A DNA stretch of 64,000 nt from Thermincola carboxydiphila (GTDB lineage Bacteria; Bacillota; Thermincolia; Thermincolales; UBA2595): the NCBI GenBank assembly GCA_016841325.1, contig JAENZJ010000004.1, positions 1-64,000 on the forward strand, given 5' to 3'. Positions 1 through 64,000 of this stretch are shown piece by piece (position 1 is the first letter of the stretch; each line of letters begins with the position of its first letter). Both the position numbers and the translations under genes were made by a program. The notes beneath the pieces were generated by a model. That model saw only the letters and a program-made list of their open reading frames with translations, had not been told where the DNA came from and did not search any database.

Positions 1-55
1 TTTCCGCTACATTTTTCTACTTCCGGAATGCTACACTTTCATTTTGCCATAAACA
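1..55. mobile_element. Probable end of an insertion sequence abutting the CRISPR array
   Basis: These 55 bases are not array-like. They contain two similar GCTACA-T-rich motifs about 24 bp apart and end in ...CA exactly where 15 bases identical to the end of the CRISPR repeat begin (56-70). Internally repeated ends finishing in CA are typical of IS21-like and related elements. No transposase lies inside the window, so this is an inference; it could instead be ordinary trailer DNA next to a decayed last repeat. Confidence 0.3.
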
Positions 56-366
56 AATTCAGTCAGAGACTTAATGTATGGGCAAAGGCCAAGGCTATTT
101 TTTGATGTTTCAATCCTTATTATCCTGGAATTCAGTCAGAGACCCTTTAAATTCAAATTTTGGTAGTCCTATATATTCTGCGTTTCAATCCTTATTATCC
201 TGGAATTCAGTCAGAGACATTTGGAAATGTGGATATGTTGTTCTAATTTTGAAGGTTTCAATCCTTATTATCCTGGAATTCAGTCAGAGACTTTGCTTTT
301 ACTTGATGGATATATTTTGCATACCCATTGTTTCAATCCTTATTATCCTGGAATTCAGTCAGAGAC

Positions 367-479
367 TATCCAGAGCATATGTGCCAACGTCCACCCATGA
401 TACGTTTCAATCCTTATTATCCTGGAATTCAGTCAGAGACCAGACCATTCCTCTTTTTTTCTCTCAAGGTTCTCTCGGA
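367..479. repeat. Spacer pair duplicated at a distance (second copy 1549-1661)
   Basis: The two consecutive spacers at 367-403 and 441-479, with the repeat between them, recur identically at 1549-1585 and 1623-1661, 1182 bp further on. Sixteen array units separate the copies and the flanking spacers differ. This is a second, older-looking rearrangement, distinct from the tandem block at 2960-4471. Confidence 0.9.
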
Positions 480-2959
480 GTTTCAATCCTTATTATCCTG
501 GAATTCAGTCAGAGACTAATGCCCCCATAATAGGGGCTGGCCCGGGCGAAGGACGTTTCAATCCTTATTATCCTGGAATTCAGTCAGAGACATTAAGATA
601 GGTTCGCCACAATGGAACAGTATCGTGGTTTCAATCCTTATTATCCTGGAATTCAGTCAGAGACATTCTTTGGTAGATGCTTTCAGAAAAGTACAGATTG
701 CTTGTTTCAATCCTTATTATCCTGGAATTCAGTCAGAGACGGTATTCGCCCGGATTTGTCGGGGCATACAATGTGCGTTTCAATCCTTATTATCCTGGAA
801 TTCAGTCAGAGACCACAATACCATGACCGTAGTACCCGTTGTGAGCATTGGTTTCAATCCTTATTATCCTGGAATTCAGTCAGAGACTTTGTCCAACCAT
901 GGGCAGATAACTCTGTTGTAAGTTTCAATCCTTATTATCCTGGAATTCAGTCAGAGACTCCTAACTTCTGGGCTTTGGCCCATGGTTCATAGTCTTGTTT
1001 CAATCCTTATTATCCTGGAATTCAGTCAGAGACACTTTGTCAGCAAAGGCAAGGAGTTATCCGTAGAAGTGTTTCAATCCTTATTATCCTGGAATTCAGT
1101 CAGAGACCGTATAGGTAACACACAGCAAAGTACGCACTCTTTAAGTTTCAATCCTTATTATCCTGGAATTCAGTCAGAGACAAAAAGCATATTGACAATG
1201 TACTGTACTATATCTGTCGTTTCAATCCTTATTATCCTGGAATTCAGTCAGAGACGCTGCTGACCTAACAGCCAAGGGCATAACAGTGGATGTTTCAATC
1301 CTTATTATCCTGGAATTCAGTCAGAGACTACAACAACTCCGCTGTTGTTGTGGTTGGTATTTTGTTTCAATCCTTATTATCCTGGAATTCAGTCAGAGAC
1401 ATAGTTGAAAAATAATTTGTTAAAAATTCAATTTTAAAGTTTCAATCCTTATTATCCTGGAATTCAGTCAGAGACAAATCAGTCCAAAATCTGCGTGATG
1501 CCCTATCGTAAGTTTCAATCCTTATTATCCTGGAATTCAGTCAGAGACTATCCAGAGCATATGTGCCAACGTCCACCCATGATACGTTTCAATCCTTATT
1601 ATCCTGGAATTCAGTCAGAGACCAGACCATTCCTCTTTTTTTCTCTCAAGGTTCTCTCGGAGTTTCAATCCTTATTATCCTGGAATTCAGTCAGAGACAC
1701 ATTATACTGTCAATTTCACATATGTCATAATTAGTTTCAATCCTTATTATCCTGGAATTCAGTCAGAGACTAAACTCGAATTGGTTTGCTACATTTGTGG
1801 GAAAAGGTTTCAATCCTTATTATCCTGGAATTCAGTCAGAGACTTCAGAAAAACAAGAACGTGATGGAGAAACTAATTGGGGTTTCAATCCTTATTATCC
1901 TGGAATTCAGTCAGAGACAAGATTCAACTAGAAATGATGGACATATGTATATTTGGTTTCAATCCTTATTATCCTGGAATTCAGTCAGAGACTATATACT
2001 TCTCGCAGTTTATGTTTTGCCCTGTATGTTTCAATCCTTATTATCCTGGAATTCAGTCAGAGACGTGGGATGACCAGTTGAATGGTCCGGAAAGGAGAGG
2101 AAGTTTCAATCCTTATTATCCTGGAATTCAGTCAGAGACGCATCCCAAAGACAAGCTAAAAAACAAGCAAACAGAGAGTTTCAATCCTTATTATCCTGGA
2201 ATTCAGTCAGAGACAGTCAGCACGCCTGGTATGAATATGAGTTAGCTGGTGCGGGTTTCAATCCTTATTATCCTGGAATTCAGTCAGAGACATAGAAATG
2301 CTACGAACAATGTTAAAAATATTGAACCAAAGTTTCAATCCTTATTATCCTGGAATTCAGTCAGAGACCCGCGTTTTTATCTCCGTATAATGAATATAAT
2401 CTGAGTTTCAATCCTTATTATCCTGGAATTCAGTCAGAGACATGATTTCTTGTTGATTTCGCAAACTGATCGGATGTTGGAGTTTCAATCCTTATTATCC
2501 TGGAATTCAGTCAGAGACTTTAGTATGAAAAAATTAGAAGAATCAAATTATCAAGTTTCAATCCTTATTATCCTGGAATTCAGTCAGAGACACTGGAACA
2601 CCTGAAGCAATTGATTCTAATACAGAGTTTCAATCCTTATTATCCTGGAATTCAGTCAGAGACAAAAATCTTATAATATTTCTAAATGAATGGATGGAAA
2701 GTTTCAATCCTTATTATCCTGGAATTCAGTCAGAGACTATTTTAACTGCATTTAAAACACCTCCATTACGCAGGTTTCAATCCTTATTATCCTGGAATTC
2801 AGTCAGAGACAGGCCCTTTTATGTGGGTCATGTGTCTTTTTGTTTTTTGTTTCAATCCTTATTATCCTGGAATTCAGTCAGAGACGGAAGTCAAGAAAAA
2901 GTAAGGCAGTATATAGACAATTGTTTCAATCCTTATTATCCTGGAATTCAGTCAGAGAC

Positions 2960-4471
2960 GGAAACGGCATCGGCAGTGGTAGTAAATTCATTATATAGTT
3001 TCAATCCTTATTATCCTGGAATTCAGTCAGAGACTCAAGGTATGGACCCGGTGAAACAGCCTCTATTATCTGTTTCAATCCTTATTATCCTGGAATTCAG
3101 TCAGAGACAAGAAAATATATTAGATGAATTAAATGAAGAATAGTTTCAATCCTTATTATCCTGGAATTCAGTCAGAGACTAAATTGCTTTTGGTTTTTGG
3201 ATATATTTATTAATAAGTTTCAATCCTTATTATCCTGGAATTCAGTCAGAGACTCAAGGTATGGACCCGGTGAAACAGCCTCTATTATCTGTTTCAATCC
3301 TTATTATCCTGGAATTCAGTCAGAGACAAGAAAATATATTAGATGAATTAAATGAAGAATAGTTTCAATCCTTATTATCCTGGAATTCAGTCAGAGACTA
3401 AATTGCTTTTGGTTTTTGGATATATTTATTAATAAGTTTCAATCCTTATTATCCTGGAATTCAGTCAGAGACGCAACAACGGTGTTTTTCATCTGCTCCT
3501 TTTCGTCTTTGTTTCAATCCTTATTATCCTGGAATTCAGTCAGAGACTGTAGGTCTTGTTGGTGCAAATGAATGGGAAGCATTGGTTTCAATCCTTATTA
3601 TCCTGGAATTCAGTCAGAGACTCCTTCCACGGCGGGAGAGCCGGGAGAAACATTCATGGGTTTCAATCCTTATTATCCTGGAATTCAGTCAGAGACGGAA
3701 ACGGCATCGGCAGTGGTAGTAAATTCATTATATAGTTTCAATCCTTATTATCCTGGAATTCAGTCAGAGACTCAAGGTATGGACCCGGTGAAACAGCCTC
3801 TATTATCTGTTTCAATCCTTATTATCCTGGAATTCAGTCAGAGACAAGAAAATATATTAGATGAATTAAATGAAGAATAGTTTCAATCCTTATTATCCTG
3901 GAATTCAGTCAGAGACTAAATTGCTTTTGGTTTTTGGATATATTTATTAATAAGTTTCAATCCTTATTATCCTGGAATTCAGTCAGAGACGCAACAACGG
4001 TGTTTTTCATCTGCTCCTTTTCGTCTTTGTTTCAATCCTTATTATCCTGGAATTCAGTCAGAGACTGTAGGTCTTGTTGGTGCAAATGAATGGGAAGCAT
4101 TGGTTTCAATCCTTATTATCCTGGAATTCAGTCAGAGACTCCTTCCACGGCGGGAGAGCCGGGAGAAACATTCATGGGTTTCAATCCTTATTATCCTGGA
4201 ATTCAGTCAGAGACGGAAACGGCATCGGCAGTGGTAGTAAATTCATTATATAGTTTCAATCCTTATTATCCTGGAATTCAGTCAGAGACTCAAGGTATGG
4301 ACCCGGTGAAACAGCCTCTATTATCTGTTTCAATCCTTATTATCCTGGAATTCAGTCAGAGACAAGAAAATATATTAGATGAATTAAATGAAGAATAGTT
4401 TCAATCCTTATTATCCTGGAATTCAGTCAGAGACTAAATTGCTTTTGGTTTTTGGATATATTTATTAATAA
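2960..4471. repeat. Nested duplication of a seven-spacer block within the array
   Basis: Naming the spacers by sequence, the order here is A B C D, B C D E F G, A B C D E F G, A B C D. The full seven-unit block has a period of 518 bp and the three-unit B-C-D block a period of 219 bp. A occurs three times, B, C and D four times, and E, F and G twice. This pattern fits unequal recombination between identical repeats rather than independent acquisition. Confidence 0.95.
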
Positions 4472-5309
4472 GTTTCAATCCTTATTATCCTGGAATTCAG
4501 TCAGAGACGCACCGGACATACATGGGAAAGAGAAAACGCTTTAGGTTTCAATCCTTATTATCCTGGAATTCAGTCAGAGACAATGGGTATCAGAAGCATA
4601 TTTAAAGACTTTGACGGTTTCAATCCTTATTATCCTGGAATTCAGTCAGAGACACCGAGCAATTCTATCATGGGTAGTAGATAAGGTCAGGTTTCAATCC
4701 TTATTATCCTGGAATTCAGTCAGAGACTCATATACTCTATTTGTAACTAAAGTAGTAGTTCGTTTCAATCCTTATTATCCTGGAATTCAGTCAGAGACTT
4801 AGCCAATAGCCAGAATCGCTGTTGTAGCCACTAAAAGTTTCAATCCTTATTATCCTGGAATTCAGTCAGAGACGTAGGGGTTGGCCCCAAGGAAATGACT
4901 AAACTACGTTTCAATCCTTATTATCCTGGAATTCAGTCAGAGACTTGCCGCCATCGGCTCCATGAATGCGGTCCTTGACTGTTTCAATCCTTATTATCCT
5001 GGAATTCAGTCAGAGACTCAGATTCAAGAGCAGATTGCCGAGATTGAAAGCCGGAGTTTCAATCCTTATTATCCTGGAATTCAGTCAGAGACCCATACCA
5101 TGCCAAGTCAGACCTCGCCACGCCTTGAGTTTCAATCCTTATTATCCTGGAATTCAGTCAGAGACTCTTTGCGGTACACGGCGGCATCTTCTTCTTTTTG
5201 TTTCAATCCTTATTATCCTGGAATTCAGTCAGAGACTAATCACAGGTGCCGCCGTAGCCATTGGTTTGTTAGGTTTCAATCCTTATTATCCTGGAATTCA
5301 GTCAGAGAC

Positions 5310-5441
5310 CGCAACCGGCTTAAAAAGCCCATAATATAAGGGATGACAGCGTTTTTTCACGTTATTATTTCTCTTATAATCAAAATAATTTAACATCAAA
5401 AGCATAGCATTTTCTACCCCTTTTACATACTTACTACAGTT
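5310..5441 (-). promoter_or_regulatory. CRISPR leader between cas4 and the first repeat
   Basis: This A/T-rich stretch lies between the cas4 stop codon and the repeat at 5273-5309. On the minus strand it reads toward the array and contains candidate sigma-A-like elements in an AT-rich tract around 5360-5400. Its position next to the adaptation genes, and the ATTGAAAC end of the repeats pointing away from it, identify it as the leader. The exact promoter is not certain. Confidence 0.75.
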
Positions 5442-6071
5442 TTAAAAGCCACTTATTTCAATGCTTTTAGCGCCCTCCCTCCCTTCAACACAAATATTTT
5501 TGTAGCAACAATCAATACATCTGGCCTTGTACTTTGTGGCCTTTGGGTAATAGTTTTTGTCAATAATTCTTCTCATATCCCGCAAGGTGGCATCCAAAAG
5601 TAACCAATCCCGCCTAGTAAAAGATATTTCAGCCAGATAATTCTTACTTCTAGTATAACATATATACCCTTTATGAACTGGTCTTTCAAAGGTTTCACTG
5701 ATTAACGCTCCATAAATTAATGCCTGGAGCCGGTAAGTAGAATATATTGCCCCTTTATATTCTGCAAATTTATAGTCCAATGGCGCCATTGTACCATCCC
5801 TGAAATAAAGAACCTCATCAACTTTCCCTTTTAATGCCAATTTTTTGCTGTGAAGAAAAACATTCGTATCTTTTTTGATGCATTCGATCTTCTTCCTGAC
5901 ATACTCCTTGTTAGTTCGGGTTTTATAATCGTGAAACTCCCGACCCTTTTGAACTTTAAATCGCTTATGTTCATTCTGGGGAATATCCAGGCAGCGCATA
6001 TAGTATATAAACCTGGGGCAGTATAAAAACCCCATTATTTCTGACGGTGTAAACAACTCTTCATAAGTCAT
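5442..6071 (-). CDS. cas4: CRISPR-associated exonuclease Cas4
   Basis: Cas4 is a RecB-like Fe-S nuclease that trims prespacers and selects PAM-containing ends with Cas1-Cas2. The 209-aa product shows the single N-terminal cysteine of the cluster (C18) and three near the C terminus (C185, C188, C194). The RecB-type nuclease residues are D85, D99 and K101 in the LDYK motif and the QALIYG region near residue 116. An AGAGGG site precedes the ATG. It is the last cas gene before the leader, 13 bp after cas2, and is in the same transcript as cas1-cas2. All key residues appear present, so the adaptation module looks intact. Confidence 0.95.
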   Translation of the reverse strand: MTYEELFTPSEIMGFLYCPRFIYYMRCLDIPQNEHKRFKVQKGREFHDYKTRTNKEYVRKKIECIKKDTNVFLHSKKLALKGKVDEVLYFRDGTMAPLDYKFAEYKGAIYSTYRLQALIYGALISETFERPVHKGYICYTRSKNYLAEISFTRRDWLLLDATLRDMRRIIDKNYYPKATKYKARCIDCCYKNICVEGREGAKSIEISGF

Positions 6072-6084
6072 AAGATTATCCCTC

Positions 6085-6375
6085 TTATAGAAACAGCCTT
6101 TTTACTTCATCACTCACCATTTTCTTATCAAAAGCCTGGCCCAACAATTTCACCGCCCTAAAATCATTTTTACACATAGGAAAGACGTAAACTGAGTCCT
6201 GTTCATGCTCAATGATGCCGTCACACTGTAAACAAAGCTCATCAATTTCATGAGTATCAACATTTCCAACAAAAACACTTTTCTGGACAGGGTAAAGGCC
6301 GTAACCTTTACAAAGCTTATAAACCTTATTTCTCAGCTTATCTTTGCTGATATCATAAACTACCCAGGCCAGCAT
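6085..6375 (-). CDS. cas2: CRISPR-associated endoribonuclease/adaptation protein Cas2
   Basis: Cas2 forms the central dimer of the Cas1-Cas2 integrase that inserts new spacers. The 96-aa product has the normal family length, a ferredoxin-like beginning (MLAWVVYDISKD) with the conserved early aspartate D8, and a second strand ending in the VYVFP motif. I take the ATG at 6375, which overlaps the cas1 stop codon by one base and has GGAG ten bases upstream; an upstream TTG is less likely. The overlap implies translational coupling with cas1. Confidence 0.95.
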   Translation of the reverse strand: MLAWVVYDISKDKLRNKVYKLCKGYGLYPVQKSVFVGNVDTHEIDELCLQCDGIIEHEQDSVYVFPMCKNDFRAVKLLGQAFDKKMVSDEVKRLFL

Positions 6376-7361
6376 CAATCCAAATCTCCAATCATCGTGT
6401 TGGCTATTCTGTGAAAATCCATCTGGATTATATTCCGTCTTTGGATATTACGCCCCTTATACCTTATCTTCTTATCTAGAAAATCCCCCAAAGCTGAAAT
6501 AAACGGTTGTTTCCCCTCTTTGTTCAGTTCGAAGCCGCCTTCTATCCGGTCAAAATAATGGGACTTTACTTTCCGGTTGGCAATAAAGCCGACCACTACC
6601 TCATCAACCCAGGGGCGGTACTGCTCTATCAGGTCAAATACCAATGATTTTTTGTTATACCCGTCAGTATGTATAAATCCGATGTGAGGGTCTAAACCTG
6701 CAATAATACAGGCTTTCTCCACCATACTGTAAAGGATTCCATATCCGTAATTAAGCAAGCAGTTAAATTCATCCCTGGCAGGATTTCTGCTGCGGCCATC
6801 AAATTGATATCGTTCGGGTAAAATAGCGCTTAAAGTCTCAAAGTACAGCCTTCCTGCACTACCCTCTATTCCCATTACGCTATTCCTAATATCTTCAACA
6901 GTACCGTTCAAACTAAGGATTTTTTCCCTGCTCTCACTTAAACAACTGCGGGTCTCTTCCAAAAAATCCTTTATCCTGCGCCGGGTGTTCATCCATTTCT
7001 TTAACAGGCTTTCTTGCCGGGCCAGCTTTTCAGCAACCCATCCGCAGGCCAGCCGAGCGCCTTTTTTGTGTTCAGCCAGTTCTAACTGCCGCCTTCTGAT
7101 TTTGGAGGTACTGCCAAACTTACAGTGCCATATCCGGCCAAAAGGCCTTCCACTACGCTCCAGGAAAACAATATCTACATTGTTTTCCAGAGCAAATTTG
7201 ATAGCGTCAGTAGATATTGTAGCTCCCGTTGTAATGGTTATATTGTTGACCTTTTTTACAGCAATTTCCTGGACAGCATCATCGGTTTTAATCTGAAAAC
7301 AATTGTCTTTCTTTTTCAGGTAACCGCCGTAACTGTTGATATATAATTCCAAATAAAACAC
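6375..7361 (-). CDS. cas1: CRISPR-associated integrase Cas1
   Basis: Cas1 is the metal-dependent integrase of spacer acquisition. The product (up to 328 aa) has the N-terminal beta domain and the C-terminal helical domain with the metal ligands E166 (GIEGSAG), H231 (GFIHTDG) and the acidic pair D243/E246, as expected for type I-B Cas1. The annotated GTG at 7361 lies right on top of an AGGGAG sequence. A TTG at 7352 has that site at better spacing and gives the more usual N terminus, so the true start may be three codons later. The 88-bp gap before it holds a CRISPR-repeat look-alike. Confidence 0.95.
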   Translation of the reverse strand: MFYLELYINSYGGYLKKKDNCFQIKTDDAVQEIAVKKVNNITITTGATISTDAIKFALENNVDIVFLERSGRPFGRIWHCKFGSTSKIRRRQLELAEHKKGARLACGWVAEKLARQESLLKKWMNTRRRIKDFLEETRSCLSESREKILSLNGTVEDIRNSVMGIEGSAGRLYFETLSAILPERYQFDGRSRNPARDEFNCLLNYGYGILYSMVEKACIIAGLDPHIGFIHTDGYNKKSLVFDLIEQYRPWVDEVVVGFIANRKVKSHYFDRIEGGFELNKEGKQPFISALGDFLDKKIRYKGRNIQRRNIIQMDFHRIANTMIGDLD

Positions 7362-7368
7362 TCCCTAC

Positions 7369-7386
7369 GCTTCAATCCTTATAATA
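7369..7386 (-). repeat. CRISPR repeat-like fragment between cas6 and cas1
   Basis: Fifteen of 17 bases match the beginning of the array repeat (plus-strand GTTTCAATCC onward), in the same orientation as the array, including an unbroken 12-base match. On the minus strand this gives ...GGATTGAAGC, one base away from the ATTGAAAC crRNA handle, followed by 'spacer-like' DNA that runs into the cas1 start. It may be a relic repeat or the repeat part of a crRNA-resembling regulatory RNA. Confidence 0.6.
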
Positions 7387-7449
7387 ATTATCATTTACTA
7401 CTTTTGCCAAAACAACGGGAATTCAAACCAACCAATCATAATAGCAGCA

Positions 7450-8136
7450 TCATCTACATCGGCATACTGTACCAAAACCCCGCGAAACTGATTTTCCAAG
7501 TCCTAAATAGTCAGGAATAGCGAAATTAACAATGAAGCTGCCTTTAAATGCCAGCATTGTTTTATCTTTAAACTTTGTCTCTATTGATTTTATATTTCCT
7601 ATATCAACGATAATTTTTTTATCAACCTGATGTCCCAGACCCTTAGACATTGATAGTAGGTTTCCGATTAAAACTGACCTTAATATCTCCCTCTTTTCCA
7701 ACCCTGATGCGGCCTCATAGCGACGATAATTAGACTGATTCAAGGCCATCCAAGGCGTAATGAAGTCGTATTCAATGACATCATCCAAAACCCCGTATGG
7801 TTCACAACCTACCATTAACGCTTTTTCATATAATGGAATTTCATAGTTTTTTAGCACTAATTCTTCAATTTCATCTTCAACCCGCAGCAGTTCCTCTGCC
7901 CCTTTCTTTATTCCCACAATATAAGGAATTCCTTCCAACACTTTGTACTGAACAACAGGATAGCGGTACAGCCAGCCTTTTTCTCCATGATTATGAAATT
8001 CGTCATTTTCAGGGAACAAACTGGCTATGTATCCCCTTAACTTATGGCTGTCTCGCATATGTAGTTTCACTTCGGGAAAAGACAAACGGAATATCTTCAC
8101 CTGTAACATGTTATTCATTTGTGACATTTTACTCAT
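7450..8136 (-). CDS. cas6: CRISPR pre-crRNA endoribonuclease Cas6
   Basis: Cas6 cuts the repeat RNA to give crRNAs with an 8-nt 5' handle. The 228-aa product ends with the diagnostic glycine-rich loop GLGKSVSRGFGTV of Cas6 RAMP proteins. The chosen start (MSKMSQ) has AAAGGAG nine bases upstream and overlaps the end of cas3 by eight bases; the longer frame to 8175 lacks a ribosome site. Placement after cas3 is less common than the usual cas6-first order of type I-B. Confidence 0.92.
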   Translation of the reverse strand: MSKMSQMNNMLQVKIFRLSFPEVKLHMRDSHKLRGYIASLFPENDEFHNHGEKGWLYRYPVVQYKVLEGIPYIVGIKKGAEELLRVEDEIEELVLKNYEIPLYEKALMVGCEPYGVLDDVIEYDFITPWMALNQSNYRRYEAASGLEKREILRSVLIGNLLSMSKGLGHQVDKKIIVDIGNIKSIETKFKDKTMLAFKGSFIVNFAIPDYLGLGKSVSRGFGTVCRCR

Positions 8137-10468
8137 TGTCTTTTGCTCCTTTAATAAAGCCTGTTTCCAGGTCATAATACTGCTTTAATTGAGCTTTAGG
8201 GACCAAATAAAAATCTTCAATTATTAACAAATCATTCAAGTCATTCTTCTTAACATTAATTACATATTCTAAAAATTCGTTTTTAAACTCATTAAAGGCT
8301 TGTTTGCGTTCCCAACTCTTCTTCTGTAGTATCATATCCAGATACCGATTCCATAGTTTTTCTGCCCTCTTATCTAATTGGACAAATATAGGCTGCTTTG
8401 GCTGCTCCTCTATCAGGCTGAATTTCCTGGATACTTCATCATGTTCAAGCTTTTCCATACACCTAATCAATTTTATATCAGCCTCTGTCCGTTTAAGTTT
8501 TAGTTTTTCAAAATAGCGTTTGCTTATTTGCCAGTAATCACCTTCGTATATTTCTTCCTTGTCGGAAAAACATTCTTCTGTTGCGGTTAGCAAAGCATGG
8601 TCATAAACCATATAGGCATAGTCCCGTCCCTTTTCATCCATCAAACGAAAAATATATACTTCCCCCGGTTTGTCCCGCAGCCAGTGCCGGTTACAGCGAC
8701 CGGCCACCTGGTTAATAGAATCAAGCGGTCCAAAATCCCTTATTACCAAACCAACATCGAGGTCCACCCCGGCTTCGACCAATTGAGTTGTAACAATAAT
8801 TTTGGGGTTATCCGAGTGTTGTTTCAATCTTGTCAATCGTTCGGAGCGCTCTTTTGGTGTTACGTAAGTTGATAAAAACAAATAGTCCCGGGCATATTTC
8901 CTGTCACACAGATAAGTAAATACCTGAGATGCGCTTTTAATTGTATTCATTACAATTAGGATATCTTCACCGGGGTACTGGTCGATTATTCCTGCCAACT
9001 TAGGGTAAAAACTCTGCAATGACAGTTTTTCATGGTGACAAAGCCGCAGAATGGTTCTGTTGACATTTTGAAAATAATTCTGCGGCTCTGTTATAAGACT
9101 TTTAACTTCTCCCGGCTCAAAAATCAAGGGCAGGGTTGCAGTGACCAAAATGATGTGACATCGCATTTCTGTTGCCAGGTTTTTCAATACACAGCGAATG
9201 AACTCCCAATACCTGAGTGGCACTGCCTGAATTTCATCAAGAATAATTACCGCTTCCCTCAATTTATGTAGCTTGAGCAGTTTCCGGTTTCCGCTCCCCG
9301 CCAGGGTATCAAAAAACTGTACGAACGTAGTGACTACAAGTCCGGATTCCCATGTTTCAATAAGAAAACGGCTCTTATCCGGATTCCATTCTTCATCCTT
9401 CTCCTGATAGTCTGGCTCAGCAAGGTAATGATGCTTTAGCAGTTGACTGCTGTCCGGTGGATACCCCTGATTTCTTTCTATTACTTCAGAGAAAACCTGG
9501 CAGTTCTGGTCAATTATGCTGGTAAAGGGTAAACAGTAAATAATGGGACCTTGCTTTTTAAGCTTTTCTTTGATTTTGCAGGCAACAGACAGGGAAGTTA
9601 AAGTTTTACCTGTTCCTGTCGGCATATTTAAACTCATCAAATTATGATCAAATGATTGTTCAGTATTTCTTAGAGCCTGACCATAGAGTTCTTCCCTCAT
9701 CATGTCCAGTTTTGATTCTTGGCTGAATCTTTCCTTATATTGGTCAACAGCGTATACATTGCCTTCTTGTATTTGCACCAATTTCACATTTCGGTCATGT
9801 AAAATGATCGACCCTTTGTCACTCGATATCAGGATAGAAAACAGAAATTTATGTAAAAAAGCCAGTTGAAATCCTTTATAATCATCAATGTCATCCCAGT
9901 ATTTCGAAGTGTTATTCCGAAGATCCAGAATTGTCTGCTTATCCCAATGGTAGTCAAAACTATCGGCTAACCCATAATCAACAAGACCTTCTTTAATTAT
10001 TGCTGATATTTCCTCGTTATCCAGTGCGTCAAGCTGCTTTCGCAGCACCGCGTTGTCTGCTTCTGCTTCCAAAATACTTTGTGCATTGCCGATAGCGCCA
10101 TGATGCTTGCGCACAACCAGATAAGAAACAACGCCCAGTAAATGCACCAAAGATTGCCCGAATCTGCTGCTATTAGCATATTGCTTTACAATGTCCCAGG
10201 TAATTAATGCCGACAGCTCAGCATGATTGGTTTCAGCCGTCTTATATTCCGGGTCTTGCAACCGATCCTGAAAATACTTTGTAGCTTTTCCTAGGTCATG
10301 ACTAAGCCCAATCAAAAATGACAAAGATTGTAAGAATTCTGGTTGAATATTCATTAGCGAATGGATTTTTTCCGTCTTGGCCCGGCATCTCTCAGCTGTA
10401 TTCAAAGAGTGCCATACCAGCAGTTCTTCAGGTCTGGCTTTCTGTTTAAAGGAATAAGATGTTTTCAC
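8129..10468 (-). CDS. cas3: CRISPR-associated helicase-nuclease Cas3 (HD-fused)
   Basis: Cas3 is recruited by Cascade and degrades target DNA. The 779-aa product carries an N-terminal HD nuclease domain (H20, H57-D58, K61 in SHDLGK) and a superfamily 2 helicase. The helicase shows Walker A MPTGTGKT near residue 290, the DEIQ box and a C-terminal QVAGRCNRH motif. I choose the GTG at 10468 (MKTSYSF) because the longer frame reads into cas5 and because a GGGTGG site precedes it. It overlaps the cas5 end by 23 bases. Nothing in this gene looks damaged. Confidence 0.95.
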   Translation of the reverse strand: MKTSYSFKQKARPEELLVWHSLNTAERCRAKTEKIHSLMNIQPEFLQSLSFLIGLSHDLGKATKYFQDRLQDPEYKTAETNHAELSALITWDIVKQYANSSRFGQSLVHLLGVVSYLVVRKHHGAIGNAQSILEAEADNAVLRKQLDALDNEEISAIIKEGLVDYGLADSFDYHWDKQTILDLRNNTSKYWDDIDDYKGFQLAFLHKFLFSILISSDKGSIILHDRNVKLVQIQEGNVYAVDQYKERFSQESKLDMMREELYGQALRNTEQSFDHNLMSLNMPTGTGKTLTSLSVACKIKEKLKKQGPIIYCLPFTSIIDQNCQVFSEVIERNQGYPPDSSQLLKHHYLAEPDYQEKDEEWNPDKSRFLIETWESGLVVTTFVQFFDTLAGSGNRKLLKLHKLREAVIILDEIQAVPLRYWEFIRCVLKNLATEMRCHIILVTATLPLIFEPGEVKSLITEPQNYFQNVNRTILRLCHHEKLSLQSFYPKLAGIIDQYPGEDILIVMNTIKSASQVFTYLCDRKYARDYLFLSTYVTPKERSERLTRLKQHSDNPKIIVTTQLVEAGVDLDVGLVIRDFGPLDSINQVAGRCNRHWLRDKPGEVYIFRLMDEKGRDYAYMVYDHALLTATEECFSDKEEIYEGDYWQISKRYFEKLKLKRTEADIKLIRCMEKLEHDEVSRKFSLIEEQPKQPIFVQLDKRAEKLWNRYLDMILQKKSWERKQAFNEFKNEFLEYVINVKKNDLNDLLIIEDFYLVPKAQLKQYYDLETGFIKGAKDNE

Positions 10469-11171
10469 CGTTTCCCACCCGCCAGTATTTTTGAGGTTGA
10501 CACGATATGGTCTTACCATTACGTTCAAAAAGCACCTTGGCAAATTCTCTGACTATACGCTCATTACCATGTTCAAAATCATTAGGCAAAATTTCTTTAA
10601 AATATTCCCCTCTTTCTGGTATCTCTCCGGCCAATTTAACCGGAAACTTTTCTGGAATGGGAACAACAGAATGAATCTGTATTTCTTCACCTGAAACCAC
10701 TTCATGCAAATCATATTCACCGATATAATTAATTTGCGCTATATATTCACTTAAGCCCAGATACGGGGTATAAAAACTCTGCCCGTTTATTAAAAAGGTG
10801 CGGAATTTTTGATATGTTTCCTGATTATTATGCCAGAACTAAATCCGGTACCGGGGGTGCTTAACGATTTCCTGCCTTACTTGAGTCCGTTCCTTTATTT
10901 GAGCAAACATTTTAGCAGTCTTAGTGTTAATCAAATTCAACCCAATCCGAAACTTTTTAATAGGGTTAATTATCCTAACAGCTATCCAGGCCTGATCTTT
11001 GGTAAAGCAATCGTAGTACTGGTTTTTATCGTTCCCGATTATAGCGGAAATCAACCCGGCTATCGCAGTCCTAGGTGGGATTGAATAACTCAAAGGAGAG
11101 GACGTGGTATATATTTTTCGGAAATGTGCCCAATCACCCCACACTTCAAAAACGATGCATTTCTCCATCAT
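10446..11171 (-). pseudogene. cas5: cas5 (type I-B Cascade subunit) with an in-frame amber codon
   Basis: Cas5 binds the crRNA 5' handle and anchors the Cascade large subunit. The frame opens with the Cas5 start MMEKCIVFEVWGDWAHFRK and the PPRTAIAGLI motif. It meets TAG at codon 111 (10839-10841, context KHPRYRI-stop-FWHNNQ) and continues in the same frame through SFYTPYLGLSE and IGEYDLHEV to a normal C terminus. The total of 241 codons is the usual family length. Only one base separates TAG from a tyrosine codon. This is a nonsense mutation unless amber is suppressed; neighbouring cas genes look intact. Confidence 0.85.
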
Positions 11172-11179
11172 GCCACCCC

Positions 11180-12106
11180 CTAGTATTTCAGAACCTCTGC
11201 CAATATACCTATGTCACTTATAGCCTTTGCTAAATCTACCGGCTTCTCGTTAAGTTGAATTTGCAGTTCATCATCAGCTTGAACCTTGATACCAGTAATA
11301 ATCTCACTATTTTTTGTCAATTTGCTCATCAAACCGTTTATTTCCAATGTAAAATCGTTTAGTCCCCTTATTTCCCGTTCATCAGTCTTTCCAGTAACCA
11401 GTTTGATTCCACTCAATAAGTCACCTATATGGTAATTTTCTTCTTTGTAATCTACTTTCATTAACAATCTTGGCAATTGCCCCATTTTTGATCGTGATAT
11501 AAGGTTTTTAGTTCCATTCCATATTCCGTCGAGGAGCAGTTCGGCATCCTGTTCTGTCATTTTTGTATGTTTTGCGGCATTCTCATTAATAATGCCATAA
11601 AAGCCAATCAAGGAATAAGGAACAACATATTCTTCCCGGAAGGTCTTCTGTTTGCTGGATTCTCCTGAAGCAAAGGCCCCGGTTCCCTTGATATATGTTA
11701 GTTCTACCCTGTGCAAAGAGCGGCCTATGTTGAATTGTACGGGTCCAGTGAAAGTTACCGAATCATTTGGCAAGGGGATAGTTGCTCCAAACAATCTAAC
11801 ATCAATACACTGTTCCAAAACATTTTTGGCCACTTCCTTCGCATCTTTACCAAAGTCCATGGAACGTTCTTTGCCTGACTGAATAGTGCCGTTCTCTTTG
11901 ACTATTTCACGAACAAAAATTTCCAATCCTTTATAGTCATGTAAATAGTCACGAATGGTCCTTTTTAACCTGACATCAGTCACCAGGTTGATGCCTGTTT
12001 CCTCATCCATACGTGGTTTATTGCCATCCAAGGGATCCCCATTGGGGTTGGCATCTTTAATATCATATAGAAAAACCAGTTCTGAGCGTTTAGTTAAATT
12101 ACTCAT
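11180..12106 (-). CDS. cas7: Type I-B Cascade backbone Cas7 (Csh2 family)
   Basis: Cas7 forms the helical backbone along the crRNA spacer. The 308-aa product has the Csh2-type opening RSELVFLYDIKDANPNGDP, a central glycine-rich FGATIPLP stretch and normal family length. The ATG at 12106 overlaps the end of cas8b by eight bases and has AAGGAGG upstream; an upstream extension to 12148 lies inside cas8b and is unlikely. cas5 follows nine bases after its stop codon. Repair-family proteins of similar name are excluded by the operon context. Confidence 0.95.
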   Translation of the reverse strand: MSNLTKRSELVFLYDIKDANPNGDPLDGNKPRMDEETGINLVTDVRLKRTIRDYLHDYKGLEIFVREIVKENGTIQSGKERSMDFGKDAKEVAKNVLEQCIDVRLFGATIPLPNDSVTFTGPVQFNIGRSLHRVELTYIKGTGAFASGESSKQKTFREEYVVPYSLIGFYGIINENAAKHTKMTEQDAELLLDGIWNGTKNLISRSKMGQLPRLLMKVDYKEENYHIGDLLSGIKLVTGKTDEREIRGLNDFTLEINGLMSKLTKNSEIITGIKVQADDELQIQLNEKPVDLAKAISDIGILAEVLKY

Positions 12107-13997
12107 TATCTTTATCCTCCTTAACAAAAGTAAATAAATTCTTTCCATTCATACCAACAGCTATAAAGAACCCTATTTCCTGCATAGATAAAGGCCAATC
12201 CCTGCCTGCTTCCTGAATATATTTACTCATGAGTTCAAATTCGAGACGGCAAGGGTAGAACTTGTCCTTATTATCCTTGTAGCCTTCCTCATAATCCATG
12301 AATTTGTCCTGAATTTTGGCCACAAGGCCTCTGACATCTTTTGGTCTGAGTTTCAGCCCTTTCATTTGTACTTTAAATGGCGTTCTCCCCAAAACCTTGC
12401 GTTGGAAATTAATCAGGTGCTGCGCCAGGTATCCCAGCATAAAACACGCTTTCGCGGCTGGATGGTCATACAGCCCGTTTTGTGCGGCAAAAAACGTTTC
12501 AAACATTACTTCCATAGATGGGAAATCTTTTAAGTTATATTTGGCGGTTTCACTCAATGGTAATTCACCTCCATTGTTTTTAAATAAATCCGGCAGTAAC
12601 CCCAGGCGACCGAGATACATAATCAGCTGCAGGTAGCGCCAGGCAATAAAATTATCGTAAAATTTCTTTTCATCATCCGGCTGGTTAAACTTCTCTGTTA
12701 CCTTTTCCATAATTCTGTTCATTAAAAACTTTGCATCAATGGGCCTGTCAGCGATTAATGAGTAAATCATTTCCAGGAAGTACCGGTTATGTGTCTTGTA
12801 TGGAAAAAGTTCATTGAAAATACCAATGTTAAGTCTAAAAGGCTGTTCACCTTTGCCTACGGGAAAATGCCTGAATTGGCCCATTAAATTGACTTTTTTT
12901 AAATGGTCGTAAATTAAACTCAACCGCGAAGGCAGCACATCTTCGATATTCAGCATGATGTTGAAAACAGATCCACTCTGTTTTTCTTCGAAAAACAGCA
13001 AGTTATATGTGACACCCTGCCCCATAGACCCGAGCTGGTCAATAATGACCTCTTCCGCATGACCGATGCTTTCCACTTCTGATTTCTTTTTGTCTTTATC
13101 GTGTTCACCCAACCGGGACCTCAATCTCGCCAATACACTTGTAAGGTCCTCTTCCCATAATGCCTTAGGGATAATCATTAATTGCCTGTAGTAAAAAGAC
13201 TTCGTCAAATACTGCTTCAAATATTTTTTTCCTAACTCTAACTTGGTGCCACATTCAAAACAAACCGGGTAATTTTTCCATGCATCCTGTTGGCGAAAAC
13301 CACCGGCCACATATCCGGGTTTGTCCAAGGTATAAAACTGAAATGTGCTGGTAAAGCCGAATACGTCTGTTTTCTTTAAACACACAGCACAAATTTTGTC
13401 CTCAGCTGCCGCAATCTTATTATATTTCTGAGCAAATAGTTTTTCACAGTCAGCTTTAAACTTCTTCCGGAAAATTTCCCAATCACTAACCCATTTCTCT
13501 TGGGAATCATCACTAATCATCAGGGACACTATAAGTTTAGAACCTTCTTTTCCCATTTCCTTTTGTTTTTTTTCAATATCTTCAATAATCTCCTGTTCTG
13601 CCTCAACCAGGGTTTGTCTGACATTTTCCAGGTCCCGGTACTCATGGCTATCCTCTTTGCCAATAGAACTAACAGCATCACTCACAGCCCTGATGATCTT
13701 GTTGGGTACAGTTTTTTTACTTTCAGTAAGTTTAGCGGTAGGTGTAACATCCGCTCCCCTGGCGCCGCTTCCGGACCTGTAGAGATATCTTCCCATGGAT
13801 TCTCTGCGGAAGCCGCGTTCTTCAATACCAGCGTATTTGATAATTCCGTCACCTAGTTTATCTAATTTGACAAACAGGACTGTCCCATATTTCCCACTGT
13901 CACTAGGGTCCTCAACGAAAATATCCAAAATAGTCCCATTGTCCTCTAGTAGATGTGTTAATTCCAGTTCGCCAATGTTTTTAATTGCTTCAATCAT
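12099..13997 (-). CDS. cas8b: Type I-B Cascade large subunit Cas8b (Csh1/TM1802 type)
   Basis: Cas8b is the PAM-recognising large subunit of type I-B Cascade. The 632-aa product has a zinc-finger-like four-cysteine set in the middle (CAVC near residue 207 and CFEC about 45 residues on), typical of Csh1/TM1802 proteins. Its helical C terminus could also be made separately as Cas11 from an internal start. It is the first gene of the cas operon, with an excellent AAGGAGGTG site and a strong promoter 45 bases upstream. Confidence 0.93.
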   Translation of the reverse strand: MIEAIKNIGELELTHLLEDNGTILDIFVEDPSDSGKYGTVLFVKLDKLGDGIIKYAGIEERGFRRESMGRYLYRSGSGARGADVTPTAKLTESKKTVPNKIIRAVSDAVSSIGKEDSHEYRDLENVRQTLVEAEQEIIEDIEKKQKEMGKEGSKLIVSLMISDDSQEKWVSDWEIFRKKFKADCEKLFAQKYNKIAAAEDKICAVCLKKTDVFGFTSTFQFYTLDKPGYVAGGFRQQDAWKNYPVCFECGTKLELGKKYLKQYLTKSFYYRQLMIIPKALWEEDLTSVLARLRSRLGEHDKDKKKSEVESIGHAEEVIIDQLGSMGQGVTYNLLFFEEKQSGSVFNIMLNIEDVLPSRLSLIYDHLKKVNLMGQFRHFPVGKGEQPFRLNIGIFNELFPYKTHNRYFLEMIYSLIADRPIDAKFLMNRIMEKVTEKFNQPDDEKKFYDNFIAWRYLQLIMYLGRLGLLPDLFKNNGGELPLSETAKYNLKDFPSMEVMFETFFAAQNGLYDHPAAKACFMLGYLAQHLINFQRKVLGRTPFKVQMKGLKLRPKDVRGLVAKIQDKFMDYEEGYKDNKDKFYPCRLEFELMSKYIQEAGRDWPLSMQEIGFFIAVGMNGKNLFTFVKEDKDNE

Positions 13998-14039
13998 GTA
14001 ATCACACCTCCTTTTTTTAATTCTATATTATTATTTACA

Positions 14040-14069
14040 ATAATAGCTTAAGCTAGCATTTTTTGTCAA
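14040..14069 (-). promoter_or_regulatory. Sigma-A promoter of the cas operon with a palindrome in the spacer
   Basis: On the minus strand TTGACA (14064-14069) and TATTAT (14040-14045) are separated by 18 bp, about 40 bp before the cas8b ribosome site. A perfect 12-bp palindrome TAGCTTAAGCTA (14044-14055) overlaps the -10 box and spacer. A related half-site lies about 60 bp upstream (near 14110). A repressor site is an inference from its position. Confidence 0.8.
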
Positions 14070-14270
14070 TACTTATTATGGAAATTTTAATAAGTTTTTG
14101 TTCCAATTTACCTAAGCTAATTTTTTTGTTATGATAGAATTAATTCCACTACAAAAGGGATTGAAATATTCTTTATTACTATGTGGCAACTTTATTATTT
14201 TCCATTAAAACAAGGCTTGTAAGCAATATACAAAGTTAAACTGACTAAAAAAATTGCTAAAAAAACAAAA

Positions 14271-14304
14271 AAGACACCTCAGCAATTATCTATACAGGTG
14301 TCTT
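14271..14304 (-). terminator. Intrinsic terminator of the jet operon
   Basis: On the minus strand AAGACACCTG, in the last codons of jetD, pairs with AGGTGTCTT just after the stop codon, and the stem is followed by TTTTTTG and a second T-run. It ends the jetABCD transcript before the cas promoter region. Confidence 0.8.
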
Positions 14305-15717
14305 ACCTCTTTTCTTCAAGAACTCTACCATATCTTCAACCAGTGCCTCCTGAAACACAACACATCCGCGGTCAATTATCCTGTCCCCCAGTTGCCGGTC
14401 CCAGGGAATTCCAAGGCCCCCGACCCTGTTGGCCTGCTCCTGGCTTAAAGGCACCCCTGCCGCTGCTTTCTCATATGCCCCGGCATCAAAAAACCACGGT
14501 GCAAATAGGGCTTTATACCTGTGCCAAAGCGCGATACCAATCTCCAGGCCCTTCCAGTCAAAGTCCCCGCTATAACATATCCTGGTTCCATTTGCCGCCA
14601 ATTGATCCATAAGCCTCAGCCCTGCCACGCTTGGCTGTCCGCTGGGGCATACCAGTGGCGGGCAGCCCGGCCCCTCCCAGGCATCCAGGATAGCGCTTAA
14701 TACAGTGGGGTTTTCCAGCACATAAACAGATTCAAACGGAAACCAGCGAGTCTCCTGATCAAAAAACCTCAGGGGAAGAATTAACGGGCTCCGGCTGTGC
14801 CAGGCGCTCTCAAACAGGCCGGCCCTGGGGTCGCCCGGCTCAGTCCTGAGCCCGGCGGTAATCACATTTGAAGATAAGTCATCTTCCTCTAAGCCCGCCC
14901 GGCTGAATACGTGACGCACCTTTTCGGCCGGCCGCCGCCGTTCTGCAGCCTTACTCCAGGCATTCCCGCCTGGTCCGGCTGCCGCTCCCGACCCGTACGC
15001 CGCTTCTAACCCGTCCGCCCGTTGGTCCGGCTTCTTCTCCACAGGGGTACAGTTATCAAATCCGCCAGATCCGGCAGACTCTCCCAGTACAAACAGAATC
15101 CCGGAGTACAACAGCCGCCCCAGCCATGTATTCCGGTCCATTCCGTGAGGCGTCCCTGTCAGCCGGGCTGCAAACACTGTCCGGCGGCGGCGCTCCCCGT
15201 TCAGGGCAGGCAGCTCATCCAGCGCCTGAATACAGGCCCGGAGCACTTTTTGAGCCTCATCCCGGTTTTCCCGGTACAGGCCCAGGAAAGTCCGGTAACC
15301 CGCTCCATTTCCCTCCCTGATGGTCCTGAGCCACTCCCGTGTCTCAGCGCGCCGGGCATACCCTTTTATATCATCAAAAAAGCGCTCCCACTCGGTTTCC
15401 TGCTCCAGGGCCATTTCCCGCTTGCTCCGCAGTTCTTCCCGGAAATAGAGGGGGAGCAGTTCCTCCAGGCCAATGGCAAACCTGCTCTCCCTGATTATCC
15501 GGTCAACTTCCGCCAGCTCAACTGTCAGGCTTGTCCGGCAGTTAAGGCTACGGCCAAAGAACCCTTCCAGGACTTCCAGCTCCTCCAAGTTTAGGTTGCG
15601 TAACTGCACCTTACCGCCAATCCGGCCCAGGGACGCGAATTTTCTCCTGATCCCCTGAAACAGCCGCCGGAACCCCGGTTGGGAGAAATATTTTAATATA
15701 TCGTTCTCAAAAACCAT
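14290..15717 (-). CDS. jetD: Wadjet type II subunit JetD (DUF2399/TIGR02679, Toprim-like nuclease)
   Basis: JetD is the nuclease of the Wadjet plasmid-restriction complex, cutting circular DNA held by the JetABC SMC-like motor. The 475-aa product matches the TIGR02679 layout: a helical N-terminal half (DUF3323-like) and a C-terminal DUF2399/Toprim-type region. The latter has a conserved glycine-rich SGQPSVAGL segment and YSGDFDWKG, whose acidic residues would bind metal. It starts three bases after the jetC stop codon behind a G-rich ribosome site. A stretch rich in Gly/Ala/Pro around residues 235-265 looks like a flexible linker. Its codon use is more GC-rich than the adjacent cas genes. Confidence 0.88.
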   Translation of the reverse strand: MVFENDILKYFSQPGFRRLFQGIRRKFASLGRIGGKVQLRNLNLEELEVLEGFFGRSLNCRTSLTVELAEVDRIIRESRFAIGLEELLPLYFREELRSKREMALEQETEWERFFDDIKGYARRAETREWLRTIREGNGAGYRTFLGLYRENRDEAQKVLRACIQALDELPALNGERRRRTVFAARLTGTPHGMDRNTWLGRLLYSGILFVLGESAGSGGFDNCTPVEKKPDQRADGLEAAYGSGAAAGPGGNAWSKAAERRRPAEKVRHVFSRAGLEEDDLSSNVITAGLRTEPGDPRAGLFESAWHSRSPLILPLRFFDQETRWFPFESVYVLENPTVLSAILDAWEGPGCPPLVCPSGQPSVAGLRLMDQLAANGTRICYSGDFDWKGLEIGIALWHRYKALFAPWFFDAGAYEKAAAGVPLSQEQANRVGGLGIPWDRQLGDRIIDRGCVVFQEALVEDMVEFLKKRGKTPV

Positions 15718-15720
15718 TGC

Positions 15721-18700
15721 TTACCCCCCTGGAGAAAACTCTCCTTCCTCCGGCATTTCCGCTGTGGCAGCAGCATCCGAAGCCGCTTCAGCAGCCATAT
15801 CATCCACCAATGTCCGCCGGATGCCGTTCCAGTGATACCTGATCAGGGTCACAAATTCGGCATCACCGGGGCGGTAGAGTTCATAAACCGACAGCTCAGG
15901 CACCGTATCATAACATCCCCAAAGCACCTGGCTGGTCATTATATAGTCAAAATCAAGCTGGGTCAACAGCTCAAACATGTCCCGCATGTTTTCATCATCA
16001 ACCCCGGCAAAAGCCTCATCAAGGGAAATGATCTTGGGCGAATCAGGCCTGGAGTCACTATACCGGGAATACACGGCGGCAAAGAGCGGGATATACATGG
16101 CCATAGCCTTTTCCCCGCCGCTCAGTACGTTAAACCGGGCATCTGTCAGTTCCCGCCTTGACTGGTCTCCTTTTTCGTAGTCCAGGGTAAAACGGAACCA
16201 CTGCCGGTAATCCAGGAGCTGGGTGATCCAGTATCTCAGGGTTTCCTTGTGTTCCTCCGACTCCCTTTTGGCCCACGTAATCCGTGAGCGGAAGTGGTTC
16301 ACCATTTGTTCAATCTGCTCATCCCGGAGCAGGTTGGCATCTGTTTTCAGCAGTTTTACCAGTTGGGCGGTATCCAGTTCCTGTTCATTCCTGGCTGCCC
16401 GCGACTCCCATTTCAGAAGTAGTTTCATCCCGCTGGAAGTCACCCTCTGCTGCATCAGGTGGTTCATCTGCCTGACCCACTCTTCAGCCCTGAATATCTT
16501 CTGCCTGATGGCCCGGCCCACACTATGGATAATGATCTGCTCATAAAGCTCACGGTCTTTTTCACTTAAAAGGAGTCTCTGCTCCTCCAGAGCATCCCTC
16601 AGTTCCTGCAGCAGGCGCCCGGGAGTAACCGGGTTTTGCCTGTCCCGGGCGAAGACTACCAACATGCGTCCCGTATCAGGCTCGGTAAGCAATTCCGGTG
16701 AATACTCGTGCAGGCTCTGTCTGATCTGGTAAAACTGATCGTACAGACGGTTAGTAAAATTCTCTTTGGTTTTTTGTTCATATTTTGTCCGGTACTGCTG
16801 CCGCACCCGTCTGGCCAGGCTGAGGACCGCTTCTCCGGCTTCGTCAGTGTCTAAGGTTTCTTCCTGCCATTCTGGCACCAGGCGCCTTTTCCATTCCTTC
16901 AACCAGGATTCCAGAGCATTCCTGAATACGCTCTCCTGTTCCTGCCATAGCTGCCGGGCTGATTCGGCTTCATTCCGGCGTATGCCGAGGTTAACCTTAC
17001 TGTCACTTAATTCGCTGCGGACTCTCTCTATCTCTTTTTCCAGGCAGGCCGCCTTTTCCTTTAATTCATCCATCTTTTGGTGGAGATCATAAATGCCCAT
17101 TTCCCGGAGCAGCTCTGTATAAATGCCTATCTGGGCGCAGATGTCCCTGAGCCGCTGTTCCTTCTCATCCAGGTATTCGGCTTCTGCCACAGCGTTGTCT
17201 GATGCCTCTTCCCAACCGGCCGCCGCATCGGCCACGTATCTCTGCATCGCCAGGGCATTTATCCACCGGGCCTTAAGGTCACTATACAGCGATCGGTAGG
17301 ACCGCAGGATATCCAGGGCATCAGAAATACCCTGTTCACTCCTGGGGATACTCCACCCCTCCATGAAACTGTGAAAACGGGCCCGGACACCTGACCATTC
17401 TTCATGTACCTTACGGAAGCGGTCATGCCGCCTGCCTTCCTCATCCCGGGCATTTTTAAAAGCCCTCTGCCTGTTTTCCGCGATTGAATAGGCGCGATAA
17501 AGGTCTTCCCCGCCCGGAAAACTGCTCAGGTCTTCCCTCATTTGCCGTTCCTTTTCATTGAGCCCTGCCAGTTGCAGATCACAACAGGAAACAGCCTCCT
17601 GCTCACCACGGATCAATTCTTCCAGACGAGCTATTTCTGCCAGGCGGGTCAGGCGGCGGCTCTCCCTGCCGATATACTCAGCTCTTGCCTTAAGCGGGGC
17701 CCTGCCCTCCACCGGTCCCAGCCGGAAAGCGCCTTTTTCCGGGGCCACTGCCGCACCTGAACCTTCTCCGGTTTCACCTACCAGGATTGTCCGCAGGGCC
17801 CCGTCGATAATTTCGGCGGAAACAGAACCATCCTCGGGAGGAGTGGCATAAAGGTAATCGGCAAGGGTGTGGGCAAGGAGCTGCGGGCATGGCTCTATCC
17901 AGACCTCTTCCTCATCATCTCCGGTAATTTCAAGTCCGCCCTCATTGACCCATGCATCCAGAAGCCCGGCCTGGGCCAGGGCGGACTCAATACCTGCTTT
18001 TATCTCTTCAGAAAGCCCTTCCCGGAATTCACATACCGCATAAAGGGATCCTCCCTTATCCCCGGCCTCAAGCCGCCTAGCCCGGGACTTTTCACGGGCC
18101 TCGCTCCTCGGGGGCTCCGGCTCCTTCTTATCAATCCATTCCCGGAGCTGCCGCATCAACTCCTGTTTGCTGTCCAGATGTGCCTGCCTTAGGTGCTCCA
18201 GGTCGGCACGTTCACGGCTTAACTCACGGTAAATCCGCTCAAAATCCTTCCTGGCCGGGACGCTAACAGCCTCATAGGCAATTTCGGGATACCTGGTTAA
18301 GAGGTGCAGTATTTCCTGAAATGCCTCATCAGAAAGCGGCAGTTCACTAAGCCCTTTTCTCCAGGCGAAAATAAGGCCCTGGTGTACATCACGGGCATTT
18401 TCCCAGTCCTGTTCAGCCTGGCGCAGGTCGGTCTCGGCCTTGTCTCTCTGTTCCCTGGCTTCGCTCAAATCCTTTTCTGCCTCGCGGATCCTGCGGTTTA
18501 AGTCCCGCTCTTCCCTAGCCAGGCGAAGTGCCTCCTGCAGCTTTTGTTCATGCTGCCCGGCATCACGCTTCCACGAGTCCCAGGCAACGTCATCTGCCTC
18601 AATTCCCCGCTGCCACTGGCGGTGATACATGTCATGAAGATGGAAATCACAGTCCCGGGCAGCTGCTTCCATTTCCGTTACCAGTTCATGCTGTTCCCTG

Positions 18701-19902
18701 AGATTTTCAGAGAGGCTGCGGGAGAATTCCTCCCGGTCACGGGCTGCCTTGTCCCGGCGTTTTTCCCATTCAGCCAGGCGCCTCCGGGCAGCCTCAATTT
18801 CTCCCCTGGTGTTTTTTTCGTCATCCTTCAGCCGCTCTAGTTCGGCCTCCCTTTCAACTGCCTCACTCTGGGAAATTGTTTCATACTCTGTTTTCGTGTC
18901 CCGCAGATCTGCCTTTAGGCCCTCCAGCCGCTCTTCCCCGGCAGTGATCTCACCTGACAGCCGGTGAACCTCTTCTTCCATCCGGCGGAATTTCTTCTCC
19001 CCTTCATCACACAGGCGGCGTTCCTCCAAAAGACTGCGGGATTCGGTAAACAACAGGTACTCATTATATGAATTGTAGTCCTTTTCAAGCCTTTCGGCCT
19101 CCTTGCAGTGGACAGCCAATTCCTCCAGGCGGTCACTGATCTGGTCCATGTCCTCCAGGACCTCTGAAAGGGGCCGCAGCTCATCCTCCTGCAAAGCAGG
19201 CAGGGCATCTGTCAAAATCTCATATATGGTGGAGGGTTTAAAATCCTTGGACAGTTTGGGGCTGCGCAGCTGAATCAGAAGGTCCAGCATTTCCTGATAT
19301 GCCTGGATATCTGCAAAACCAAACAGATGCTTATTTACCAGTTTCCGGTATTCACCCTGCTCTGTTACCAGTTCTCCGCCTGAACCGATGACTTCGGCCA
19401 GCTGGCTTTTAGTCAGGGGGATTTTGGCCTCCTGGCCCTGGCTGTAGTCCTTTTGATACAAAAAAATGTCTTTTCCGATACGCCGGTTATCTGTGACCAC
19501 AAAGCCCCAAAAACCCGTTCCCGGAACATTGCGCCTGGCCCTAAGCCCAATTCCAACCGTAATAAACCGGTCCTGTTCCGGGTGATAAAATTCCAGGTAA
19601 AGGTAACCTGTCCTGTCGGTAATCCCGCTATTCTCATCAAGGAGCAGGTAATACTCAATTTTCCGGTCCCGGGAACCAAACGGGTCAAGCCGCCAGGGAC
19701 GCTTGTCCCCATCCAGGACCAGGGGCAGAAAGCTCTGCATAGTGACAGATTTCCCTGAACCGTTAGTCCCGCGGAGAATCAGCCTCCCCCCGGAAAGCTG
19801 AAATTCGGCCTCATCATGGTAATACCAGAAATTGAGCAGTCCCGCCCTTGCCAGCTGCCATCGTGTACGCAAAACCATTCCCTCCAAAAAAGTATTAGAC
19901 AT
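15721..19902 (-). CDS. jetC: Wadjet type II SMC-like ATPase JetC (TIGR02680)
   Basis: JetC is the SMC-family motor of Wadjet, related to MukB and SbcC. The 1393-aa product has Walker A GTNGSGKS near residue 45, very long charged coiled coils (about 260-560 and 760-1000) and a C-terminal head. The head carries the ABC signature LSGGEKA and Walker B IISLDEAF, followed by the D-loop region. The first ATG (19902) has no ribosome site and sits in a 15-bp duplication; the ATG at 19878 or the TTG at 19872, with GGAGGG upstream, gives the family-typical RTRWQLARAGLLN start. It is intact and in operon order jetA-B-C-D. Confidence 0.92.
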   Translation of the reverse strand: MSNTFLEGMVLRTRWQLARAGLLNFWYYHDEAEFQLSGGRLILRGTNGSGKSVTMQSFLPLVLDGDKRPWRLDPFGSRDRKIEYYLLLDENSGITDRTGYLYLEFYHPEQDRFITVGIGLRARRNVPGTGFWGFVVTDNRRIGKDIFLYQKDYSQGQEAKIPLTKSQLAEVIGSGGELVTEQGEYRKLVNKHLFGFADIQAYQEMLDLLIQLRSPKLSKDFKPSTIYEILTDALPALQEDELRPLSEVLEDMDQISDRLEELAVHCKEAERLEKDYNSYNEYLLFTESRSLLEERRLCDEGEKKFRRMEEEVHRLSGEITAGEERLEGLKADLRDTKTEYETISQSEAVEREAELERLKDDEKNTRGEIEAARRRLAEWEKRRDKAARDREEFSRSLSENLREQHELVTEMEAAARDCDFHLHDMYHRQWQRGIEADDVAWDSWKRDAGQHEQKLQEALRLAREERDLNRRIREAEKDLSEAREQRDKAETDLRQAEQDWENARDVHQGLIFAWRKGLSELPLSDEAFQEILHLLTRYPEIAYEAVSVPARKDFERIYRELSRERADLEHLRQAHLDSKQELMRQLREWIDKKEPEPPRSEAREKSRARRLEAGDKGGSLYAVCEFREGLSEEIKAGIESALAQAGLLDAWVNEGGLEITGDDEEEVWIEPCPQLLAHTLADYLYATPPEDGSVSAEIIDGALRTILVGETGEGSGAAVAPEKGAFRLGPVEGRAPLKARAEYIGRESRRLTRLAEIARLEELIRGEQEAVSCCDLQLAGLNEKERQMREDLSSFPGGEDLYRAYSIAENRQRAFKNARDEEGRRHDRFRKVHEEWSGVRARFHSFMEGWSIPRSEQGISDALDILRSYRSLYSDLKARWINALAMQRYVADAAAGWEEASDNAVAEAEYLDEKEQRLRDICAQIGIYTELLREMGIYDLHQKMDELKEKAACLEKEIERVRSELSDSKVNLGIRRNEAESARQLWQEQESVFRNALESWLKEWKRRLVPEWQEETLDTDEAGEAVLSLARRVRQQYRTKYEQKTKENFTNRLYDQFYQIRQSLHEYSPELLTEPDTGRMLVVFARDRQNPVTPGRLLQELRDALEEQRLLLSEKDRELYEQIIIHSVGRAIRQKIFRAEEWVRQMNHLMQQRVTSSGMKLLLKWESRAARNEQELDTAQLVKLLKTDANLLRDEQIEQMVNHFRSRITWAKRESEEHKETLRYWITQLLDYRQWFRFTLDYEKGDQSRRELTDARFNVLSGGEKAMAMYIPLFAAVYSRYSDSRPDSPKIISLDEAFAGVDDENMRDMFELLTQLDFDYIMTSQVLWGCYDTVPELSVYELYRPGDAEFVTLIRYHWNGIRRTLVDDMAAEAASDAAATAEMPEEGEFSPGG

Positions 19903-19926
19903 TCATAACGCAAAAGTATTAGACAT
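19888..19926. repeat. 15-bp direct repeat at the jetB-jetC junction
   Basis: The sequence AAAAGTATTAGACAT occurs at 19888-19902 and again at 19912-19926, nine bases apart. One copy contains the jetB stop codon and the other supplies the first possible jetC ATG. It looks like a short tandem duplication that created an apparent extra start. Confidence 0.8.
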
Positions 19927-21085
19927 CATATCCGCCATTCCAGCGGGCCAGTCCGGGATATATCCAGATAGCCTGGCCGCCCTGCGGGCCGCCAAGGCCC
20001 CATTCCTCCAGATGGGCCACCAGTTCCCGGGCCAGCTCCCGCGCTGTTGCCTGGCGGTGCTGTTTGCTCCAGTATTCCCTGTACCTCTCCCTTATTCTGA
20101 GGATAATTCCCTCCAGCCTGACCCAGTCAATTTCTATGCGTCCCTTTTCATCCAGGTATATGCCATCCTGTCCAGCTGACAGCATGCGGCGCAATTCGCC
20201 GCCCAGGACCAGGGCCAGGTCGGAAATCCCCCTGCCGGTGGGAAACAGGTTGGCTTCCCCGGTCAGGTCAGGGTGAAAAAAGACCAGTCCTTCCCGGTAC
20301 CTCTGCCCCTCCAGTCCCAGCATATTCTCCAGCTGATCCATAATTGACCTCCTCTGGGTAAGGACATAATGCCTTTCATCTTCTGTCCATTCCCAGTCAT
20401 ATACAACCGGTTCCTGAACCAGCCTGCGGTATACCCTGTGCTTCCGCCGTTTCAGCTGACCCTCAGGTGTGCCGGCATATACGCCTTCTCCCAGGGACTC
20501 AATATCATTGTAGGAATTCAGGTCTTTGGGGAACCTCCGCAAAACATACCTGGACCAGGGAGAACACTCATAAAGGACATTGTTTTGCTCACCGCCGCTC
20601 CTGGCCCATTCCAGTTCATCCCCGTCAACCGCTATCAGGGCCCCCATATCTTTAAGCAGCCGCAAGGCTCTGGCCATGGATAGGCGGTGGTCATAAAGGG
20701 TCCAGTCCAGGAAAACATCCTGGCTCACCAGGTGTTCCCTGATTTCCTCCACCATTTCCGTCAGCAGGAACTGGTCATTTTCGCCCCTTCCCTCAAGAAA
20801 CCACAGGCAGTAAGTAAAAAGGGCATAATCCCGCGGCTGCAGGAAACCCTCAAAACCCATCCATGGCTGTGCTTTCCCTGGGACCTTCTCCAGTTTGGCA
20901 AACTGCCTGGTTACCAGCAGGGTAAACCCGCAGTGTTCCTGAAACCAATCCCTGAGTATATCATAGTGGCTTTTAACCATCTGGAACAGTTCCGGGTCAT
21001 CCTCTTTGGTAATCCAGTTCCTGTTGAGCAATGCCCGGGCGCAATGCTGTTTTTCTTCTTTTAACCTTTTGTCATTACTGCTCAT
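19919..21085 (-). CDS. jetB: Wadjet type II subunit JetB (DUF2398/TIGR02678)
   Basis: JetB is the kleisin-associated winged-helix (MukE-like) accessory of Wadjet. The 388-aa product fits the TIGR02678 family: helical N terminus with KEDDPELFQMVKSH, a central winged-helix-like region and the YTLTQRRSIMDQ-like segment (here YVLTQRRSIMDQ). I use the ATG at 21085 (MSSNDKRL), which has CAAGGAG upstream and overlaps jetA by 11 bases. The much longer frame to 21307 is only the shadow of jetA. Identification rests on family pattern and operon position. Confidence 0.85.
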   Translation of the reverse strand: MSSNDKRLKEEKQHCARALLNRNWITKEDDPELFQMVKSHYDILRDWFQEHCGFTLLVTRQFAKLEKVPGKAQPWMGFEGFLQPRDYALFTYCLWFLEGRGENDQFLLTEMVEEIREHLVSQDVFLDWTLYDHRLSMARALRLLKDMGALIAVDGDELEWARSGGEQNNVLYECSPWSRYVLRRFPKDLNSYNDIESLGEGVYAGTPEGQLKRRKHRVYRRLVQEPVVYDWEWTEDERHYVLTQRRSIMDQLENMLGLEGQRYREGLVFFHPDLTGEANLFPTGRGISDLALVLGGELRRMLSAGQDGIYLDEKGRIEIDWVRLEGIILRIRERYREYWSKQHRQATARELARELVAHLEEWGLGGPQGGQAIWIYPGLARWNGGYDV

Positions 21086-22586
21086 TATGAATACTCCTTG
21101 TGAATTGTCCGGACGGATCCCGGAATACCAGGGTATAATCAGGCATATCCAGACTGCCGTCCACACATTTAAGCATGGTCCGCCTCCCGCCGGGCGGCAG
21201 GAGGATCCTGATTTGTACTCCTTCGGCAGTCCTGATGGTCCTGGACCTGCTACCGATACACTGTCCAATCCAATACAGCAGTTGATGCCGCAATGCAGGC
21301 GGGACATCCTGCAGGTCAGAAATCGTCAGTTCACCTGCCTGCACATAAGCCCTTAGCAGGGCTTCCTTTTCCCGCCTTCGTGCCAGGTAATCCTTCCTGG
21401 CTTGTTCCTCCCTTTCCCGACTGGACGCAATTGCCTGTGTCCCCCCGTCCCTGCGCCGGCCGCGGCTCCGCGAATGCAGTGAGCGCACATTAGGGCCGGT
21501 ATCCCACATGGATATTTCAGTTGAATCCGTCCCCTTGTTGTCAATCCCCTGAAAATGCCGGGTCCTGTACAGGCCGAAGGTATAAGCAGCCAGTTTATGG
21601 GCTTCATCCATACCATTGAGGTTAAAAAACCACCGGCCCAGGTAATCCAGTTCCCGTTTCCGGCTGACTCCGGAACGTTGCTTTTCCTGAATCCGCAAGG
21701 CACAACGGACAATTTTTGCAATAGTATCCTTGGTGGCCTGTTCCAAAAACTGGAGATCACTTACCGCCCTGGCATCACCCAGGAACCACCTCACCAGACT
21801 GTCCCATTCCAGTTCCAGATGATACCGTTGTTCCTCAGGTGATGATATGTCATCCAACTGCGGCATTCCGGCCCGGTCATCCAGGACGGCTGCAAAGAAA
21901 CCATCCCGCCTGGAAGGGGTAATCAGGCGCAGCATTCCTTCCACCTTCAATCCATGCACCTGCAGTCCCCGGACAAAGTTCTGCAGGTACCTGGTCAGGG
22001 AGTTTTTGTATATCAGGAAGGCTTCACTGAGCATAAGTTCCTCAGCCTTGGCGCTCTGCAGGCTGGCTATGTAATCCGCCGCCTCCTGGGTCAACTGGGT
22101 AAAGGCATCATAGGTGGCTTTCCAGGTCTGGTGGGCCTCACCTTCCCCGAAACAACCGGTCTCTTCTATTATCTTCAGTCCCCTGGCTATTGCCTCCAGC
22201 AAAGTTGGCTCCAATGAACCGCCATACCCCCGGATTTTCTCCAGTCCTTCCAGGAGACGTTCAATCTCCACCGAATAGGGGGTCATCTGGTAACGGAATT
22301 TCTTCCTTAAATATTCTTCCACTGTACTGGCCCGGCCCCCGTCGTGCCGCGGAATAAGGTTTTTCCATTCCACCAGCTGGTCCATGTCGTTCTGGCACTG
22401 TTCCAGGGTGTAATCCTCCAGTGCCCCATAACCCAATACCCCTTCAAAGACATCTTCAGGCTTAAGCCAGTACCTGAGCCGCTGATGCTGTTCATAGAAA
22501 TACCGCATCACACACCTGTACCTGGCGACATTTACAGCTGTGAGGTAACTTGTTTCCACAACGGGTTTTAACAGGTTTTCTGTCAT
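21075..22586 (-). CDS. jetA: Wadjet type II subunit JetA (DUF2397/TIGR02677)
   Basis: JetA is the kleisin (MukF-like) subunit that bridges the SMC heads. The 503-aa product matches DUF2397/TIGR02677 in length and in the early YLTAVNVARYRCVMRYFYEQH motif. The C-terminal region has the LAAYTFGLYRTRHF segment followed by a basic, arginine-rich stretch. The ATG at 22586 has GGAGGTAAGG upstream, whereas the frame to 22643 has none. It is the first gene of a four-gene operon with overlapping ends, driven by the promoter at 22696-22724. Confidence 0.87.
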   Translation of the reverse strand: MTENLLKPVVETSYLTAVNVARYRCVMRYFYEQHQRLRYWLKPEDVFEGVLGYGALEDYTLEQCQNDMDQLVEWKNLIPRHDGGRASTVEEYLRKKFRYQMTPYSVEIERLLEGLEKIRGYGGSLEPTLLEAIARGLKIIEETGCFGEGEAHQTWKATYDAFTQLTQEAADYIASLQSAKAEELMLSEAFLIYKNSLTRYLQNFVRGLQVHGLKVEGMLRLITPSRRDGFFAAVLDDRAGMPQLDDISSPEEQRYHLELEWDSLVRWFLGDARAVSDLQFLEQATKDTIAKIVRCALRIQEKQRSGVSRKRELDYLGRWFFNLNGMDEAHKLAAYTFGLYRTRHFQGIDNKGTDSTEISMWDTGPNVRSLHSRSRGRRRDGGTQAIASSREREEQARKDYLARRREKEALLRAYVQAGELTISDLQDVPPALRHQLLYWIGQCIGSRSRTIRTAEGVQIRILLPPGGRRTMLKCVDGSLDMPDYTLVFRDPSGQFTRSIHNEQ

Positions 22587-22695
22587 TAACCTTACCTCCG
22601 GCAAAAACCGATTTTCTATTACCAAAAACATTCTTTTCGGCACAGTATTTATTTCTCTTCCCCCAGAGCTTTTCCTGCCCCGGGTTGATTATTGA

Positions 22696-22724
22696 ATCAT
22701 ACCATTTTACCCCAATATGGGCAA
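22696..22724 (-). promoter_or_regulatory. Sigma-A promoter of the jet operon
   Basis: On the minus strand TTGCCC (22719-22724) and TATGAT (22696-22701) are 17 bp apart, about 110 bp before the jetA ATG. The remaining gap up to the cytochrome gene holds only a 30-codon reading frame that I do not consider supported. Confidence 0.65.
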
Positions 22725-22850
22725 AATATAAACCGGAACCCCTCACTTGGAGTCCCGGCAATTAACAGAGTTCTTGCTTATTGAGCTTTTTTAAAGGAAT
22801 CAAGACTGTTGGCCATGCCAACCAAACTTCCTTCTATTGTAGCAACCTCT

Positions 22851-23918
22851 TTAAAAAGATAAGTTCTCTTCAAACCAGTGACAGCTGTTACAGTAAACCT
22901 TGTTTACAGGCCCGCGTTCCTGTGGGTTCTTAGTCTCATTAAGGTCATGACAGCCAAAACAGTTCTCGATTCCCCTGGTTTTGGTCAGTTCGGCATGAAG
23001 CTTGCCAAAATCCTCATCCTTATGAGTTGACGGTTTTTGCAGGTGGCAGTTGAAACAGAATGAGTTTGTCTTAATATAATCCCTGAGGTTGATTTCCAGC
23101 AGGTCAACAGGTTTGGTCAGTGAATATGAATGACACAGGTTGCACGGTTTAAAGTCATCCTGAGCCATCTGGCCATGCTCTCTCTCAAAGCCGCCGGATT
23201 TATGACTGGCAGGCACGATCTGCTGGGAATGACATACAGAGCACTTCTCGGTAACCTGCCTCTCCCCATGGCAGTCAAGGCACACCGCCATACGCGGGGT
23301 AGTGTACTTAAAATCCATCTGCTCCTTAGCCAGGGCCGGGGTCCACTCATCTGGACTTATCTTATCAGTTAACCCTCTCTCCACAATTCTCCCGTGAGCC
23401 ACACCGGCATGACATGCAACACACTGAACCCCTGCCTTCCGGTGCCTTTCGTGAGGGACTACCGTATCAGAAGACGGGCTGTAGCTGCGGTTTTCCGAAT
23501 GACAGCCAAGGCAGGCAGAATCGGGAACTGCTGCCATGCCGGATTCACTGCCGGAATCCGTGTTTTTCGCCGCGTCCCCGGTATTCCCGGTATCCTTGTC
23601 CTTCCCGGTATCCCTGACACCGGGATAGAATATATTACCAACAATTCTCCCCTGATAGCTTAAGAAATTCTGTATCCCCGACTCCCGGTGACACTCCTTG
23701 CACTGAAACTGTGCATGACCTGACTGCTGCCAGGTCAGATACTCAGGAGTCATTGCGTGGCAGCGGGCACAGTATGCAGCCTCATTACTTCCGGCTGCTG
23801 GTACATAATACCATAACATTACAAATAAAACAAACACCACGGCTGAAATCACCGCGGTGACAGCATATTTGCGCACTTTAGGGGAACCCGGACGTTTTTT
23901 TGCCGCAAAGTTATCCAT
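22851..23918 (-). CDS. Decaheme c-type cytochrome with NapC/NirT-like N terminus
   Basis: The 355-aa product has an N-terminal membrane anchor (residues 17-40) and ten CxxCH heme-binding motifs (CARCH, CKECH, CLGCH, CVACH, CLDCH, CSVCH, CNLCH, CFNCH, CFGCH, CNSCH). It should face the outside of the cell membrane and carry electrons from the quinone pool to an external or periplasmic-side acceptor. The first two hemes resemble NapC/NrfH-type quinol oxidases. A low-complexity Asp/Gly/Thr/Lys segment of about 35 residues separates hemes 2 and 3. No partner reductase is adjacent, so the acceptor is unknown. Confidence 0.9.
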   Translation of the reverse strand: MDNFAAKKRPGSPKVRKYAVTAVISAVVFVLFVMLWYYVPAAGSNEAAYCARCHAMTPEYLTWQQSGHAQFQCKECHRESGIQNFLSYQGRIVGNIFYPGVRDTGKDKDTGNTGDAAKNTDSGSESGMAAVPDSACLGCHSENRSYSPSSDTVVPHERHRKAGVQCVACHAGVAHGRIVERGLTDKISPDEWTPALAKEQMDFKYTTPRMAVCLDCHGERQVTEKCSVCHSQQIVPASHKSGGFEREHGQMAQDDFKPCNLCHSYSLTKPVDLLEINLRDYIKTNSFCFNCHLQKPSTHKDEDFGKLHAELTKTRGIENCFGCHDLNETKNPQERGPVNKVYCNSCHWFEENLSF

Positions 23919-24023
23919 AATTGTTCACCCCAGGTTTGTAATATCAGGCACAATCCCTGGTCACATTGTAACATTTAAACACATCCGCGTCATGTCCCAA
24001 AAGGCATGTACAAATGTACCTTA

Positions 24024-24308
24024 TTAATCACTCCGCAGTATCTTCCCGTGTTCGTACCGGCTTCTCTCTGTGCCGTCACTTTTGCGGCGCTCCACCAGTC
24101 TGAAGTCTTCCACATCAAGCCCGTGGTCCTCACAAATGGGTACCATCTCAGTAATTACCGACTCCACCCTTCCTGGTTTGGTAAATTCATAGCCCTCGGG
24201 TTCGGTTTTAAACTCATAACCCACAGGTGAAAGCCGGTCAATTACTCCCCTGATATCGCCATTGTCTGCCCTGGCCCTGTCAATCCTGCCAATTACATAT
24301 GTTTCCAT
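24024..24308 (-). CDS. Hypothetical 94-aa protein
   Basis: I do not recognise this protein. It is small, soluble and charged, starts METYVIGRIDRAR and has a GGAGGTGTAG ribosome site before its ATG, so it is likely real. It has no cysteines arranged as a cluster apart from a single Cys in the middle and no membrane segment. It stands alone between the cytochrome gene and another orphan gene on the same strand. Confidence 0.65.
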   Translation of the reverse strand: METYVIGRIDRARADNGDIRGVIDRLSPVGYEFKTEPEGYEFTKPGRVESVITEMVPICEDHGLDVEDFRLVERRKSDGTERSRYEHGKILRSD

Positions 24309-24387
24309 TATGCTACACCTCCCCTAATAATATGGGAGGCACAATTTATATTTATGCAAAAATCATTTGCTACAGGTACCGCCTATT

Positions 24388-24906
24388 TTACTGAAGGTTT
24401 CGTTTACCGGTGAAGGTAAATAACAGGGGAGATTCGTCGGCAATAAAAAAAGCCTCCCTGTTGGGTTCAAATTCAGCAACCTGCCATGTGTTCCACTTGT
24501 TTATCTGGGCTACAAAATCTTCATAAGTACCGAACTGTTTTCTTACATTATCTACAGTTGGCAGTTCATCCTGAAAGAATAATACTGATACAGATTTCAA
24601 TTCACCACTGTCAAGAGTCTCCCTGACAAAATCAAAAAACCGGCTTTGTTCACCCAGTTTGGAACTGATCCGGATATCATGGTCAATATCACAGGCACAG
24701 TGTGGTTCAGCCAGGTCATGGACCTCGAAAATTACCAACGGTTCGGAAAGTATCCGAAAAACCTCTTCCCCTGCCCCGGGCAGCAATTTATCCCGGCCCA
24801 GGCCGATTCCATATCCGTACGATGCGCCAAGCCGGAAGACCCTGTCCCTGATGTTTTCGGCATGTTCCTTATCAGCATTTAATGCAAAAACTATTGAAAT
24901 ACACAT
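24388..24906 (-). CDS. Hypothetical 172-aa protein
   Basis: The product is a soluble protein of mixed alpha/beta character starting MCISIVFALNADKEHAENIRDRVFRLGASYGYGIG. The pattern suggests two repeats of a small sandwich fold, but I cannot name the family. A short CACDIDHD motif near residue 70 could bind metal; this is speculative. Coding quality is good over the whole length. It lies 79 bp upstream of the 94-aa gene on the same strand and may share its transcript. Confidence 0.65.
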   Translation of the reverse strand: MCISIVFALNADKEHAENIRDRVFRLGASYGYGIGLGRDKLLPGAGEEVFRILSEPLVIFEVHDLAEPHCACDIDHDIRISSKLGEQSRFFDFVRETLDSGELKSVSVLFFQDELPTVDNVRKQFGTYEDFVAQINKWNTWQVAEFEPNREAFFIADESPLLFTFTGKRNLQ

Positions 24907-25024
24907 CTTCTTAACCTCACAAATGTTTTTTTGTCTTTTGAAACCGGCAATACTTGGGTTTCCTAAATAACGTATTCAACATAATAATTATATTAATACC
25001 AAGGCAAAATAATGTAAAGGGTTT

Positions 25025-25079
25025 GGTAAGGTGTTATACCGATTTTCGGCGCGAGGAAAATCTTGTATAACACCTCACC
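25025..25079. repeat. Long imperfect hairpin in the intergenic region
   Basis: GGTAAGGTGTTATAC (25025-25039) pairs with 25065-25079 at 14 of 15 positions, and an inner pair GATTTTC/GAAAATC extends the stem. There is no T-run on either strand, so it is not a standard terminator. The rest of the 24907-25164 gap shows only AT-rich DNA that may hold the promoter of the 72-aa gene. Confidence 0.7.
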
Positions 25080-25164
25080 ATATCACCTTTTCCCCAGCCC
25101 AAAGTAGAGAAAAAACAATGGTTCAGGACTAAAGACTTGGCAAAAACAAAAGGAGGGTTATGGC

Positions 25165-25383
25165 ATGGAAAAGAGGAAGCATTCCAAACAGCCGGGGGAC
25201 AAGGGCCCTCAGGTATATGACCCGGGTAATCCGAGTCCTAATATGCTGGAAAGCAAAGGCGAGCTTGTGGTGGAAGGAAAACACGACCTGGAACCGTCAG
25301 AGGAATTTATGAAAAACAACCCCTATAAGACAGCTCCCAATAACCTGACCTCAAAGGGGTTGTCTGACAAGGAAAAAGGGTGA
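25165..25383 (+). CDS. Small hydrophilic 72-aa protein
   Basis: The ATG is preceded by AGGAGGG at good spacing. The product is very hydrophilic, rich in Lys, Pro, Asn and Gly, with no cysteine, no membrane segment and no recognisable domain. Such composition is common in small spore or desiccation-associated proteins of spore-formers, but that is only a possibility. It is the sole plus-strand gene in this stretch and ends inside a bidirectional hairpin shared with the Fe-S gene cluster. Confidence 0.65.
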   Translation: MEKRKHSKQPGDKGPQVYDPGNPSPNMLESKGELVVEGKHDLEPSEEFMKNNPYKTAPNNLTSKGLSDKEKG

Positions 25384-25401
25384 TGCAAAACATCACCCTT
25401 T
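25375..25401. terminator. Bidirectional hairpin terminator between convergent genes
   Basis: AAAGGGTGATG pairs with CATCACCCTTT across a CAAAA loop. On the minus strand the stem is followed by TTCC after a T-tract, ending the nuoEFG-like operon; it also follows the plus-strand 72-aa gene. Confidence 0.75.
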
Positions 25402-25404
25402 CAA

Positions 25405-26091
25405 CTATTCCTTCACGGCCAGTGCGCCTACCGGACATGCCCGGACACATTCACCGCACTGGGTACAGTTGGATTCAGCCAAGGCAGTTTCACCAAAGGT
25501 GGCCACCCTGCGGGACATGCCTCTCCTGACCATACCGATAGCCCCTACTTTGGCCATGTTATGGTCAACCCAGACACAGCGCCCGCAGAGAACACATTTT
25601 GCGGGGTCATAAGAAAAGTTTTCCGGACTGTCATCAATGGGGGCGTCATTTTCCAGTTTACGCATCCGGCTGACTCTTAATTTGAGTCCTCTCTCCCTGG
25701 CTATCTTTTGCAGTTCACAGCTGCCATTGGCAGCACACTTGCCACAGTTGAGCCTGTGATTGGAAAGGAGCAGTTCAAAACCGTTTTTCACCATCCGGTC
25801 AATGCGCTTGCTGCGGGTCCTTACAATCATCCCCTCTTTTACCGGCTGGGTACATGAAGTCACCGGGTTCAAAAACCCTTCAATCTCCACAAAACAAAGG
25901 CGGCAGCCTGCTGATGGCTTCTCTTCCTCTTCCAGGGCACAGAGGTGGGGAATATATACCCCGTTTTCCAGAGCTGCCCAGAGCAGCCTTTTACCTTCAG
26001 GGACCATAAACTGTTTATCATCAATTGTTATAGTTACCATTTTTTCATTATTACCGTTATTTCCGTTATTGTTACCGTTATTGTTACTCAC
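25405..26091 (-). CDS. NuoG/HydA-like Fe-S protein without catalytic domain
   Basis: The 228-aa product keeps only the electron-wire part of NuoG or [FeFe]-hydrogenase large subunits. It has an N-terminal plant-type [2Fe-2S] domain (Cys set in LCAL, GCRLC and SCTQ), the His-Cys3 [4Fe-4S] segment (HRLNCGKC...C) and a two-cluster ferredoxin end (CVLCGRC and CTQCGECVRACP). A short Asn/Gly-rich tract opens the protein. It overlaps the nuoF-like gene by eight bases and is the last gene of the trio. It probably passes electrons between the flavoprotein and a separately encoded formate dehydrogenase, hydrogenase or heterodisulfide-type partner. Confidence 0.88.
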   Translation of the reverse strand: MSNNNGNNNGNNGNNEKMVTITIDDKQFMVPEGKRLLWAALENGVYIPHLCALEEEEKPSAGCRLCFVEIEGFLNPVTSCTQPVKEGMIVRTRSKRIDRMVKNGFELLLSNHRLNCGKCAANGSCELQKIARERGLKLRVSRMRKLENDAPIDDSPENFSYDPAKCVLCGRCVWVDHNMAKVGAIGMVRRGMSRRVATFGETALAESNCTQCGECVRACPVGALAVKE

Positions 26092-28003
26092 TGGCGCTAC
26101 CCCCTTCCACTGCCACAGTTATAGGTGGTGAGACTTTTTCTACTGCATCGTACAGCGGCAGGCAGGTTACCAGGCAGTTATCACACTTGACACACTTCTC
26201 CAGGTCAATTTCCTTTAGCATATCGGGCCTGGTAAATACCGCCTCCACCGGGCAGCTGGCAATACAGGCATCACACAGCTTGCTGCATTTCTGGGGGACA
26301 ATCCGGTAACTGATAAGATCCTTACATTTGCGCGCAGGACAGCGTCCCTCATGAATGTGGACTTCATATTCGTCCCTGAAAAACCTGAGGGTGCTCAGGA
26401 CAGGATTTGGGGCCGTTTTTCCAAGGCCGCAGAGAGACCCTGCCTTGATATCTTCAGCTAGTTCCCAAAGCAGCTCCAGGTCTTCAGGCTTGCCCTGACC
26501 TTTAGTGATGTCGGTAAGGATTTCCAGCATCTGTTTGGTGCCCAGCCGGCAGAATGTACATTTGCCGCAGGACTCGTTCTGGGTAAATTCCAGGAAGAAA
26601 CGGGCTATTTCTACCATACAGTCATCTTCGTCCAGGACCACAAGGCCGCCTGAACCCATCATCGCCCCCGCATGCTGCAGGGAGTCAAAATCTATGGTCA
26701 GGTCCAGGGCCGACTCCGGCAGGCAGCCGCCTGACGGCCCGCCGATCTGGACGGCTTTGAATCCCTTGTCATCCTTAATACCATTACCCACATCATATAT
26801 CAGAGTCCTTAGTGAGGTACCCATAGGTACTTCCACCAGGCCGGTGCCGACAACTTTACCGGCCAGTGCGAATACAGCTGTTCCCGGGCTTTCAGGTGTC
26901 CCGATGCCCTTGAACCATTCAGCTCCATTGCGCATGATATGCGGCACATATGAAAGGGTCTTCACATTATCTATCAGGGTCGGTTTGCCACGCAGTCCCG
27001 ATACCGCCGGAAACGGCGGCCTGTGGCTGGGGATGCCGGGTTTGCCTTCTATGGAGGCTATCAGTGCCGTTTCCTCCCCACAGACAAAGGCGCCTGACCC
27101 CTGGAAAATCCGGATGTCAAAACTGAACCCGCTTCCCAGGATGTTATCACCCAGCAGCCCGTTATCACGAGCCTGTTGCAGGGCTGTACGGAGCCTGTCA
27201 ATGGCCAGCGGATATTCTGCCCTGACATAGATATATCCCTGGGATGCACCGACTGCATATGCGGCAATTATTAGTCCTTCAATGAGCTGGTGGGGGTTTG
27301 ATTCCAGAAGCGCCCGGTCCATGAAGGCCCCGGGGTCTCCCTCGTCGGCGTTGCAAATCACATATTTTTCACCGGCATCGGCATTACGGCAGATCTCCCA
27401 CTTCTTACCGGTGGGGAAACCTGCCCCGCCCCTGCCGCGCAGGCGGGAATCCTTAATTTCATCAACTACGGCGCCCGGTTCTGCAGCCAATGCCCTGACA
27501 AGGGCGCTGTAACCGTCACGGGCGATATAGTGGTCTATCTCTTCCGGGTCAATCAGGCCGCAGGCTTCCAGGACAATTTTCTGTTCATAGACACCACGCG
27601 GGTAATCGGCAAAAGTCGGGAAAAAGTCATTAGGTTCCAGAGCGGCCATGGCGAATTCAAAACAGGGGTCATCACCAACCAGGAAATCGGAAACCAGCCG
27701 GGAGGCAATACCCTCATCAACATTGCCATAGCAGAGGGCCGGAAAACCGGGCTTATATACAATAACCATGGGCTCCGCATAACAGTGTCCCAGGCAGCCC
27801 ACTTCCATAACCTCTGCCTCAACCTGGTGTTTTTGGACCTCTTCTTTAAAGACATCCAGAATCTTCAATGCCCCTGCGGCCCTGCCACAGGTTGCGGTCC
27901 CAACCATTACATAGGGCTTTTCCTGCAATACGGCTGCTTTTTCAGAGGCACGTTTTTTCAGTTCCTGATACTTAGACTCCATCACAGTCACATCAGTACT
28001 CAC
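26084..28003 (-). CDS. NADH-binding flavoprotein, NuoF/HydB type
   Basis: The 639-aa product is the NAD(H)- and FMN-binding subunit of NuoEFG-type modules. From the N terminus it has a thioredoxin-like [2Fe-2S] domain (GTATCGRAAG and GCLGHC), the FMN/NADH domain with RGRGGAGFPTGKKWE and NADEGDPGAF, and an SLBB domain. The 4Fe-4S site follows (ESCGKCTFCRLG), and two further ferredoxin clusters lie at the C terminus (CSKLCDACIASCP and CVKCDNC). This long form is typical of electron-bifurcating hydrogenases and formate dehydrogenases. It overlaps both neighbours by a few bases. Confidence 0.93.
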   Translation of the reverse strand: MSTDVTVMESKYQELKKRASEKAAVLQEKPYVMVGTATCGRAAGALKILDVFKEEVQKHQVEAEVMEVGCLGHCYAEPMVIVYKPGFPALCYGNVDEGIASRLVSDFLVGDDPCFEFAMAALEPNDFFPTFADYPRGVYEQKIVLEACGLIDPEEIDHYIARDGYSALVRALAAEPGAVVDEIKDSRLRGRGGAGFPTGKKWEICRNADAGEKYVICNADEGDPGAFMDRALLESNPHQLIEGLIIAAYAVGASQGYIYVRAEYPLAIDRLRTALQQARDNGLLGDNILGSGFSFDIRIFQGSGAFVCGEETALIASIEGKPGIPSHRPPFPAVSGLRGKPTLIDNVKTLSYVPHIMRNGAEWFKGIGTPESPGTAVFALAGKVVGTGLVEVPMGTSLRTLIYDVGNGIKDDKGFKAVQIGGPSGGCLPESALDLTIDFDSLQHAGAMMGSGGLVVLDEDDCMVEIARFFLEFTQNESCGKCTFCRLGTKQMLEILTDITKGQGKPEDLELLWELAEDIKAGSLCGLGKTAPNPVLSTLRFFRDEYEVHIHEGRCPARKCKDLISYRIVPQKCSKLCDACIASCPVEAVFTRPDMLKEIDLEKCVKCDNCLVTCLPLYDAVEKVSPPITVAVEGGSASE

Positions 28004-28581
28004 CTGGCGTCACCCTCTTCCTGTGCGGGGATATCTTTGGGCTCTGCAGGGTCTTGTGCCTTATCTTCAGTGCCGACCTCTGTTTTCTTCCTGTTAAGTT
28101 CTTTCCCGAGCCCCAGCAGGATACCGTCAACCCTGGTGGGCCTGACCTTGGCTTCCACCTCATCGTTTACCAGGACAACCGGAGCCAGGGCACAGCAGCC
28201 GACACAGGCCACCCTTTCCAGGCTGAACTCACGGTCTTTGGTGGTTTCACCTTCCTCAATCTCCAGGCGGCGCTCAAAGGAATCCATGATTATATTGCCG
28301 CCTGTCATATGACAGGCTGTGCCCATACATACCTTTATCTGGTTTTTGCCGGGCGGGTTAAGCCTGAACTGGTTGTAAAAAGTGCCCACACTGTAAACAT
28401 CGACTTCCGGAATCTCCACCGCAGCCGCCACCATCTTCATCGCTTCCCTGGGCAGGTATCCGAGTCTCCCCTGTACTGCCTGCAGGATCGGAAGAAGCTG
28501 TTCACTGTCCGAATCAAACTTTTTCAGGACTTCTGCTACAACAGACTGAATTTGTTCCAATTCTCCTTCCATAAGTTCCAC
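28000..28581 (-). CDS. NuoE/HydC-type thioredoxin-like [2Fe-2S] protein
   Basis: The 193-aa product carries the four-cysteine [2Fe-2S] ligands of the NuoE family (CMGTACHM and, further on, ACVGCCALAP) and the characteristic VYSVGTFYNQF motif near residue 60. A C-terminal tail of about 40 residues rich in Glu, Lys and Pro is unusual and probably disordered. It is the first gene of the trio, overlapping nuoF by four bases. Together the three proteins would oxidise or reduce NADH and exchange electrons with ferredoxin-level partners. Confidence 0.92.
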   Translation of the reverse strand: MELMEGELEQIQSVVAEVLKKFDSDSEQLLPILQAVQGRLGYLPREAMKMVAAAVEIPEVDVYSVGTFYNQFRLNPPGKNQIKVCMGTACHMTGGNIIMDSFERRLEIEEGETTKDREFSLERVACVGCCALAPVVLVNDEVEAKVRPTRVDGILLGLGKELNRKKTEVGTEDKAQDPAEPKDIPAQEEGDAR

Positions 28582-28635
28582 TTTAACATCCTCCTCCCCG
28601 GAAATTAAAAATCAAAACAAAGCAAAAAAATATTC

Positions 28636-29190
28636 TCATCCTGAACTTTCTTCTGTCCCCTCAATTTTGCGGCACTTAACACTTGACAGAATGCAATTTT
28701 CGACATGCTCTTTGCCACAGTGCAGGCATATCTGGGGGAACAGCTCATCATCAGTAACTGCAGCCAGCAGAAAGGACTCTATGCCCCTCCTGAGGTTTTT
28801 CAGGTCCTGCGGGGGCATTTTATCAAGCAGTGACCCCAGTCTTTTCAGTTTTTCCGGTTTAATTTTGCCGGTGACCTCTGCCCCCCGGGGGGTAATCTCC
28901 ACAAATATATTCCGACGGTCTTCAGGGTCATGTTTTCTGGTCACCAGCCCCTTTTCTGCCAGCCTTGATATCGCCTTGGTAGCAGCCGGGTAACTAATCC
29001 CCAGTCCCCTGGAGACATCTCCCACGGTAACCCCCTCGTGGGCCATAATAAGGCAAAGACACCTGACCTGCCCCACGGTGAGCTGCTCATCACAGACCTC
29101 TTCCACAATCCCCTGTGAAAGAAGTTCCCTCACTATGGCCACAAAAAGTCCGATGTCCCTGTCTATTGTCTGCAATGTTTCATAATCCAT
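28636..29190 (-). CDS. MarR-family regulator with a C-terminal cysteine cluster
   Basis: The 184-aa product has the winged-helix core of MarR proteins (QLTVGQVRCLCLIMAHEGVTVGDVSR, then the recognition helix in YPAATKAISRLAEKGLV and the wing KHDPEDRRN). Beyond it a short tail carries CLHCGKEHVENC and a further Cys, which could bind an Fe-S cluster, zinc or sense redox state. The ATG at 29190 has AGGGGAGAT upstream; the longer frame lacks support. It sits 54 bp upstream of the NuoEFG trio on the same strand and probably controls it, and itself, through the palindrome at 29248-29270. Confidence 0.88.
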   Translation of the reverse strand: MDYETLQTIDRDIGLFVAIVRELLSQGIVEEVCDEQLTVGQVRCLCLIMAHEGVTVGDVSRGLGISYPAATKAISRLAEKGLVTRKHDPEDRRNIFVEITPRGAEVTGKIKPEKLKRLGSLLDKMPPQDLKNLRRGIESFLLAAVTDDELFPQICLHCGKEHVENCILSSVKCRKIEGTEESSG

Positions 29191-29247
29191 TACAATCTCC
29201 CCTAATACTATACTGTTTTGTCCCAATCTGCACTTAAAAAACCAGGT

Positions 29248-29270
29248 ATTATTTAACCTAGTTAAATAAT
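29248..29270. promoter_or_regulatory. MarR-type operator palindrome
   Basis: Perfect 10-bp arms ATTATTTAAC and GTTAAATAAT flank a 3-bp centre, about 60 bp upstream of the marR start. Its size and position fit the autoregulatory operator of the regulator. Confidence 0.65.
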
Positions 29271-29744
29271 AATCCATGTTTACCATAATGTCAACCACTA
29301 CTTATTCAAATTTTCGACCGTTTACCAGAGATTTTTAGCGATTAATGCCGCCAAAATGACCGTTTATTTTCCGCTTACCTGCGGAAATCAACCATTCCCC
29401 CCTAAAGTGCATCCATTAAAGGATAAATAAGTGCAATCCACCGGAGCCAATGATAGAATCTATAACAGGTAAAGTTCTGTTCACCGGCAGATTAAATGTG
29501 AACAAGGGTTAAGGGCAATACGGCATTTCCGGAGGGGGGGTTCTTTGGTACACCTGATTAACTGATGAGAGTAATCAGACCTTGAATCACAAAGAATGGA
29601 ACAAAAGAAAAGAATGAAAACGAAAGTATAGCCGAGAAGCGCTTTCCTGTAGATATGGCGCCGTTTTCCTTGGGGGGAGAGTACGGTCAGATATCCAGGT
29701 AAAAATGCTTCAAAAAATCTATTTTGAGGGGTGTGTGTATTTTT
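29271..29744. other. Intergenic region between marR and the OFA transporter
   Basis: No convincing gene is present. It holds the divergent upstream regions of marR and the transporter gene, and a short inverted repeat TTTCCGC/GCGGAAA around 29369-29389 that could be an operator. The roughly 250-base stretch before the transporter start is purine-rich and may be an untranslated leader, but I cannot match it to a known riboswitch. Confidence 0.4.
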
Positions 29745-31046
29745 ATGAGTGCTAGTCATTCAGCCGGCAAAGGGTGGCTTGTGACCCTTTCCGGAACAGG
29801 AATCAACCTTGCTCTCGGTGTTTTGTATGCCTGGAGTGTTATTGCCAAGTCCCTTACCAATGACTGGGGATGGAGTGCAACGATGGCTTCCAAGCCTTAT
29901 GCCGTTGCCTGTGGAGTCTTTGCTGTAATGATGGTTTTTGCCGGAAGGGCTCAGGACAAATACGGGCCCAAGATCGTAGCCGCTCTGGGTGGCGCCCTGA
30001 CAGGTATTGGTATGATTATTTCCAGTTTTGCGTCACAGGGTGACAATACACTCATGATAATTGGCTTTGGTGTCCTTGCCGGTACAGGTATCGGCCTGGG
30101 TTATGCCTCTGCGACCCCGCCGGCCGTCAAGTGGTTCCCGCCGGCCAAAAAGGGCCTGATCACAGGAATTGTCGTCAGCGGTTTCGGCCTGGCATCGGTA
30201 TATATTTCCCCGCTGACCAATACCCTGCTGGCAAATGTGGGGATCAGCAAAACCTTTATGATCCTGGGTATTGCATTCTTTATCGTTACTGTACTGTTAT
30301 CCCAGTTCCTGGTCAACCCTCCTGCAGGATTTGTCCCCAAAGGCATGCCAGTACAAAGTAAAGCTGCCGCATCGTCAAACAAAAAGCATGATTATGAATG
30401 GCACGAAATGCTCAAAACACCACAGTTTTACCTGCTTTGGCTGATGTATGCCTTTGCATCCTTTGCCGGACTGATGATAATTGGCCACCTGGCCAAAATT
30501 GCCGGCAAGCAGCTTCCCGGAATTGAACTTGGTTTTATCCTGGTAGCCATTCTGGCCATAGGGAATGCCGGCGGACGGATTGTAGCCGGTGTGGTTTCAG
30601 ATAAACTGGGCCGCACCCGCACCATGCTGTTGGTATTCACCTCACAGGCCATAGTGATGGTACTCCTGGCCAAAGCCACCACAGTACCGCTCCTGATTGC
30701 CGGAGCTCTGATTGTCGGGTTTAACTATGGTTCCAACCTGTCACTGTTCCCATCAACAACAGCTGACTATTTTGGCACCAAGAACCTCGGTGTTAACTAT
30801 GGCCTGGTATTTACTGCATGGGGTGTCGGCGGTGTGTTCGGTTCCATGGTGGCCGGTAAGATTGTTGACGCCACCGGGTCCTATAATACCGCGTTCATTG
30901 TGGCTGCCGTCCTCTGTGTTACCGCAGCTGCAATAACATTCATAACCAAGGCTCCCAAAACCATCACTGTTGAGAAGCCGCTTATGGGCGCTATTCCACA
31001 GATGGTAAACCCCCTGATAGACGAAAAAGAAACCAAGAGCAAATAA
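29745..31046 (+). CDS. MFS transporter of the oxalate/formate antiporter (OFA) family
   Basis: The 433-aa product has the pattern of 12 membrane helices and the OFA-type N terminus (GINLALGVLYAWSVI, then a GRAQDKYGPK loop 2-3 motif). The repeat copy of that loop follows in GVVSDKLGRTR. OFA proteins move small carboxylates such as oxalate, formate or short-chain acids across the cell membrane; the substrate cannot be told from sequence. I use the ATG at 29745, preceded by GAGGGGTG, rather than an upstream TTG. A terminator follows directly, so it is probably monocistronic. Confidence 0.88.
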   Translation: MSASHSAGKGWLVTLSGTGINLALGVLYAWSVIAKSLTNDWGWSATMASKPYAVACGVFAVMMVFAGRAQDKYGPKIVAALGGALTGIGMIISSFASQGDNTLMIIGFGVLAGTGIGLGYASATPPAVKWFPPAKKGLITGIVVSGFGLASVYISPLTNTLLANVGISKTFMILGIAFFIVTVLLSQFLVNPPAGFVPKGMPVQSKAAASSNKKHDYEWHEMLKTPQFYLLWLMYAFASFAGLMIIGHLAKIAGKQLPGIELGFILVAILAIGNAGGRIVAGVVSDKLGRTRTMLLVFTSQAIVMVLLAKATTVPLLIAGALIVGFNYGSNLSLFPSTTADYFGTKNLGVNYGLVFTAWGVGGVFGSMVAGKIVDATGSYNTAFIVAAVLCVTAAAITFITKAPKTITVEKPLMGAIPQMVNPLIDEKETKSK

Positions 31047-31056
31047 ATTTAACCAG

Positions 31057-31086
31057 GGACCGGGGAAATTGCACCCGGTCCTTTTT
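31057..31086 (+). terminator. Intrinsic terminator after the OFA transporter
   Basis: GGACCGGG pairs with CCCGGTCC and is followed by TTTTT, ten bases after the stop codon. Confidence 0.85.
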
Positions 31087-31156
31087 AAAACTCAGCCAGC
31101 CGGCATTGGGCTGTATAATAACGGGAAACATAACGTAAAAACGGGAGTGAGGATTG

Positions 31157-31828
31157 ATGAAAGCAAACATCGAGACCAGGGTGACCGAAATCAGCCTGGG
31201 TACGCTTACCGTGAAGTTAAAGGTAGTCGGCAACAGTGAAGAGGTCCTGAGTAAATCTGTAAATGATGAAAATACTCCGCTCTGGGTTGAGCTGTGGCCT
31301 TCATCCCTGGCCCTGGCCAGGTGGCTCTGGGAAGGCCCGGACCTTAAGGGCAGCTCTGTTCTTGAACTGGGAGCCGGACTTGGGCTGCCCGGTGTGGCTG
31401 CTGCAATGAAAGGAGCCCGGGTGCTGCAAACCGACCACATGGCTGAAGCCATGGAACTTGCCCGGGAAACAGCTTCCCTCAACGGAGTCCGCGGACTGCG
31501 CACAGCCGTGGCTGACTGGCGGAGTTTCGGGATAACCGAAGTTTTTGATTATATCATCGGCTCAGACATCCTTTATCACCCGGAACTCAACCCTTATTTA
31601 AAAAAGATTTTCTCCACCAACCTCCGTCCCGGGGGACAAATCATTATGGCTGATGCCGGTCGAATAGACAGCCTGGCCTTTGTCAGGCAGCTCCTGCTCG
31701 AGGGCTGGCAGGTACTGGAAGAACACCTCCCAGTCACCCAGGAACCTTTTGACTACAGGATTTCAGTTTATCGTATCACTCCTCCGCAGCGCAGGCCGAA
31801 GCTCCGCCTGATCAGGCGCGCTGAATAA
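31157..31828 (+). CDS. Class I SAM methyltransferase, methyltransferase-16 (METTL21-like) family
   Basis: The 223-aa product resembles small protein-lysine/histidine methyltransferases. Motif I is ELGAGLGLPG (residues about 73-82), followed by the acidic end of motif II (QTDHM) and motif IV SDILYHPE, which substitutes for the NPPY of other families. Substrates of bacterial members are mostly unknown, and electron-transfer flavoproteins or ribosomal factors are possibilities. The ATG at 31157 follows GGGAGTGAGG. Its end overlaps the convergent PEP-synthase-like gene by 17 bases. Confidence 0.85.
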   Translation: MKANIETRVTEISLGTLTVKLKVVGNSEEVLSKSVNDENTPLWVELWPSSLALARWLWEGPDLKGSSVLELGAGLGLPGVAAAMKGARVLQTDHMAEAMELARETASLNGVRGLRTAVADWRSFGITEVFDYIIGSDILYHPELNPYLKKIFSTNLRPGGQIIMADAGRIDSLAFVRQLLLEGWQVLEEHLPVTQEPFDYRISVYRITPPQRRPKLRLIRRAE

Positions 31829-34313
31829 CACCGGTTGTGCCGTTAACTGAAATCACTTCCCCGTCACTGAATATCTCAGTTGCCCTGACAACACCCATAA
31901 CGGCCGGAATACCATACTCCCTCGCAATAATGGCGGCATGGGAAGCCGCACCCCCTGTTTCCACCAACAGACCTGCAGCAGTGGTAAACAACGGGGTCCA
32001 GGCCGGGTTAGTATAAGGCGCTACCAGAATATCTCCCTTCCTGACCCGGTGAAAATCTCCCGGGTCTTTGATTATCCGCGCAGTACCTTTTATCAGGCCC
32101 TGGCTTGCGGGTACTCCCCTGATTACCTCGGAATCACCGGCAGGCTGGCTGCGCATGCTCCAGCGGGCCATCCTGCGCACCTGTTCATCCTTCCTGGACA
32201 TAATCCTGGCATGCAGTTCCCTGACATTGACCTCCTCAAGACCATGAAATATAATGAGCAAAATTTCCTTAATTTCAAAATACGTCAGGTAATAAATATC
32301 CTTTGGGTCTATAATAAGCCCTAACCTTGTCATACGATTGCCCAGTTCGGCAAAAAGTATTCTGAACACATGGAGGCTCCGGGTGACGTCATAATGGCTG
32401 TTTTCCCGGAAGGCCGCAAAACTGCGGGCATGTCTGACCAGTTTTTGGAAGAATTTATTGGCATTAATAATAGAATAGATACCCTTTGACAGCCGGGAAC
32501 TAACCATTTCTTTAGTTTCCCTGGCCTTACGGGCCCTTTCCTTCTCCCTGGCCCTGAATTCATCAGGGTCTTCATCCAACATAGCCTTGATTATCCCCAA
32601 CACGACCTCCGGAGAATCCTGCCAGGTAGGCGAACCAATCCCACCCAGCCCCATATTTGTTTCCCGTTCCCCGAATTCAAGCAGGAATTCATTAAATTTA
32701 CCAAGGAATTCGCACCCGGCTTCGGTTTCTTCAAGTTGTGCGGCGACCTGATCAGGAAGGTTGTTTTTAAATATTGTGCTGACCTCCCGGCTCTTTGCCG
32801 CCTCTGCTGCCAGGTCCCGGAGCGCACGGTTAATCCTTAGTGTTGCATTATCAAGCCCGATGACCAGGTTCTCATATACTGCCACAGCCTTATCCTTAAA
32901 TATAAAGCGCATCCATTTCAGCAGTATAGCGCTGGGAATCCTGTTTTGGGCGAAATACCTGTACCTTAATACATTAAAGTAGTGGAAATGGTGCAGGCCT
33001 TAAGTAATATATTCCAGGACTATTTCCAGGGGCAGTTAGGATATGTCTCTGTTTTTCAGCCTATCAAGCATATCCAGGAGGTATACCTGCTCGGCAGCCC
33101 ATTCCACGGCAGGGTCTGATTTAAGTGTTTGGCCCAGCCGGAGATACTGCCAGAGCCTTTTAAACCCTGACCTGATCTGCGGCGGAACAAAAAATTCCGG
33201 AAAAATCCCTTTATCAACGCGACTCCAGTCCGGTTCCCCAATTTTGTAGCCAAAATCCTGCATGGCCTCAAACTGAGCCATAAAGAGCACTTTTACTACA
33301 ACCCCGTCAATAGGCATAATGGGGTCCGGAAACCTCTCGGCAACCCATGCCATAACCTCCTGCCTGGCCTTATTCATGGCTGACCGGTCAATATCGGGCA
33401 GGTCTTCATCCCTCAGGGTGGTAATCGGCCTTGTCTGCAGGAAGTACATTTTTCCCCTGTAATAAGCCCACTCTACATCCTGGTAGTCACCATAGTAAAT
33501 TTCGATTTTCAGGCCGGTATGTGCCAGTTCCCTGATATCATAATCTGTCAGCATCTGGCCTTTTTCAGGGTCGGCAATATCCCTGGAAACCAGTTCAATA
33601 TTGGCTTCACCGCTTTTCTTCAGTACATAGACATCACCGGCAGTAAGTCCCGAAACCAGCTGCTCGCCAAGACCCCTGACGGCTTCAATTCGAATTTCCT
33701 CCCTGGAGTTGGTCACGGGGTTGGCCGTAAACATTACCCCAGCCACCTGTGCCGGAATCATCTCCTGGACAATTACCGCCATTTTCACCAGGTGGTGTTC
33801 AAAACCATTACGTTCCCGATAGTGGATGGCCCTGGGGGTCCACAGGGATGCCCAGCATTTTTTGATTGCATTAAGGACATTGTCTGTCCCTTCCACCTCA
33901 AGAAATGTTTCCTGCTGTCCGGCAAAAGATGCACCCACCAGGTCTTCGGCAGTCGCAGATGACCTGACGGCTACCTGGAGCCTGTCTTTACCTTCAGCCA
34001 GGCGGTTTAAGGCTGCAGTCACAGCTTCCGCATACTCCGGCAGCAGGGGCATTTTACTTATCATCTCACCGATTTCCCGGCTCACCGCTTCTAAGGCCTT
34101 GACATCCATGGTATCAACACCGGTCAGTTTCTCCCTGATTTTCTGATCTATGCCAAAATGTCTCAGGTTCCGGTAATAGGCTTCAGATACCAGACAAAAC
34201 CCATCCGGGCATGGCAGGTTCCGGGCCAGGTCCCCGAGGTTGGCTGCCTTCCCGCCCACTTTATCAATGTCATCCTGATATATCTCCGTTAACCAGTACA
34301 CATTTTTTCCCAT
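31812..34313 (-). pseudogene. PEP-synthase-like gene split by two in-frame TAA codons
   Basis: The first frame (33036-34313, 425 aa) has the ATP-grasp part of PEP synthase/rifampicin-phosphotransferase-like enzymes (KVGGKAANLGDL, AVRSSATAEDL, QTRPITTL). The last frame (31812-32912, 366 aa) has the middle helical part and the swivelling His domain (GGAASHAAIIAREYGIPAVMGV, catalytic His). Both are in one reading frame. Between them TAA occurs at 33036-33038 and 33000-33002, with protein-like sequence (LPLEIVLEYIT, then GLHHFHYFNVLRYRYFAQNR) between and after them. The 834-codon total is the family norm. No ribosome site precedes the second half, so it is probably a broken gene, though a two-subunit enzyme is possible. 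Confidence 0.75.
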
Positions 34314-34344
34314 TACGCTCCCCCATTCCGGTTAAGTTACTAGA

Positions 34345-34944
34345 TCAGTCAGCGCTCAGTGCCCCGACAAGGAAGAAATCCACACCCCGCATGTAGAGCC
34401 GGAACAATCCCGGACCTGCACCGGCCTCAAACCAGCTGCACATTATCATCATGGTGATACCCATCAGGTGGTCCACCATCTCCATAACATCTATATCGTC
34501 CCTGATATCTCCCATTTCCTGGCCCATCTTCAGTATTTCAGCAATAAATTTCTCAAAATGCATTCTGTAATTGAGAGGGTCATTGAGTTTGGTGTTTACC
34601 CTCTCTAACTGGTAGACCCTTATTAATTCGGGGTATTCCTCGAACCAGGCAGCCAGGCTCTGGTAAGTCTTGGCCAGGCGCTGCCTGGTATCCTGGAGCG
34701 CCATGACCTCTCCCCAGATCTTCTTACCTCTCTCAATGCTCAGGTTTTCCATGAATTCATGAAGGACGGCTTCCTTGGAAGGAAAATAATTATAAAAAGT
34801 CCCTTTACCTATATCTGCCTTCTCGGTAATCTGGTCCACCGTAGTCTGGTCATACCCCTGCTCTGCAAACAGCCTGAAAGATACCTCAAGCAGTTTTTGC
34901 CTGGTCGCTTCCTTTTTTCTCTCCCTGCGGTTCTGCTGTTCCAT
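34345..34944 (-). CDS. TetR-family transcriptional regulator
   Basis: The 199-aa product has the TetR DNA-binding domain at its N terminus (ATRQKLLEVSFRLFAEQGYDQTTVDQITEKADIGKGTFYNYFPSKEAVL is the helix-turn-helix region) followed by an all-helical ligand domain with a methionine-rich stretch near residue 160. It lies 31 bp upstream of the broken PEP-synthase-like gene on the same strand and likely regulated it. The ligand is unknown. Confidence 0.9.
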   Translation of the reverse strand: MEQQNRRERKKEATRQKLLEVSFRLFAEQGYDQTTVDQITEKADIGKGTFYNYFPSKEAVLHEFMENLSIERGKKIWGEVMALQDTRQRLAKTYQSLAAWFEEYPELIRVYQLERVNTKLNDPLNYRMHFEKFIAEILKMGQEMGDIRDDIDVMEMVDHLMGITMMIMCSWFEAGAGPGLFRLYMRGVDFFLVGALSAD

Positions 34945-35071
34945 CTCCCCACCTCTTTTTTATGTTCACTTTAATATTAATAAAAATCTTTCTCCATAAT
35001 ATGACCACGGTCATTTATATTCTCGAGTCATATTCTAACACTGCCGTAAATACAGGTCAACAAAAAAATGA

Positions 35072-35107
35072 GGGGCTGTCTCTTTTATTATGGAGACAAC
35101 CCCTTGT
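35072..35107 (-). terminator. Intrinsic terminator downstream of the 98-aa gene
   Basis: On the minus strand AGGGGTTGTCTC pairs with GAGACAGCCCCT and is followed by CATTTTTTTG. Confidence 0.8.
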
Positions 35108-35164
35108 TTTCCTTATGTTATCATTATGTAATTTTACGGTTTTTTCAGGTATATTGTCCCGCAG

Positions 35165-35461
35165 TTAGGCTTCATACCTGGAGTTTATGGACTGGTATTC
35201 CTGCTCAGATATCTTCCTGGCGCCGCTTATAAACCTGGACAACATTGTATCTGTAAATATTTTTTTTGCTGAATCAAGGTCGTATTGGTCAGACGGGTAC
35301 ATTTGGGATAAGGTTCTTCGGATTTTTTCCTTTTTAAGGTTAGTTACCTTAACATCCGTGTGGACCATGATAGACTCCGCATCACTACTTGCGACTGAGG
35401 CCTTAACAGGAGTTACCTTGTAGGCTATTCCCCGGTCCTCATCATAGTAATAAAAACACAT
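35165..35461 (-). CDS. Hypothetical 98-aa protein
   Basis: The ATG at 35461 follows AAGGAGGGG, a strong ribosome site, so the gene is probably real. The product is soluble with a tyrosine-rich start (MCFYYYDEDRG) and a C-terminal helical half ending near SINSRYEA. I do not recognise the family. It is monocistronic, with its own terminator. Confidence 0.7.
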   Translation of the reverse strand: MCFYYYDEDRGIAYKVTPVKASVASSDAESIMVHTDVKVTNLKKEKIRRTLSQMYPSDQYDLDSAKKIFTDTMLSRFISGARKISEQEYQSINSRYEA

Positions 35462-35642
35462 CGCCAACCCCTCCTTAAAATTTGCACGACCATCTTAATT
35501 CAGACATCTTATTATACAATATGAAATTGTCTTTATTAAATTTCGACATGGTTGATATTTTTCCCTGTCATCTTTTAAAAATAATTTTGGGCTGCAGGAA
35601 TATTAAACTATTTTTATTACATTGTTACATTTTTTATTAATT

Positions 35643-37895
35643 TTATTCATAAATTTTCAGAATATTTATTGTTTCCCGGTCCAGGTCCATCCTGACCCTC
35701 ATGCCGTCCCTCAGCTTTTCGGTGGCATTTCCGGCGCCGGTAATACAGGGAAGGCTAACTTCCCTGGCGATTATGGCAGCATGGCAGAGTATTCCTCCCT
35801 CATCAGTCACCAGACCGGCAGCCTTATTCCTGAGCATGGGCACGAAATCAGGTGTGGTCATTCCGGTGACTATAATCAGGTTATCCGGGGTATCGGACCT
35901 CCCGGCAATGTCCTCAGGGGTGTAGACAACTTTCACAGTCCCTTCAATAATTCCTGCTCCAAATACTGTTCTGCCCCTAAGGCATGCGTTATCGGTTCCG
36001 GCCTCGGGAAATACGGGCCTGAGCCTGTCACTGAATACTATTTTGCCTTTATTATAAATAATCGTTAGCTTTCCCGGGTCATAAGGCAGGGGAAGAAACC
36101 GCTTTGCCCTCAGAGAAACCAGGAGATGGGAAGAGCTGCAGCTCCATACCTGCTGCAGTGAAATTCCCAGGATGTCCCCGGCCGTCTGAAGCAGCGGAGC
36201 GGCTTTTGCATATGCGTAATACAGGTACTCCATCTCCCGGTTCCTTACATTCAACCAGTGGATCAGGTATCCAAAGAACTGTTTCCATTCCGTTGAGGCA
36301 CCATATTTTAAAAACAGACCGGAAAGGGTATCAGGGTCTGCTTCATGGTTCTCTTCACCTTCCATATGAATGGCCATATCATAAATATCCTCAGCGGAGT
36401 AAGGGGCTTCATACGGCTGGTGGCAGCTTAAAAACCCGAACCTTTCACTGAGTTCACAAAATTTGTATTTCAGATGTCCGGGAAGTTCCTGATATGTCTG
36501 CGGGACCCGCCCCTGAGTCGTCAGGACCCGATTTCTGATTTCCCGGCACTGGGACGTAAACAGTTGGGAAAGGCTGGTTACAGAGGCTGAGACCAGGGTA
36601 AAAAAGTCCGGGTCCCCTTCCGCCGGGTCAACTGCCCGCATCAGGTCCAGGACCGGTCCCGACAGGGCTTCAATTATGTGCATGGGTGCATAGTAATGTG
36701 CATTGAGAGGCCTGATATATTCAAAAAAATCAAGCAGCCTTTGTTCCAATGCAATTTCTGGGTCAGCCCAGGCAGCAGCCTTCCAGTTAAGGATATTCCT
36801 GTGATAATGCTCATACCTGGTTTTCAGCCTGTCCTGATAGCCGGTGTCTGTAAGGAACAATTCCCTGATACCACGTACCACCGACTCGTCAACAGCTTCA
36901 TCGATCCAGAGTTCCTGCTGAAAGTCACGTTGATTTGTCAGCATCACCATCCATCTTTCCAGGTCTGTGTTTATCTCCAGATATGAAGCCAGGTACCTGG
37001 CACAGCCGCTGATAAGAAACTCGATATCAAGGGGGCACAGGGCCCTTTTATATGCCTTTTTGGAGCCTGCCATAACCAGGTCTGAACTCGGTGTAGTTCT
37101 CGTAACCGGGCGCTGCTGCAGTACCCACACCCTGTCATTGGTATCCACGGCAAATTCTATGTCAACCGGGCTGTTATGTATTGACTCCAGTTTAACCGCA
37201 GCAAGCAGGAACTGCCTGAGCCACGGGTAGTCAGTTGCTGCTGTCAGGGTCCCCATGGCCCCCGCCAGCCTGAATGGAGTAATTTCACCTCCAACCAGGC
37301 GTTCGGCGGTGCCGGAAACCAGCTCAACCAGCATATGGCTGTTTTCCCTGGCGTCCCTTGGGGCCGGATGCCTGGTGAAACAGACTCCCGAACAGCGTGC
37401 CCTGACCATTGGCTGAATCAGGACAGCCATTTCCGGCCACCCGTCGGAGGACATATAGCCCCTGACCCGCCCCGCCAGACCGGAAATCCATACCCCGGCA
37501 ACAGCCCGCGGCAATCCTTCCCGCTCCACGGACAGCTTACTTTCAAACATACCGGCAAAACTCTGCCTGGCAGAATCCTCTATGAGCGCCGAAGACCTGA
37601 CTGCATAAAGGCAGTCAGGTAACTGCACCAGCTCACCGGCCAGTTTTTCACCAATGTATTGTTCTGCCACTGCGGCCAGGCTTGCCGGGTCAATGCCTGC
37701 ATCCAGCCCCTGCTGAAAATGTTCCAGCAGCAGGGGAGTAATCACCCAGGTATCGGGACACGGCAGCAATTCCCTGATTGCCATCCAAAGCCCGTACCCC
37801 TTACCCCCTGTCAGGGAAAAAACCCTGCGGGAATCGGGTTCCTGCAGGATTTCTTTTAAATCAATGATATATTTCAATTCCGGGATATATTTCAA
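35643..37895 (-). CDS. PEP-synthase-like protein with PEP-utilising His domain
   Basis: The 750-aa product has a degenerate ATP-grasp N-terminal part (GGKGYGLWMA, YAVRSSALIEDSARQSFAG, QQRPVTRT), a long helical middle and a C-terminal phosphohistidine domain (EGGILCHAAIIAREVSLPCITG). This is the order seen in PEP synthase, rifampicin phosphotransferase and phenylphosphate synthase relatives, all of which move a phosphoryl group from ATP through a histidine. The acceptor is unknown. A TTG start at 37895 is preferred because GGAGG lies nine bases upstream. Near this start a GGAATTGAAATATATC sequence is duplicated in tandem, giving an alternative TTG six codons later. Confidence 0.85.
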   Translation of the reverse strand: MKYIPELKYIIDLKEILQEPDSRRVFSLTGGKGYGLWMAIRELLPCPDTWVITPLLLEHFQQGLDAGIDPASLAAVAEQYIGEKLAGELVQLPDCLYAVRSSALIEDSARQSFAGMFESKLSVEREGLPRAVAGVWISGLAGRVRGYMSSDGWPEMAVLIQPMVRARCSGVCFTRHPAPRDARENSHMLVELVSGTAERLVGGEITPFRLAGAMGTLTAATDYPWLRQFLLAAVKLESIHNSPVDIEFAVDTNDRVWVLQQRPVTRTTPSSDLVMAGSKKAYKRALCPLDIEFLISGCARYLASYLEINTDLERWMVMLTNQRDFQQELWIDEAVDESVVRGIRELFLTDTGYQDRLKTRYEHYHRNILNWKAAAWADPEIALEQRLLDFFEYIRPLNAHYYAPMHIIEALSGPVLDLMRAVDPAEGDPDFFTLVSASVTSLSQLFTSQCREIRNRVLTTQGRVPQTYQELPGHLKYKFCELSERFGFLSCHQPYEAPYSAEDIYDMAIHMEGEENHEADPDTLSGLFLKYGASTEWKQFFGYLIHWLNVRNREMEYLYYAYAKAAPLLQTAGDILGISLQQVWSCSSSHLLVSLRAKRFLPLPYDPGKLTIIYNKGKIVFSDRLRPVFPEAGTDNACLRGRTVFGAGIIEGTVKVVYTPEDIAGRSDTPDNLIIVTGMTTPDFVPMLRNKAAGLVTDEGGILCHAAIIAREVSLPCITGAGNATEKLRDGMRVRMDLDRETINILKIYE

Positions 37896-37950
37896 TTCCA
37901 GGTTCCTCCATCCTTAAAGTTCTTTTCCAACCGCCGTTTCTTCGAGAACC

Positions 37951-39138
37951 TTATTTTCGCCTGTAAAAGTTCCGGCATTCATCTGTATAAATCGTAACCA
38001 TGTTCCTGTTCCTGTTTTTGGACTCGTACAGGGCCTTGTCTGCCATATCGATTAAATCACCGCGCTTTAAACCGCGCTTCCATTCAGCGACTCCGATACT
38101 GATAGTGACATTCACATCAACACCGGACTCCCGGCAATGGACTGTTTGCTGTTCCACCTCATGCCTGATATGGGAAGCAAGCACAAAGGCCTCTCCTATA
38201 TCGGTATTTGGCAGGATGACGCCAAACTCTTCCCCGCCATATCTTGCCAGGGTATCACCTTTGCGGAAACTCTCCTTCAGCAGCTTTGCCGTTTCCATCA
38301 GGACCACATCACCAAATCTGTGGCCATAGGTGTCATTTACCTTTTTAAAGTAGTCCAGATCCATCATCAGCGTACTTAAAGGTTTACCGGTCCTTGACGC
38401 CCTGTTAATCTCCAGGGCAAGTGCTTCCTGAAAATACTTGTGGTTGTATGTACCGGTCAGGCCATCGATAAACATGGGTCTGGCCATCAGGTCAGCCAGT
38501 TTGTAGACCACCGCGAAACTGAGGACAAAAATGATGCAGATTGCAGCAGTGATCACCACAAGAATCTCCCTGAAGAGTCTGAATACCTCCCCGGCCTCTA
38601 TATCGACCCCGATAAGTCCGACCATCTCCCCGTTTTCCGAATTTATCAGCGGAGCATATCCGGTGATAAATTTCCCCCAGACGGGGTCATCGGTCAGCGG
38701 GCCATATTCCGGTTTACCTGAAGCATAGGTCCTGTGGCGGAGTGCATTCATATCATCGGTATCGCCTATATGTGAGGCATATTCACTATCTTCAGGCTCG
38801 GCATCAAGGATATAGACAATTTGGTCCTCACTGATCCGCTTTTCGGTATACATGTACTTCAGGTTATTGCTGGCCTTGAACTCCTGAAACAATTTTTTCA
38901 TTTCTTCGTAAAAAGGCTTCTCCTCATCGGCAGGTGAGACAAGTTCCAGGTATTCGTCCATTCTCAGGTTAACCAGATAAGATGCCGCCAGGGCAACCCC
39001 CCGGGCGCGCATACCCATTTCTGTCTCTATAAGGCTGGTGATTTTGCGGTAGGTGACTACGCCCAGCAGAATCAGTGCAGTAAGTACGGCAGTCTGGACG
39101 AGCGCTATCAGCTTATATTTGTATGGAACTGGAAACAT
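37951..39138 (-). CDS. Membrane-bound GGDEF diguanylate cyclase
   Basis: The 395-aa product makes the second messenger cyclic di-GMP. It has one membrane helix near residues 8-30, an extracellular sensor region of about 150 residues of Cache-like character, a second helix near 190-215 and a GGDEF domain with the active-site motif RYGGEEFGVILP. DGLTGTYNHKYF opens the domain. The ATG at 39138 has CAGGAGTG upstream. No EAL or HD-GYP partner is close by. The signal sensed is unknown. Confidence 0.92.
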   Translation of the reverse strand: MFPVPYKYKLIALVQTAVLTALILLGVVTYRKITSLIETEMGMRARGVALAASYLVNLRMDEYLELVSPADEEKPFYEEMKKLFQEFKASNNLKYMYTEKRISEDQIVYILDAEPEDSEYASHIGDTDDMNALRHRTYASGKPEYGPLTDDPVWGKFITGYAPLINSENGEMVGLIGVDIEAGEVFRLFREILVVITAAICIIFVLSFAVVYKLADLMARPMFIDGLTGTYNHKYFQEALALEINRASRTGKPLSTLMMDLDYFKKVNDTYGHRFGDVVLMETAKLLKESFRKGDTLARYGGEEFGVILPNTDIGEAFVLASHIRHEVEQQTVHCRESGVDVNVTISIGVAEWKRGLKRGDLIDMADKALYESKNRNRNMVTIYTDECRNFYRRK

Positions 39139-39276
39139 AGGTAACACTCCTGTCCAAAAAGGTGCCAATTATTTTATACAACGGGAAATTCAAATGTCCT
39201 GCAGGACAAAACGCTAATCAGTGTATTTTTTTTCCAGCCTGAATTACGGTATCCGGTGTCCCTGGCGTCACTGTCC

Positions 39277-39480
39277 CTATTGTCTCTTCTTTTTGGGTAA
39301 TAAAAAGTATAAGACTACAATAAGAATTGCGGTTACACTAAAAACCTTTACACCCACTGCCAGTGATTTTAATTCAATGATGGCTATTCCCAACAAAATC
39401 AGCATAATTCTGTTCCATCCCCGCTGAAAATAGGCGGCAACAAAAAGGAACAGCGCCATTATCCCAATTAACCAGAACAT
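39277..39480 (-). CDS. Small membrane protein, 67 aa
   Basis: The product has two or three membrane helices (MFWLIGIMALFLFVAAYF; IMLILLGIAIIEL; VFSVTAILIVVLYFLL) and ends in a basic tail KKKRQ. The second ATG of the frame (39480) is chosen because TGAGGTGG lies just before it. The function is unknown. It stands alone between the GGDEF gene and a remnant gene. Confidence 0.65.
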   Translation of the reverse strand: MFWLIGIMALFLFVAAYFQRGWNRIMLILLGIAIIELKSLAVGVKVFSVTAILIVVLYFLLPKKKRQ

Positions 39481-39605
39481 TATCCACCTCATTAATTTTT
39501 GTCATAATTATGGGCCCTATGGCCGAATTTAACTTCTGTTATAACATTTTTCGTGATTATTTGCAAAACCCCTGCTTTACTCATGGTATTTTGCCCAAGA
39601 AATAA

Positions 39606-39632
39606 TCTCCCTGAACTTACTTTTCAGGGAGA
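39606..39632 (-). terminator. Hairpin terminator
   Basis: On the minus strand TCTCCCTGAA pairs with TTCAGGGAGA, followed by TTATTTCTT. It lies downstream of the receiver-domain remnant and the Cys-rich gene. Confidence 0.6.
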
Positions 39633-39683
39633 CTTTACATTAATACGGTAAACGGTTATTTTTTGTTGCGGTCCTTGGATTAT

Positions 39684-39860
39684 TTACATCGATCCCGGAG
39701 AAACCTGTTTGCTTAACACCATTTTCCTGATCAGGCGCATCATCTCCTGGGGTTTAAACGGTTTGGTCAAAGTACAGACAGTACTTAACAGACCGGTCGT
39801 CCCGGCAGGCACGGTTTTTTTGTCTGCCATGGTAATAATACGGGCTTCAGGTCTGAAATA
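39684..39860 (-). pseudogene. C-terminal remnant of a response-regulator receiver domain
   Basis: Just past the Cys-rich gene, in another frame, about 58 codons read PEARIITMADKKT, then LTKPFKPQEMMRLIRKMV, then a stop. The T-K-P-F motif with the following helix is the end of a CheY-like receiver domain. The part with the phosphoacceptor aspartate is missing and no start codon suits it, so it appears to be a deletion relic. Confidence 0.6.
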
Positions 39861-40578
39861 CGTTTTTCAGGTCTGTAGTATTGCTGGAATAAGCATTTCC
39901 CGATGCCTGCCAGACATAATATACATAATTCCCGTTATACACCCTGTGTTTAGTATAACTGACTCCCGCTATGGTATCCAGATTTAGAAAAGCCGCCGTT
40001 ACGCGCAGTGATTTCAAGGCTTCTTCTTTTTCTTCAAACAGCGAAGTAACCAAATAGGTTTTTGAATCCACCTCATAACTGTCTTCTGAAAGAGCCGTTA
40101 CCCCGGCCTCATTTTCCAGTGCTGTCTCCAGCTCCGGAAACTCCTGATAACACTCATCACATAAATGTTCATAAGTGATAATACCAGGACAAAGATATGA
40201 CAGCCTGCCTGCCGAAGTCAGGATACATCCCGAACAGAACTGGTCAGAGCATTTATCACAGGTAAGTGAACAGCCCACACAAACAGGCCGGCCACAATTC
40301 CGGCATTTGGGGGCACAGCCCGGACATATGATTGTGTAGCAGCTGCGGCACATCACATGACAATCATAACATATTTTCTGACCACATTCCTCACACTCAA
40401 TAAGACACCGGTGACACGACAACCGGCCGCATTGATGACATCTTGCTTCCTCCTGCGTCCCCCTGACAGATCTCCCACAGTGATAACATTCATAGACTAC
40501 TGTTATTAATGCATTACCTTTTTTACAAATGTCTCTAATGGCGGCCGGAATTTTAAAAATTCTCATAGAACCACACAT
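39847..40578 (-). CDS. Cys-rich multi-zinc-ribbon protein
   Basis: The 243-aa product contains at least ten CxxC pairs between residues 30 and 140 (for example CYHCG, CHQCG, CEECG, CRSC, CRNCG, CDKC, CDEC), a tandem of zinc-ribbon or B-box-like units. A C-terminal domain of about 90 residues (KTYLVTSLFEEKEEALKSL onward) has the look of a small alpha/beta sensor domain. It is probably a zinc-binding cytoplasmic protein acting through protein or nucleic-acid contact. The exact start is uncertain, with MCGSM at 40578 or MRIFKIP four codons later. No family name can be given. Confidence 0.75.
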   Translation of the reverse strand: MCGSMRIFKIPAAIRDICKKGNALITVVYECYHCGRSVRGTQEEARCHQCGRLSCHRCLIECEECGQKICYDCHVMCRSCYTIICPGCAPKCRNCGRPVCVGCSLTCDKCSDQFCSGCILTSAGRLSYLCPGIITYEHLCDECYQEFPELETALENEAGVTALSEDSYEVDSKTYLVTSLFEEKEEALKSLRVTAAFLNLDTIAGVSYTKHRVYNGNYVYYVWQASGNAYSSNTTDLKNVFQT

Positions 40579-40836
40579 CCTGCATTTGCACGTCTTACAG
40601 GTTACTTCGTCAAATTTTTATAATCCCCTTCCTATTTTCCATGGTATTCCTAAAGATTTGATTTAAGAACCGGGAACTGGCGGTTGTCTTCGGGTGCTGA
40701 TTCAACATCAGAAAACAGCAATAAGAAAAAAACGGATAGCAATAAGAAAAAAGAATGTTCCCCCAAAACAGTATATAATATGTATGTAACCTTTAGTTAC
40801 TATTTATATTAATCCAATTTGTCAGGAGGTTATTTT

Positions 40837-41664
40837 GTGAAGAAACTTCTGGTATCATCACTTATAGCTCTGGTCATCCTTGGCCTGGGCCTTGCCCTTC
40901 CCGCAGCTGAGGCAGATGCCTCTGCCGTAAAGGTGTATGTTGACGGCAGGCAGCTTGCCTTTGATGTTCCCCCCATGATAGAAAACGGACGCACCCTTGT
41001 CCCCATGAGAGTAATCTTTGAGGCTCTGGGGGCAGAGGTTTTCTGGGATGGACCAACACAAACCGTTTCCGCCTTTAAGGGGGATACCGGCATAGCCATT
41101 CAGATCGGAAATCCCTATGCCAATGTAAATAACTCAGCTATAGCCCTTGATGTGCCTCCAAAGATTGTCAACGGCAGAACTCTGGTACCCCTGAGGTTTG
41201 TCAGTGAAGCCCTGGGCTGCAGTGTAAACTGGAACGGTACCACCCGCACAGTAAGTATATCTACGGGTGCGGCCCCTGTTCCCGGTCAGTTATCAAAAGA
41301 CCTTATTGTAGGTACATGGTCGTCAGACGGTCCCGGCGGCGTATTGGTTGACCCGTCCGGCATGATCGTAGGCGACGTTTTCAACGGCGAATGGTACGTC
41401 TTCAGGGAAGACGGGACGTTCCGGTATGTTATTGCCGCATCCGGACCGATTATAACAGGAGTTGTCTTCGTGGAAGGCAAATATAAGCTGGAAGGCAGCA
41501 GTCTAGTCTTATATGACCAGAAGGAAACCTCTTACCGGGACTTCCTGCCGCCTCCGGTAGTCAAAGACTCACCGATTGATGATGAAACCAAGGAAATAGA
41601 ATATGACCCTGCTGATGACACCCTGAAGATCGGCCTCTTCTATTTCTACCGCGGTCAAAGCTGA
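40837..41664 (+). CDS. Exported protein with copper amine oxidase N-terminal-like repeats
   Basis: The 275-aa product has a Sec signal peptide (residues 1-27, ending ADASA) and two copies of the copper amine oxidase N-terminal-like stalk domain. Each copy has a KVYVDGRQL or YANVNNSAI strand followed by NGRTLVP(M/L)R, ALG and TVS motifs. The C-terminal 120 residues form a lipocalin/DUF-like beta domain. Such proteins sit on the cell surface of Firmicutes, often near the S-layer. The GTG start follows AGGAGGTT. A strong terminator follows at 41697-41733. Confidence 0.88.
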   Translation: MKKLLVSSLIALVILGLGLALPAAEADASAVKVYVDGRQLAFDVPPMIENGRTLVPMRVIFEALGAEVFWDGPTQTVSAFKGDTGIAIQIGNPYANVNNSAIALDVPPKIVNGRTLVPLRFVSEALGCSVNWNGTTRTVSISTGAAPVPGQLSKDLIVGTWSSDGPGGVLVDPSGMIVGDVFNGEWYVFREDGTFRYVIAASGPIITGVVFVEGKYKLEGSSLVLYDQKETSYRDFLPPPVVKDSPIDDETKEIEYDPADDTLKIGLFYFYRGQS

Positions 41665-41696
41665 AAACACACCGTTGAATCAGTCTCAGTAACCTT

Positions 41697-41733
41697 AAAG
41701 CCCTGCGGGGTCTTAACTTCCCGCAGGGCTTTT
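41697..41733. terminator. Bidirectional intrinsic terminator between convergent genes
   Basis: AAAGCCCTGCGGG pairs with CCCGCAGGGCTTT, and the stem is flanked by A- and T-runs on the two sides. It serves the plus-strand exported protein gene and the minus-strand DUF421 gene. Confidence 0.85.
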
Positions 41734-41749
41734 ATATCTCAAACCTTGT

Positions 41750-42475
41750 TTAAATAACTGAATCGTCATCTTCCACTTCCTGAATATACTGTGGATTGTC
41801 ATTCCTGATATCAACATAAAGATTCCCCTGGGTGGACAGGGTTGCCAGAAACACCTCACCTATATCCCTGATACCTCGGGAATAGAGTTCATTATAGAGC
41901 CACTCATGGGTTAAATTGTTTTGCTTCAGGTTTTGTTCAACAATCCTGCCATCTCTGATGATTTCGGAGGAGACTCCTTTGTAAGCTGTGCTGATGTTCA
42001 GGTCCTTTGGAGTAACCGGGACATACTGACTCTTTTTTTGGACACTCAGTTTGCCATGGGGTTCGAGAATGCCAAATTCAACTTCACTGATATCAAAAAC
42101 ATTTTGTTCCCTTAACTGCATTAACAGGTCATCAATGTTATACCGGATTTTTTTAAGATTGTCTTCGAATATTTTTCCGTTCTGAATCAAAATCATGGGT
42201 TCGCCTTCCAGCAGTTTACGAAACGGTACACTCTTAAGAGAAATGTATCCTGTCATAATAACAGAAAGAGTCAGGATAATCGGACTTAATAAGACATAAA
42301 AGCCTTGTACCTCTGTAGTAACAAAGGCTCCACCAATGGTACCAATGGTGATGCCAATGACAAAATCAAAAAAGGTCAGCTGTGACAGTAATTTTTTCCC
42401 AATTAACCTGGTCAGGACCACTAATAACAGAAAAACAATCAGGGAATACAATATCACCTGGTAGAGGTCATTCAA
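41750..42475 (-). CDS. DUF421 (YetF/YcaP-like) membrane protein
   Basis: The 241-aa product has three N-terminal membrane helices and a conserved cytoplasmic domain with the DUF421 markers FVIGITIGTIGGAF, LEGEPMILIQNGKI and LRLQ-type pattern (here LLMQLREQNVFDISEVEFGILE). A C-terminal YetF-like repeat (WLYNELYSRGIRDIGEVFLATLS) follows. The role of this widespread family is unclear, and spore-formers carry several paralogues. A TTG start is favoured by AGGAGGG ten bases upstream. Confidence 0.9.
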   Translation of the reverse strand: MNDLYQVILYSLIVFLLLVVLTRLIGKKLLSQLTFFDFVIGITIGTIGGAFVTTEVQGFYVLLSPIILTLSVIMTGYISLKSVPFRKLLEGEPMILIQNGKIFEDNLKKIRYNIDDLLMQLREQNVFDISEVEFGILEPHGKLSVQKKSQYVPVTPKDLNISTAYKGVSSEIIRDGRIVEQNLKQNNLTHEWLYNELYSRGIRDIGEVFLATLSTQGNLYVDIRNDNPQYIQEVEDDDSVI

Positions 42476-42627
42476 TTTTGGGCACCCTCCTGTACTGATT
42501 TCCTAAATAACAGTATGTTATTATCTCCAAATGGCTGTATCCCTAACCATTGACAGTTTGGATTCCTGTTCTTTTCCCTCATTTTACAAATGTATGATAA
42601 ATAACTGCGGCAAAAAATCCCGGACTA

Positions 42628-43062
42628 TTAGTCACGATCGAGTATCACATCCACCATGTTTTTTCTTGGCTGGCAAAACAGCTTCTCAACCCTGTTTTGA
42701 AACTCTCCATAGGTTATGTGTTCTTCATGAGTTCCTGAAATGACTGTGATATCAGGAAAGCTCTTTTCTATTGCTTCGGTGTATTTGTTCTTGAACGGGC
42801 AAAGGGCAAGCATACAGTAGCTTAAGTGAACAGCATGAATCTTAAATTCTGTAAGCCCTTTTATTCTCTGCAGCAGCTTTGCGGGGCCCACCACTGTAGG
42901 ACAGCCCGGGCAGTTGATGATGCCTACCAAATCAAGCCTTTCATCCGGCGGGTATTGTGCAAAGGCCCCTTTTCTCTTCCTGAGGTCACCCAAACAGGCT
43001 ACAGAGGAACAGCCCAGGTCCTGGGTAGCATTGGAACAGGTAAGAATACCGATTCTGGCCAC
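42628..43062 (-). CDS. CGGC-domain protein (metal-binding, 144 aa)
   Basis: The product has the pattern of CGGC-domain proteins, with an opening strand ARIGILTCSNATQDLGCSS, INCPGCPTVVGPAKLL in the middle and HLSYCMLALCPFKNKY, giving about six conserved cysteines. The family is thought to bind metal or an Fe-S cluster, but its role is unproven. A GTG at 43062 has GGGAGG ten bases upstream; the ATG at 43071 is too close to that site. It follows the small membrane protein and lipoprotein genes on the same strand. Confidence 0.75.
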   Translation of the reverse strand: MARIGILTCSNATQDLGCSSVACLGDLRKRKGAFAQYPPDERLDLVGIINCPGCPTVVGPAKLLQRIKGLTEFKIHAVHLSYCMLALCPFKNKYTEAIEKSFPDITVISGTHEEHITYGEFQNRVEKLFCQPRKNMVDVILDRD

Positions 43063-43096
43063 TTGAAACATCCCTCCCAAGGTAAATTATTAACCT

Positions 43097-43228
43097 TCAT
43101 AAACGACCTTCCTTTTTAAGTTCCTTCACTGCATTTTTTACCGCAAATTTAATCACGAAATACATGATAACTATTGGCAATATAGAAAAAACCGGCATCA
43201 TGATGAGTTCATAAATCCCTAAACCCAT
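43097..43228 (-). CDS. Small membrane protein, 43 aa
   Basis: An ATG at 43226-43228 with GGGGAGGTG seven bases upstream opens 43 codons (MGLGIYELIMMPVF, then ILPIVIMYFVIKFAVK, ending KELKKEGRL). It has one membrane helix and a basic cytoplasmic tail. It starts 15 bp after the lipoprotein gene, so the two are probably co-transcribed. The function is unknown. Confidence 0.7.
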   Translation of the reverse strand: MGLGIYELIMMPVFSILPIVIMYFVIKFAVKNAVKELKKEGRL

Positions 43229-43243
43229 ACTTCAACACCTCCC

Positions 43244-43696
43244 CTATGACTTCACTATATAGAAAATCCCGTCCTGTTCTATTTCAAGCGCTGTTTCAGA
43301 CAGCATCGTGCCTGTTGAGGCATCCTTAGCCTGTAATGTTATGATAATACTGTTATCTGCATTCTCCTCAAATTCAGGAACCCACAGCACCTCTTCCCCG
43401 GAGTTCACAATCTCTTTAACCCTCTTATCCTCCACCAGGAGAAAATCCCCACTGCTGGCAGTCCAGTGATACTCCACTTTTGGATCATTAAGTGTGGTCT
43501 TGAATTCCGGTGTCATACTGATACCCTGCACTGATGACATCAGTGGACTGTATTTATTTACATTGGTTAAAATTTTAAGCTCACTCCTGCCTTGCACAGG
43601 CTGTTCAGCCATGTCCGCGTCCTGCGCAGTATTGCCGCATCCAATAACTGCCGCAGCGATTAGAAGCAATAGGATGCCTATACTGAATCTTTTCAT
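43244..43696 (-). CDS. Lipoprotein, 150 aa
   Basis: A signal peptide with lipobox VIGC (Cys20) marks it as a lipoprotein anchored on the outer face of the cell membrane. The mature part looks like a single beta-sandwich domain (EYHWTASSGDF, EEVLWVPEFEEN, TIQAKDASTGTMLSE-like strands), resembling Ig or PKD-type folds. No enzyme motif is visible. It begins an operon with the 43-aa membrane protein. Confidence 0.75.
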   Translation of the reverse strand: MKRFSIGILLLLIAAAVIGCGNTAQDADMAEQPVQGRSELKILTNVNKYSPLMSSVQGISMTPEFKTTLNDPKVEYHWTASSGDFLLVEDKRVKEIVNSGEEVLWVPEFEENADNSIIITLQAKDASTGTMLSETALEIEQDGIFYIVKS

Positions 43697-43896
43697 CAGG
43701 ATCCCCCTCCCAAAATATCAGGCTTTACAAGTTTTTTAGCAGTAAGTATGAAAAAGGCTGCCAATGGTATCCACAGGTTCAATATCCGGTGCTATCTCAT
43801 AACAAATATTTTGAAAACCTGGTTATATGATTCTATAAAAAATGCCAATTCCCCTTTAAAATTTAATGTTTTGTTATAAGAACCACATTTGGATAC

Positions 43897-43926
43897 AAAA
43901 ACCAGGCAGCGGATAACACTGCCTGG
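43897..43926 (-). terminator. Intrinsic terminator of the spo0E-like gene
   Basis: On the minus strand CCAGGCAG pairs with CTGCCTGG and is followed by TTTTTG, about 20 bases after the stop codon. Confidence 0.8.
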
Positions 43927-43942
43927 GCTGGCTTAATGCCTT

Positions 43943-44116
43943 TTATACTAACTGACCGGTCCTGTTCAACCGTTCTTCATTAAGTTCCTTGGTTTTTTCC
44001 AGTACAAATTCATCCAGTTCATGGCTGACTTCCAACACTTCATTGGAAGTCAATTCCTTACCTTCATTTAATACCAGATAGTTGAGTTTATCTAGTAATT
44101 TCTTGCCCCTGTTCAT
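43943..44116 (-). CDS. Spo0E-like aspartyl-phosphate phosphatase, 57 aa
   Basis: This short gene has AAGGAGGGG before its ATG. The product is two helices, LDKLNYLVLNEG and LTSNEVLEVSHELDEFVLEK. The SxELDxxV signature matches the Spo0E family, whose members dephosphorylate Spo0A~P and delay sporulation. Length and layout fit. It is monocistronic with its own terminator. It supports the view that the organism forms spores. Confidence 0.85.
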   Translation of the reverse strand: MNRGKKLLDKLNYLVLNEGKELTSNEVLEVSHELDEFVLEKTKELNEERLNRTGQLV

Positions 44117-44347
44117 TTTTCCCCTCCTTAGTGAGAAGTGTATTTCAACCTATCATAAGTTTGGATTTAAATACGAATCCAAAATATCGGGTAATTTTTA
44201 TGGTATGCCTTTGTGTAGTACTACATTATATAGTTTTTCGGGACATAGTAACACCTTTTATGTGACCATCGATTCACTCCCACTCGTTATAATTCACTGA
44301 CATGCTAATATTCATACTGAGCACTTTTATAAAATTACAGCATATTG

Positions 44348-44784
44348 TTATGATTTTCTACAAGAAGAACCATTTCCCTTCATGTATAAAATCTTTTTCG
44401 AAATAGCGCCATCATGTGGTGCACTGAATTCTTTAAAAACAAAGTCTATTCCTGAAATATCATCAGGCAGTGGTGGTGAGACAACAAAGTTATGCGTATA
44501 GTTATTTCAGGACTGGCAAATGCATCCGGAATCCTTCGGGTTCAACCATTGGCCGAAAATGTTCCTCGTTTGCCAAGGATCCGAATATTGAATTTAGTAA
44601 GTTTTCGTACAGAGAGAACTTGCTCGCCCAATTGGAAATATAATCAGGCGGAGGAAACCCCGGATTATCATCCGAAACTTCCCTTCTTTGCTTTATTAGC
44701 GCACAAATCTGCTCATCAATTGAGGAGATTCTTTCATCATAGTGTTCGGTTGGGCGTCTAAATCCCTATGGTATCATAATTCAT
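44348..44784 (-). pseudogene. Frameshifted gene of a conserved Firmicute-type hypothetical protein
   Basis: Three pieces in different frames join into one protein-like sequence: MNYDTIGI, then RRPTEHYDERISSIDEQICA continuing to GFRMHLPVLK, then NYTHNFVVSPPLPDD onward. One indel lies near the start (about 44760) and one at about 44495, where a single extra T would explain the stop. The middle part resembles a family with a chorismate-mutase-like helix (DEQICALIKQRREVS) and NPGFPPPDYI. The opposite-strand frame at 44492-44761 is a shadow. Confidence 0.6.
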
Positions 44785-44862
44785 AATCCCTCGCTGACAC
44801 TTTATATTTGTTGGCTAAAATAAGCCATCCTGCTGTTTGGTAATGAAGCCTCTTAATGTTTA

Positions 44863-45018
44863 TTACTTGTCTTTTAGCACCGTAATGACAATGTCAAGTA
44901 ACTTGTTGTTAGTCTCAAGTTTTTCTGATACTATTCTTAATTGCCTTGGTATAACGATTGCTAATGTGCATAAAGCAAATACCATGAATAGCAAAAGTAT
45001 AAAAATTATATATTCCAT
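44863..45018 (-). CDS. Small membrane protein, 51 aa
   Basis: The ATG at 45016-45018 has AAGGGGAAAT upstream. The product has one hydrophobic helix (IIFILLLFMVFALCTLAIVI) followed by a short coiled-coil-like tail (RQLRIVSEKLETNNKLLDIVIT). It resembles holin-like or divisome accessory peptides in general layout only. The plus-strand frame across it is a shadow. Confidence 0.6.
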   Translation of the reverse strand: MEYIIFILLLFMVFALCTLAIVIPRQLRIVSEKLETNNKLLDIVITVLKDK

Positions 45019-45199
45019 TATTAAATTTCCCCTTTACGCAAAGACTCTAGGAAGGCCCACCAGTTAAAAATACTAGTGCCATACCGTATAAAACACCAAA
45101 TAAGGCGAAAACAATTATACCTGATAATGCTGAGATGTCAGCATCAACATAGGGAAAACACTGAGAAACTTCAACAAAAACATGTCCCTCTTTTCCTAA

Positions 45200-46000
45200 T
45201 TATTTATAAGGATTAATTTCCGACTTAGATAAAATACCACTCTTCACATCTTTAAGTTGCTTGATAAATTGATCCTGAACTTCCCCTCCGGCTATGTCAT
45301 TGATTTTTTGCTTAATTTGTTCATAAGGCAGCATACTGTCCCCGGCCGAAATATCTGTTTCCTTTGTACCGTTTATATCCGTATAAATAATTTGGGATGA
45401 AGTGAAATTGTATTCATCTCCAAGGTTTTTATAAACCGCTGAGATAATCTCGAGCATTTTTTCTTCACTTTGTTCGGGAGTCAAGTCTACATCTGTATTC
45501 GTTATGCCTAGCAAGTATAATTTATCTTTTCTTTTTAGCGGCTGATTTGAAAAATCCTGATCGGCATCAATTGCGAAATAGGCTGTTGCTGGTGGAAGGT
45601 TAATGTCTTTTCCCAGTACATTGTCCATCGCTTTAACTTTTTCTTTAAGTTTTTCATCAAGTTTTTCCAGATATAATAATGAATCGCTAATGTCTCTCCG
45701 GTAAGGATTATACTTTATCGTTACTGCAGCATTGTTGCCTTTTATAATTAAGTCGTACCAATAAGAATTGTCTTTAAGATTATACGTAAGAACCCCTCTT
45801 TGTTTGATTTCATCACCATAAACTGCTTTTGAGTACTTATCTAATTTATATTTGGCAACCAACCAGCCCCACGGAGAGCCAAAAGGTGCTGCAAAAACAA
45901 AAACATATACTATTATCAGCATGATGCTCAATAAACTTCCTGCAAAGACCTTTTTCCCTAGATTAATAAATTCACCCCCATATAAGCAACCGTTGGCCAC
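45200..46000 (-). CDS. YfjL-like exported/membrane-anchored protein, 266 aa
   Basis: The product has a membrane helix near residues 18-38 followed by an extracellular domain (WGWLVAKYKLDKYSKAVYGDE; NYWYDLIIKG-like strands; then a helix-rich end). This layout resembles the YfjL family of Bacillus, of unknown function. A GTG start is used. Curiously the same frame stays open for 50 codons after its TAA, down to 45047, and encodes another hydrophobic helix (GIIVFALFGVLYGMALVFL), so the gene may have been longer. Confidence 0.6.
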   Translation of the reverse strand: MANGCLYGGEFINLGKKVFAGSLLSIMLIIVYVFVFAAPFGSPWGWLVAKYKLDKYSKAVYGDEIKQRGVLTYNLKDNSYWYDLIIKGNNAAVTIKYNPYRRDISDSLLYLEKLDEKLKEKVKAMDNVLGKDINLPPATAYFAIDADQDFSNQPLKRKDKLYLLGITNTDVDLTPEQSEEKMLEIISAVYKNLGDEYNFTSSQIIYTDINGTKETDISAGDSMLPYEQIKQKINDIAGGEVQDQFIKQLKDVKSGILSKSEINPYK

Positions 46001-46078
46001 TTAACTTTTCTCAAAAATGTTATAATAACGAAAAATACTCTGTTCAATAACCGCCCCTACCAACAAATATGCTCTTGC

Positions 46079-46669
46079 CTACCTATAAAAACTTGCAATT
46101 ATATTAGCGGCCGGGACAAATATCAATTGTCCTAACATTGTACCTAACAACTTTGCTCCAATTAACAAAACTACAAGCGCCTTCACATCACCGTAAGGTC
46201 TTTCTCCCCTTAAGGCCTGGTCAGTAATTATTGCAGATTGTGGATCCACAAATAATGTTAATAAAATACTTGCTACTCCATTAATCATTCCCGAAGAAGC
46301 GGAAGCAGCCAATTGTTTGTCAGTGGGTACAAGCGTTGCTGAATAATACGCTGCTAATACTCCAATTGTGTAAACTCCGGTAATTAAGATATGTATCAGC
46401 AACAATCTTTTGGGAATCATTCGATAGCGAAGATTAAGAAGCATGTTCTTTGAGGGAGCCGTGGCAGTTTTTGCAATTCGTTTAATATTACTTACGCTTA
46501 AGGCTTCCATAACAATAGAAGGTACCGAACCTGTTAATTCAAGTTTTGCAACTGCCTTAGAAAACACCTTGAAAAACGTAGGGATAAGTACGATTCCTAT
46601 TAAGGTACCAACTGTGGAAGCCAATATTACCTTCCGAATATCCCATAATGGGTAAAATGGCTTGTCCCT
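46079..46669 (-). pseudogene. N-terminally truncated Amj-like lipid II flippase
   Basis: The frame reads KPFYPLWDIRKVILASTVGTLIG, then LIPTFFKVFSKAVAKLE, several membrane helices and a C-terminal RGERPYGDVKALVVLLIGAKLLGT motif typical of Amj (YdaH, DUF2837), the alternative to MurJ for flipping cell-wall precursor. Full-length Amj has about 260-270 residues. Here only about 196 codons remain after an in-frame TAA at 46670-46672, and no good start codon precedes them. The first two or three helices are missing, so it is likely non-functional. Confidence 0.7.
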
Positions 46670-46738
46670 TTACACGACTTCTCGTAATAAGTATAATAGT
46701 CCTACTACATTAATTAGCACAAAGCGAAAGGATATTTA

Positions 46739-48064
46739 ATGAAATTACTTTTAATAACTGCATCTTCCAATGAGATTAAACGAATAAGAAAATCAAGAGT
46801 TATAGGATTCCAGCAAGTTACAATGCCATATCTGGCCGCTATGGTGCCACACCATTGGAGTATAGAACATATTGATGAAGATGTTAACAGAGTTGACATT
46901 AATACAGATGCAGACCTTGTCGCCATTACTTTTCATACTCCCAGTACCAATCATGTTTATGAACTTGCTGCACAGTTTAGACAAAATGGTGTTCCTGTGG
47001 TATTAGGGGGTCCTCATGTTTCTTTAGTCCCTGAAGAGGCTGCCCGGCATGCGGACGTTATTTTTGTTGGTGAAGCAGAACAGTTATGGCCGGAATTTCT
47101 GAACGATTTTGAACGAGGCCGATCTAAAAAGATTTACAAGCAAGATGTCGTTCCCTCCCTTGAGGGTATACCGATGAGCAGAAAAGATCTCCTCTACAGA
47201 AAAGACTTGTCAGGAGGAATCATATTCGCATCCCGCGGTTGCCCTAACAAATGTGAATTCTGTACTATCTCAGTAATGTACCAGAATTCTTTCAGAAAAA
47301 GGCCTGTTGAGGAGGTTGCACGGGAATACGGCTCCTTTAAAGGCAAAGTTATTATCTTCTGGGATGACAATATTGCAGGCGATATATACTTTGCTAAATG
47401 CCTTTTCAAAGCCATAACACCATATAAAAAATGGTGGAGCAGCCAGGCCAGTATTCATGCCGGACAGGATGATGAGTTTTTGGAACTGGCAGCCAAGAGT
47501 GGATGTAAACAACTATTTATAGGCCTCGAATCTGTTTCCCAAAAAAGCCTTAATAATGCCAGCAAGACTTTTAACAGAGTCGATGAATATTATAAGATTA
47601 TCGAAAAAATCCATTATTACGGTATTGCTGTACAGGCAGGGGTAGTCTTCGGTTTTGATGACGACGACAAAACAATATTCAGACAAACTATCAACTTCCT
47701 CGAAACAGCCGGGGTTCAAAATGCCACTTTCAACATTCTGACTCCTTACCCAGGAACACCTTTGTTTAAACGGCTGCAAGATGAGGGCCGAATCCTTACC
47801 TTTGATTGGAGCAAATATAATGCTAGAACATATGTTGTTTACCGACCCAAAAACATGACTCCTGAGGAACTGCTTGAAGGATTTAACTGGGTAAACCAAA
47901 GGTTTTATTCAATCAGAAGCATTATAAAAAGGATTGGCAATTCTCCCACCGGAATGTGGTGGACTCTTCCTCTTAACCTGGCTTATTATTTTTCTAATAA
48001 GTTCTACGGATACGGTAATATTGGGTATGCTAGTTATCTACTAACCCACGATGAAATAGTATAA
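46739..48064 (+). CDS. B12-binding-domain radical SAM protein
   Basis: The 441-aa product has an N-terminal Rossmann-like cobalamin-binding-type domain (about 1-140, with LVAITFHTPSTNHVYELA and VPVVLGGPHVSL) and a radical SAM core. The core's Fe-S motif is GCPNKCEFC near residue 165, followed by IFWDDNIAGD and the GLESVSQKSL segment. The C-terminal 90 residues are helical. This group includes hopanoid, bacteriochlorophyll and phosphonate methylases, so the substrate cannot be told. AAAGGAT precedes the ATG. It stands alone between degraded genes. Confidence 0.9.
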   Translation: MKLLLITASSNEIKRIRKSRVIGFQQVTMPYLAAMVPHHWSIEHIDEDVNRVDINTDADLVAITFHTPSTNHVYELAAQFRQNGVPVVLGGPHVSLVPEEAARHADVIFVGEAEQLWPEFLNDFERGRSKKIYKQDVVPSLEGIPMSRKDLLYRKDLSGGIIFASRGCPNKCEFCTISVMYQNSFRKRPVEEVAREYGSFKGKVIIFWDDNIAGDIYFAKCLFKAITPYKKWWSSQASIHAGQDDEFLELAAKSGCKQLFIGLESVSQKSLNNASKTFNRVDEYYKIIEKIHYYGIAVQAGVVFGFDDDDKTIFRQTINFLETAGVQNATFNILTPYPGTPLFKRLQDEGRILTFDWSKYNARTYVVYRPKNMTPEELLEGFNWVNQRFYSIRSIIKRIGNSPTGMWWTLPLNLAYYFSNKFYGYGNIGYASYLLTHDEIV

Positions 48065-48341
48065 GCACCTACTGACCAATAATATAGTGTAAAACCCTTA
48101 AAAGACGGTGGAAGGTCATTAATACGAATAGAATAGCGGGTAACAGCAATGGCCTTCGTTTCAGCAAAAGAATATGTGGCCACAGCCAAGCATCCACCGA
48201 CTATAAAGGCACGTCGCTAAATTTTAGGAATTTCCTTTTATTTTTTCAATTCAATTGATACTGTTCCGGTCACCTTTACCAGCAATAGGATAATATGCTT
48301 GATAGTCTGACCGGTAAGTTAACTTGCCGTTACATTTTTGC
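48065..48341. other. Intergenic stretch without a supported gene
   Basis: A 24-codon frame near 48158 (MAFVSAKEYVATAKHPPTIK) looks slightly protein-like but is too short to call. No clear RNA gene or terminator was seen. Confidence 0.3.
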
Positions 48342-48776
48342 TTATTTTACTCTTATCTTGAATGCGTATATTGAGTGGCCCTGATCCCATTCGCCTCTAA
48401 TCTCAAAAACATAAATGCCTTCTTCCTCTGGCATAATGACAGTGTTGTGATCTATGTTGTATTTTAAAGACCCTGCTTCAGTCCATAACATTACATCAAC
48501 ATTATTGGGCTTATAATTAAATGTAACCTTTAAGTTGCTCTGTGGAGCCACTGTAGTTGGAGTAGTGTTTTCCACCAGTTCAGGTGGTACAGGAGAGTCT
48601 GCCTGAACACTTTTAGTAAATGTTTCCCATCCATAACTACCCTGCAAAACTTTTACTGGCTCGTTCCGATATGTTACTTTGGGCATTGGTGGCTTGTCAG
48701 GGGTTGATAAGATTACAAATGCTAAGAAGCCAATGGAAAAAATAATTAAAACTAAAATAATCCTTTTATAATTCAC
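48342..48776 (-). CDS. Exported/membrane-anchored hypothetical protein, 144 aa
   Basis: An N-terminal membrane helix (residues 5-24) is followed by a proline/threonine-rich linker and a beta domain of about 75 residues (SNLKVTFNYKPNNVDVMLW, EGIYVFEIRGEWDQGHSIYAFKIRV). That end looks like a small Ig-like or bacterial copper-resistance-type strand set. It probably faces outward. The family is not recognised. It lies 22 bp after the SHOCT gene in the same direction. Confidence 0.65.
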   Translation of the reverse strand: MNYKRIILVLIIFSIGFLAFVILSTPDKPPMPKVTYRNEPVKVLQGSYGWETFTKSVQADSPVPPELVENTTPTTVAPQSNLKVTFNYKPNNVDVMLWTEAGSLKYNIDHNTVIMPEEEGIYVFEIRGEWDQGHSIYAFKIRVK

Positions 48777-48798
48777 TTTGTGCCCACCTTTTCATAAA

Positions 48799-49005
48799 TC
48801 AAGATTTCAGTATCTGATTCTTTTTTGCTTCATACTCTTCCTTTGTGATTATCTGATCATCATAGAGTTTTTTCAGTTTTCTCAGTTGAACATCAAAATC
48901 CACTGCATCAGGGGTCACCTTTTGATATATCTCCATAGCCGTATCCGACCCGAAATTTATAAAAACAATACCGGCATTCACCGGCTGAGTCTTGATCTCA
49001 ATCAA
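48799..49005 (-). CDS. SHOCT-domain protein, 68 aa
   Basis: The C-terminal half LRKLKKLYDDQIITKEEYEAKK is a SHOCT (short C-terminal) domain, a small oligomerisation motif found at the ends of many bacterial membrane and secreted proteins. The N-terminal part is unknown. It overlaps the end of the upstream SH3-type lipoprotein gene by eight bases, so it probably belongs to the same transcript. It could be a detached tail of a larger protein. Confidence 0.6.
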   Translation of the reverse strand: MIEIKTQPVNAGIVFINFGSDTAMEIYQKVTPDAVDFDVQLRKLKKLYDDQIITKEEYEAKKNQILKS

Positions 49006-49573
49006 GGTCAGGCCCTGTGAATTCTACTACGTTTTCAGGTATCCACCCATTTACCCCCCCGGCAAACTGGGCCCGAACCCACCCGTTACGCCGTTCTTCT
49101 ATCAACAACTGCCCTTCTGCATTCACCACATCCGGAAGTTGTTTTCCATCAGGCGGCGGACCATCCATAAGATAAGATTCTTTCTTTAACCGGCCTTCAA
49201 GTAATGTAAGCCCTTCCGGAGTGCCAGTAATGACGTCCGTTTTGACCCAGCCGAGGTTATCGGCAGGAGTATCATATGTATATATGACTATCTTGATCCA
49301 GTCTTCCTGTTCATCTATAACAGTTACGACTCTGCCTTTGATTATGTCGTTCCTTATTCTCGTTCCGTTGGGTTTATCATAAAGCGCCGTGTCATTTTGA
49401 ACGTATGCTGTTTTCTTGGCCTGTAATTCAAACTTAGATTTAGCCTGATTGTCGGTTATTTTTCTGCTCTTCGCATTAAAAAAAGTAAATTCAGGTATTG
49501 AACACCCACTAATAATTAAGATGGATGTTATTAAGATACAAAAAGTGAAGGCGTTAGGCCGTAGTACTCTCAT
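48998..49573 (-). CDS. Lipoprotein with two SH3-like domains, 191 aa
   Basis: The signal peptide ends in a lipobox ISGC (Cys24), so the protein is anchored outside the membrane. Two bacterial SH3-type domains follow: ALYDKPNGTRIRND with the TVIDEQEDWIKIVIY strand, and a second with ESYLMDGPPPDG, ending in WVRAQFAGGVNGWIPENVV. Such domains bind cell-wall peptides. No catalytic domain is attached. It begins a small run of exported proteins. Confidence 0.8.
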   Translation of the reverse strand: MRVLRPNAFTFCILITSILIISGCSIPEFTFFNAKSRKITDNQAKSKFELQAKKTAYVQNDTALYDKPNGTRIRNDIIKGRVVTVIDEQEDWIKIVIYTYDTPADNLGWVKTDVITGTPEGLTLLEGRLKKESYLMDGPPPDGKQLPDVVNAEGQLLIEERRNGWVRAQFAGGVNGWIPENVVEFTGPDLD

Positions 49574-49743
49574 ATGATCACTTCCTTTAAATTAACATTG
49601 TTGACCATTAACTAACCAAAAAGTATATCGAACAAATTTCCTAGTCCGTCCTTACCTTCTAGAATATTCCTCTCAAAACGCCTCTTTTCACTGTCAAACT
49701 TATAATCGGTAATGAAAAAACCTGCACTTGAAGTTTGCAAGCC

Positions 49744-51066
49744 TTACCCCCTCCAATAATCAAACCATTGATCCCATTCTACATATCCATAGAATCCAAA
49801 CCAATCAGCCGGCGACAGTTCATCAATCACCTGTTTTGGATTACTTCCGTCCGCTTCCATTTGCCACAGGCTTGCTTTATCATCTTTGTCCACCCTGACA
49901 AAAAGCATTTTATCACCTTTGGCATCCCAGACCGGGTACTCGTCCCGGTATCGACTGTCATTAGTCAACTGTTTTAATGAACTGCCATCAACATTTACTC
50001 CCCAGATATGCCGCTTAAGCATGACAGCCCGAATTTTTGCTTCATAGTTCCCATCGCCGTTGTACATGTCTTTTTCTTCCGGCCCGGCACTGTATACCAA
50101 TTGTGCGCCGGAAGGAGAAAAAGCAAATGATGATACGGCCTGGCCCTGTGCTGAAACAACGTCTGTATCTTTTGTCTGCAAGTTTATTACCGACAGTTGT
50201 TTATTGACCCAGGTTTCCCGTCCGGTGCCAACTATCAAGGCAGCAAGATTTTGGTCCGGGCCGGCAGCAAACCAGTTTTTATGTACAAGAGAACCACTCC
50301 TCCGGCTATTCTGTAAAAGGTCTTCCCCAGTTTTAATATCAATAGCGGTAAAATCAACTCCGTCTGCGGTAAGAGAGGCGGATTGAGAACCAACCCACAC
50401 ATAAATGGCTTTTCCGTCTGCCGACCACCCAGCAAGGTGTGACAGCATTCCCATTGTTTCTGATGAAGGCCCTATTGCTTTCAGTAAGGGAATTACTTCA
50501 TTATTAGCGATATTCAGTTTCCAGATACCCCCGGATTCCTGCGCCCCGGTCTGGAAGGATTCAAAAGCAAGATACCGGCCGTCAGGTGAATTAAGCAACC
50601 GCCCAAAGTCTTTAATCTTTGAAGGTTCCATCAATACCTTGGTTTCATTGGTTTCAGGCTTAACTGAAACAAGGCCCTGTTCATCCGTCCCGTAATAAAA
50701 AACATCTTCAACGGTTGACCAGGTAAAAGCATTAGATACATTATCTGCTACCACACGGCAGTTGCTGCCATCCGAGCCGGTAACCCATAACTGATTCTTT
50801 TTATGAAAAAGAATCCATTTTCCCGTTTTTGACCAACTGGGCCCGGAGGCACCACCATCAGTGGTGATCTGTCTCACCGGGTCATCGGATAATTCTTTTA
50901 TCCACAGGTTACCGCCTTGAATAAATGCAATCTTTTCCGGACTGCCATTCAATTCAGAATCAGCCTTAGATATTTGATTTTTATTTTTTCCATCACTGCA
51001 ACCAGTGGTTAATAATCCTGTCAAAAAGACGGTCAAAATTAATATTATTGCTCTATTTGTCTTCAC
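49744..51066 (-). CDS. Lipoprotein with TolB-like beta-propeller, 440 aa
   Basis: A signal peptide with lipobox TTGC (Cys23) is followed by a beta-propeller of WD40/TolB-like repeats. The repeats carry GxxLWI, SWSKTGKWILFHK, SPDGRYLAFES, SPSGAQLVYSA and WDAKGDKMLFVRVD motifs. Propeller lipoproteins are usually scaffolds or peptide binders at the cell surface. A GTG start follows AAGGAGC. The next gene upstream is a 58-aa membrane protein. Confidence 0.85.
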   Translation of the reverse strand: MKTNRAIILILTVFLTGLLTTGCSDGKNKNQISKADSELNGSPEKIAFIQGGNLWIKELSDDPVRQITTDGGASGPSWSKTGKWILFHKKNQLWVTGSDGSNCRVVADNVSNAFTWSTVEDVFYYGTDEQGLVSVKPETNETKVLMEPSKIKDFGRLLNSPDGRYLAFESFQTGAQESGGIWKLNIANNEVIPLLKAIGPSSETMGMLSHLAGWSADGKAIYVWVGSQSASLTADGVDFTAIDIKTGEDLLQNSRRSGSLVHKNWFAAGPDQNLAALIVGTGRETWVNKQLSVINLQTKDTDVVSAQGQAVSSFAFSPSGAQLVYSAGPEEKDMYNGDGNYEAKIRAVMLKRHIWGVNVDGSSLKQLTNDSRYRDEYPVWDAKGDKMLFVRVDKDDKASLWQMEADGSNPKQVIDELSPADWFGFYGYVEWDQWFDYWRG

Positions 51067-51089
51067 TTTATCTGCTCCTTAGTTTATGG

Positions 51090-51266
51090 CTATAGGGTTA
51101 AAAGTAAAACGGCCAACCCCAAATAGATTGCCAGAATTCCCCAATCAACAACCTCTGCTTCAGAGGGTCCGAATAGACGGAAAGCAAAAGGAATGCCGAT
51201 AATGATAGAACCAAATCCTTCAATAAGCCACATTTTCTCTAAATTGTTTAACGAAACTGTATTCAA
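51090..51266 (-). CDS. Small membrane protein, 58 aa
   Basis: A TTG start with AAAGGGG seven bases upstream opens 58 codons: NTVSLNNLEKMWLIEG, a membrane helix around GFGSIIIGIPFAFRLFG and a second in VDWGILAIYLGLAVLLLTL. It sits 23 bp before the propeller lipoprotein gene and is probably co-transcribed with it. An internal ATG 11 codons in is an alternative start. Function unknown. Confidence 0.6.
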   Translation of the reverse strand: MNTVSLNNLEKMWLIEGFGSIIIGIPFAFRLFGPSEAEVVDWGILAIYLGLAVLLLTL

Positions 51267-51321
51267 CTTGAGGCCCCTTTCATCGGATAACTTGGTTTCT
51301 TATCTTCTAATATTTTAGATT

Positions 51322-51858
51322 CTACTCAATTAACAAAAAAGAATATCTGTTCATTACTTCAGAGTGATCTTTCAGCACTTGTATTGGAAATCCACAATTT
51401 CTCACAGTACTGAAAATATCTATTCCCAAAGATTCTGCACATGGACGGGATTTCTCGGGATTATTACAATTACTCCTTGAGCCAGTACATGCATTGCACA
51501 TTTGGCATACATCCATGAACAATAAAAAGACTTTATGATACCCTGCTAAGAATACTTTCTTTTCTACATGTAACAATCTCAAGTCAATTTCTTTGCCCCA
51601 TCCGGCCCTATCATTTGGATTGGCAAACCGTTGACTAGTCTTAAAAACAACTATATCACTATAGTTCGATATGAAATCTTTACACTCTGATACGGAAGGA
51701 ACACTTGGAGGGCAGGAGGCATTTTTCCCATAAGAGGAACAACCAAACATGCATTTGAAACGAACCCACTCAGAAATTACAATATCTTTTGAATTAATCC
51801 ATCTAAAACTGTCAAAACCATTATCAACAAAAATTTTTTCTAAAATACTTTTATCCAT
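51322..51858 (-). CDS. DUF2284 cysteine-rich predicted metal-binding protein, 178 aa
   Basis: The product has the DUF2284 cysteine pattern: CMFGCSSYGKNASCPP near residue 40, and CQMCNACTGSRSNCNNPEKSRPC in the C-terminal half. Both clusters suggest zinc or an Fe-S centre, although the function of the family is not established. The ATG at 51858 is preceded by AAAAAGGAGGG. It stands alone, facing away from the lipoprotein pair. Confidence 0.88.
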   Translation of the reverse strand: MDKSILEKIFVDNGFDSFRWINSKDIVISEWVRFKCMFGCSSYGKNASCPPSVPSVSECKDFISNYSDIVVFKTSQRFANPNDRAGWGKEIDLRLLHVEKKVFLAGYHKVFLLFMDVCQMCNACTGSRSNCNNPEKSRPCAESLGIDIFSTVRNCGFPIQVLKDHSEVMNRYSFLLIE

Positions 51859-52236
51859 TAAAATGCCCTCCTTTTTCAAAACTCATGAGATAATTTTATT
51901 TGGCCTACGCGTTGGTAAAACGAACTTATCTGAATGAACGGCTGGCGCGGTTTTTGCCCTGGCCCCTTTAGTGTTCCTCTACCCGTAAAAAGCGGGTTAG
52001 CCAGGCAGGAAGGAAGATGGTCAGGCTGCATCATTGTTAGTGATAGCGCATTTACAAATGACGGCGCACCCCTTGCGGGCAACGAAGTAAAGCCGTTCTC
52101 GCCATTATTAAACGATGTGTCAATGTTCGTGTGCTGCGTAAAGACTTGCCTCTATCTCAAATTTCAGTCTAATCATTATTTACAACTACTATTTTAGATA
52201 CCGGAAGCAACTTTTTTGTTCCCAATTATGGCAAAA
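51859..52236. other. Intergenic region without a supported gene
   Basis: I see no supported gene, RNA or clear terminator here. An 87-codon plus-strand frame at 51934 has no ribosome site and atypical composition, and I do not call it. Confidence 0.4.
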
Positions 52237-52656
52237 TTACCTGGCAGTCAATCTAATAACCTCTTTTATGCCATTCCATTCAACTGTCACAACGATGACA
52301 GTATCACTTTCTGTCAGTGAAGCGTTATTTCCACCATGGCCACCTGATATTATGAGGTACCCATCTTGATTAAGAACTGTATGTCCGCTCCCACTACCAT
52401 GTCGGGTTTCGTATGAGTATTTCACTCTTCCCACACTGGACACGTTAAGGCCTTCATATTTCAGGCTCAATTTTTGAGAAACGTAATTAGAAGAAAGTAA
52501 TTGACCAGATGGGTCTCTTGCGCCGGCTTCTGAAAGTTTTTCCACATAATTTGCTGTCCAGTGATCGCTCTTTCCCTTAAATGTTATGGACTTCTCATCA
52601 TTACACCCGCTCAAAAGTAGCATAAAGACAATCAAAATTATAAGAAAACGGCGCAT
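52237..52656 (-). CDS. Lipoprotein, 139 aa
   Basis: A signal peptide with lipobox LSGC (Cys18) is followed by a beta-rich domain. It shares its opening pattern (KSITFKGKSDHWTANYVEKL) with the adjacent upstream lipoprotein, which reads QLSFKGDSENWKAVLNYKY, so the two are probably diverged duplicates. No enzyme motif is seen. The pair is co-directional with a gap of 23 bp. Confidence 0.75.
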   Translation of the reverse strand: MRRFLIILIVFMLLLSGCNDEKSITFKGKSDHWTANYVEKLSEAGARDPSGQLLSSNYVSQKLSLKYEGLNVSSVGRVKYSYETRHGSGSGHTVLNQDGYLIISGGHGGNNASLTESDTVIVVTVEWNGIKEVIRLTAR

Positions 52657-52679
52657 GGGATTTCACCTTCTCTCCCAAA

Positions 52680-53153
52680 CTATTGATAAGTCAATCTGAT
52701 TGTTTCTTCCTTCCCGTCCCACATTAACTTCAATATAAAGGTACTTTTGGTATCAGGAAAACCTATTGCAGGATGAGGAACCATATTGTTTGCCTGAATT
52801 CTGGTTATTTCTGATGCTCCTTCTCCTCTGACCGTTCCGGATATCGGAAAAACCGTCCCGGGGTCTATTTCTACAGAACCTAAACGTTCGCCCGAATCAT
52901 CAAAAAATTGAAATTCAATTTGACCCAGTGTCTGTTCTTTGCCGGTGTAGTTTATTCGGTAATTGCGTTCTTCTAATCTTCTATGACGAATTTTTCCTGC
53001 CTGAGCGGGCTCAAACAATTCAGTATATTTATAATTGAGTACTGCCTTCCAGTTTTCGCTATCGCCTTTAAAACTTAATTGTTTTATGTAATTAGCAGCA
53101 CAGCCACTTATAAGTATAAGTATCAATGACAAGGTTAATAATTGTTTCTTCAC
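52680..53153 (-). CDS. Lipoprotein, 157 aa
   Basis: A signal peptide with lipobox ISGC (Cys18) is followed by a domain of the same pattern as the next gene: FKGDSENWK near the start, YTGKEQTLGQIEF in the middle and a final strand FILKLMWDGKEETIRLTY. That end matches VTVEWNGIKEVIRLT of its neighbour. It is the first gene of the pair. The role is unknown, but a cell-surface location is expected. Confidence 0.75.
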   Translation of the reverse strand: MKKQLLTLSLILILISGCAANYIKQLSFKGDSENWKAVLNYKYTELFEPAQAGKIRHRRLEERNYRINYTGKEQTLGQIEFQFFDDSGERLGSVEIDPGTVFPISGTVRGEGASEITRIQANNMVPHPAIGFPDTKSTFILKLMWDGKEETIRLTYQ

Positions 53154-53258
53154 CAGTTCACCTCCTAAAATTTACCTTCCATAATACTCTTCGACAATAT
53201 TTCGGCCTAACCTTTTATTTTTTTTAATAACGGAATCGTTTAACAGTCCTAATACCTG

Positions 53259-53560
53259 TGACCTGCTCCCCAAAAATTATCCCAGCTCAAAAGCGAGTCC
53301 GGATGATATAATAAATTGTCGGGAAGGGATTATTGATGAAAAAACAATTCACTGAGGAGCAAATTATCGGTATCTTAGAACAACAGGAAAAAGGTGCAAA
53401 AATGGCTGACATTTGTCGCCAGTATAACATTTGTGAATAGATTTTTTACAAATGGAAATCTAAGTACGGCGGTATGGAAGTCAGTGAAGCCAAAAAACTT
53501 AAGCAACTTTAAGATGAAAACCGTCGGTTAAAGCAATTGTTGCTGATTTTAATTCCCCTC
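53259..53560 (+). mobile_element. Remnant of an IS3-type element (orfA with two stops)
   Basis: A frame starting MKKQFTEEQIIGILEQQEKG at 53336 is the helix-turn-helix OrfA of an IS3-like transposase. It is interrupted by TAG (about 53438) and TAA (about 53510), after which KYGGMEVSEAKKLKQL and DENRRLKQLLL continue in frame. TGACCTGCTCCCC at 53259 looks like the left terminal repeat. orfB and the right end are absent. The element is dead and truncated near the tRNA gene. Confidence 0.75.
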
Positions 53561-53647
53561 AAAAAAAAGTGTGCAGCACAACAAAACTACCGCACACTAT
53601 CAAAAAATACCCACCGCGCACTTCGTCTTAAATTGTCAAACAATTTA

Positions 53648-53673
53648 GGGCCGACGGTAAAATCCGTCAGCCC
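53648..53673 (-). terminator. Hairpin downstream of tRNA-Leu
   Basis: GGGCCGACGG pairs with CCGTCAGCCC, with one G-T-type mismatch. It lies just behind the tRNA 3' end on the minus strand. There is no good T-run, so it may be a weak terminator or a processing structure. Confidence 0.4.
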
Positions 53674-53691
53674 TACAGTAATAAGCAAATT

Positions 53692-53774
53692 TGGTGCGGT
53701 CGATGGGACTTGAACCCATACGGTTGCCCACACGCCCCTCAAACGTGCGCGTCTGCCAGTTCCGCCACGACCGC
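53692..53774 (-). tRNA. tRNA-Leu (anticodon GAG)
   Basis: The minus strand folds as an 83-nt tRNA. The acceptor stem is GCGGTCG/CGACCGC with discriminator A and an encoded CCA. The D-arm contains TGGCAGA, the anticodon loop TTGAGGG gives GAG, and there is a long class II variable arm and a T-arm with GGTTCAAGTCC. It follows the FmdE-like gene on the same strand. A frame across it on the other strand is a shadow. Confidence 0.93.
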
Positions 53775-53894
53775 ATTTTTGGAGTGCCTCAGCAATTGCC
53801 AAGAGCAATTTAGATTATAACAGAAACACTATTCAAAATCAAGGGGATTTTCGTACTTCTGTCTGGTATTTTGTGAGAAGCAGACCTGGTGAAC

Positions 53895-54440
53895 TTACCA
53901 TCCCCTGGTGTATTCTGTAAAACAGTCAGAACACACCGGCCGGCCGTCGCTGAGGCGGGCCCTGGACTCCATAACCCCTTCGCCACAGCAGGAACACTGT
54001 ACAGTTTTAAAAATCACTGCCTTTTCCGGCAGATCCAGTTTAGCCTCCCTGATATCAAACAGTTCCCCGGGATCACTTTCCAGAATCCGTTTCATTTTAC
54101 CTTCCCTGGGTTCATCTTTTTTGGACCCTGACATGGCTTCATATTTAAGGGCAATTCTGACGGCTTTGCCGTCACTCCGGCGCCCCACAGTGAAAACCTG
54201 TTTACCATTATTGCGGAAAATCAGGTTGCCTTTCCCTGCTGTACAGCCGAGCACCGACTGGATTGCATCAATAGAACAACTGTCATTCTCCACAATTGCC
54301 ACCATTTCCTCATCAATGTCCCGGGTATACCCGAGTTCCCTGATTGCAGCTTCTGCCGCCTTAAAGCCTATTGCCAGTCCGGGGCAGGTATGGCCGTGAA
54401 ATTCGGCTGCCTGCTCCCATGGACTTTTATCCATACACAC
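53895..54440 (-). CDS. FmdE-like protein with C-terminal zinc ribbon
   Basis: The product (about 181 aa) has the FmdE/FwdE N-terminal domain (AAEFHGHTCPGLAIG with conserved His and Cys, and VENDSCSIDAIQ further on) and a C-terminal zinc ribbon (CSCCGEGV and CSDC). It is named after a subunit of formylmethanofuran dehydrogenase, but bacterial members outside that complex are thought to bind metal or handle molybdopterin enzymes. The start is the GTG at 54440 or the ATG two codons on. Its promoter carries a CsoR/CstR-like palindrome, suggesting metal or sulfur-stress control. Confidence 0.85.
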   Translation of the reverse strand: MCMDKSPWEQAAEFHGHTCPGLAIGFKAAEAAIRELGYTRDIDEEMVAIVENDSCSIDAIQSVLGCTAGKGNLIFRNNGKQVFTVGRRSDGKAVRIALKYEAMSGSKKDEPREGKMKRILESDPGELFDIREAKLDLPEKAVIFKTVQCSCCGEGVMESRARLSDGRPVCSDCFTEYTRGW

Positions 54441-54464
54441 AACCAACTCCCCCTTTTCATTGTT

Positions 54465-54516
54465 GTACCCCCTAAGGGTATAATAATATATTAGACCCTT
54501 AGAACAATGTTGTCAA
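54465..54516 (-). promoter_or_regulatory. Sigma-A promoter with CsoR/CstR-like operator, upstream of the FmdE-like gene
   Basis: On the minus strand TTGACA (54511-54516) and TAATAT (54488-54493) are 17 bp apart. Six bases downstream of the -10 box is a 17-bp near-palindrome ATACCCTTAGGGGGTAC (54465-54481), of the type bound by CsoR/RcnR/CstR repressors. The same arrangement occurs at 57075-57128. Confidence 0.7.
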
Positions 54517-54630
54517 TCGGTAAAAAAATCAGCTGGAGGTTACCGGAAATTGGTATCGTCATTATACAGGAAAAAATGAAACTTTGTAGAAGTGAGTGTA
54601 GGTCATATTACATAATAGGGAGTGTTATAA

Positions 54631-55365
54631 TTGTTTCCATATACACATATCTGCTTTGCTAATGATACCCTGGGCAAAATAAATGATGAAACAGTCCTTG
54701 GCGCAGTTTTTCCTGATACTGTTATAGCAGGGTTCCTGGAACACGGCACCACACATAACCAGGCGCCTGCCCTGTTCCGGTATCTTAGTGGGCTGGGTAT
54801 TTTAGGGGATTTCTCCAGGGCAGTTATTACCCACAGCACCACTCCAAGGGGCCTCGATTATTACTGTGACGAAAAATATCTGGATTATGAAAAAGGCTAT
54901 GCCTTTGAAATGGCCCGGCCCCTGGTGGATAAGGTTATCCGGAGCTGTAACCTGCCACCGGAAATGGGGTGGTGGAAGGCTCACAATTTTATCGAAATGG
55001 CGGCTGATGTGTGGCTTTATGAAAAACGCCCGGAATTTCATGGGTTCCTAAAGAAGGCCCTTAATAACCAGACTCTGGTCCTGGCCATCAGTCAGGTCCT
55101 GTCCCCGTTTTTTGACGTTCCGGCCGCAAAAATGGCTATGAGTTTTCCGTTATACGGGGAATATGTGACTACCGGTGCCGTTACCTCAGTTGAGCTGGCC
55201 AAAAAATACGGCATGCAGACGGCAAAAAAGCATGGAATCAACATTGACATCATAGCTGCTGCGAAAGTAATTGAAGAAGCAGTTGACATAGTGGACAGTA
55301 CTTTTCCGGATTTTATCACCCATTGTCAGGAAAATGTTACCGAACTGATTAATAATCTCAGATAA
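54631..55365 (+). CDS. Hypothetical 244-aa protein, possibly zinc-phospholipase-like
   Basis: A TTG start (54631) follows AGGGAGTG. The sequence opens FPYTHICFANDTLG and has GAVFPDTVIAG near residue 30, with several histidines (HGTTHNQ, ITHST, KAHNFIEMAADVWLY). These could form a metal site, and the pattern weakly recalls the zinc-dependent phospholipase C-like family. This is a guess. It is divergent from the FmdE-like gene, sharing a 190-bp regulatory region. Confidence 0.7.
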   Translation: MFPYTHICFANDTLGKINDETVLGAVFPDTVIAGFLEHGTTHNQAPALFRYLSGLGILGDFSRAVITHSTTPRGLDYYCDEKYLDYEKGYAFEMARPLVDKVIRSCNLPPEMGWWKAHNFIEMAADVWLYEKRPEFHGFLKKALNNQTLVLAISQVLSPFFDVPAAKMAMSFPLYGEYVTTGAVTSVELAKKYGMQTAKKHGINIDIIAAAKVIEEAVDIVDSTFPDFITHCQENVTELINNLR

Positions 55366-55385
55366 CATAACTCCCACTAATGACC

Positions 55386-55419
55386 AAAGGCGTGTCTCTT
55401 ATAAAGAGGCACGCCTTTT
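55386..55419. terminator. Bidirectional intrinsic terminator
   Basis: AAAGGCGTG pairs with CACGCCTTT, with CTCTT/AAGAG extending the stem. It separates the convergent 244-aa gene and plsC. Confidence 0.85.
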
Positions 55420-55429
55420 CAATGCTGAC

Positions 55430-56149
55430 CTATACGGATAGATTTTGGGAAATTATGTCCCGGATGATTTGATGGATATTGTCCTGTTCCCCTTTGGAAA
55501 GGTTATCATAAACAATCGGCGGGGCGAATTTAACCGAAACTGCAGCAGGCCTTATCCTACCGCTATTTGCTTCCATGATCCGGTATGTACCGCTTATGGC
55601 AACAGGCACTACAGGAACCCCTGATTTCTCTGCCACACGCAGGCTGCCCTTTTTGAACTCTCCCATAACCGGTCCTTTGCTGCGGGTACCTTCAGGGAAA
55701 ATAACCATTGACTGGCCTTCCTTCAAAACCTCAATACATTTTTGGATGGCCTTAATGGACTGCCTCATATTTCCCCTGTCAATAAACACACATTTCATTT
55801 TTTCCATCCAGGAATGAACAATCGGTATTTTGGCTAACTCTGCTTTGGCCAGAAAACTCTTGGACTTGTTTACACAGCCCAGCAGGATAGGAATATCAAA
55901 ATTGCTCTGGTGGTTGCCCACAAAAACCACCGGTCCCCCAGCCGGGACATTCTCAAGGCCATTGATTTCAACCTTCACCGCAGCAGCAAATAAAACAACC
56001 TTACCCCAGTAATAAGCAACATAGTGACCACATTTGTGCTGGGAGTTTTTCATCCCAAGCCAGCCTAAAATATGCCAGGCAGGCAGTGCAACTGTTGTTG
56101 CCAGTACTGATATCACCAGTATCGTATAAAACCACACTGTTCTTATCAT
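55430..56149 (-). CDS. plsC: 1-acyl-sn-glycerol-3-phosphate acyltransferase (PlsC)
   Basis: PlsC adds the second acyl chain to lysophosphatidic acid, giving phosphatidic acid for membrane lipids. The 239-aa product has an N-terminal membrane helix, the HX4D block (VGNHQSNFDIP) and the FPEGTRS block, with VPVVPVAISGTYR later. I use the ATG at 56149 (MIRTVWF), which has GGTG upstream and gives family length; the frame continues upstream without a ribosome site. It is monocistronic, facing the terminator. Confidence 0.9.
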   Translation of the reverse strand: MIRTVWFYTILVISVLATTVALPAWHILGWLGMKNSQHKCGHYVAYYWGKVVLFAAAVKVEINGLENVPAGGPVVFVGNHQSNFDIPILLGCVNKSKSFLAKAELAKIPIVHSWMEKMKCVFIDRGNMRQSIKAIQKCIEVLKEGQSMVIFPEGTRSKGPVMGEFKKGSLRVAEKSGVPVVPVAISGTYRIMEANSGRIRPAAVSVKFAPPIVYDNLSKGEQDNIHQIIRDIISQNLSV

Positions 56150-56328
56150 TATTTCACCATCCGTTATCTGCCGTGATGTCTTTATCAACTGAGCTAATTT
56201 TATCAAAGGGCCGGTGGTGCCGTCAATGAAAAGGTTTACTTTCTTTAAAATGTGGGCAGGATAATAGCCCGGCAGTATCGAATAGAGATTAAGCACATTT
56301 TAAGGAAATGTCAAGGAGGTATCAAAAT

Positions 56329-56769
56329 ATGGATTTTAAACCCGGAATGCTGTTAGCATTCAATTGGGACAATGATTCCTATGGAGTATGTAAGGTCACC
56401 GGTGTTACCGAAACCAACAAAGAACCGATTATTGGTGTGGTTACCTACTCAAACTATTATGATACGGTTCCGGAAGAAATTGACCCTGCAGAACTAAAGC
56501 CTATGGTTTTACATATGCCTATGTATCTTCCGGCAATGAAAGCTTCTGTCTGTAAAGAGATTGGCACTGCCGATGTTACTGAAAATGAAGCCAGAGGTTT
56601 TAACGACTGGCTGAAGGCCTGGAAAGACAGGCGGACGGGATTCTTTGAGAGAAGTATTCCTGATTCGGTGGACTTCATTCTTGAACAGATGGCCAAAGTA
56701 GATAATGCCCCCGAAGATCAGTTCTACCGTAAAAAATTAATGGAACGATTTCAGGGATTTGACAAATAG
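56329..56769 (+). CDS. Hypothetical 146-aa protein
   Basis: An ATG at 56329 with AAGGAGGT nine bases upstream starts a soluble protein (MDFKPGMLLAFNWDNDSYGV). The N-terminal half looks like a small beta-barrel (VCKVTGVTETNKEPIIGVVTYSNYYD), and the C-terminal half is helical and ends EDQFYRKKLMERF. The family is not recognised. A strong terminator follows. Confidence 0.7.
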   Translation: MDFKPGMLLAFNWDNDSYGVCKVTGVTETNKEPIIGVVTYSNYYDTVPEEIDPAELKPMVLHMPMYLPAMKASVCKEIGTADVTENEARGFNDWLKAWKDRRTGFFERSIPDSVDFILEQMAKVDNAPEDQFYRKKLMERFQGFDK

Positions 56770-56774
56770 CACTC

Positions 56775-56813
56775 AAAAAGGATGCCCTTTATTAAAAGGA
56801 GCATCCTTTTTTT
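56775..56813 (+). terminator. Intrinsic terminator after the 146-aa gene
   Basis: AAAAAGGATGC pairs with GCATCCTTTTT, with CCTTT/AAAGG extending the stem, followed by a run of T. Confidence 0.85.
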
Positions 56814-56883
56814 CACATTATGACATGCTTTATGAGGGAAGGGAAAAAATATGCCGTAGTAACTCACCTTACTCAACTTCGGG

Positions 56884-57048
56884 TTATATTTCGCCTTCAA
56901 GAAGCAGTTTTTCATTACATTTCCTCACTGCAGAAAAGTATTCCTGTTTTTCCTCTTCCTTTTCAGTTTTCATCCACTTTTCCCGAAGCCTTTTAAGATA
57001 TTCCCGGGAACAGCATTTCCATGCCTCTTCCGGTTTGAAACTCTTCAT
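56884..57048 (-). CDS. Small 54-aa charged protein under a CsoR/CstR-like operator
   Basis: The ATG has GGGAGG eight bases upstream. The product is helical and basic (KPEEAWKCCSREYLKRLREKW) with a Cys-Cys pair near residue 12 and a third Cys near the C terminus, which could bind metal. I know of no named family. Its promoter (57075-57128) has the same -35, -10 and palindrome arrangement as that of the FmdE-like gene, so both may answer to one repressor. The plus-strand frame over it is a shadow. Confidence 0.7.
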   Translation of the reverse strand: MKSFKPEEAWKCCSREYLKRLREKWMKTEKEEEKQEYFSAVRKCNEKLLLEGEI

Positions 57049-57074
57049 CTATAATACCTCCCGGTCAGGTAGTG

Positions 57075-57128
57075 GTACCCCATAGGGGTATGTAATTATA
57101 TTATAAACAATCTCCCCGGCATTATCAA
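57075..57128 (-). promoter_or_regulatory. Sigma-A promoter with CsoR/CstR-like operator, upstream of the 54-aa gene
   Basis: On the minus strand TTGATA (57123-57128) and TATAAT (57100-57105) are 17 bp apart, with a 17-bp palindrome ATACCCCTATGGGGTAC (57075-57091) eight bases downstream. CsoR-family sites have this TACCCC/GGGGTA form. Confidence 0.75.
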
Positions 57129-57166
57129 TAGCTATTTTTAATTGAGGCAGTCCCATTTCTACATTT

Positions 57167-57499
57167 TCACTTTTTCACCATTCCCATTCTCTCCAGTTCT
57201 TCGACGATCTCCATATAATTGAGCCCTGTACCGGGGCGGATAATTTTCCCGTTTATGACCAGTAGCGGCAGCTGCATTCCCGCCCTTTTAAGGTAATCCT
57301 CGATTTCAGGGTAATCGTCCAATTCGTCATCAATGACATCAATATACTTTGTTTCAACCTGATCACCATAATCCCTTTTCAGGATTTCACCAAGTACCTT
57401 CACAGTCTCAGCCTGAGACTGTGAAGGGCCTCACCCGGTACGGCGGCAGTTGTCCAAAATCCGCGAACCGAAAATCACTACTTCAATTTTACCTGTCAT
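57167..57499 (-). CDS. Candidate selenoprotein, thioredoxin-fold YuzD/DUF1462-like, 110 aa
   Basis: The gene reads from an ATG at 57499 (GGAGTG upstream) as MTGKIEVVIFGSRILDNCRRTG, then UGA (57431-57433), then GPSQSQAETVKVLGEILKR and a normal thioredoxin-like end (YIDVIDDELDDYP, LPLLVINGKIIRPGTG). A plain translation would show only the part after the UGA, from a GTG at 57403. C18 and Sec23 would be the redox pair, where YuzD-like proteins have a nearby Cys motif. A strong hairpin directly follows the UGA. The gene follows queC in the same direction and is probably co-transcribed. Confidence 0.75.
57397..57433 (-). promoter_or_regulatory. Candidate bacterial SECIS element after the in-frame UGA
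   Basis: Three bases past the UGA, CCTTCACAGTCTCA pairs perfectly with TGAGACTGTGAAGG over a GGC loop, a 14-bp stem. The loop starts with G and lies about 17 nt from the UGA. Both are within the ranges described for bacterial SECIS hairpins that recruit SelB-Sec-tRNA. Confidence 0.75.
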
Positions 57500-57521
57500 A
57501 CTATCACTCCAGACTATTTCT

Positions 57522-58199
57522 TTATTTCCCGTCATAAGGAATGGGGTCCGGGTAACCGGCCTCCCTGAAGCCCCGCAGTCTTAACAGGCAGCTGTCACAG
57601 GTGCCGCAGGCCTTTTCCCCGCCCCGGTAGCAGCTTGTGGTCAGTTCCAGCGGGGCTCCGTTGGCCACCCCCAGTTTGATAATCTCTGCTTTCGACAGAT
57701 TGATTAACGGGGTTTCGACCCTTATTTTCTTCTTATCCTGGGTTGCTGCCCTGGTAGAGTAATCAGCCAGCTGCTGGAATCTTTGGATAAACTCCGGCCG
57801 GCAGTCAGGATAACCCGAGTAGTCCACTGCATTGACCCCGATATATATCTTTGCCGCATCCAGGACCTCGGCATACCCCAGGGCATAGCTCAGAAATATG
57901 AGGTTCCGCGCCGGGACATAAGTAACCGGGATGTCTTCCCTGACCTCATCCCCGTCCGGGACATCAATATCAGCCGTTAAGGCGCTGCCGCCGATTGCAT
58001 CCAGATTTGTTGAGATTATCAGGTGTCTGGTGACCCCGTAAAATGCCGCAACCTTTTTGGCACATTCCGTCTCCCGGTTATGCCTCTGACCATACGCAAA
58101 ACTGACGGGATAAATCTCATATCCCTCTTTGCGGGCCACACTCATACAGACTGTTGAATCCAGTCCCCCTGACAGCAGGACAACCGCTTTCATACTCAA
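57522..58199 (-). CDS. queC: 7-cyano-7-deazaguanine synthase
   Basis: QueC makes preQ0 from 7-carboxy-7-deazaguanine and ammonia using ATP, a step of queuosine synthesis. The 225-aa product has the PP-loop LLSGGLDSTVCMS at residues 8-20, and the zinc-binding cysteines near the C terminus (CYRGGEKACGTCDSC). It starts eight bases after queD, so the two are co-transcribed. No queE is present in the window. The queD-queC-selenoprotein order is unusual. Confidence 0.96.
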   Translation of the reverse strand: MSMKAVVLLSGGLDSTVCMSVARKEGYEIYPVSFAYGQRHNRETECAKKVAAFYGVTRHLIISTNLDAIGGSALTADIDVPDGDEVREDIPVTYVPARNLIFLSYALGYAEVLDAAKIYIGVNAVDYSGYPDCRPEFIQRFQQLADYSTRAATQDKKKIRVETPLINLSKAEIIKLGVANGAPLELTTSCYRGGEKACGTCDSCLLRLRGFREAGYPDPIPYDGK

Positions 58200-58207
58200 A
58201 ATCCTCC

Positions 58208-58588
58208 CTAATTGTCATAATATGCTGCAGACGCGTTCTCCGATTCCCAGACAGTTACCCTGGACACATTTACCCGGCATCCGGTGTTTTCCTGCAGCCT
58301 GGCCTTCATATTATCATAAATCATTTTGGCAATATTTTCAGCTGTAGGGTTAAGCCGGTCAAAAGGAGGAACATCATTTATCAGCTTGTGGTCAAATATC
58401 TCTGTTACCTCTTTAAGAAGCTGCTTAACATCCATAAAATCAATCAGGATACCCAACTCATTCAGTTCTGAACCTGTCAGCTTTATTTCAACCCTCCAGC
58501 GATGGCCGTGGACGTTGGCACACTTGCCGGGATAGCCGCGCAGAAAATGAGCCGCATCAAAATGGCTTACTGCAGATATTTCATACAA
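58208..58588 (-). CDS. queD: 6-carboxy-5,6,7,8-tetrahydropterin synthase
   Basis: QueD converts dihydroneopterin triphosphate to carboxytetrahydropterin, the first dedicated step of the deazaguanine branch. The 126-aa product has the zinc ligands in SHFDAAHFL and NVHGHRW, with the catalytic Cys just before (KCANVHGH), and the DFMDVKQLL and DHKLIND motifs. It uses TAG as stop. I looked for a preQ1 riboswitch upstream and did not find one. Confidence 0.95.
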   Translation of the reverse strand: MYEISAVSHFDAAHFLRGYPGKCANVHGHRWRVEIKLTGSELNELGILIDFMDVKQLLKEVTEIFDHKLINDVPPFDRLNPTAENIAKMIYDNMKARLQENTGCRVNVSRVTVWESENASAAYYDN

Positions 58589-58751
58589 AACACATCCCGC
58601 CTTTCTGCTTTTATTTATGCCTGTGCCACTATAATATCATCAATCATATAAGAATATATTATCATAACAGCGTATGAATGTAACAGTTAGAAAAAGAATT
58701 ATTATACCATACAAAGTTCTTTTATCCTCACACGGGAGCGCCGGACATCAA

Positions 58752-58783
58752 CAGAGGCTGTCCTGTAATCAGGACAGCCTCTG
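58752..58783 (-). terminator. Hairpin downstream of the MoaD-like gene
   Basis: CAGAGGCTGTCCTG pairs perfectly with CAGGACAGCCTCTG over a TAAT loop, directly after the gene. There is no strong T-run, so termination is plausible but not certain. Confidence 0.55.
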
Positions 58784-58791
58784 CACTCATT

Positions 58792-59037
58792 TTAGCCTCC
58801 GCCGACAGGGGGGAATATACCTACCCTGTCTTTGTTTTTCAGTACCCATTCATCGGGCCTGGACAATCCATTTATCAGGCTGATCAGGGAGGTTTTGGGG
58901 TCTATTCCCAGCAGCCTGTGGAGTTCCCTGACAGTGGTCCCTTCCGGTACATCCAGGAAAAATTCCTGTTTCCCGTAACAGGGGAGTTCCTGATTATTGC
59001 ATTTAAGTCCGGTGAACAGCCTGATTTCCAGTTCCAC
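58792..59037 (-). CDS. MoaD/ThiS-family sulfur carrier
   Basis: The 81-aa product has the ubiquitin-like fold pattern (LEIRLFTGLKCN, FFLDVPEGTTVRELHRLLGI, GLSRPDEWVLKNKDRVGIFPPVGGG) and the C-terminal Gly-Gly needed for adenylation and thiocarboxylate formation. It lies 58 bp after the aldehyde oxidoreductase gene, so it likely supplies sulfur to the pterin cofactor of that enzyme. It may be a dedicated tungsten-pterin MoaD homologue. Confidence 0.88.
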   Translation of the reverse strand: MELEIRLFTGLKCNNQELPCYGKQEFFLDVPEGTTVRELHRLLGIDPKTSLISLINGLSRPDEWVLKNKDRVGIFPPVGGG

Positions 59038-59095
59038 GGGTACACCTCCAGAGTTAATTAAAAGTATTGATTGGAATCAGTGGCAAAAATTTCAG

Positions 59096-60820
59096 TTAAA
59101 AGTTCCAGAAAGCATCAATTTCTTCGTCTGTAAAGTCCCAGACAGCATTGTGGGGCGGACATGCTTCTTTCTTAAAGAACTCGGGCAGACGGTCATGCCT
59201 GGATGTAAATCCGGCCCCCTGGTTAAAGGCACGCTCGGTACGGAGTACGGTTTTGCCCAGTTCTGTCACGTCATCAGCGGTCAGGCTGAGGCCGTATTGG
59301 GCATTAAGCATGTCAATTATTGCCTGGAAGGCTTCGGCATTATCAAGGATGCAGAAGGCAACAAACAGGCACAGGCCGGTACTGTCAACAGCAGCTGTGG
59401 CAATTTGCAGGTTCCGTGACAGCTCAAGGTTGCCTTCCTTGGCCAGAGGGTCAATATCTCCGCCCACCTTCAGGATATTGGTAGCCACCGAATAACCGGC
59501 GGTATGGTCAGCGCCCATGGTTGTGGTTGCATAGGTAATCCCGATTCCCTTTACTGACCTGGGGTCATATGCAGGAATCGCCTGTCCTTTGACAGCTGGT
59601 ACCCTGGTTACCCCAAAAGCCTTACCGGTAAACTCCGCGCCATTACCAAGAATCCTGCCCAGGTAGGAGCCCTTTTCAATTTCACCCATCAGGTTCAGCA
59701 AGCCCTCACCGTCCCCAAACGGTATAACTCCGCCTTCCATGGCAACACCTATGGTAACTGCAGTCTCTATGGTATCAATACCAATGTCGTCACATATGCG
59801 GTCTGCCCTGGCAATGATATCAAGGTCGTCAATACAGCAGTCTGCACCAAAGGCCCAGATTGTTTCATATTCAAACCCGGAAGTCAGGTAATTGCCGTCC
59901 TTGTCATTGTATACCTGGGAACACCTGATGACACATCCGGGATGACATGCATGAGTAGGTTTTCCGTTTCTGCTGACAATTATGTCATACATTGTTTCCC
60001 CACTGATTTTGTTAGCTCCGTCAAAGCGGCCTGTACTGAAGTTCCTGGTGGGAAGCCCGCCTGCCTCATTGACAATATTGACCAAAACATTGGTGCCATA
60101 TGTCGGCAGTCCCTGTCCGGTAACCGGGTGCTCGGTAAGTCCCTTGGCAAAAACCCGGGCTGCTTCCTTGAACTTTTCCGGGTCAGCCACGGGTACTCCG
60201 GGAGCCTCTGTATCATCAATGGTGATGTACTTGATTTTTTTGGAACCCATAACTGCTCCCAGGCCGCCGCGTCCCGCACTGCGCAGGCCGCCGTCAGGGT
60301 CCTTGATGGATATATTGGCTGACAGCATCTTACGCTCCCCGGCCTGGCCGATTGTGATTATCCCTATTTTTTCATTATACTTCTCATCCAGTTTCTTGAT
60401 GACCTCATAATTACCTCTTCCGGCCAGGACTTTATCCTCTTCAATCTTAATCCCGTTTTTATCCAGATGAAGGCTGTAAAAACCGTCACCCTGGGGCTGA
60501 CCTTCAATAATCAGCGCCTTGACTCCCAGCCTGGCAAGCTTCTGGGATGCTGTACCACCGACATTACTTTCCTTGATGGTCCCGGTAAGGGGGCTTTTCC
60601 CTCCCACCGACATCCTGCCGGAACTTGGAGCAGTCGTTCCTGACAGGAGTCCAGGGGCAAATACCAGTTTGTTGCCGGCCCCCAGAGCATGGCAGCCTGG
60701 CTCAACCTCTTTGGCAATTATGGCCGAAGTCAGAGCTCTTCCCCCAAAGCCCTGCCACTCCTGCGGAACATCCTCCACAGTTACTGTCAGGTTAGTCATA
60801 TTGACACGGAAAATCTTCAT
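59096..60820 (-). CDS. Aldehyde:ferredoxin oxidoreductase (tungsten enzyme)
   Basis: The 574-aa product belongs to the AOR family, oxidising aldehydes to acids with ferredoxin as electron acceptor, or reducing acids in the reverse direction. It has the N-terminal pterin-binding domain (GGRALTSAI, FAPGLLSGTTAPSSGR), the Fe-S cysteines CHPGCVIRC and a final Cys near residue 500 (DSTGLCLFV). The arginine and glycine-rich GRGGLGAVMGSKK motif is also present. GGGAGGT precedes the ATG. Its own promoter, a structured leader and the MoaD-like gene form a unit. The physiological aldehyde is unknown. Confidence 0.95.
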   Translation of the reverse strand: MKIFRVNMTNLTVTVEDVPQEWQGFGGRALTSAIIAKEVEPGCHALGAGNKLVFAPGLLSGTTAPSSGRMSVGGKSPLTGTIKESNVGGTASQKLARLGVKALIIEGQPQGDGFYSLHLDKNGIKIEEDKVLAGRGNYEVIKKLDEKYNEKIGIITIGQAGERKMLSANISIKDPDGGLRSAGRGGLGAVMGSKKIKYITIDDTEAPGVPVADPEKFKEAARVFAKGLTEHPVTGQGLPTYGTNVLVNIVNEAGGLPTRNFSTGRFDGANKISGETMYDIIVSRNGKPTHACHPGCVIRCSQVYNDKDGNYLTSGFEYETIWAFGADCCIDDLDIIARADRICDDIGIDTIETAVTIGVAMEGGVIPFGDGEGLLNLMGEIEKGSYLGRILGNGAEFTGKAFGVTRVPAVKGQAIPAYDPRSVKGIGITYATTTMGADHTAGYSVATNILKVGGDIDPLAKEGNLELSRNLQIATAAVDSTGLCLFVAFCILDNAEAFQAIIDMLNAQYGLSLTADDVTELGKTVLRTERAFNQGAGFTSRHDRLPEFFKKEACPPHNAVWDFTDEEIDAFWNF

Positions 60821-60940
60821 TATATCTACCTCCCTCTATAATATTACAGGCCCGGCTATCCGGCTGATACCAGAGTGACGGAGCCTAAACCTAAACATGG
60901 AAACCTGAGAAGTCTAAAAAAAGAGCGGAAAATATAAAAG

Positions 60941-60978
60941 CAAAGGAAAGAGTAACTCAGAGAAGTTACCTTCCTTTG
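60941..60978 (-). terminator. Intrinsic terminator in the AOR leader
   Basis: On the minus strand CAAAGGAA.. and GGTAACT pair with AGTTACT.. and TTCCTTTG, followed by CTTTTATATTTT. It lies about 120 bases before the AOR ATG and looks like the off-switch of a leader RNA. Confidence 0.75.
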
Positions 60979-60981
60979 CAC

Positions 60982-61062
60982 AATGGCAGGCACCGGGATT
61001 ACTCCCGGTACCCTTTCGTTTACACCATCCCGTAGGACGGTATAAATCGGAAGGGTACATAT
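60982..61062 (-). ncRNA. Structured leader RNA upstream of AOR (candidate Moco/Tuco riboswitch)
   Basis: On the minus strand GTACCCTT (61051-61058) pairs with AAGGGTAC (61008-61015), enclosing an internal loop and a second stem TTTATACCGTCC/GGATGGTGTAAA. A CGGGA-TCCCG hairpin then follows, ending in a TGCCTGCC stretch before the terminator. The layout resembles molybdenum or tungsten cofactor riboswitches, which control such enzymes, but I cannot confirm the class from sequence memory. Confidence 0.55.
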
Positions 61063-61083
61063 TTATAATGATCATCCAAGGTC

Positions 61084-61112
61084 ATATTACCATTTTTACT
61101 AAACCTTGTAAA
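61084..61112 (-). promoter_or_regulatory. Sigma-A promoter of the AOR leader
   Basis: On the minus strand TTTACA (61107-61112) and TAATAT (61084-61089) are exactly 17 bp apart, immediately after the end of the ABC-permease gene. It indicates an independent transcript starting near 61077. Confidence 0.8.
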
Positions 61113-61113
61113 G

Positions 61114-61914
61114 TCATTTTTTACTTTCACAGACCTCGGGTTTTAGAGCCCCGTCAGGGGTAAACATTTTCTTGTAAGACAGGCCCACCAGCAGCAGGCA
61201 GCCAATGGCAACAGCCGCGGCAATCATCAGCATGACCACAATCTGGTACCTTACCGCCTCATGGGGGTCAGCGCCTCCAAGAATCTGTCCGGTCATCATC
61301 CCCGGCAGGCTGACCAGCCCGACAACCATCAGGGAATTGACCGTAGGCGTCATCCCTGACCTGACTGCTTCCCGGACACAGCCCCTGACCGCCTCCCATG
61401 GTGTCGCCCCAAAGGCCAGCAGAGTCTCAATTTCATCTGCCCGGGATTTTACCTCCCCATAAAGCCGATCCAGGGATAGGGCTATCCCGTTCATAGAATT
61501 CCCCAGGATCATGCCAAACACGGGTATTACTATTCTGGCAGAATACCACGGTTCGGGGTTAATAATTATCCTGACAACCACAAAACCCACCAGGACCGTA
61601 CTGGCCAAGAGCGACCAGAAGGCAAGGGCCACAGGGTAACTGGGTACATTGGGGGTCCTCTGTACCGATGCCCGGGCGGCTATAAAACACATGACCACAA
61701 TCAGTCCCGCGATAATCCACAGGTTGTTTGCCGAAAATACGTATTTGAGGACATACCCGATAAATGTCAGCTGGACAAAGGTCCTTACAGTTCCCCAGGC
61801 CAGGGATTTCAACAGCCCCAGCCTGAGCATTGCCGAAATCCCCCCGGCTATCAGTACCAGGATGACACTGAGGGCCAGTTGAACATCGGATATGGGAACT
61901 ATCCCACTGTTCAT
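61114..61914 (-). CDS. FetB/UPF0014-type ABC transporter permease
   Basis: The 266-aa product has about seven membrane helices and matches the FetB (YbbM) family (GTVRTFVQLTFIGYVLKYVF, MILGNSMNGIALSLDRLY, LLAFGATPWEA). With the adjacent ATPase it forms an exporter that in Escherichia coli moves iron. Other metal ions are possible. It overlaps the ATPase gene by four bases. The AOR unit follows but has its own promoter. Confidence 0.88.
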   Translation of the reverse strand: MNSGIVPISDVQLALSVILVLIAGGISAMLRLGLLKSLAWGTVRTFVQLTFIGYVLKYVFSANNLWIIAGLIVVMCFIAARASVQRTPNVPSYPVALAFWSLLASTVLVGFVVVRIIINPEPWYSARIVIPVFGMILGNSMNGIALSLDRLYGEVKSRADEIETLLAFGATPWEAVRGCVREAVRSGMTPTVNSLMVVGLVSLPGMMTGQILGGADPHEAVRYQIVVMLMIAAAVAIGCLLLVGLSYKKMFTPDGALKPEVCESKK

Positions 61915-62576
61915 CGGCTGCCACCTTCCTCCGTACCAATTTCCACTATAGTAACCCGGGGAAGCGCTGATATGTCACCGGTGTGTGAGACCAGGACTAT
62001 ACCCCGTCCCGGTTCCTCAACGGCCCATTCACTGACAAGGTCCATAACCGCTGACGCTGCCTTTGCATCCAAAGCTGCCAACGGTTCATCCAGTAGCAGG
62101 ATACGGGGCTCGACAATCAGGGCCCTGACCAGAGCTACCCTGGCTGCCTCCCCTCCGGACAAGGTCCTGGCATCCTGTTCCAAAATGCTCTCACTCAGAC
62201 AAAGTCTTTTTAGATATGCCATGGCCCGGCTGCGGTCAAAAGCCATGTCTCCCTGTACCGCAGCCAGTTCAAAGGGCATGCTGAGGTTCTCCCCCACTTT
62301 TCCGTTAAACATTACCGGCTTTTGGGCCGCATAATGGACCATCCGCCGCCACGCAACAGGGGCAAACTCTGACCACATCCTGCCCTCCAGCAGGACCTGC
62401 CCTTCCCCGGGTTCTCTGAGCCTGGCCAGGATCCGCAGCAGTGTGGTTTTACCTGAACCTGACGGGCCCCGGACTGCCATAATGCTCCCCTCGTCAAGTA
62501 TCCCGGAAACCCGTATCCGGCCCTTACCGGGGCCGGGTGAAAAAACAATATCCTTTATCTCAAACAATTTTGCCAT
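61911..62576 (-). CDS. FetA-like ABC transporter ATP-binding protein
   Basis: The 221-aa product has the Walker A motif GPSGSGKTTLL (near residue 37), the signature LSGGEAARVALVRAL, Walker B RILLLDEPLAALD and the switch histidine in VLVSHTGD. It drives the FetB-like permease encoded by the overlapping next gene. The family exports iron in characterised cases. It is the first gene of the pair. Confidence 0.9.
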   Translation of the reverse strand: MAKLFEIKDIVFSPGPGKGRIRVSGILDEGSIMAVRGPSGSGKTTLLRILARLREPGEGQVLLEGRMWSEFAPVAWRRMVHYAAQKPVMFNGKVGENLSMPFELAAVQGDMAFDRSRAMAYLKRLCLSESILEQDARTLSGGEAARVALVRALIVEPRILLLDEPLAALDAKAASAVMDLVSEWAVEEPGRGIVLVSHTGDISALPRVTIVEIGTEEGGSR

Positions 62577-62682
62577 ACTATACGCATCCCATACAGAATA
62601 TTTTTCCTGTCCATTATATCACAAAACTGACCCACAATATGCACAAAGGCCGGCAGGCACACTGCCTGTCCGGCCCAACCGT

Positions 62683-62868
62683 TTATTCAAAGCCTTTGCG
62701 AACATCATCAATATTAAACTGGGAACTCTTACCCTTCTCTTTATACTCCTTATATACTTTTATGTATGAGTCATCATTGGTGTTACTGAAGGCCTTGATA
62801 CCCATAAACAGGATAACGGTTGCGGCAACTGCCGCCAGAAGAATCAAGGTTTTTTGGAGATTGGTCAT
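62683..62868 (-). CDS. Small membrane protein, 61 aa
   Basis: An ATG with AGGTGGGTG upstream starts one membrane helix (TLILLAAVAATVILFMGI) and a charged tail (DDSYIKVYKEYKEKGKSSQF). It is likely a single-pass protein of unknown role. It reads away from the ytrH gene, sharing a 158-bp upstream region with it. Confidence 0.65.
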   Translation of the reverse strand: MTNLQKTLILLAAVAATVILFMGIKAFSNTNDDSYIKVYKEYKEKGKSSQFNIDDVRKGFE

Positions 62869-63026
62869 ACACCCACCTCACCAGCAAAATTATTATAAAG
62901 ATTGGTTCGACATATTTTACGAAATTTCCTGCTCCCGGACCAAAAAGTCAACATAACATCTTTGGTGGCATGTATTCAAACACCGGTAAATATAGATATC
63001 TTAGAGGGGCATTGGAGGGAAGTTGA

Positions 63027-63353
63027 ATGGAAACTTATATTACCAAGCTTTTGTACATTTTTTTTACCGCTCTGGGTATGATTGTCGGCGGGACGCTCAT
63101 TGGCGCCCTTTCATCAGTGCTTACCGGCCACGGCCCATTCCGTACCATGGTCAACCTGGCCGCAGACCTGAAAATATGGGCAGCCGTAGCTGCCATAGGT
63201 GGGAGTTTTACCTCACTTCAGGCCCTGGAAACCGGACTCCTTGAAGGTCAGGTGACAACAGTCATAAAACAGCTGGCATTTATCTTTACCGCATTTGCCG
63301 GTGCTCATATCGGTTACCTGCTGGTGCTGTCCATAGCGGGTGGCAGGCCATGA
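63027..63353 (+). CDS. ytrH: YtrH-family sporulation protein
   Basis: The 108-aa product has three membrane helices and the YtrH-type motifs GGTLIGALSSVLTGHGPF and LKIWAAVAAIGGSF. In Bacillus YtrH is a membrane protein made in the mother cell under sigma-E and needed for efficient sporulation, located at the engulfing membrane. It overlaps the next gene by four bases, as in other spore-formers. GGAGGG precedes the ATG. It supports a spore-forming host. Confidence 0.9.
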   Translation: METYITKLLYIFFTALGMIVGGTLIGALSSVLTGHGPFRTMVNLAADLKIWAAVAAIGGSFTSLQALETGLLEGQVTTVIKQLAFIFTAFAGAHIGYLLVLSIAGGRP

Positions 63354-63814
63354 ATACCGGCAGGATTAAAGCACTGGCTGCAGGTCTTTTCCTGGGTATC
63401 CTGATAGGCGCCGCCGGCCTCAATGTTATTATGGGAAGCCACCTGGACAAGGCGGAGCTGGAGATCCTCAAACTGCGCGCCGAACTGGAAGACAAGACAG
63501 AACAACTGGAAAGCGCTGAAAAGGAACTTGAAGTCAAAAAACAGGCAGCTGTTGTAGATGAAATTGATATCCATGTGGACTACAGTGATGAATACGAAAA
63601 ACTTGAAATAGAGGCTGCTGTCAAAAAACTCCTCAGTGATATTAAAGGTCAGGAGGTCCGCACTCTGGACCCCCTGCTGGTGACCAATATTGTCGATGAA
63701 CGGACAATAGCCACAGATAACCATAAGTATAACCTAAAGGTACGGGGAACCCTGGTCTCAGAAAAAATTATCATGTATGTGGATGCCACTGAAGTAAAAG
63801 AACAGGTCCTGTAA
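63350..63814 (+). CDS. ytrI: YtrI-like sporulation membrane protein
   Basis: The 154-aa product has an N-terminal membrane helix (ALAAGLFLGILIGAAGLNVI), a coiled coil (residues about 30-66, LDKAELEILKLRAELEDK onward) and a C-terminal domain of about 85 residues. This is the layout of YtrI, which is encoded behind YtrH in Bacillus. Assignment rests mainly on this layout and the operon. It would sit in the mother-cell membrane. Confidence 0.8.
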   Translation: MNTGRIKALAAGLFLGILIGAAGLNVIMGSHLDKAELEILKLRAELEDKTEQLESAEKELEVKKQAAVVDEIDIHVDYSDEYEKLEIEAAVKKLLSDIKGQEVRTLDPLLVTNIVDERTIATDNHKYNLKVRGTLVSEKIIMYVDATEVKEQVL

Positions 63815-63831
63815 CAACCGGATGTCTGCGG

Positions 63832-64000
63832 TCATTCGACAGGTATCCCTACCGGCCGGTTATCTGGTACTGTTTCTCCGTTAAACACCTCTCTCACCCT
63901 GACCGGGTACTTTTTAATACCCACATTGTTTACTGCAATGGCCACACTTACCAGGATAACCGCACCCAAAAGAACCGGACTGAAAACAAATGAGTAATCC
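63832..64000 (-). CDS. C-terminal end of a membrane protein (runs off the window)
   Basis: The last 55 codons of a minus-strand frame read SPVLLGAVILVSVAIAVNN, then GIKKYPVRVREVFNG and a TGA stop. A membrane helix and a polar tail are visible. The start and most of the gene lie beyond 64000, so no function can be given. It converges on ytrI. Confidence 0.6.
   Translation of the reverse strand, partial: DYSFVFSPVLLGAVILVSVAIAVNNVGIKKYPVRVREVFNGETVPDNRPVGIPVE

Follow-up and report, generated by a model that had tools for sequence, protein, structure and literature searches.

The window, a stretch of 64,000 nucleotides of Thermincola carboxydiphila DNA, carries on its minus strand a frame (57499-57170) of 110 codons that reads UGA as residue 23 and closes with a TGA stop at 57169-57167. 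Translation and comparison with orthologues delimit a putative selenoprotein gene at 57167-57499. With U at position 23, its product reads MTGKIEVVIFGSRILDNCRRTGUGPSQSQAETVKVLGEILKRDYGDQVETKYIDVIDDELDDYPEIEDYLKRAGMQLPLLVINGKIIRPGTGLNYMEIVEELERMGMVKK. The first-pass annotation had proposed a single frame that starts at an ATG with a good ribosome-binding site, passes through UGA at codon 23 and would be started by usual gene finders at codon 33. All three points hold: GGAG (57507-57510) precedes the ATG (57499-57497) by 7 nt, the in-frame UGA occupies 57433-57431, and the only ORF given by table 11 at the locus has 78 residues and begins at GTG 57403 (codon 33, 57401-57403). Because the standard code shows only this shorter ORF, annotation would lose the active site of the protein: Cys18 (TGC, 57446-57448), the first residue of a C-x4-U motif, and the presumed selenocysteine (Sec) at codon 23. 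The gene follows queC directly (7-cyano-7-deazaguanine synthase, 57522-58199, minus strand, TIGR00364 over cut-off), whose TAA stop (57524-57522) ends 22 nt upstream of the ATG, and queC is itself preceded by queD (6-carboxytetrahydropterin synthase, 58208-58588, minus strand, TIGR03367 over cut-off). The gene is probably co-transcribed with queC. Downstream of it, on the same strand, we noticed an ORF of 54 codons with a Cys-Cys pair (56884-57048), preceded by a strong sigma-70-like promoter (57128-57100, 11 of 12 matches).

The gene is found in six genomes of the host's family, that of the window included, and the five orthologues, from four genera, are 63-81% identical to it. Among named records, close orthologues occur in MAGs of Thermincola ferriacetica and of Firmicutes. 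The UGA at the same codon, Cys18 and the order queD-queC-gene are kept in all six loci, and coding conservation extends to both sides of the UGA. Conservation of the upstream half had been put forward as a check of the selenoprotein reading, and this half is indeed kept as protein in all orthologues: the FGSR..DNC residues are conserved and the codons for F, G, S, R, D, N and C vary synonymously. The codons U+4 to U+8 (CAG TCT CAG GCT GAG), at the apex of a hairpin that follows the UGA, show no synonymous change among the six orthologues, against variation in 47 of the 50 informative codons outside the apex (8 of 55 informative codons are invariant in total, 5 of them in the apex). By permutation, a run of five invariant codons has P = 8e-4 anywhere and P = 1.6e-5 at this particular place. 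Invariant apex codons in an otherwise variable gene are the pattern expected of a hairpin inside a coding frame. As a caveat, this candidate SECIS element sits within the coding sequence, so its apical codons double as codons of a conserved peptide.

We searched 398 genomes of the phylum with a profile and translated the matches. UGA stands in the active-site loop of 45 members, which come from 39 genomes and about 32 genera; this count includes a doubtful member (G146:C18) and leaves out seven rows whose sole UGA precedes the gene. Cys or UGA in homologues at codon 23, another check suggested beforehand, was found in most cases: the column of the window's Sec holds UGA in 26 and Cys in 44 of 76 aligned homologues. 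One further UGA member (G175:C83) is off by one column. The Cys member G175:C54 reads CFSGGCGP where UGA counterparts read CFSGGUGP, and Cys forms of G391 (YCASCGGSRSQ and CSGCQTGR) can be compared with YCHGUGGNRSL. The YuzD proteins of G313, G268 and G394 (CASCVN, CPSCVN) and the ArsD of G045 (CCPTGLCGP) also have Cys in this column. The same frame could arise from one TGC to TGA change in what was once a Cys gene, by nonsense mutation or by an error of sequencing, but this reading is already refuted: 26 aligned homologues, drawn from many genera, share the UGA, and almost every one of them has the hairpin too. We give it practically no chance. Another 18 members form a second set, with the UGA several residues ahead of the window's Sec column (e.g., SGGUNCSGGDCGP), and all but the doubtful G146:C18 have Cys in that column. 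Because UGA falls either in the window's column or several residues earlier, Sec seems to be placed at either of two active-site positions, hereafter the second and the first. The tree, with limited support, needs several Sec/Cys state changes, and includes strongly supported Sec/Cys sisters within one genus (G308 and G286). We also noted a subfamily with CYSU or CSSU motifs (L097:4948-5235 in G056, also L055 and L058), which in L097 lies behind apt and whose G056 protein passes Pfam DUF1462.

The element behind the UGA had been described at first as a perfect 14-bp hairpin with a G-first loop about 17 nt away, and folding recovers just that: CCTTCACAGTCTCA-GGC-TGAGACTGTGAAGG (57427-57397, minus strand) begins 3 nt past the UGA and forms 14 bp with no mismatch around a GGC loop placed 17 nt after the UGA. 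The minimum free energy (MFE) of the region is -26.7 kcal/mol, compared with -13.8 +/- 2.8 for shuffled sequences, of which 0 of 200 were equally stable. Of 400 TGAs picked at random from related loci, 19% pass our own bacterial-SECIS filter and 0.75% reach -20 kcal/mol; the same scan scores the window hairpin at -23.9. The hairpin agrees with the published bSECIS constraints (PMC13188914, figure), having a 3-nt GGC loop with G first, a distance of 17 nt and an MFE far below -7.5 kcal/mol. It departs from them in its long, perfect 14-bp stem, whereas other family members have stems of 6-9 bp. Most second-position UGA members have a hairpin in the same place, with the loop (GGA, GGC or AGGAA) 16-17 nt past the UGA, and the candidate hairpins of first-position members are different and more varied.

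The stem covaries. In 24 sequences, 87.5% of the stem is paired and the covariation score is 0.311, against 0.139 after shuffling (0 of 500 shuffles as high) and no more than 0.129 when the partners are slid. Compensatory changes include A-U, G-C, C-G and U-A at one pair and A-U, G-C and G-U at the next. The signal persists in the 18 sequences left when the window's orthologues are removed (0.303 vs 0.135). The final two bases of row G309 in alignment A3 were guessed; they lie outside the helix and alignment A5 omits them. A covariance model built from the 18 non-orthologue sequences matches the window at 57433-57398 with 35.1 bits (E 4.4e-6), the next match having 10 bits, and across the host's own genome the two family loci alone stand out. 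A third match in that genome (C36:316610, 21.7 bits) lies outside the family genes and was taken as chance. At the same offset, at least 5 of 7 pairs form in 24 of the 26 UGA members and after 4 of the 44 Cys codons (p = 2e-11). The Rfam search returned no matching family, only chance matches to unrelated models. These data bear on the reading of the UGA as a normal stop, in which a 22-codon leader peptide would precede a separate 78-residue protein started at GTG 57403. Table 11 gives exactly that ORF, and intergenic hairpins can be regulators. However, the supposed leader evolves as protein and makes up strand 1 of the predicted fold, Cys homologues have one unbroken ORF across the same stretch, and the hairpin is fixed in place relative to the UGA and absent after Cys. 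We regard a leader peptide as very improbable.

The genome (3.43 Mb, 99% complete) encodes the Sec machinery, whose search had been the remaining check: selA, selB, tRNA-Sec and two selD genes were all found. The selB gene lies beside an fdhA with the frame ...HQARIUHSSTV..., selA on contig C39 adjoins one selD, the second selD is on C5, and tRNA-Sec (selC) scores 75.3 bits. Each of the two selD genes contains one in-frame TGA. Across the sample, selA occurs in 38 of the 39 genomes with UGA members and in 272 of 398 overall (P = 3e-6, uncorrected for relatedness). The genome G330 (loci L049 and L096), 99% complete, has a UGA member and a good tRNA-Sec, with no selA match listed. One could suppose that a variant code or selenium-free leaky readthrough puts Trp or Cys at the UGA, since readthrough of UGA occurs in bacteria and the homologous residue is Cys. 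This is hardly credible here: UGA also terminates the window gene, where no stable hairpin follows it, tRNA-Sec, SelA and SelB are present, and the UGA members track selA-positive genomes. We strongly infer the insertion of Sec at codon 23, where SelB and Sec-tRNA(Sec) would decode the UGA, aided by the SECIS hairpin just behind it.

The AlphaFold2 model, computed with Cys supplied for Sec, is a thioredoxin fold (b-a-b-a-b-b-a, pLDDT 81) in which the part before the UGA provides strand 1 and the C-x4-U loop, hence the predicted redox pair, comes right after it. Model confidence is lowest in the active-site loop (residues 19-22, pLDDT under 50). The best fold match is the YuzD-type protein SA0798 (1xg8, Z 9.8 over 101 residues), followed by ArsD (Z 9.5 for 3mwh, then 9.2 and 8.6), and thioredoxins mostly score 7-8. 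The family profile aligns with YuzD/DUF1462 (PF07315) over the full length (hhalign 98.2%, E 3.7e-14), with Sec on the second Cys of its C-x2-C motif, and with the sequence of 1xg8 (E 1.1e-7). The initial assignment to the YuzD/DUF1462 type is thus supported by profile and fold but not by the Pfam gathering score of 25, since the window protein reaches 22.0 bits (a sister subfamily passes, with 28.6) and has C-x4-U instead of C-x2-C, with the second position aligned. On the predicted structure, the arsenic metallochaperone ArsD (PF06953, NF033727; 3mwh, 3kgk) appears to be an equally close relative. It has a thioredoxin fold, and in the profile alignment (E 2.6e-7) the C-x4-C/U-G-P loop matches the second and third cysteines of the ArsD CC-x4-C motif, with Sec on the third. 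In contrast to ArsD, the window protein has no vicinal Cys-Cys pair, and it misses the family cut-offs (13.2 of 90 bits for NF033727, 14.2 of 27 bits for PF06953). Being below the Pfam cut-offs of both families, it is best described as a relative of YuzD and ArsD and not as a filed member of either. The thioredoxin-like selenoproteins listed in PMC13188914 (Table 1: Sec-Trx, Sec.1/Sec.2 of PF13192, SaoT, SELENOW-like) have the same fold, a Sec redox motif and a UGA followed by a bSECIS, but their motifs are UxxC, CxU, UxC or CxxU.

Taken together, UGA conservation, two-sided coding, SECIS covariation, Sec machinery, Cys/Sec exchange, predicted fold and neighbours, all of them computational lines of evidence, make it very probable that 57167-57499 encodes a real selenoprotein, a C-x4-U redox protein with a thioredoxin fold. 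The product would be a single-domain protein of 110 residues in the YuzD/ArsD group, with Cys18-x4-Sec23 in the loop after the first strand. Most likely, the Cys18/Sec23 pair cycles between thiol/selenol and selenenyl-sulfide, and electrons would pass from a donor of the thioredoxin reductase type to a substrate. A dithiol/selenol redox role with electrons fed by a reductase is our best guess because of the gene context of relatives, namely trxB and ars neighbours. The host genome has a UGA paralogue with the motif CSGGGUGPS (C13:163375-163710, L086:4876-5211) that immediately follows a thioredoxin reductase gene and is itself followed by a two-component system; the product of this upstream trxB is probably its donor. 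The link between trxB and the paralogue is seen in six genomes (the host's, G002, G004, G005, G009 and G025) from three families, TIGR01292 is over cut-off in the four trxB neighbours tested, and the UGA is also kept in the trxB-linked paralogues of orthologue-bearing genomes. A search of plasmid records with the paralogue of the same genome gave no match. The trxB link belongs to the paralogue and not to the window copy, whose own link with queC and queD points to no known redox need.

The main rival to a redox role is the binding of soft metalloids: the Sec protein would act like ArsD, as a chaperone or a sensor, and would carry no electrons, its selenol and thiol binding a soft metal or metalloid. 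The placement of Sec on the third Cys of ArsD and the fold match speak for it, as do the neighbourhoods of the wider family. First-position UGA members often lie by ACR3, ArsA, ArsD or ArsR genes (G001, G043, G045, G077, G251), as do Cys counterparts (G106, G175:C22, G340, G380) and the second-position member G146:C24. Yet the window copy lies behind queC, outside ars operons, the vicinal Cys pair of ArsD is missing, and ars operons with family members can hold a separate, normal ArsD (L100, L101). We consider metalloid binding unlikely, if still a serious contender, and retain the redox reading. Among individual loci, UGA members were seen in or adjoining ars operons with arsR, ACR3, arsD, two arsA and arsM (L100, L101, L102, L095), and Cys counterparts in the same context (L054, L068, L111, L112).

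Of the 119 families and subfamilies of prokaryotic selenoproteins in a 2026 review (PMC13188914), none is named DUF1462, YuzD or ArsD and none has C-x4-U. No NCBIfam model (June 2026) corresponds to the window protein or to any of ten relatives, the sole notable match being ArsD, far under cut-off. The 2006 survey that described nine selenoproteins in Carboxydothermus hydrogenoformans (PMC1794560) does not have the present family among them, and our literature search found no Sec form of DUF1462/YuzD, although further papers could still mention the family. The best reading is that the window gene belongs to an undescribed selenoprotein family with Sec at either of two active-site positions. 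We lean, with some reserve, towards a broader view: an uncatalogued selenoprotein superfamily of the YuzD/ArsD group across the phylum, with 45 UGA members spread over 39 of the 398 genomes sampled, Sec at the second (C-x4-U, C-x2-U) or first position (U before a retained Cys) depending on the branch, repeated Sec/Cys exchange, one branch working within arsenic resistance operons in a selenol-dependent way and another being a dedicated partner of thioredoxin reductase. This would add a selenoprotein family that is apparently widespread in the sampled phylum and cut down by standard annotation. The uncharacterised YuzD/DUF1462 proteins would gain a likely redox active site, and selenium chemistry is suggested within some arsenic resistance operons. 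The family also provides a natural set of proteins whose Sec has shifted between two places in a single active site; as the proteins are small, all of these ideas can be tested. Two UGA members (L090 in G059 and L091 in G131) were observed downstream of a gene resembling SAM-methyltransferases, the first of them also, as judged by eye, near an ACR3-like permease and a YeeE/YedE-like transporter.
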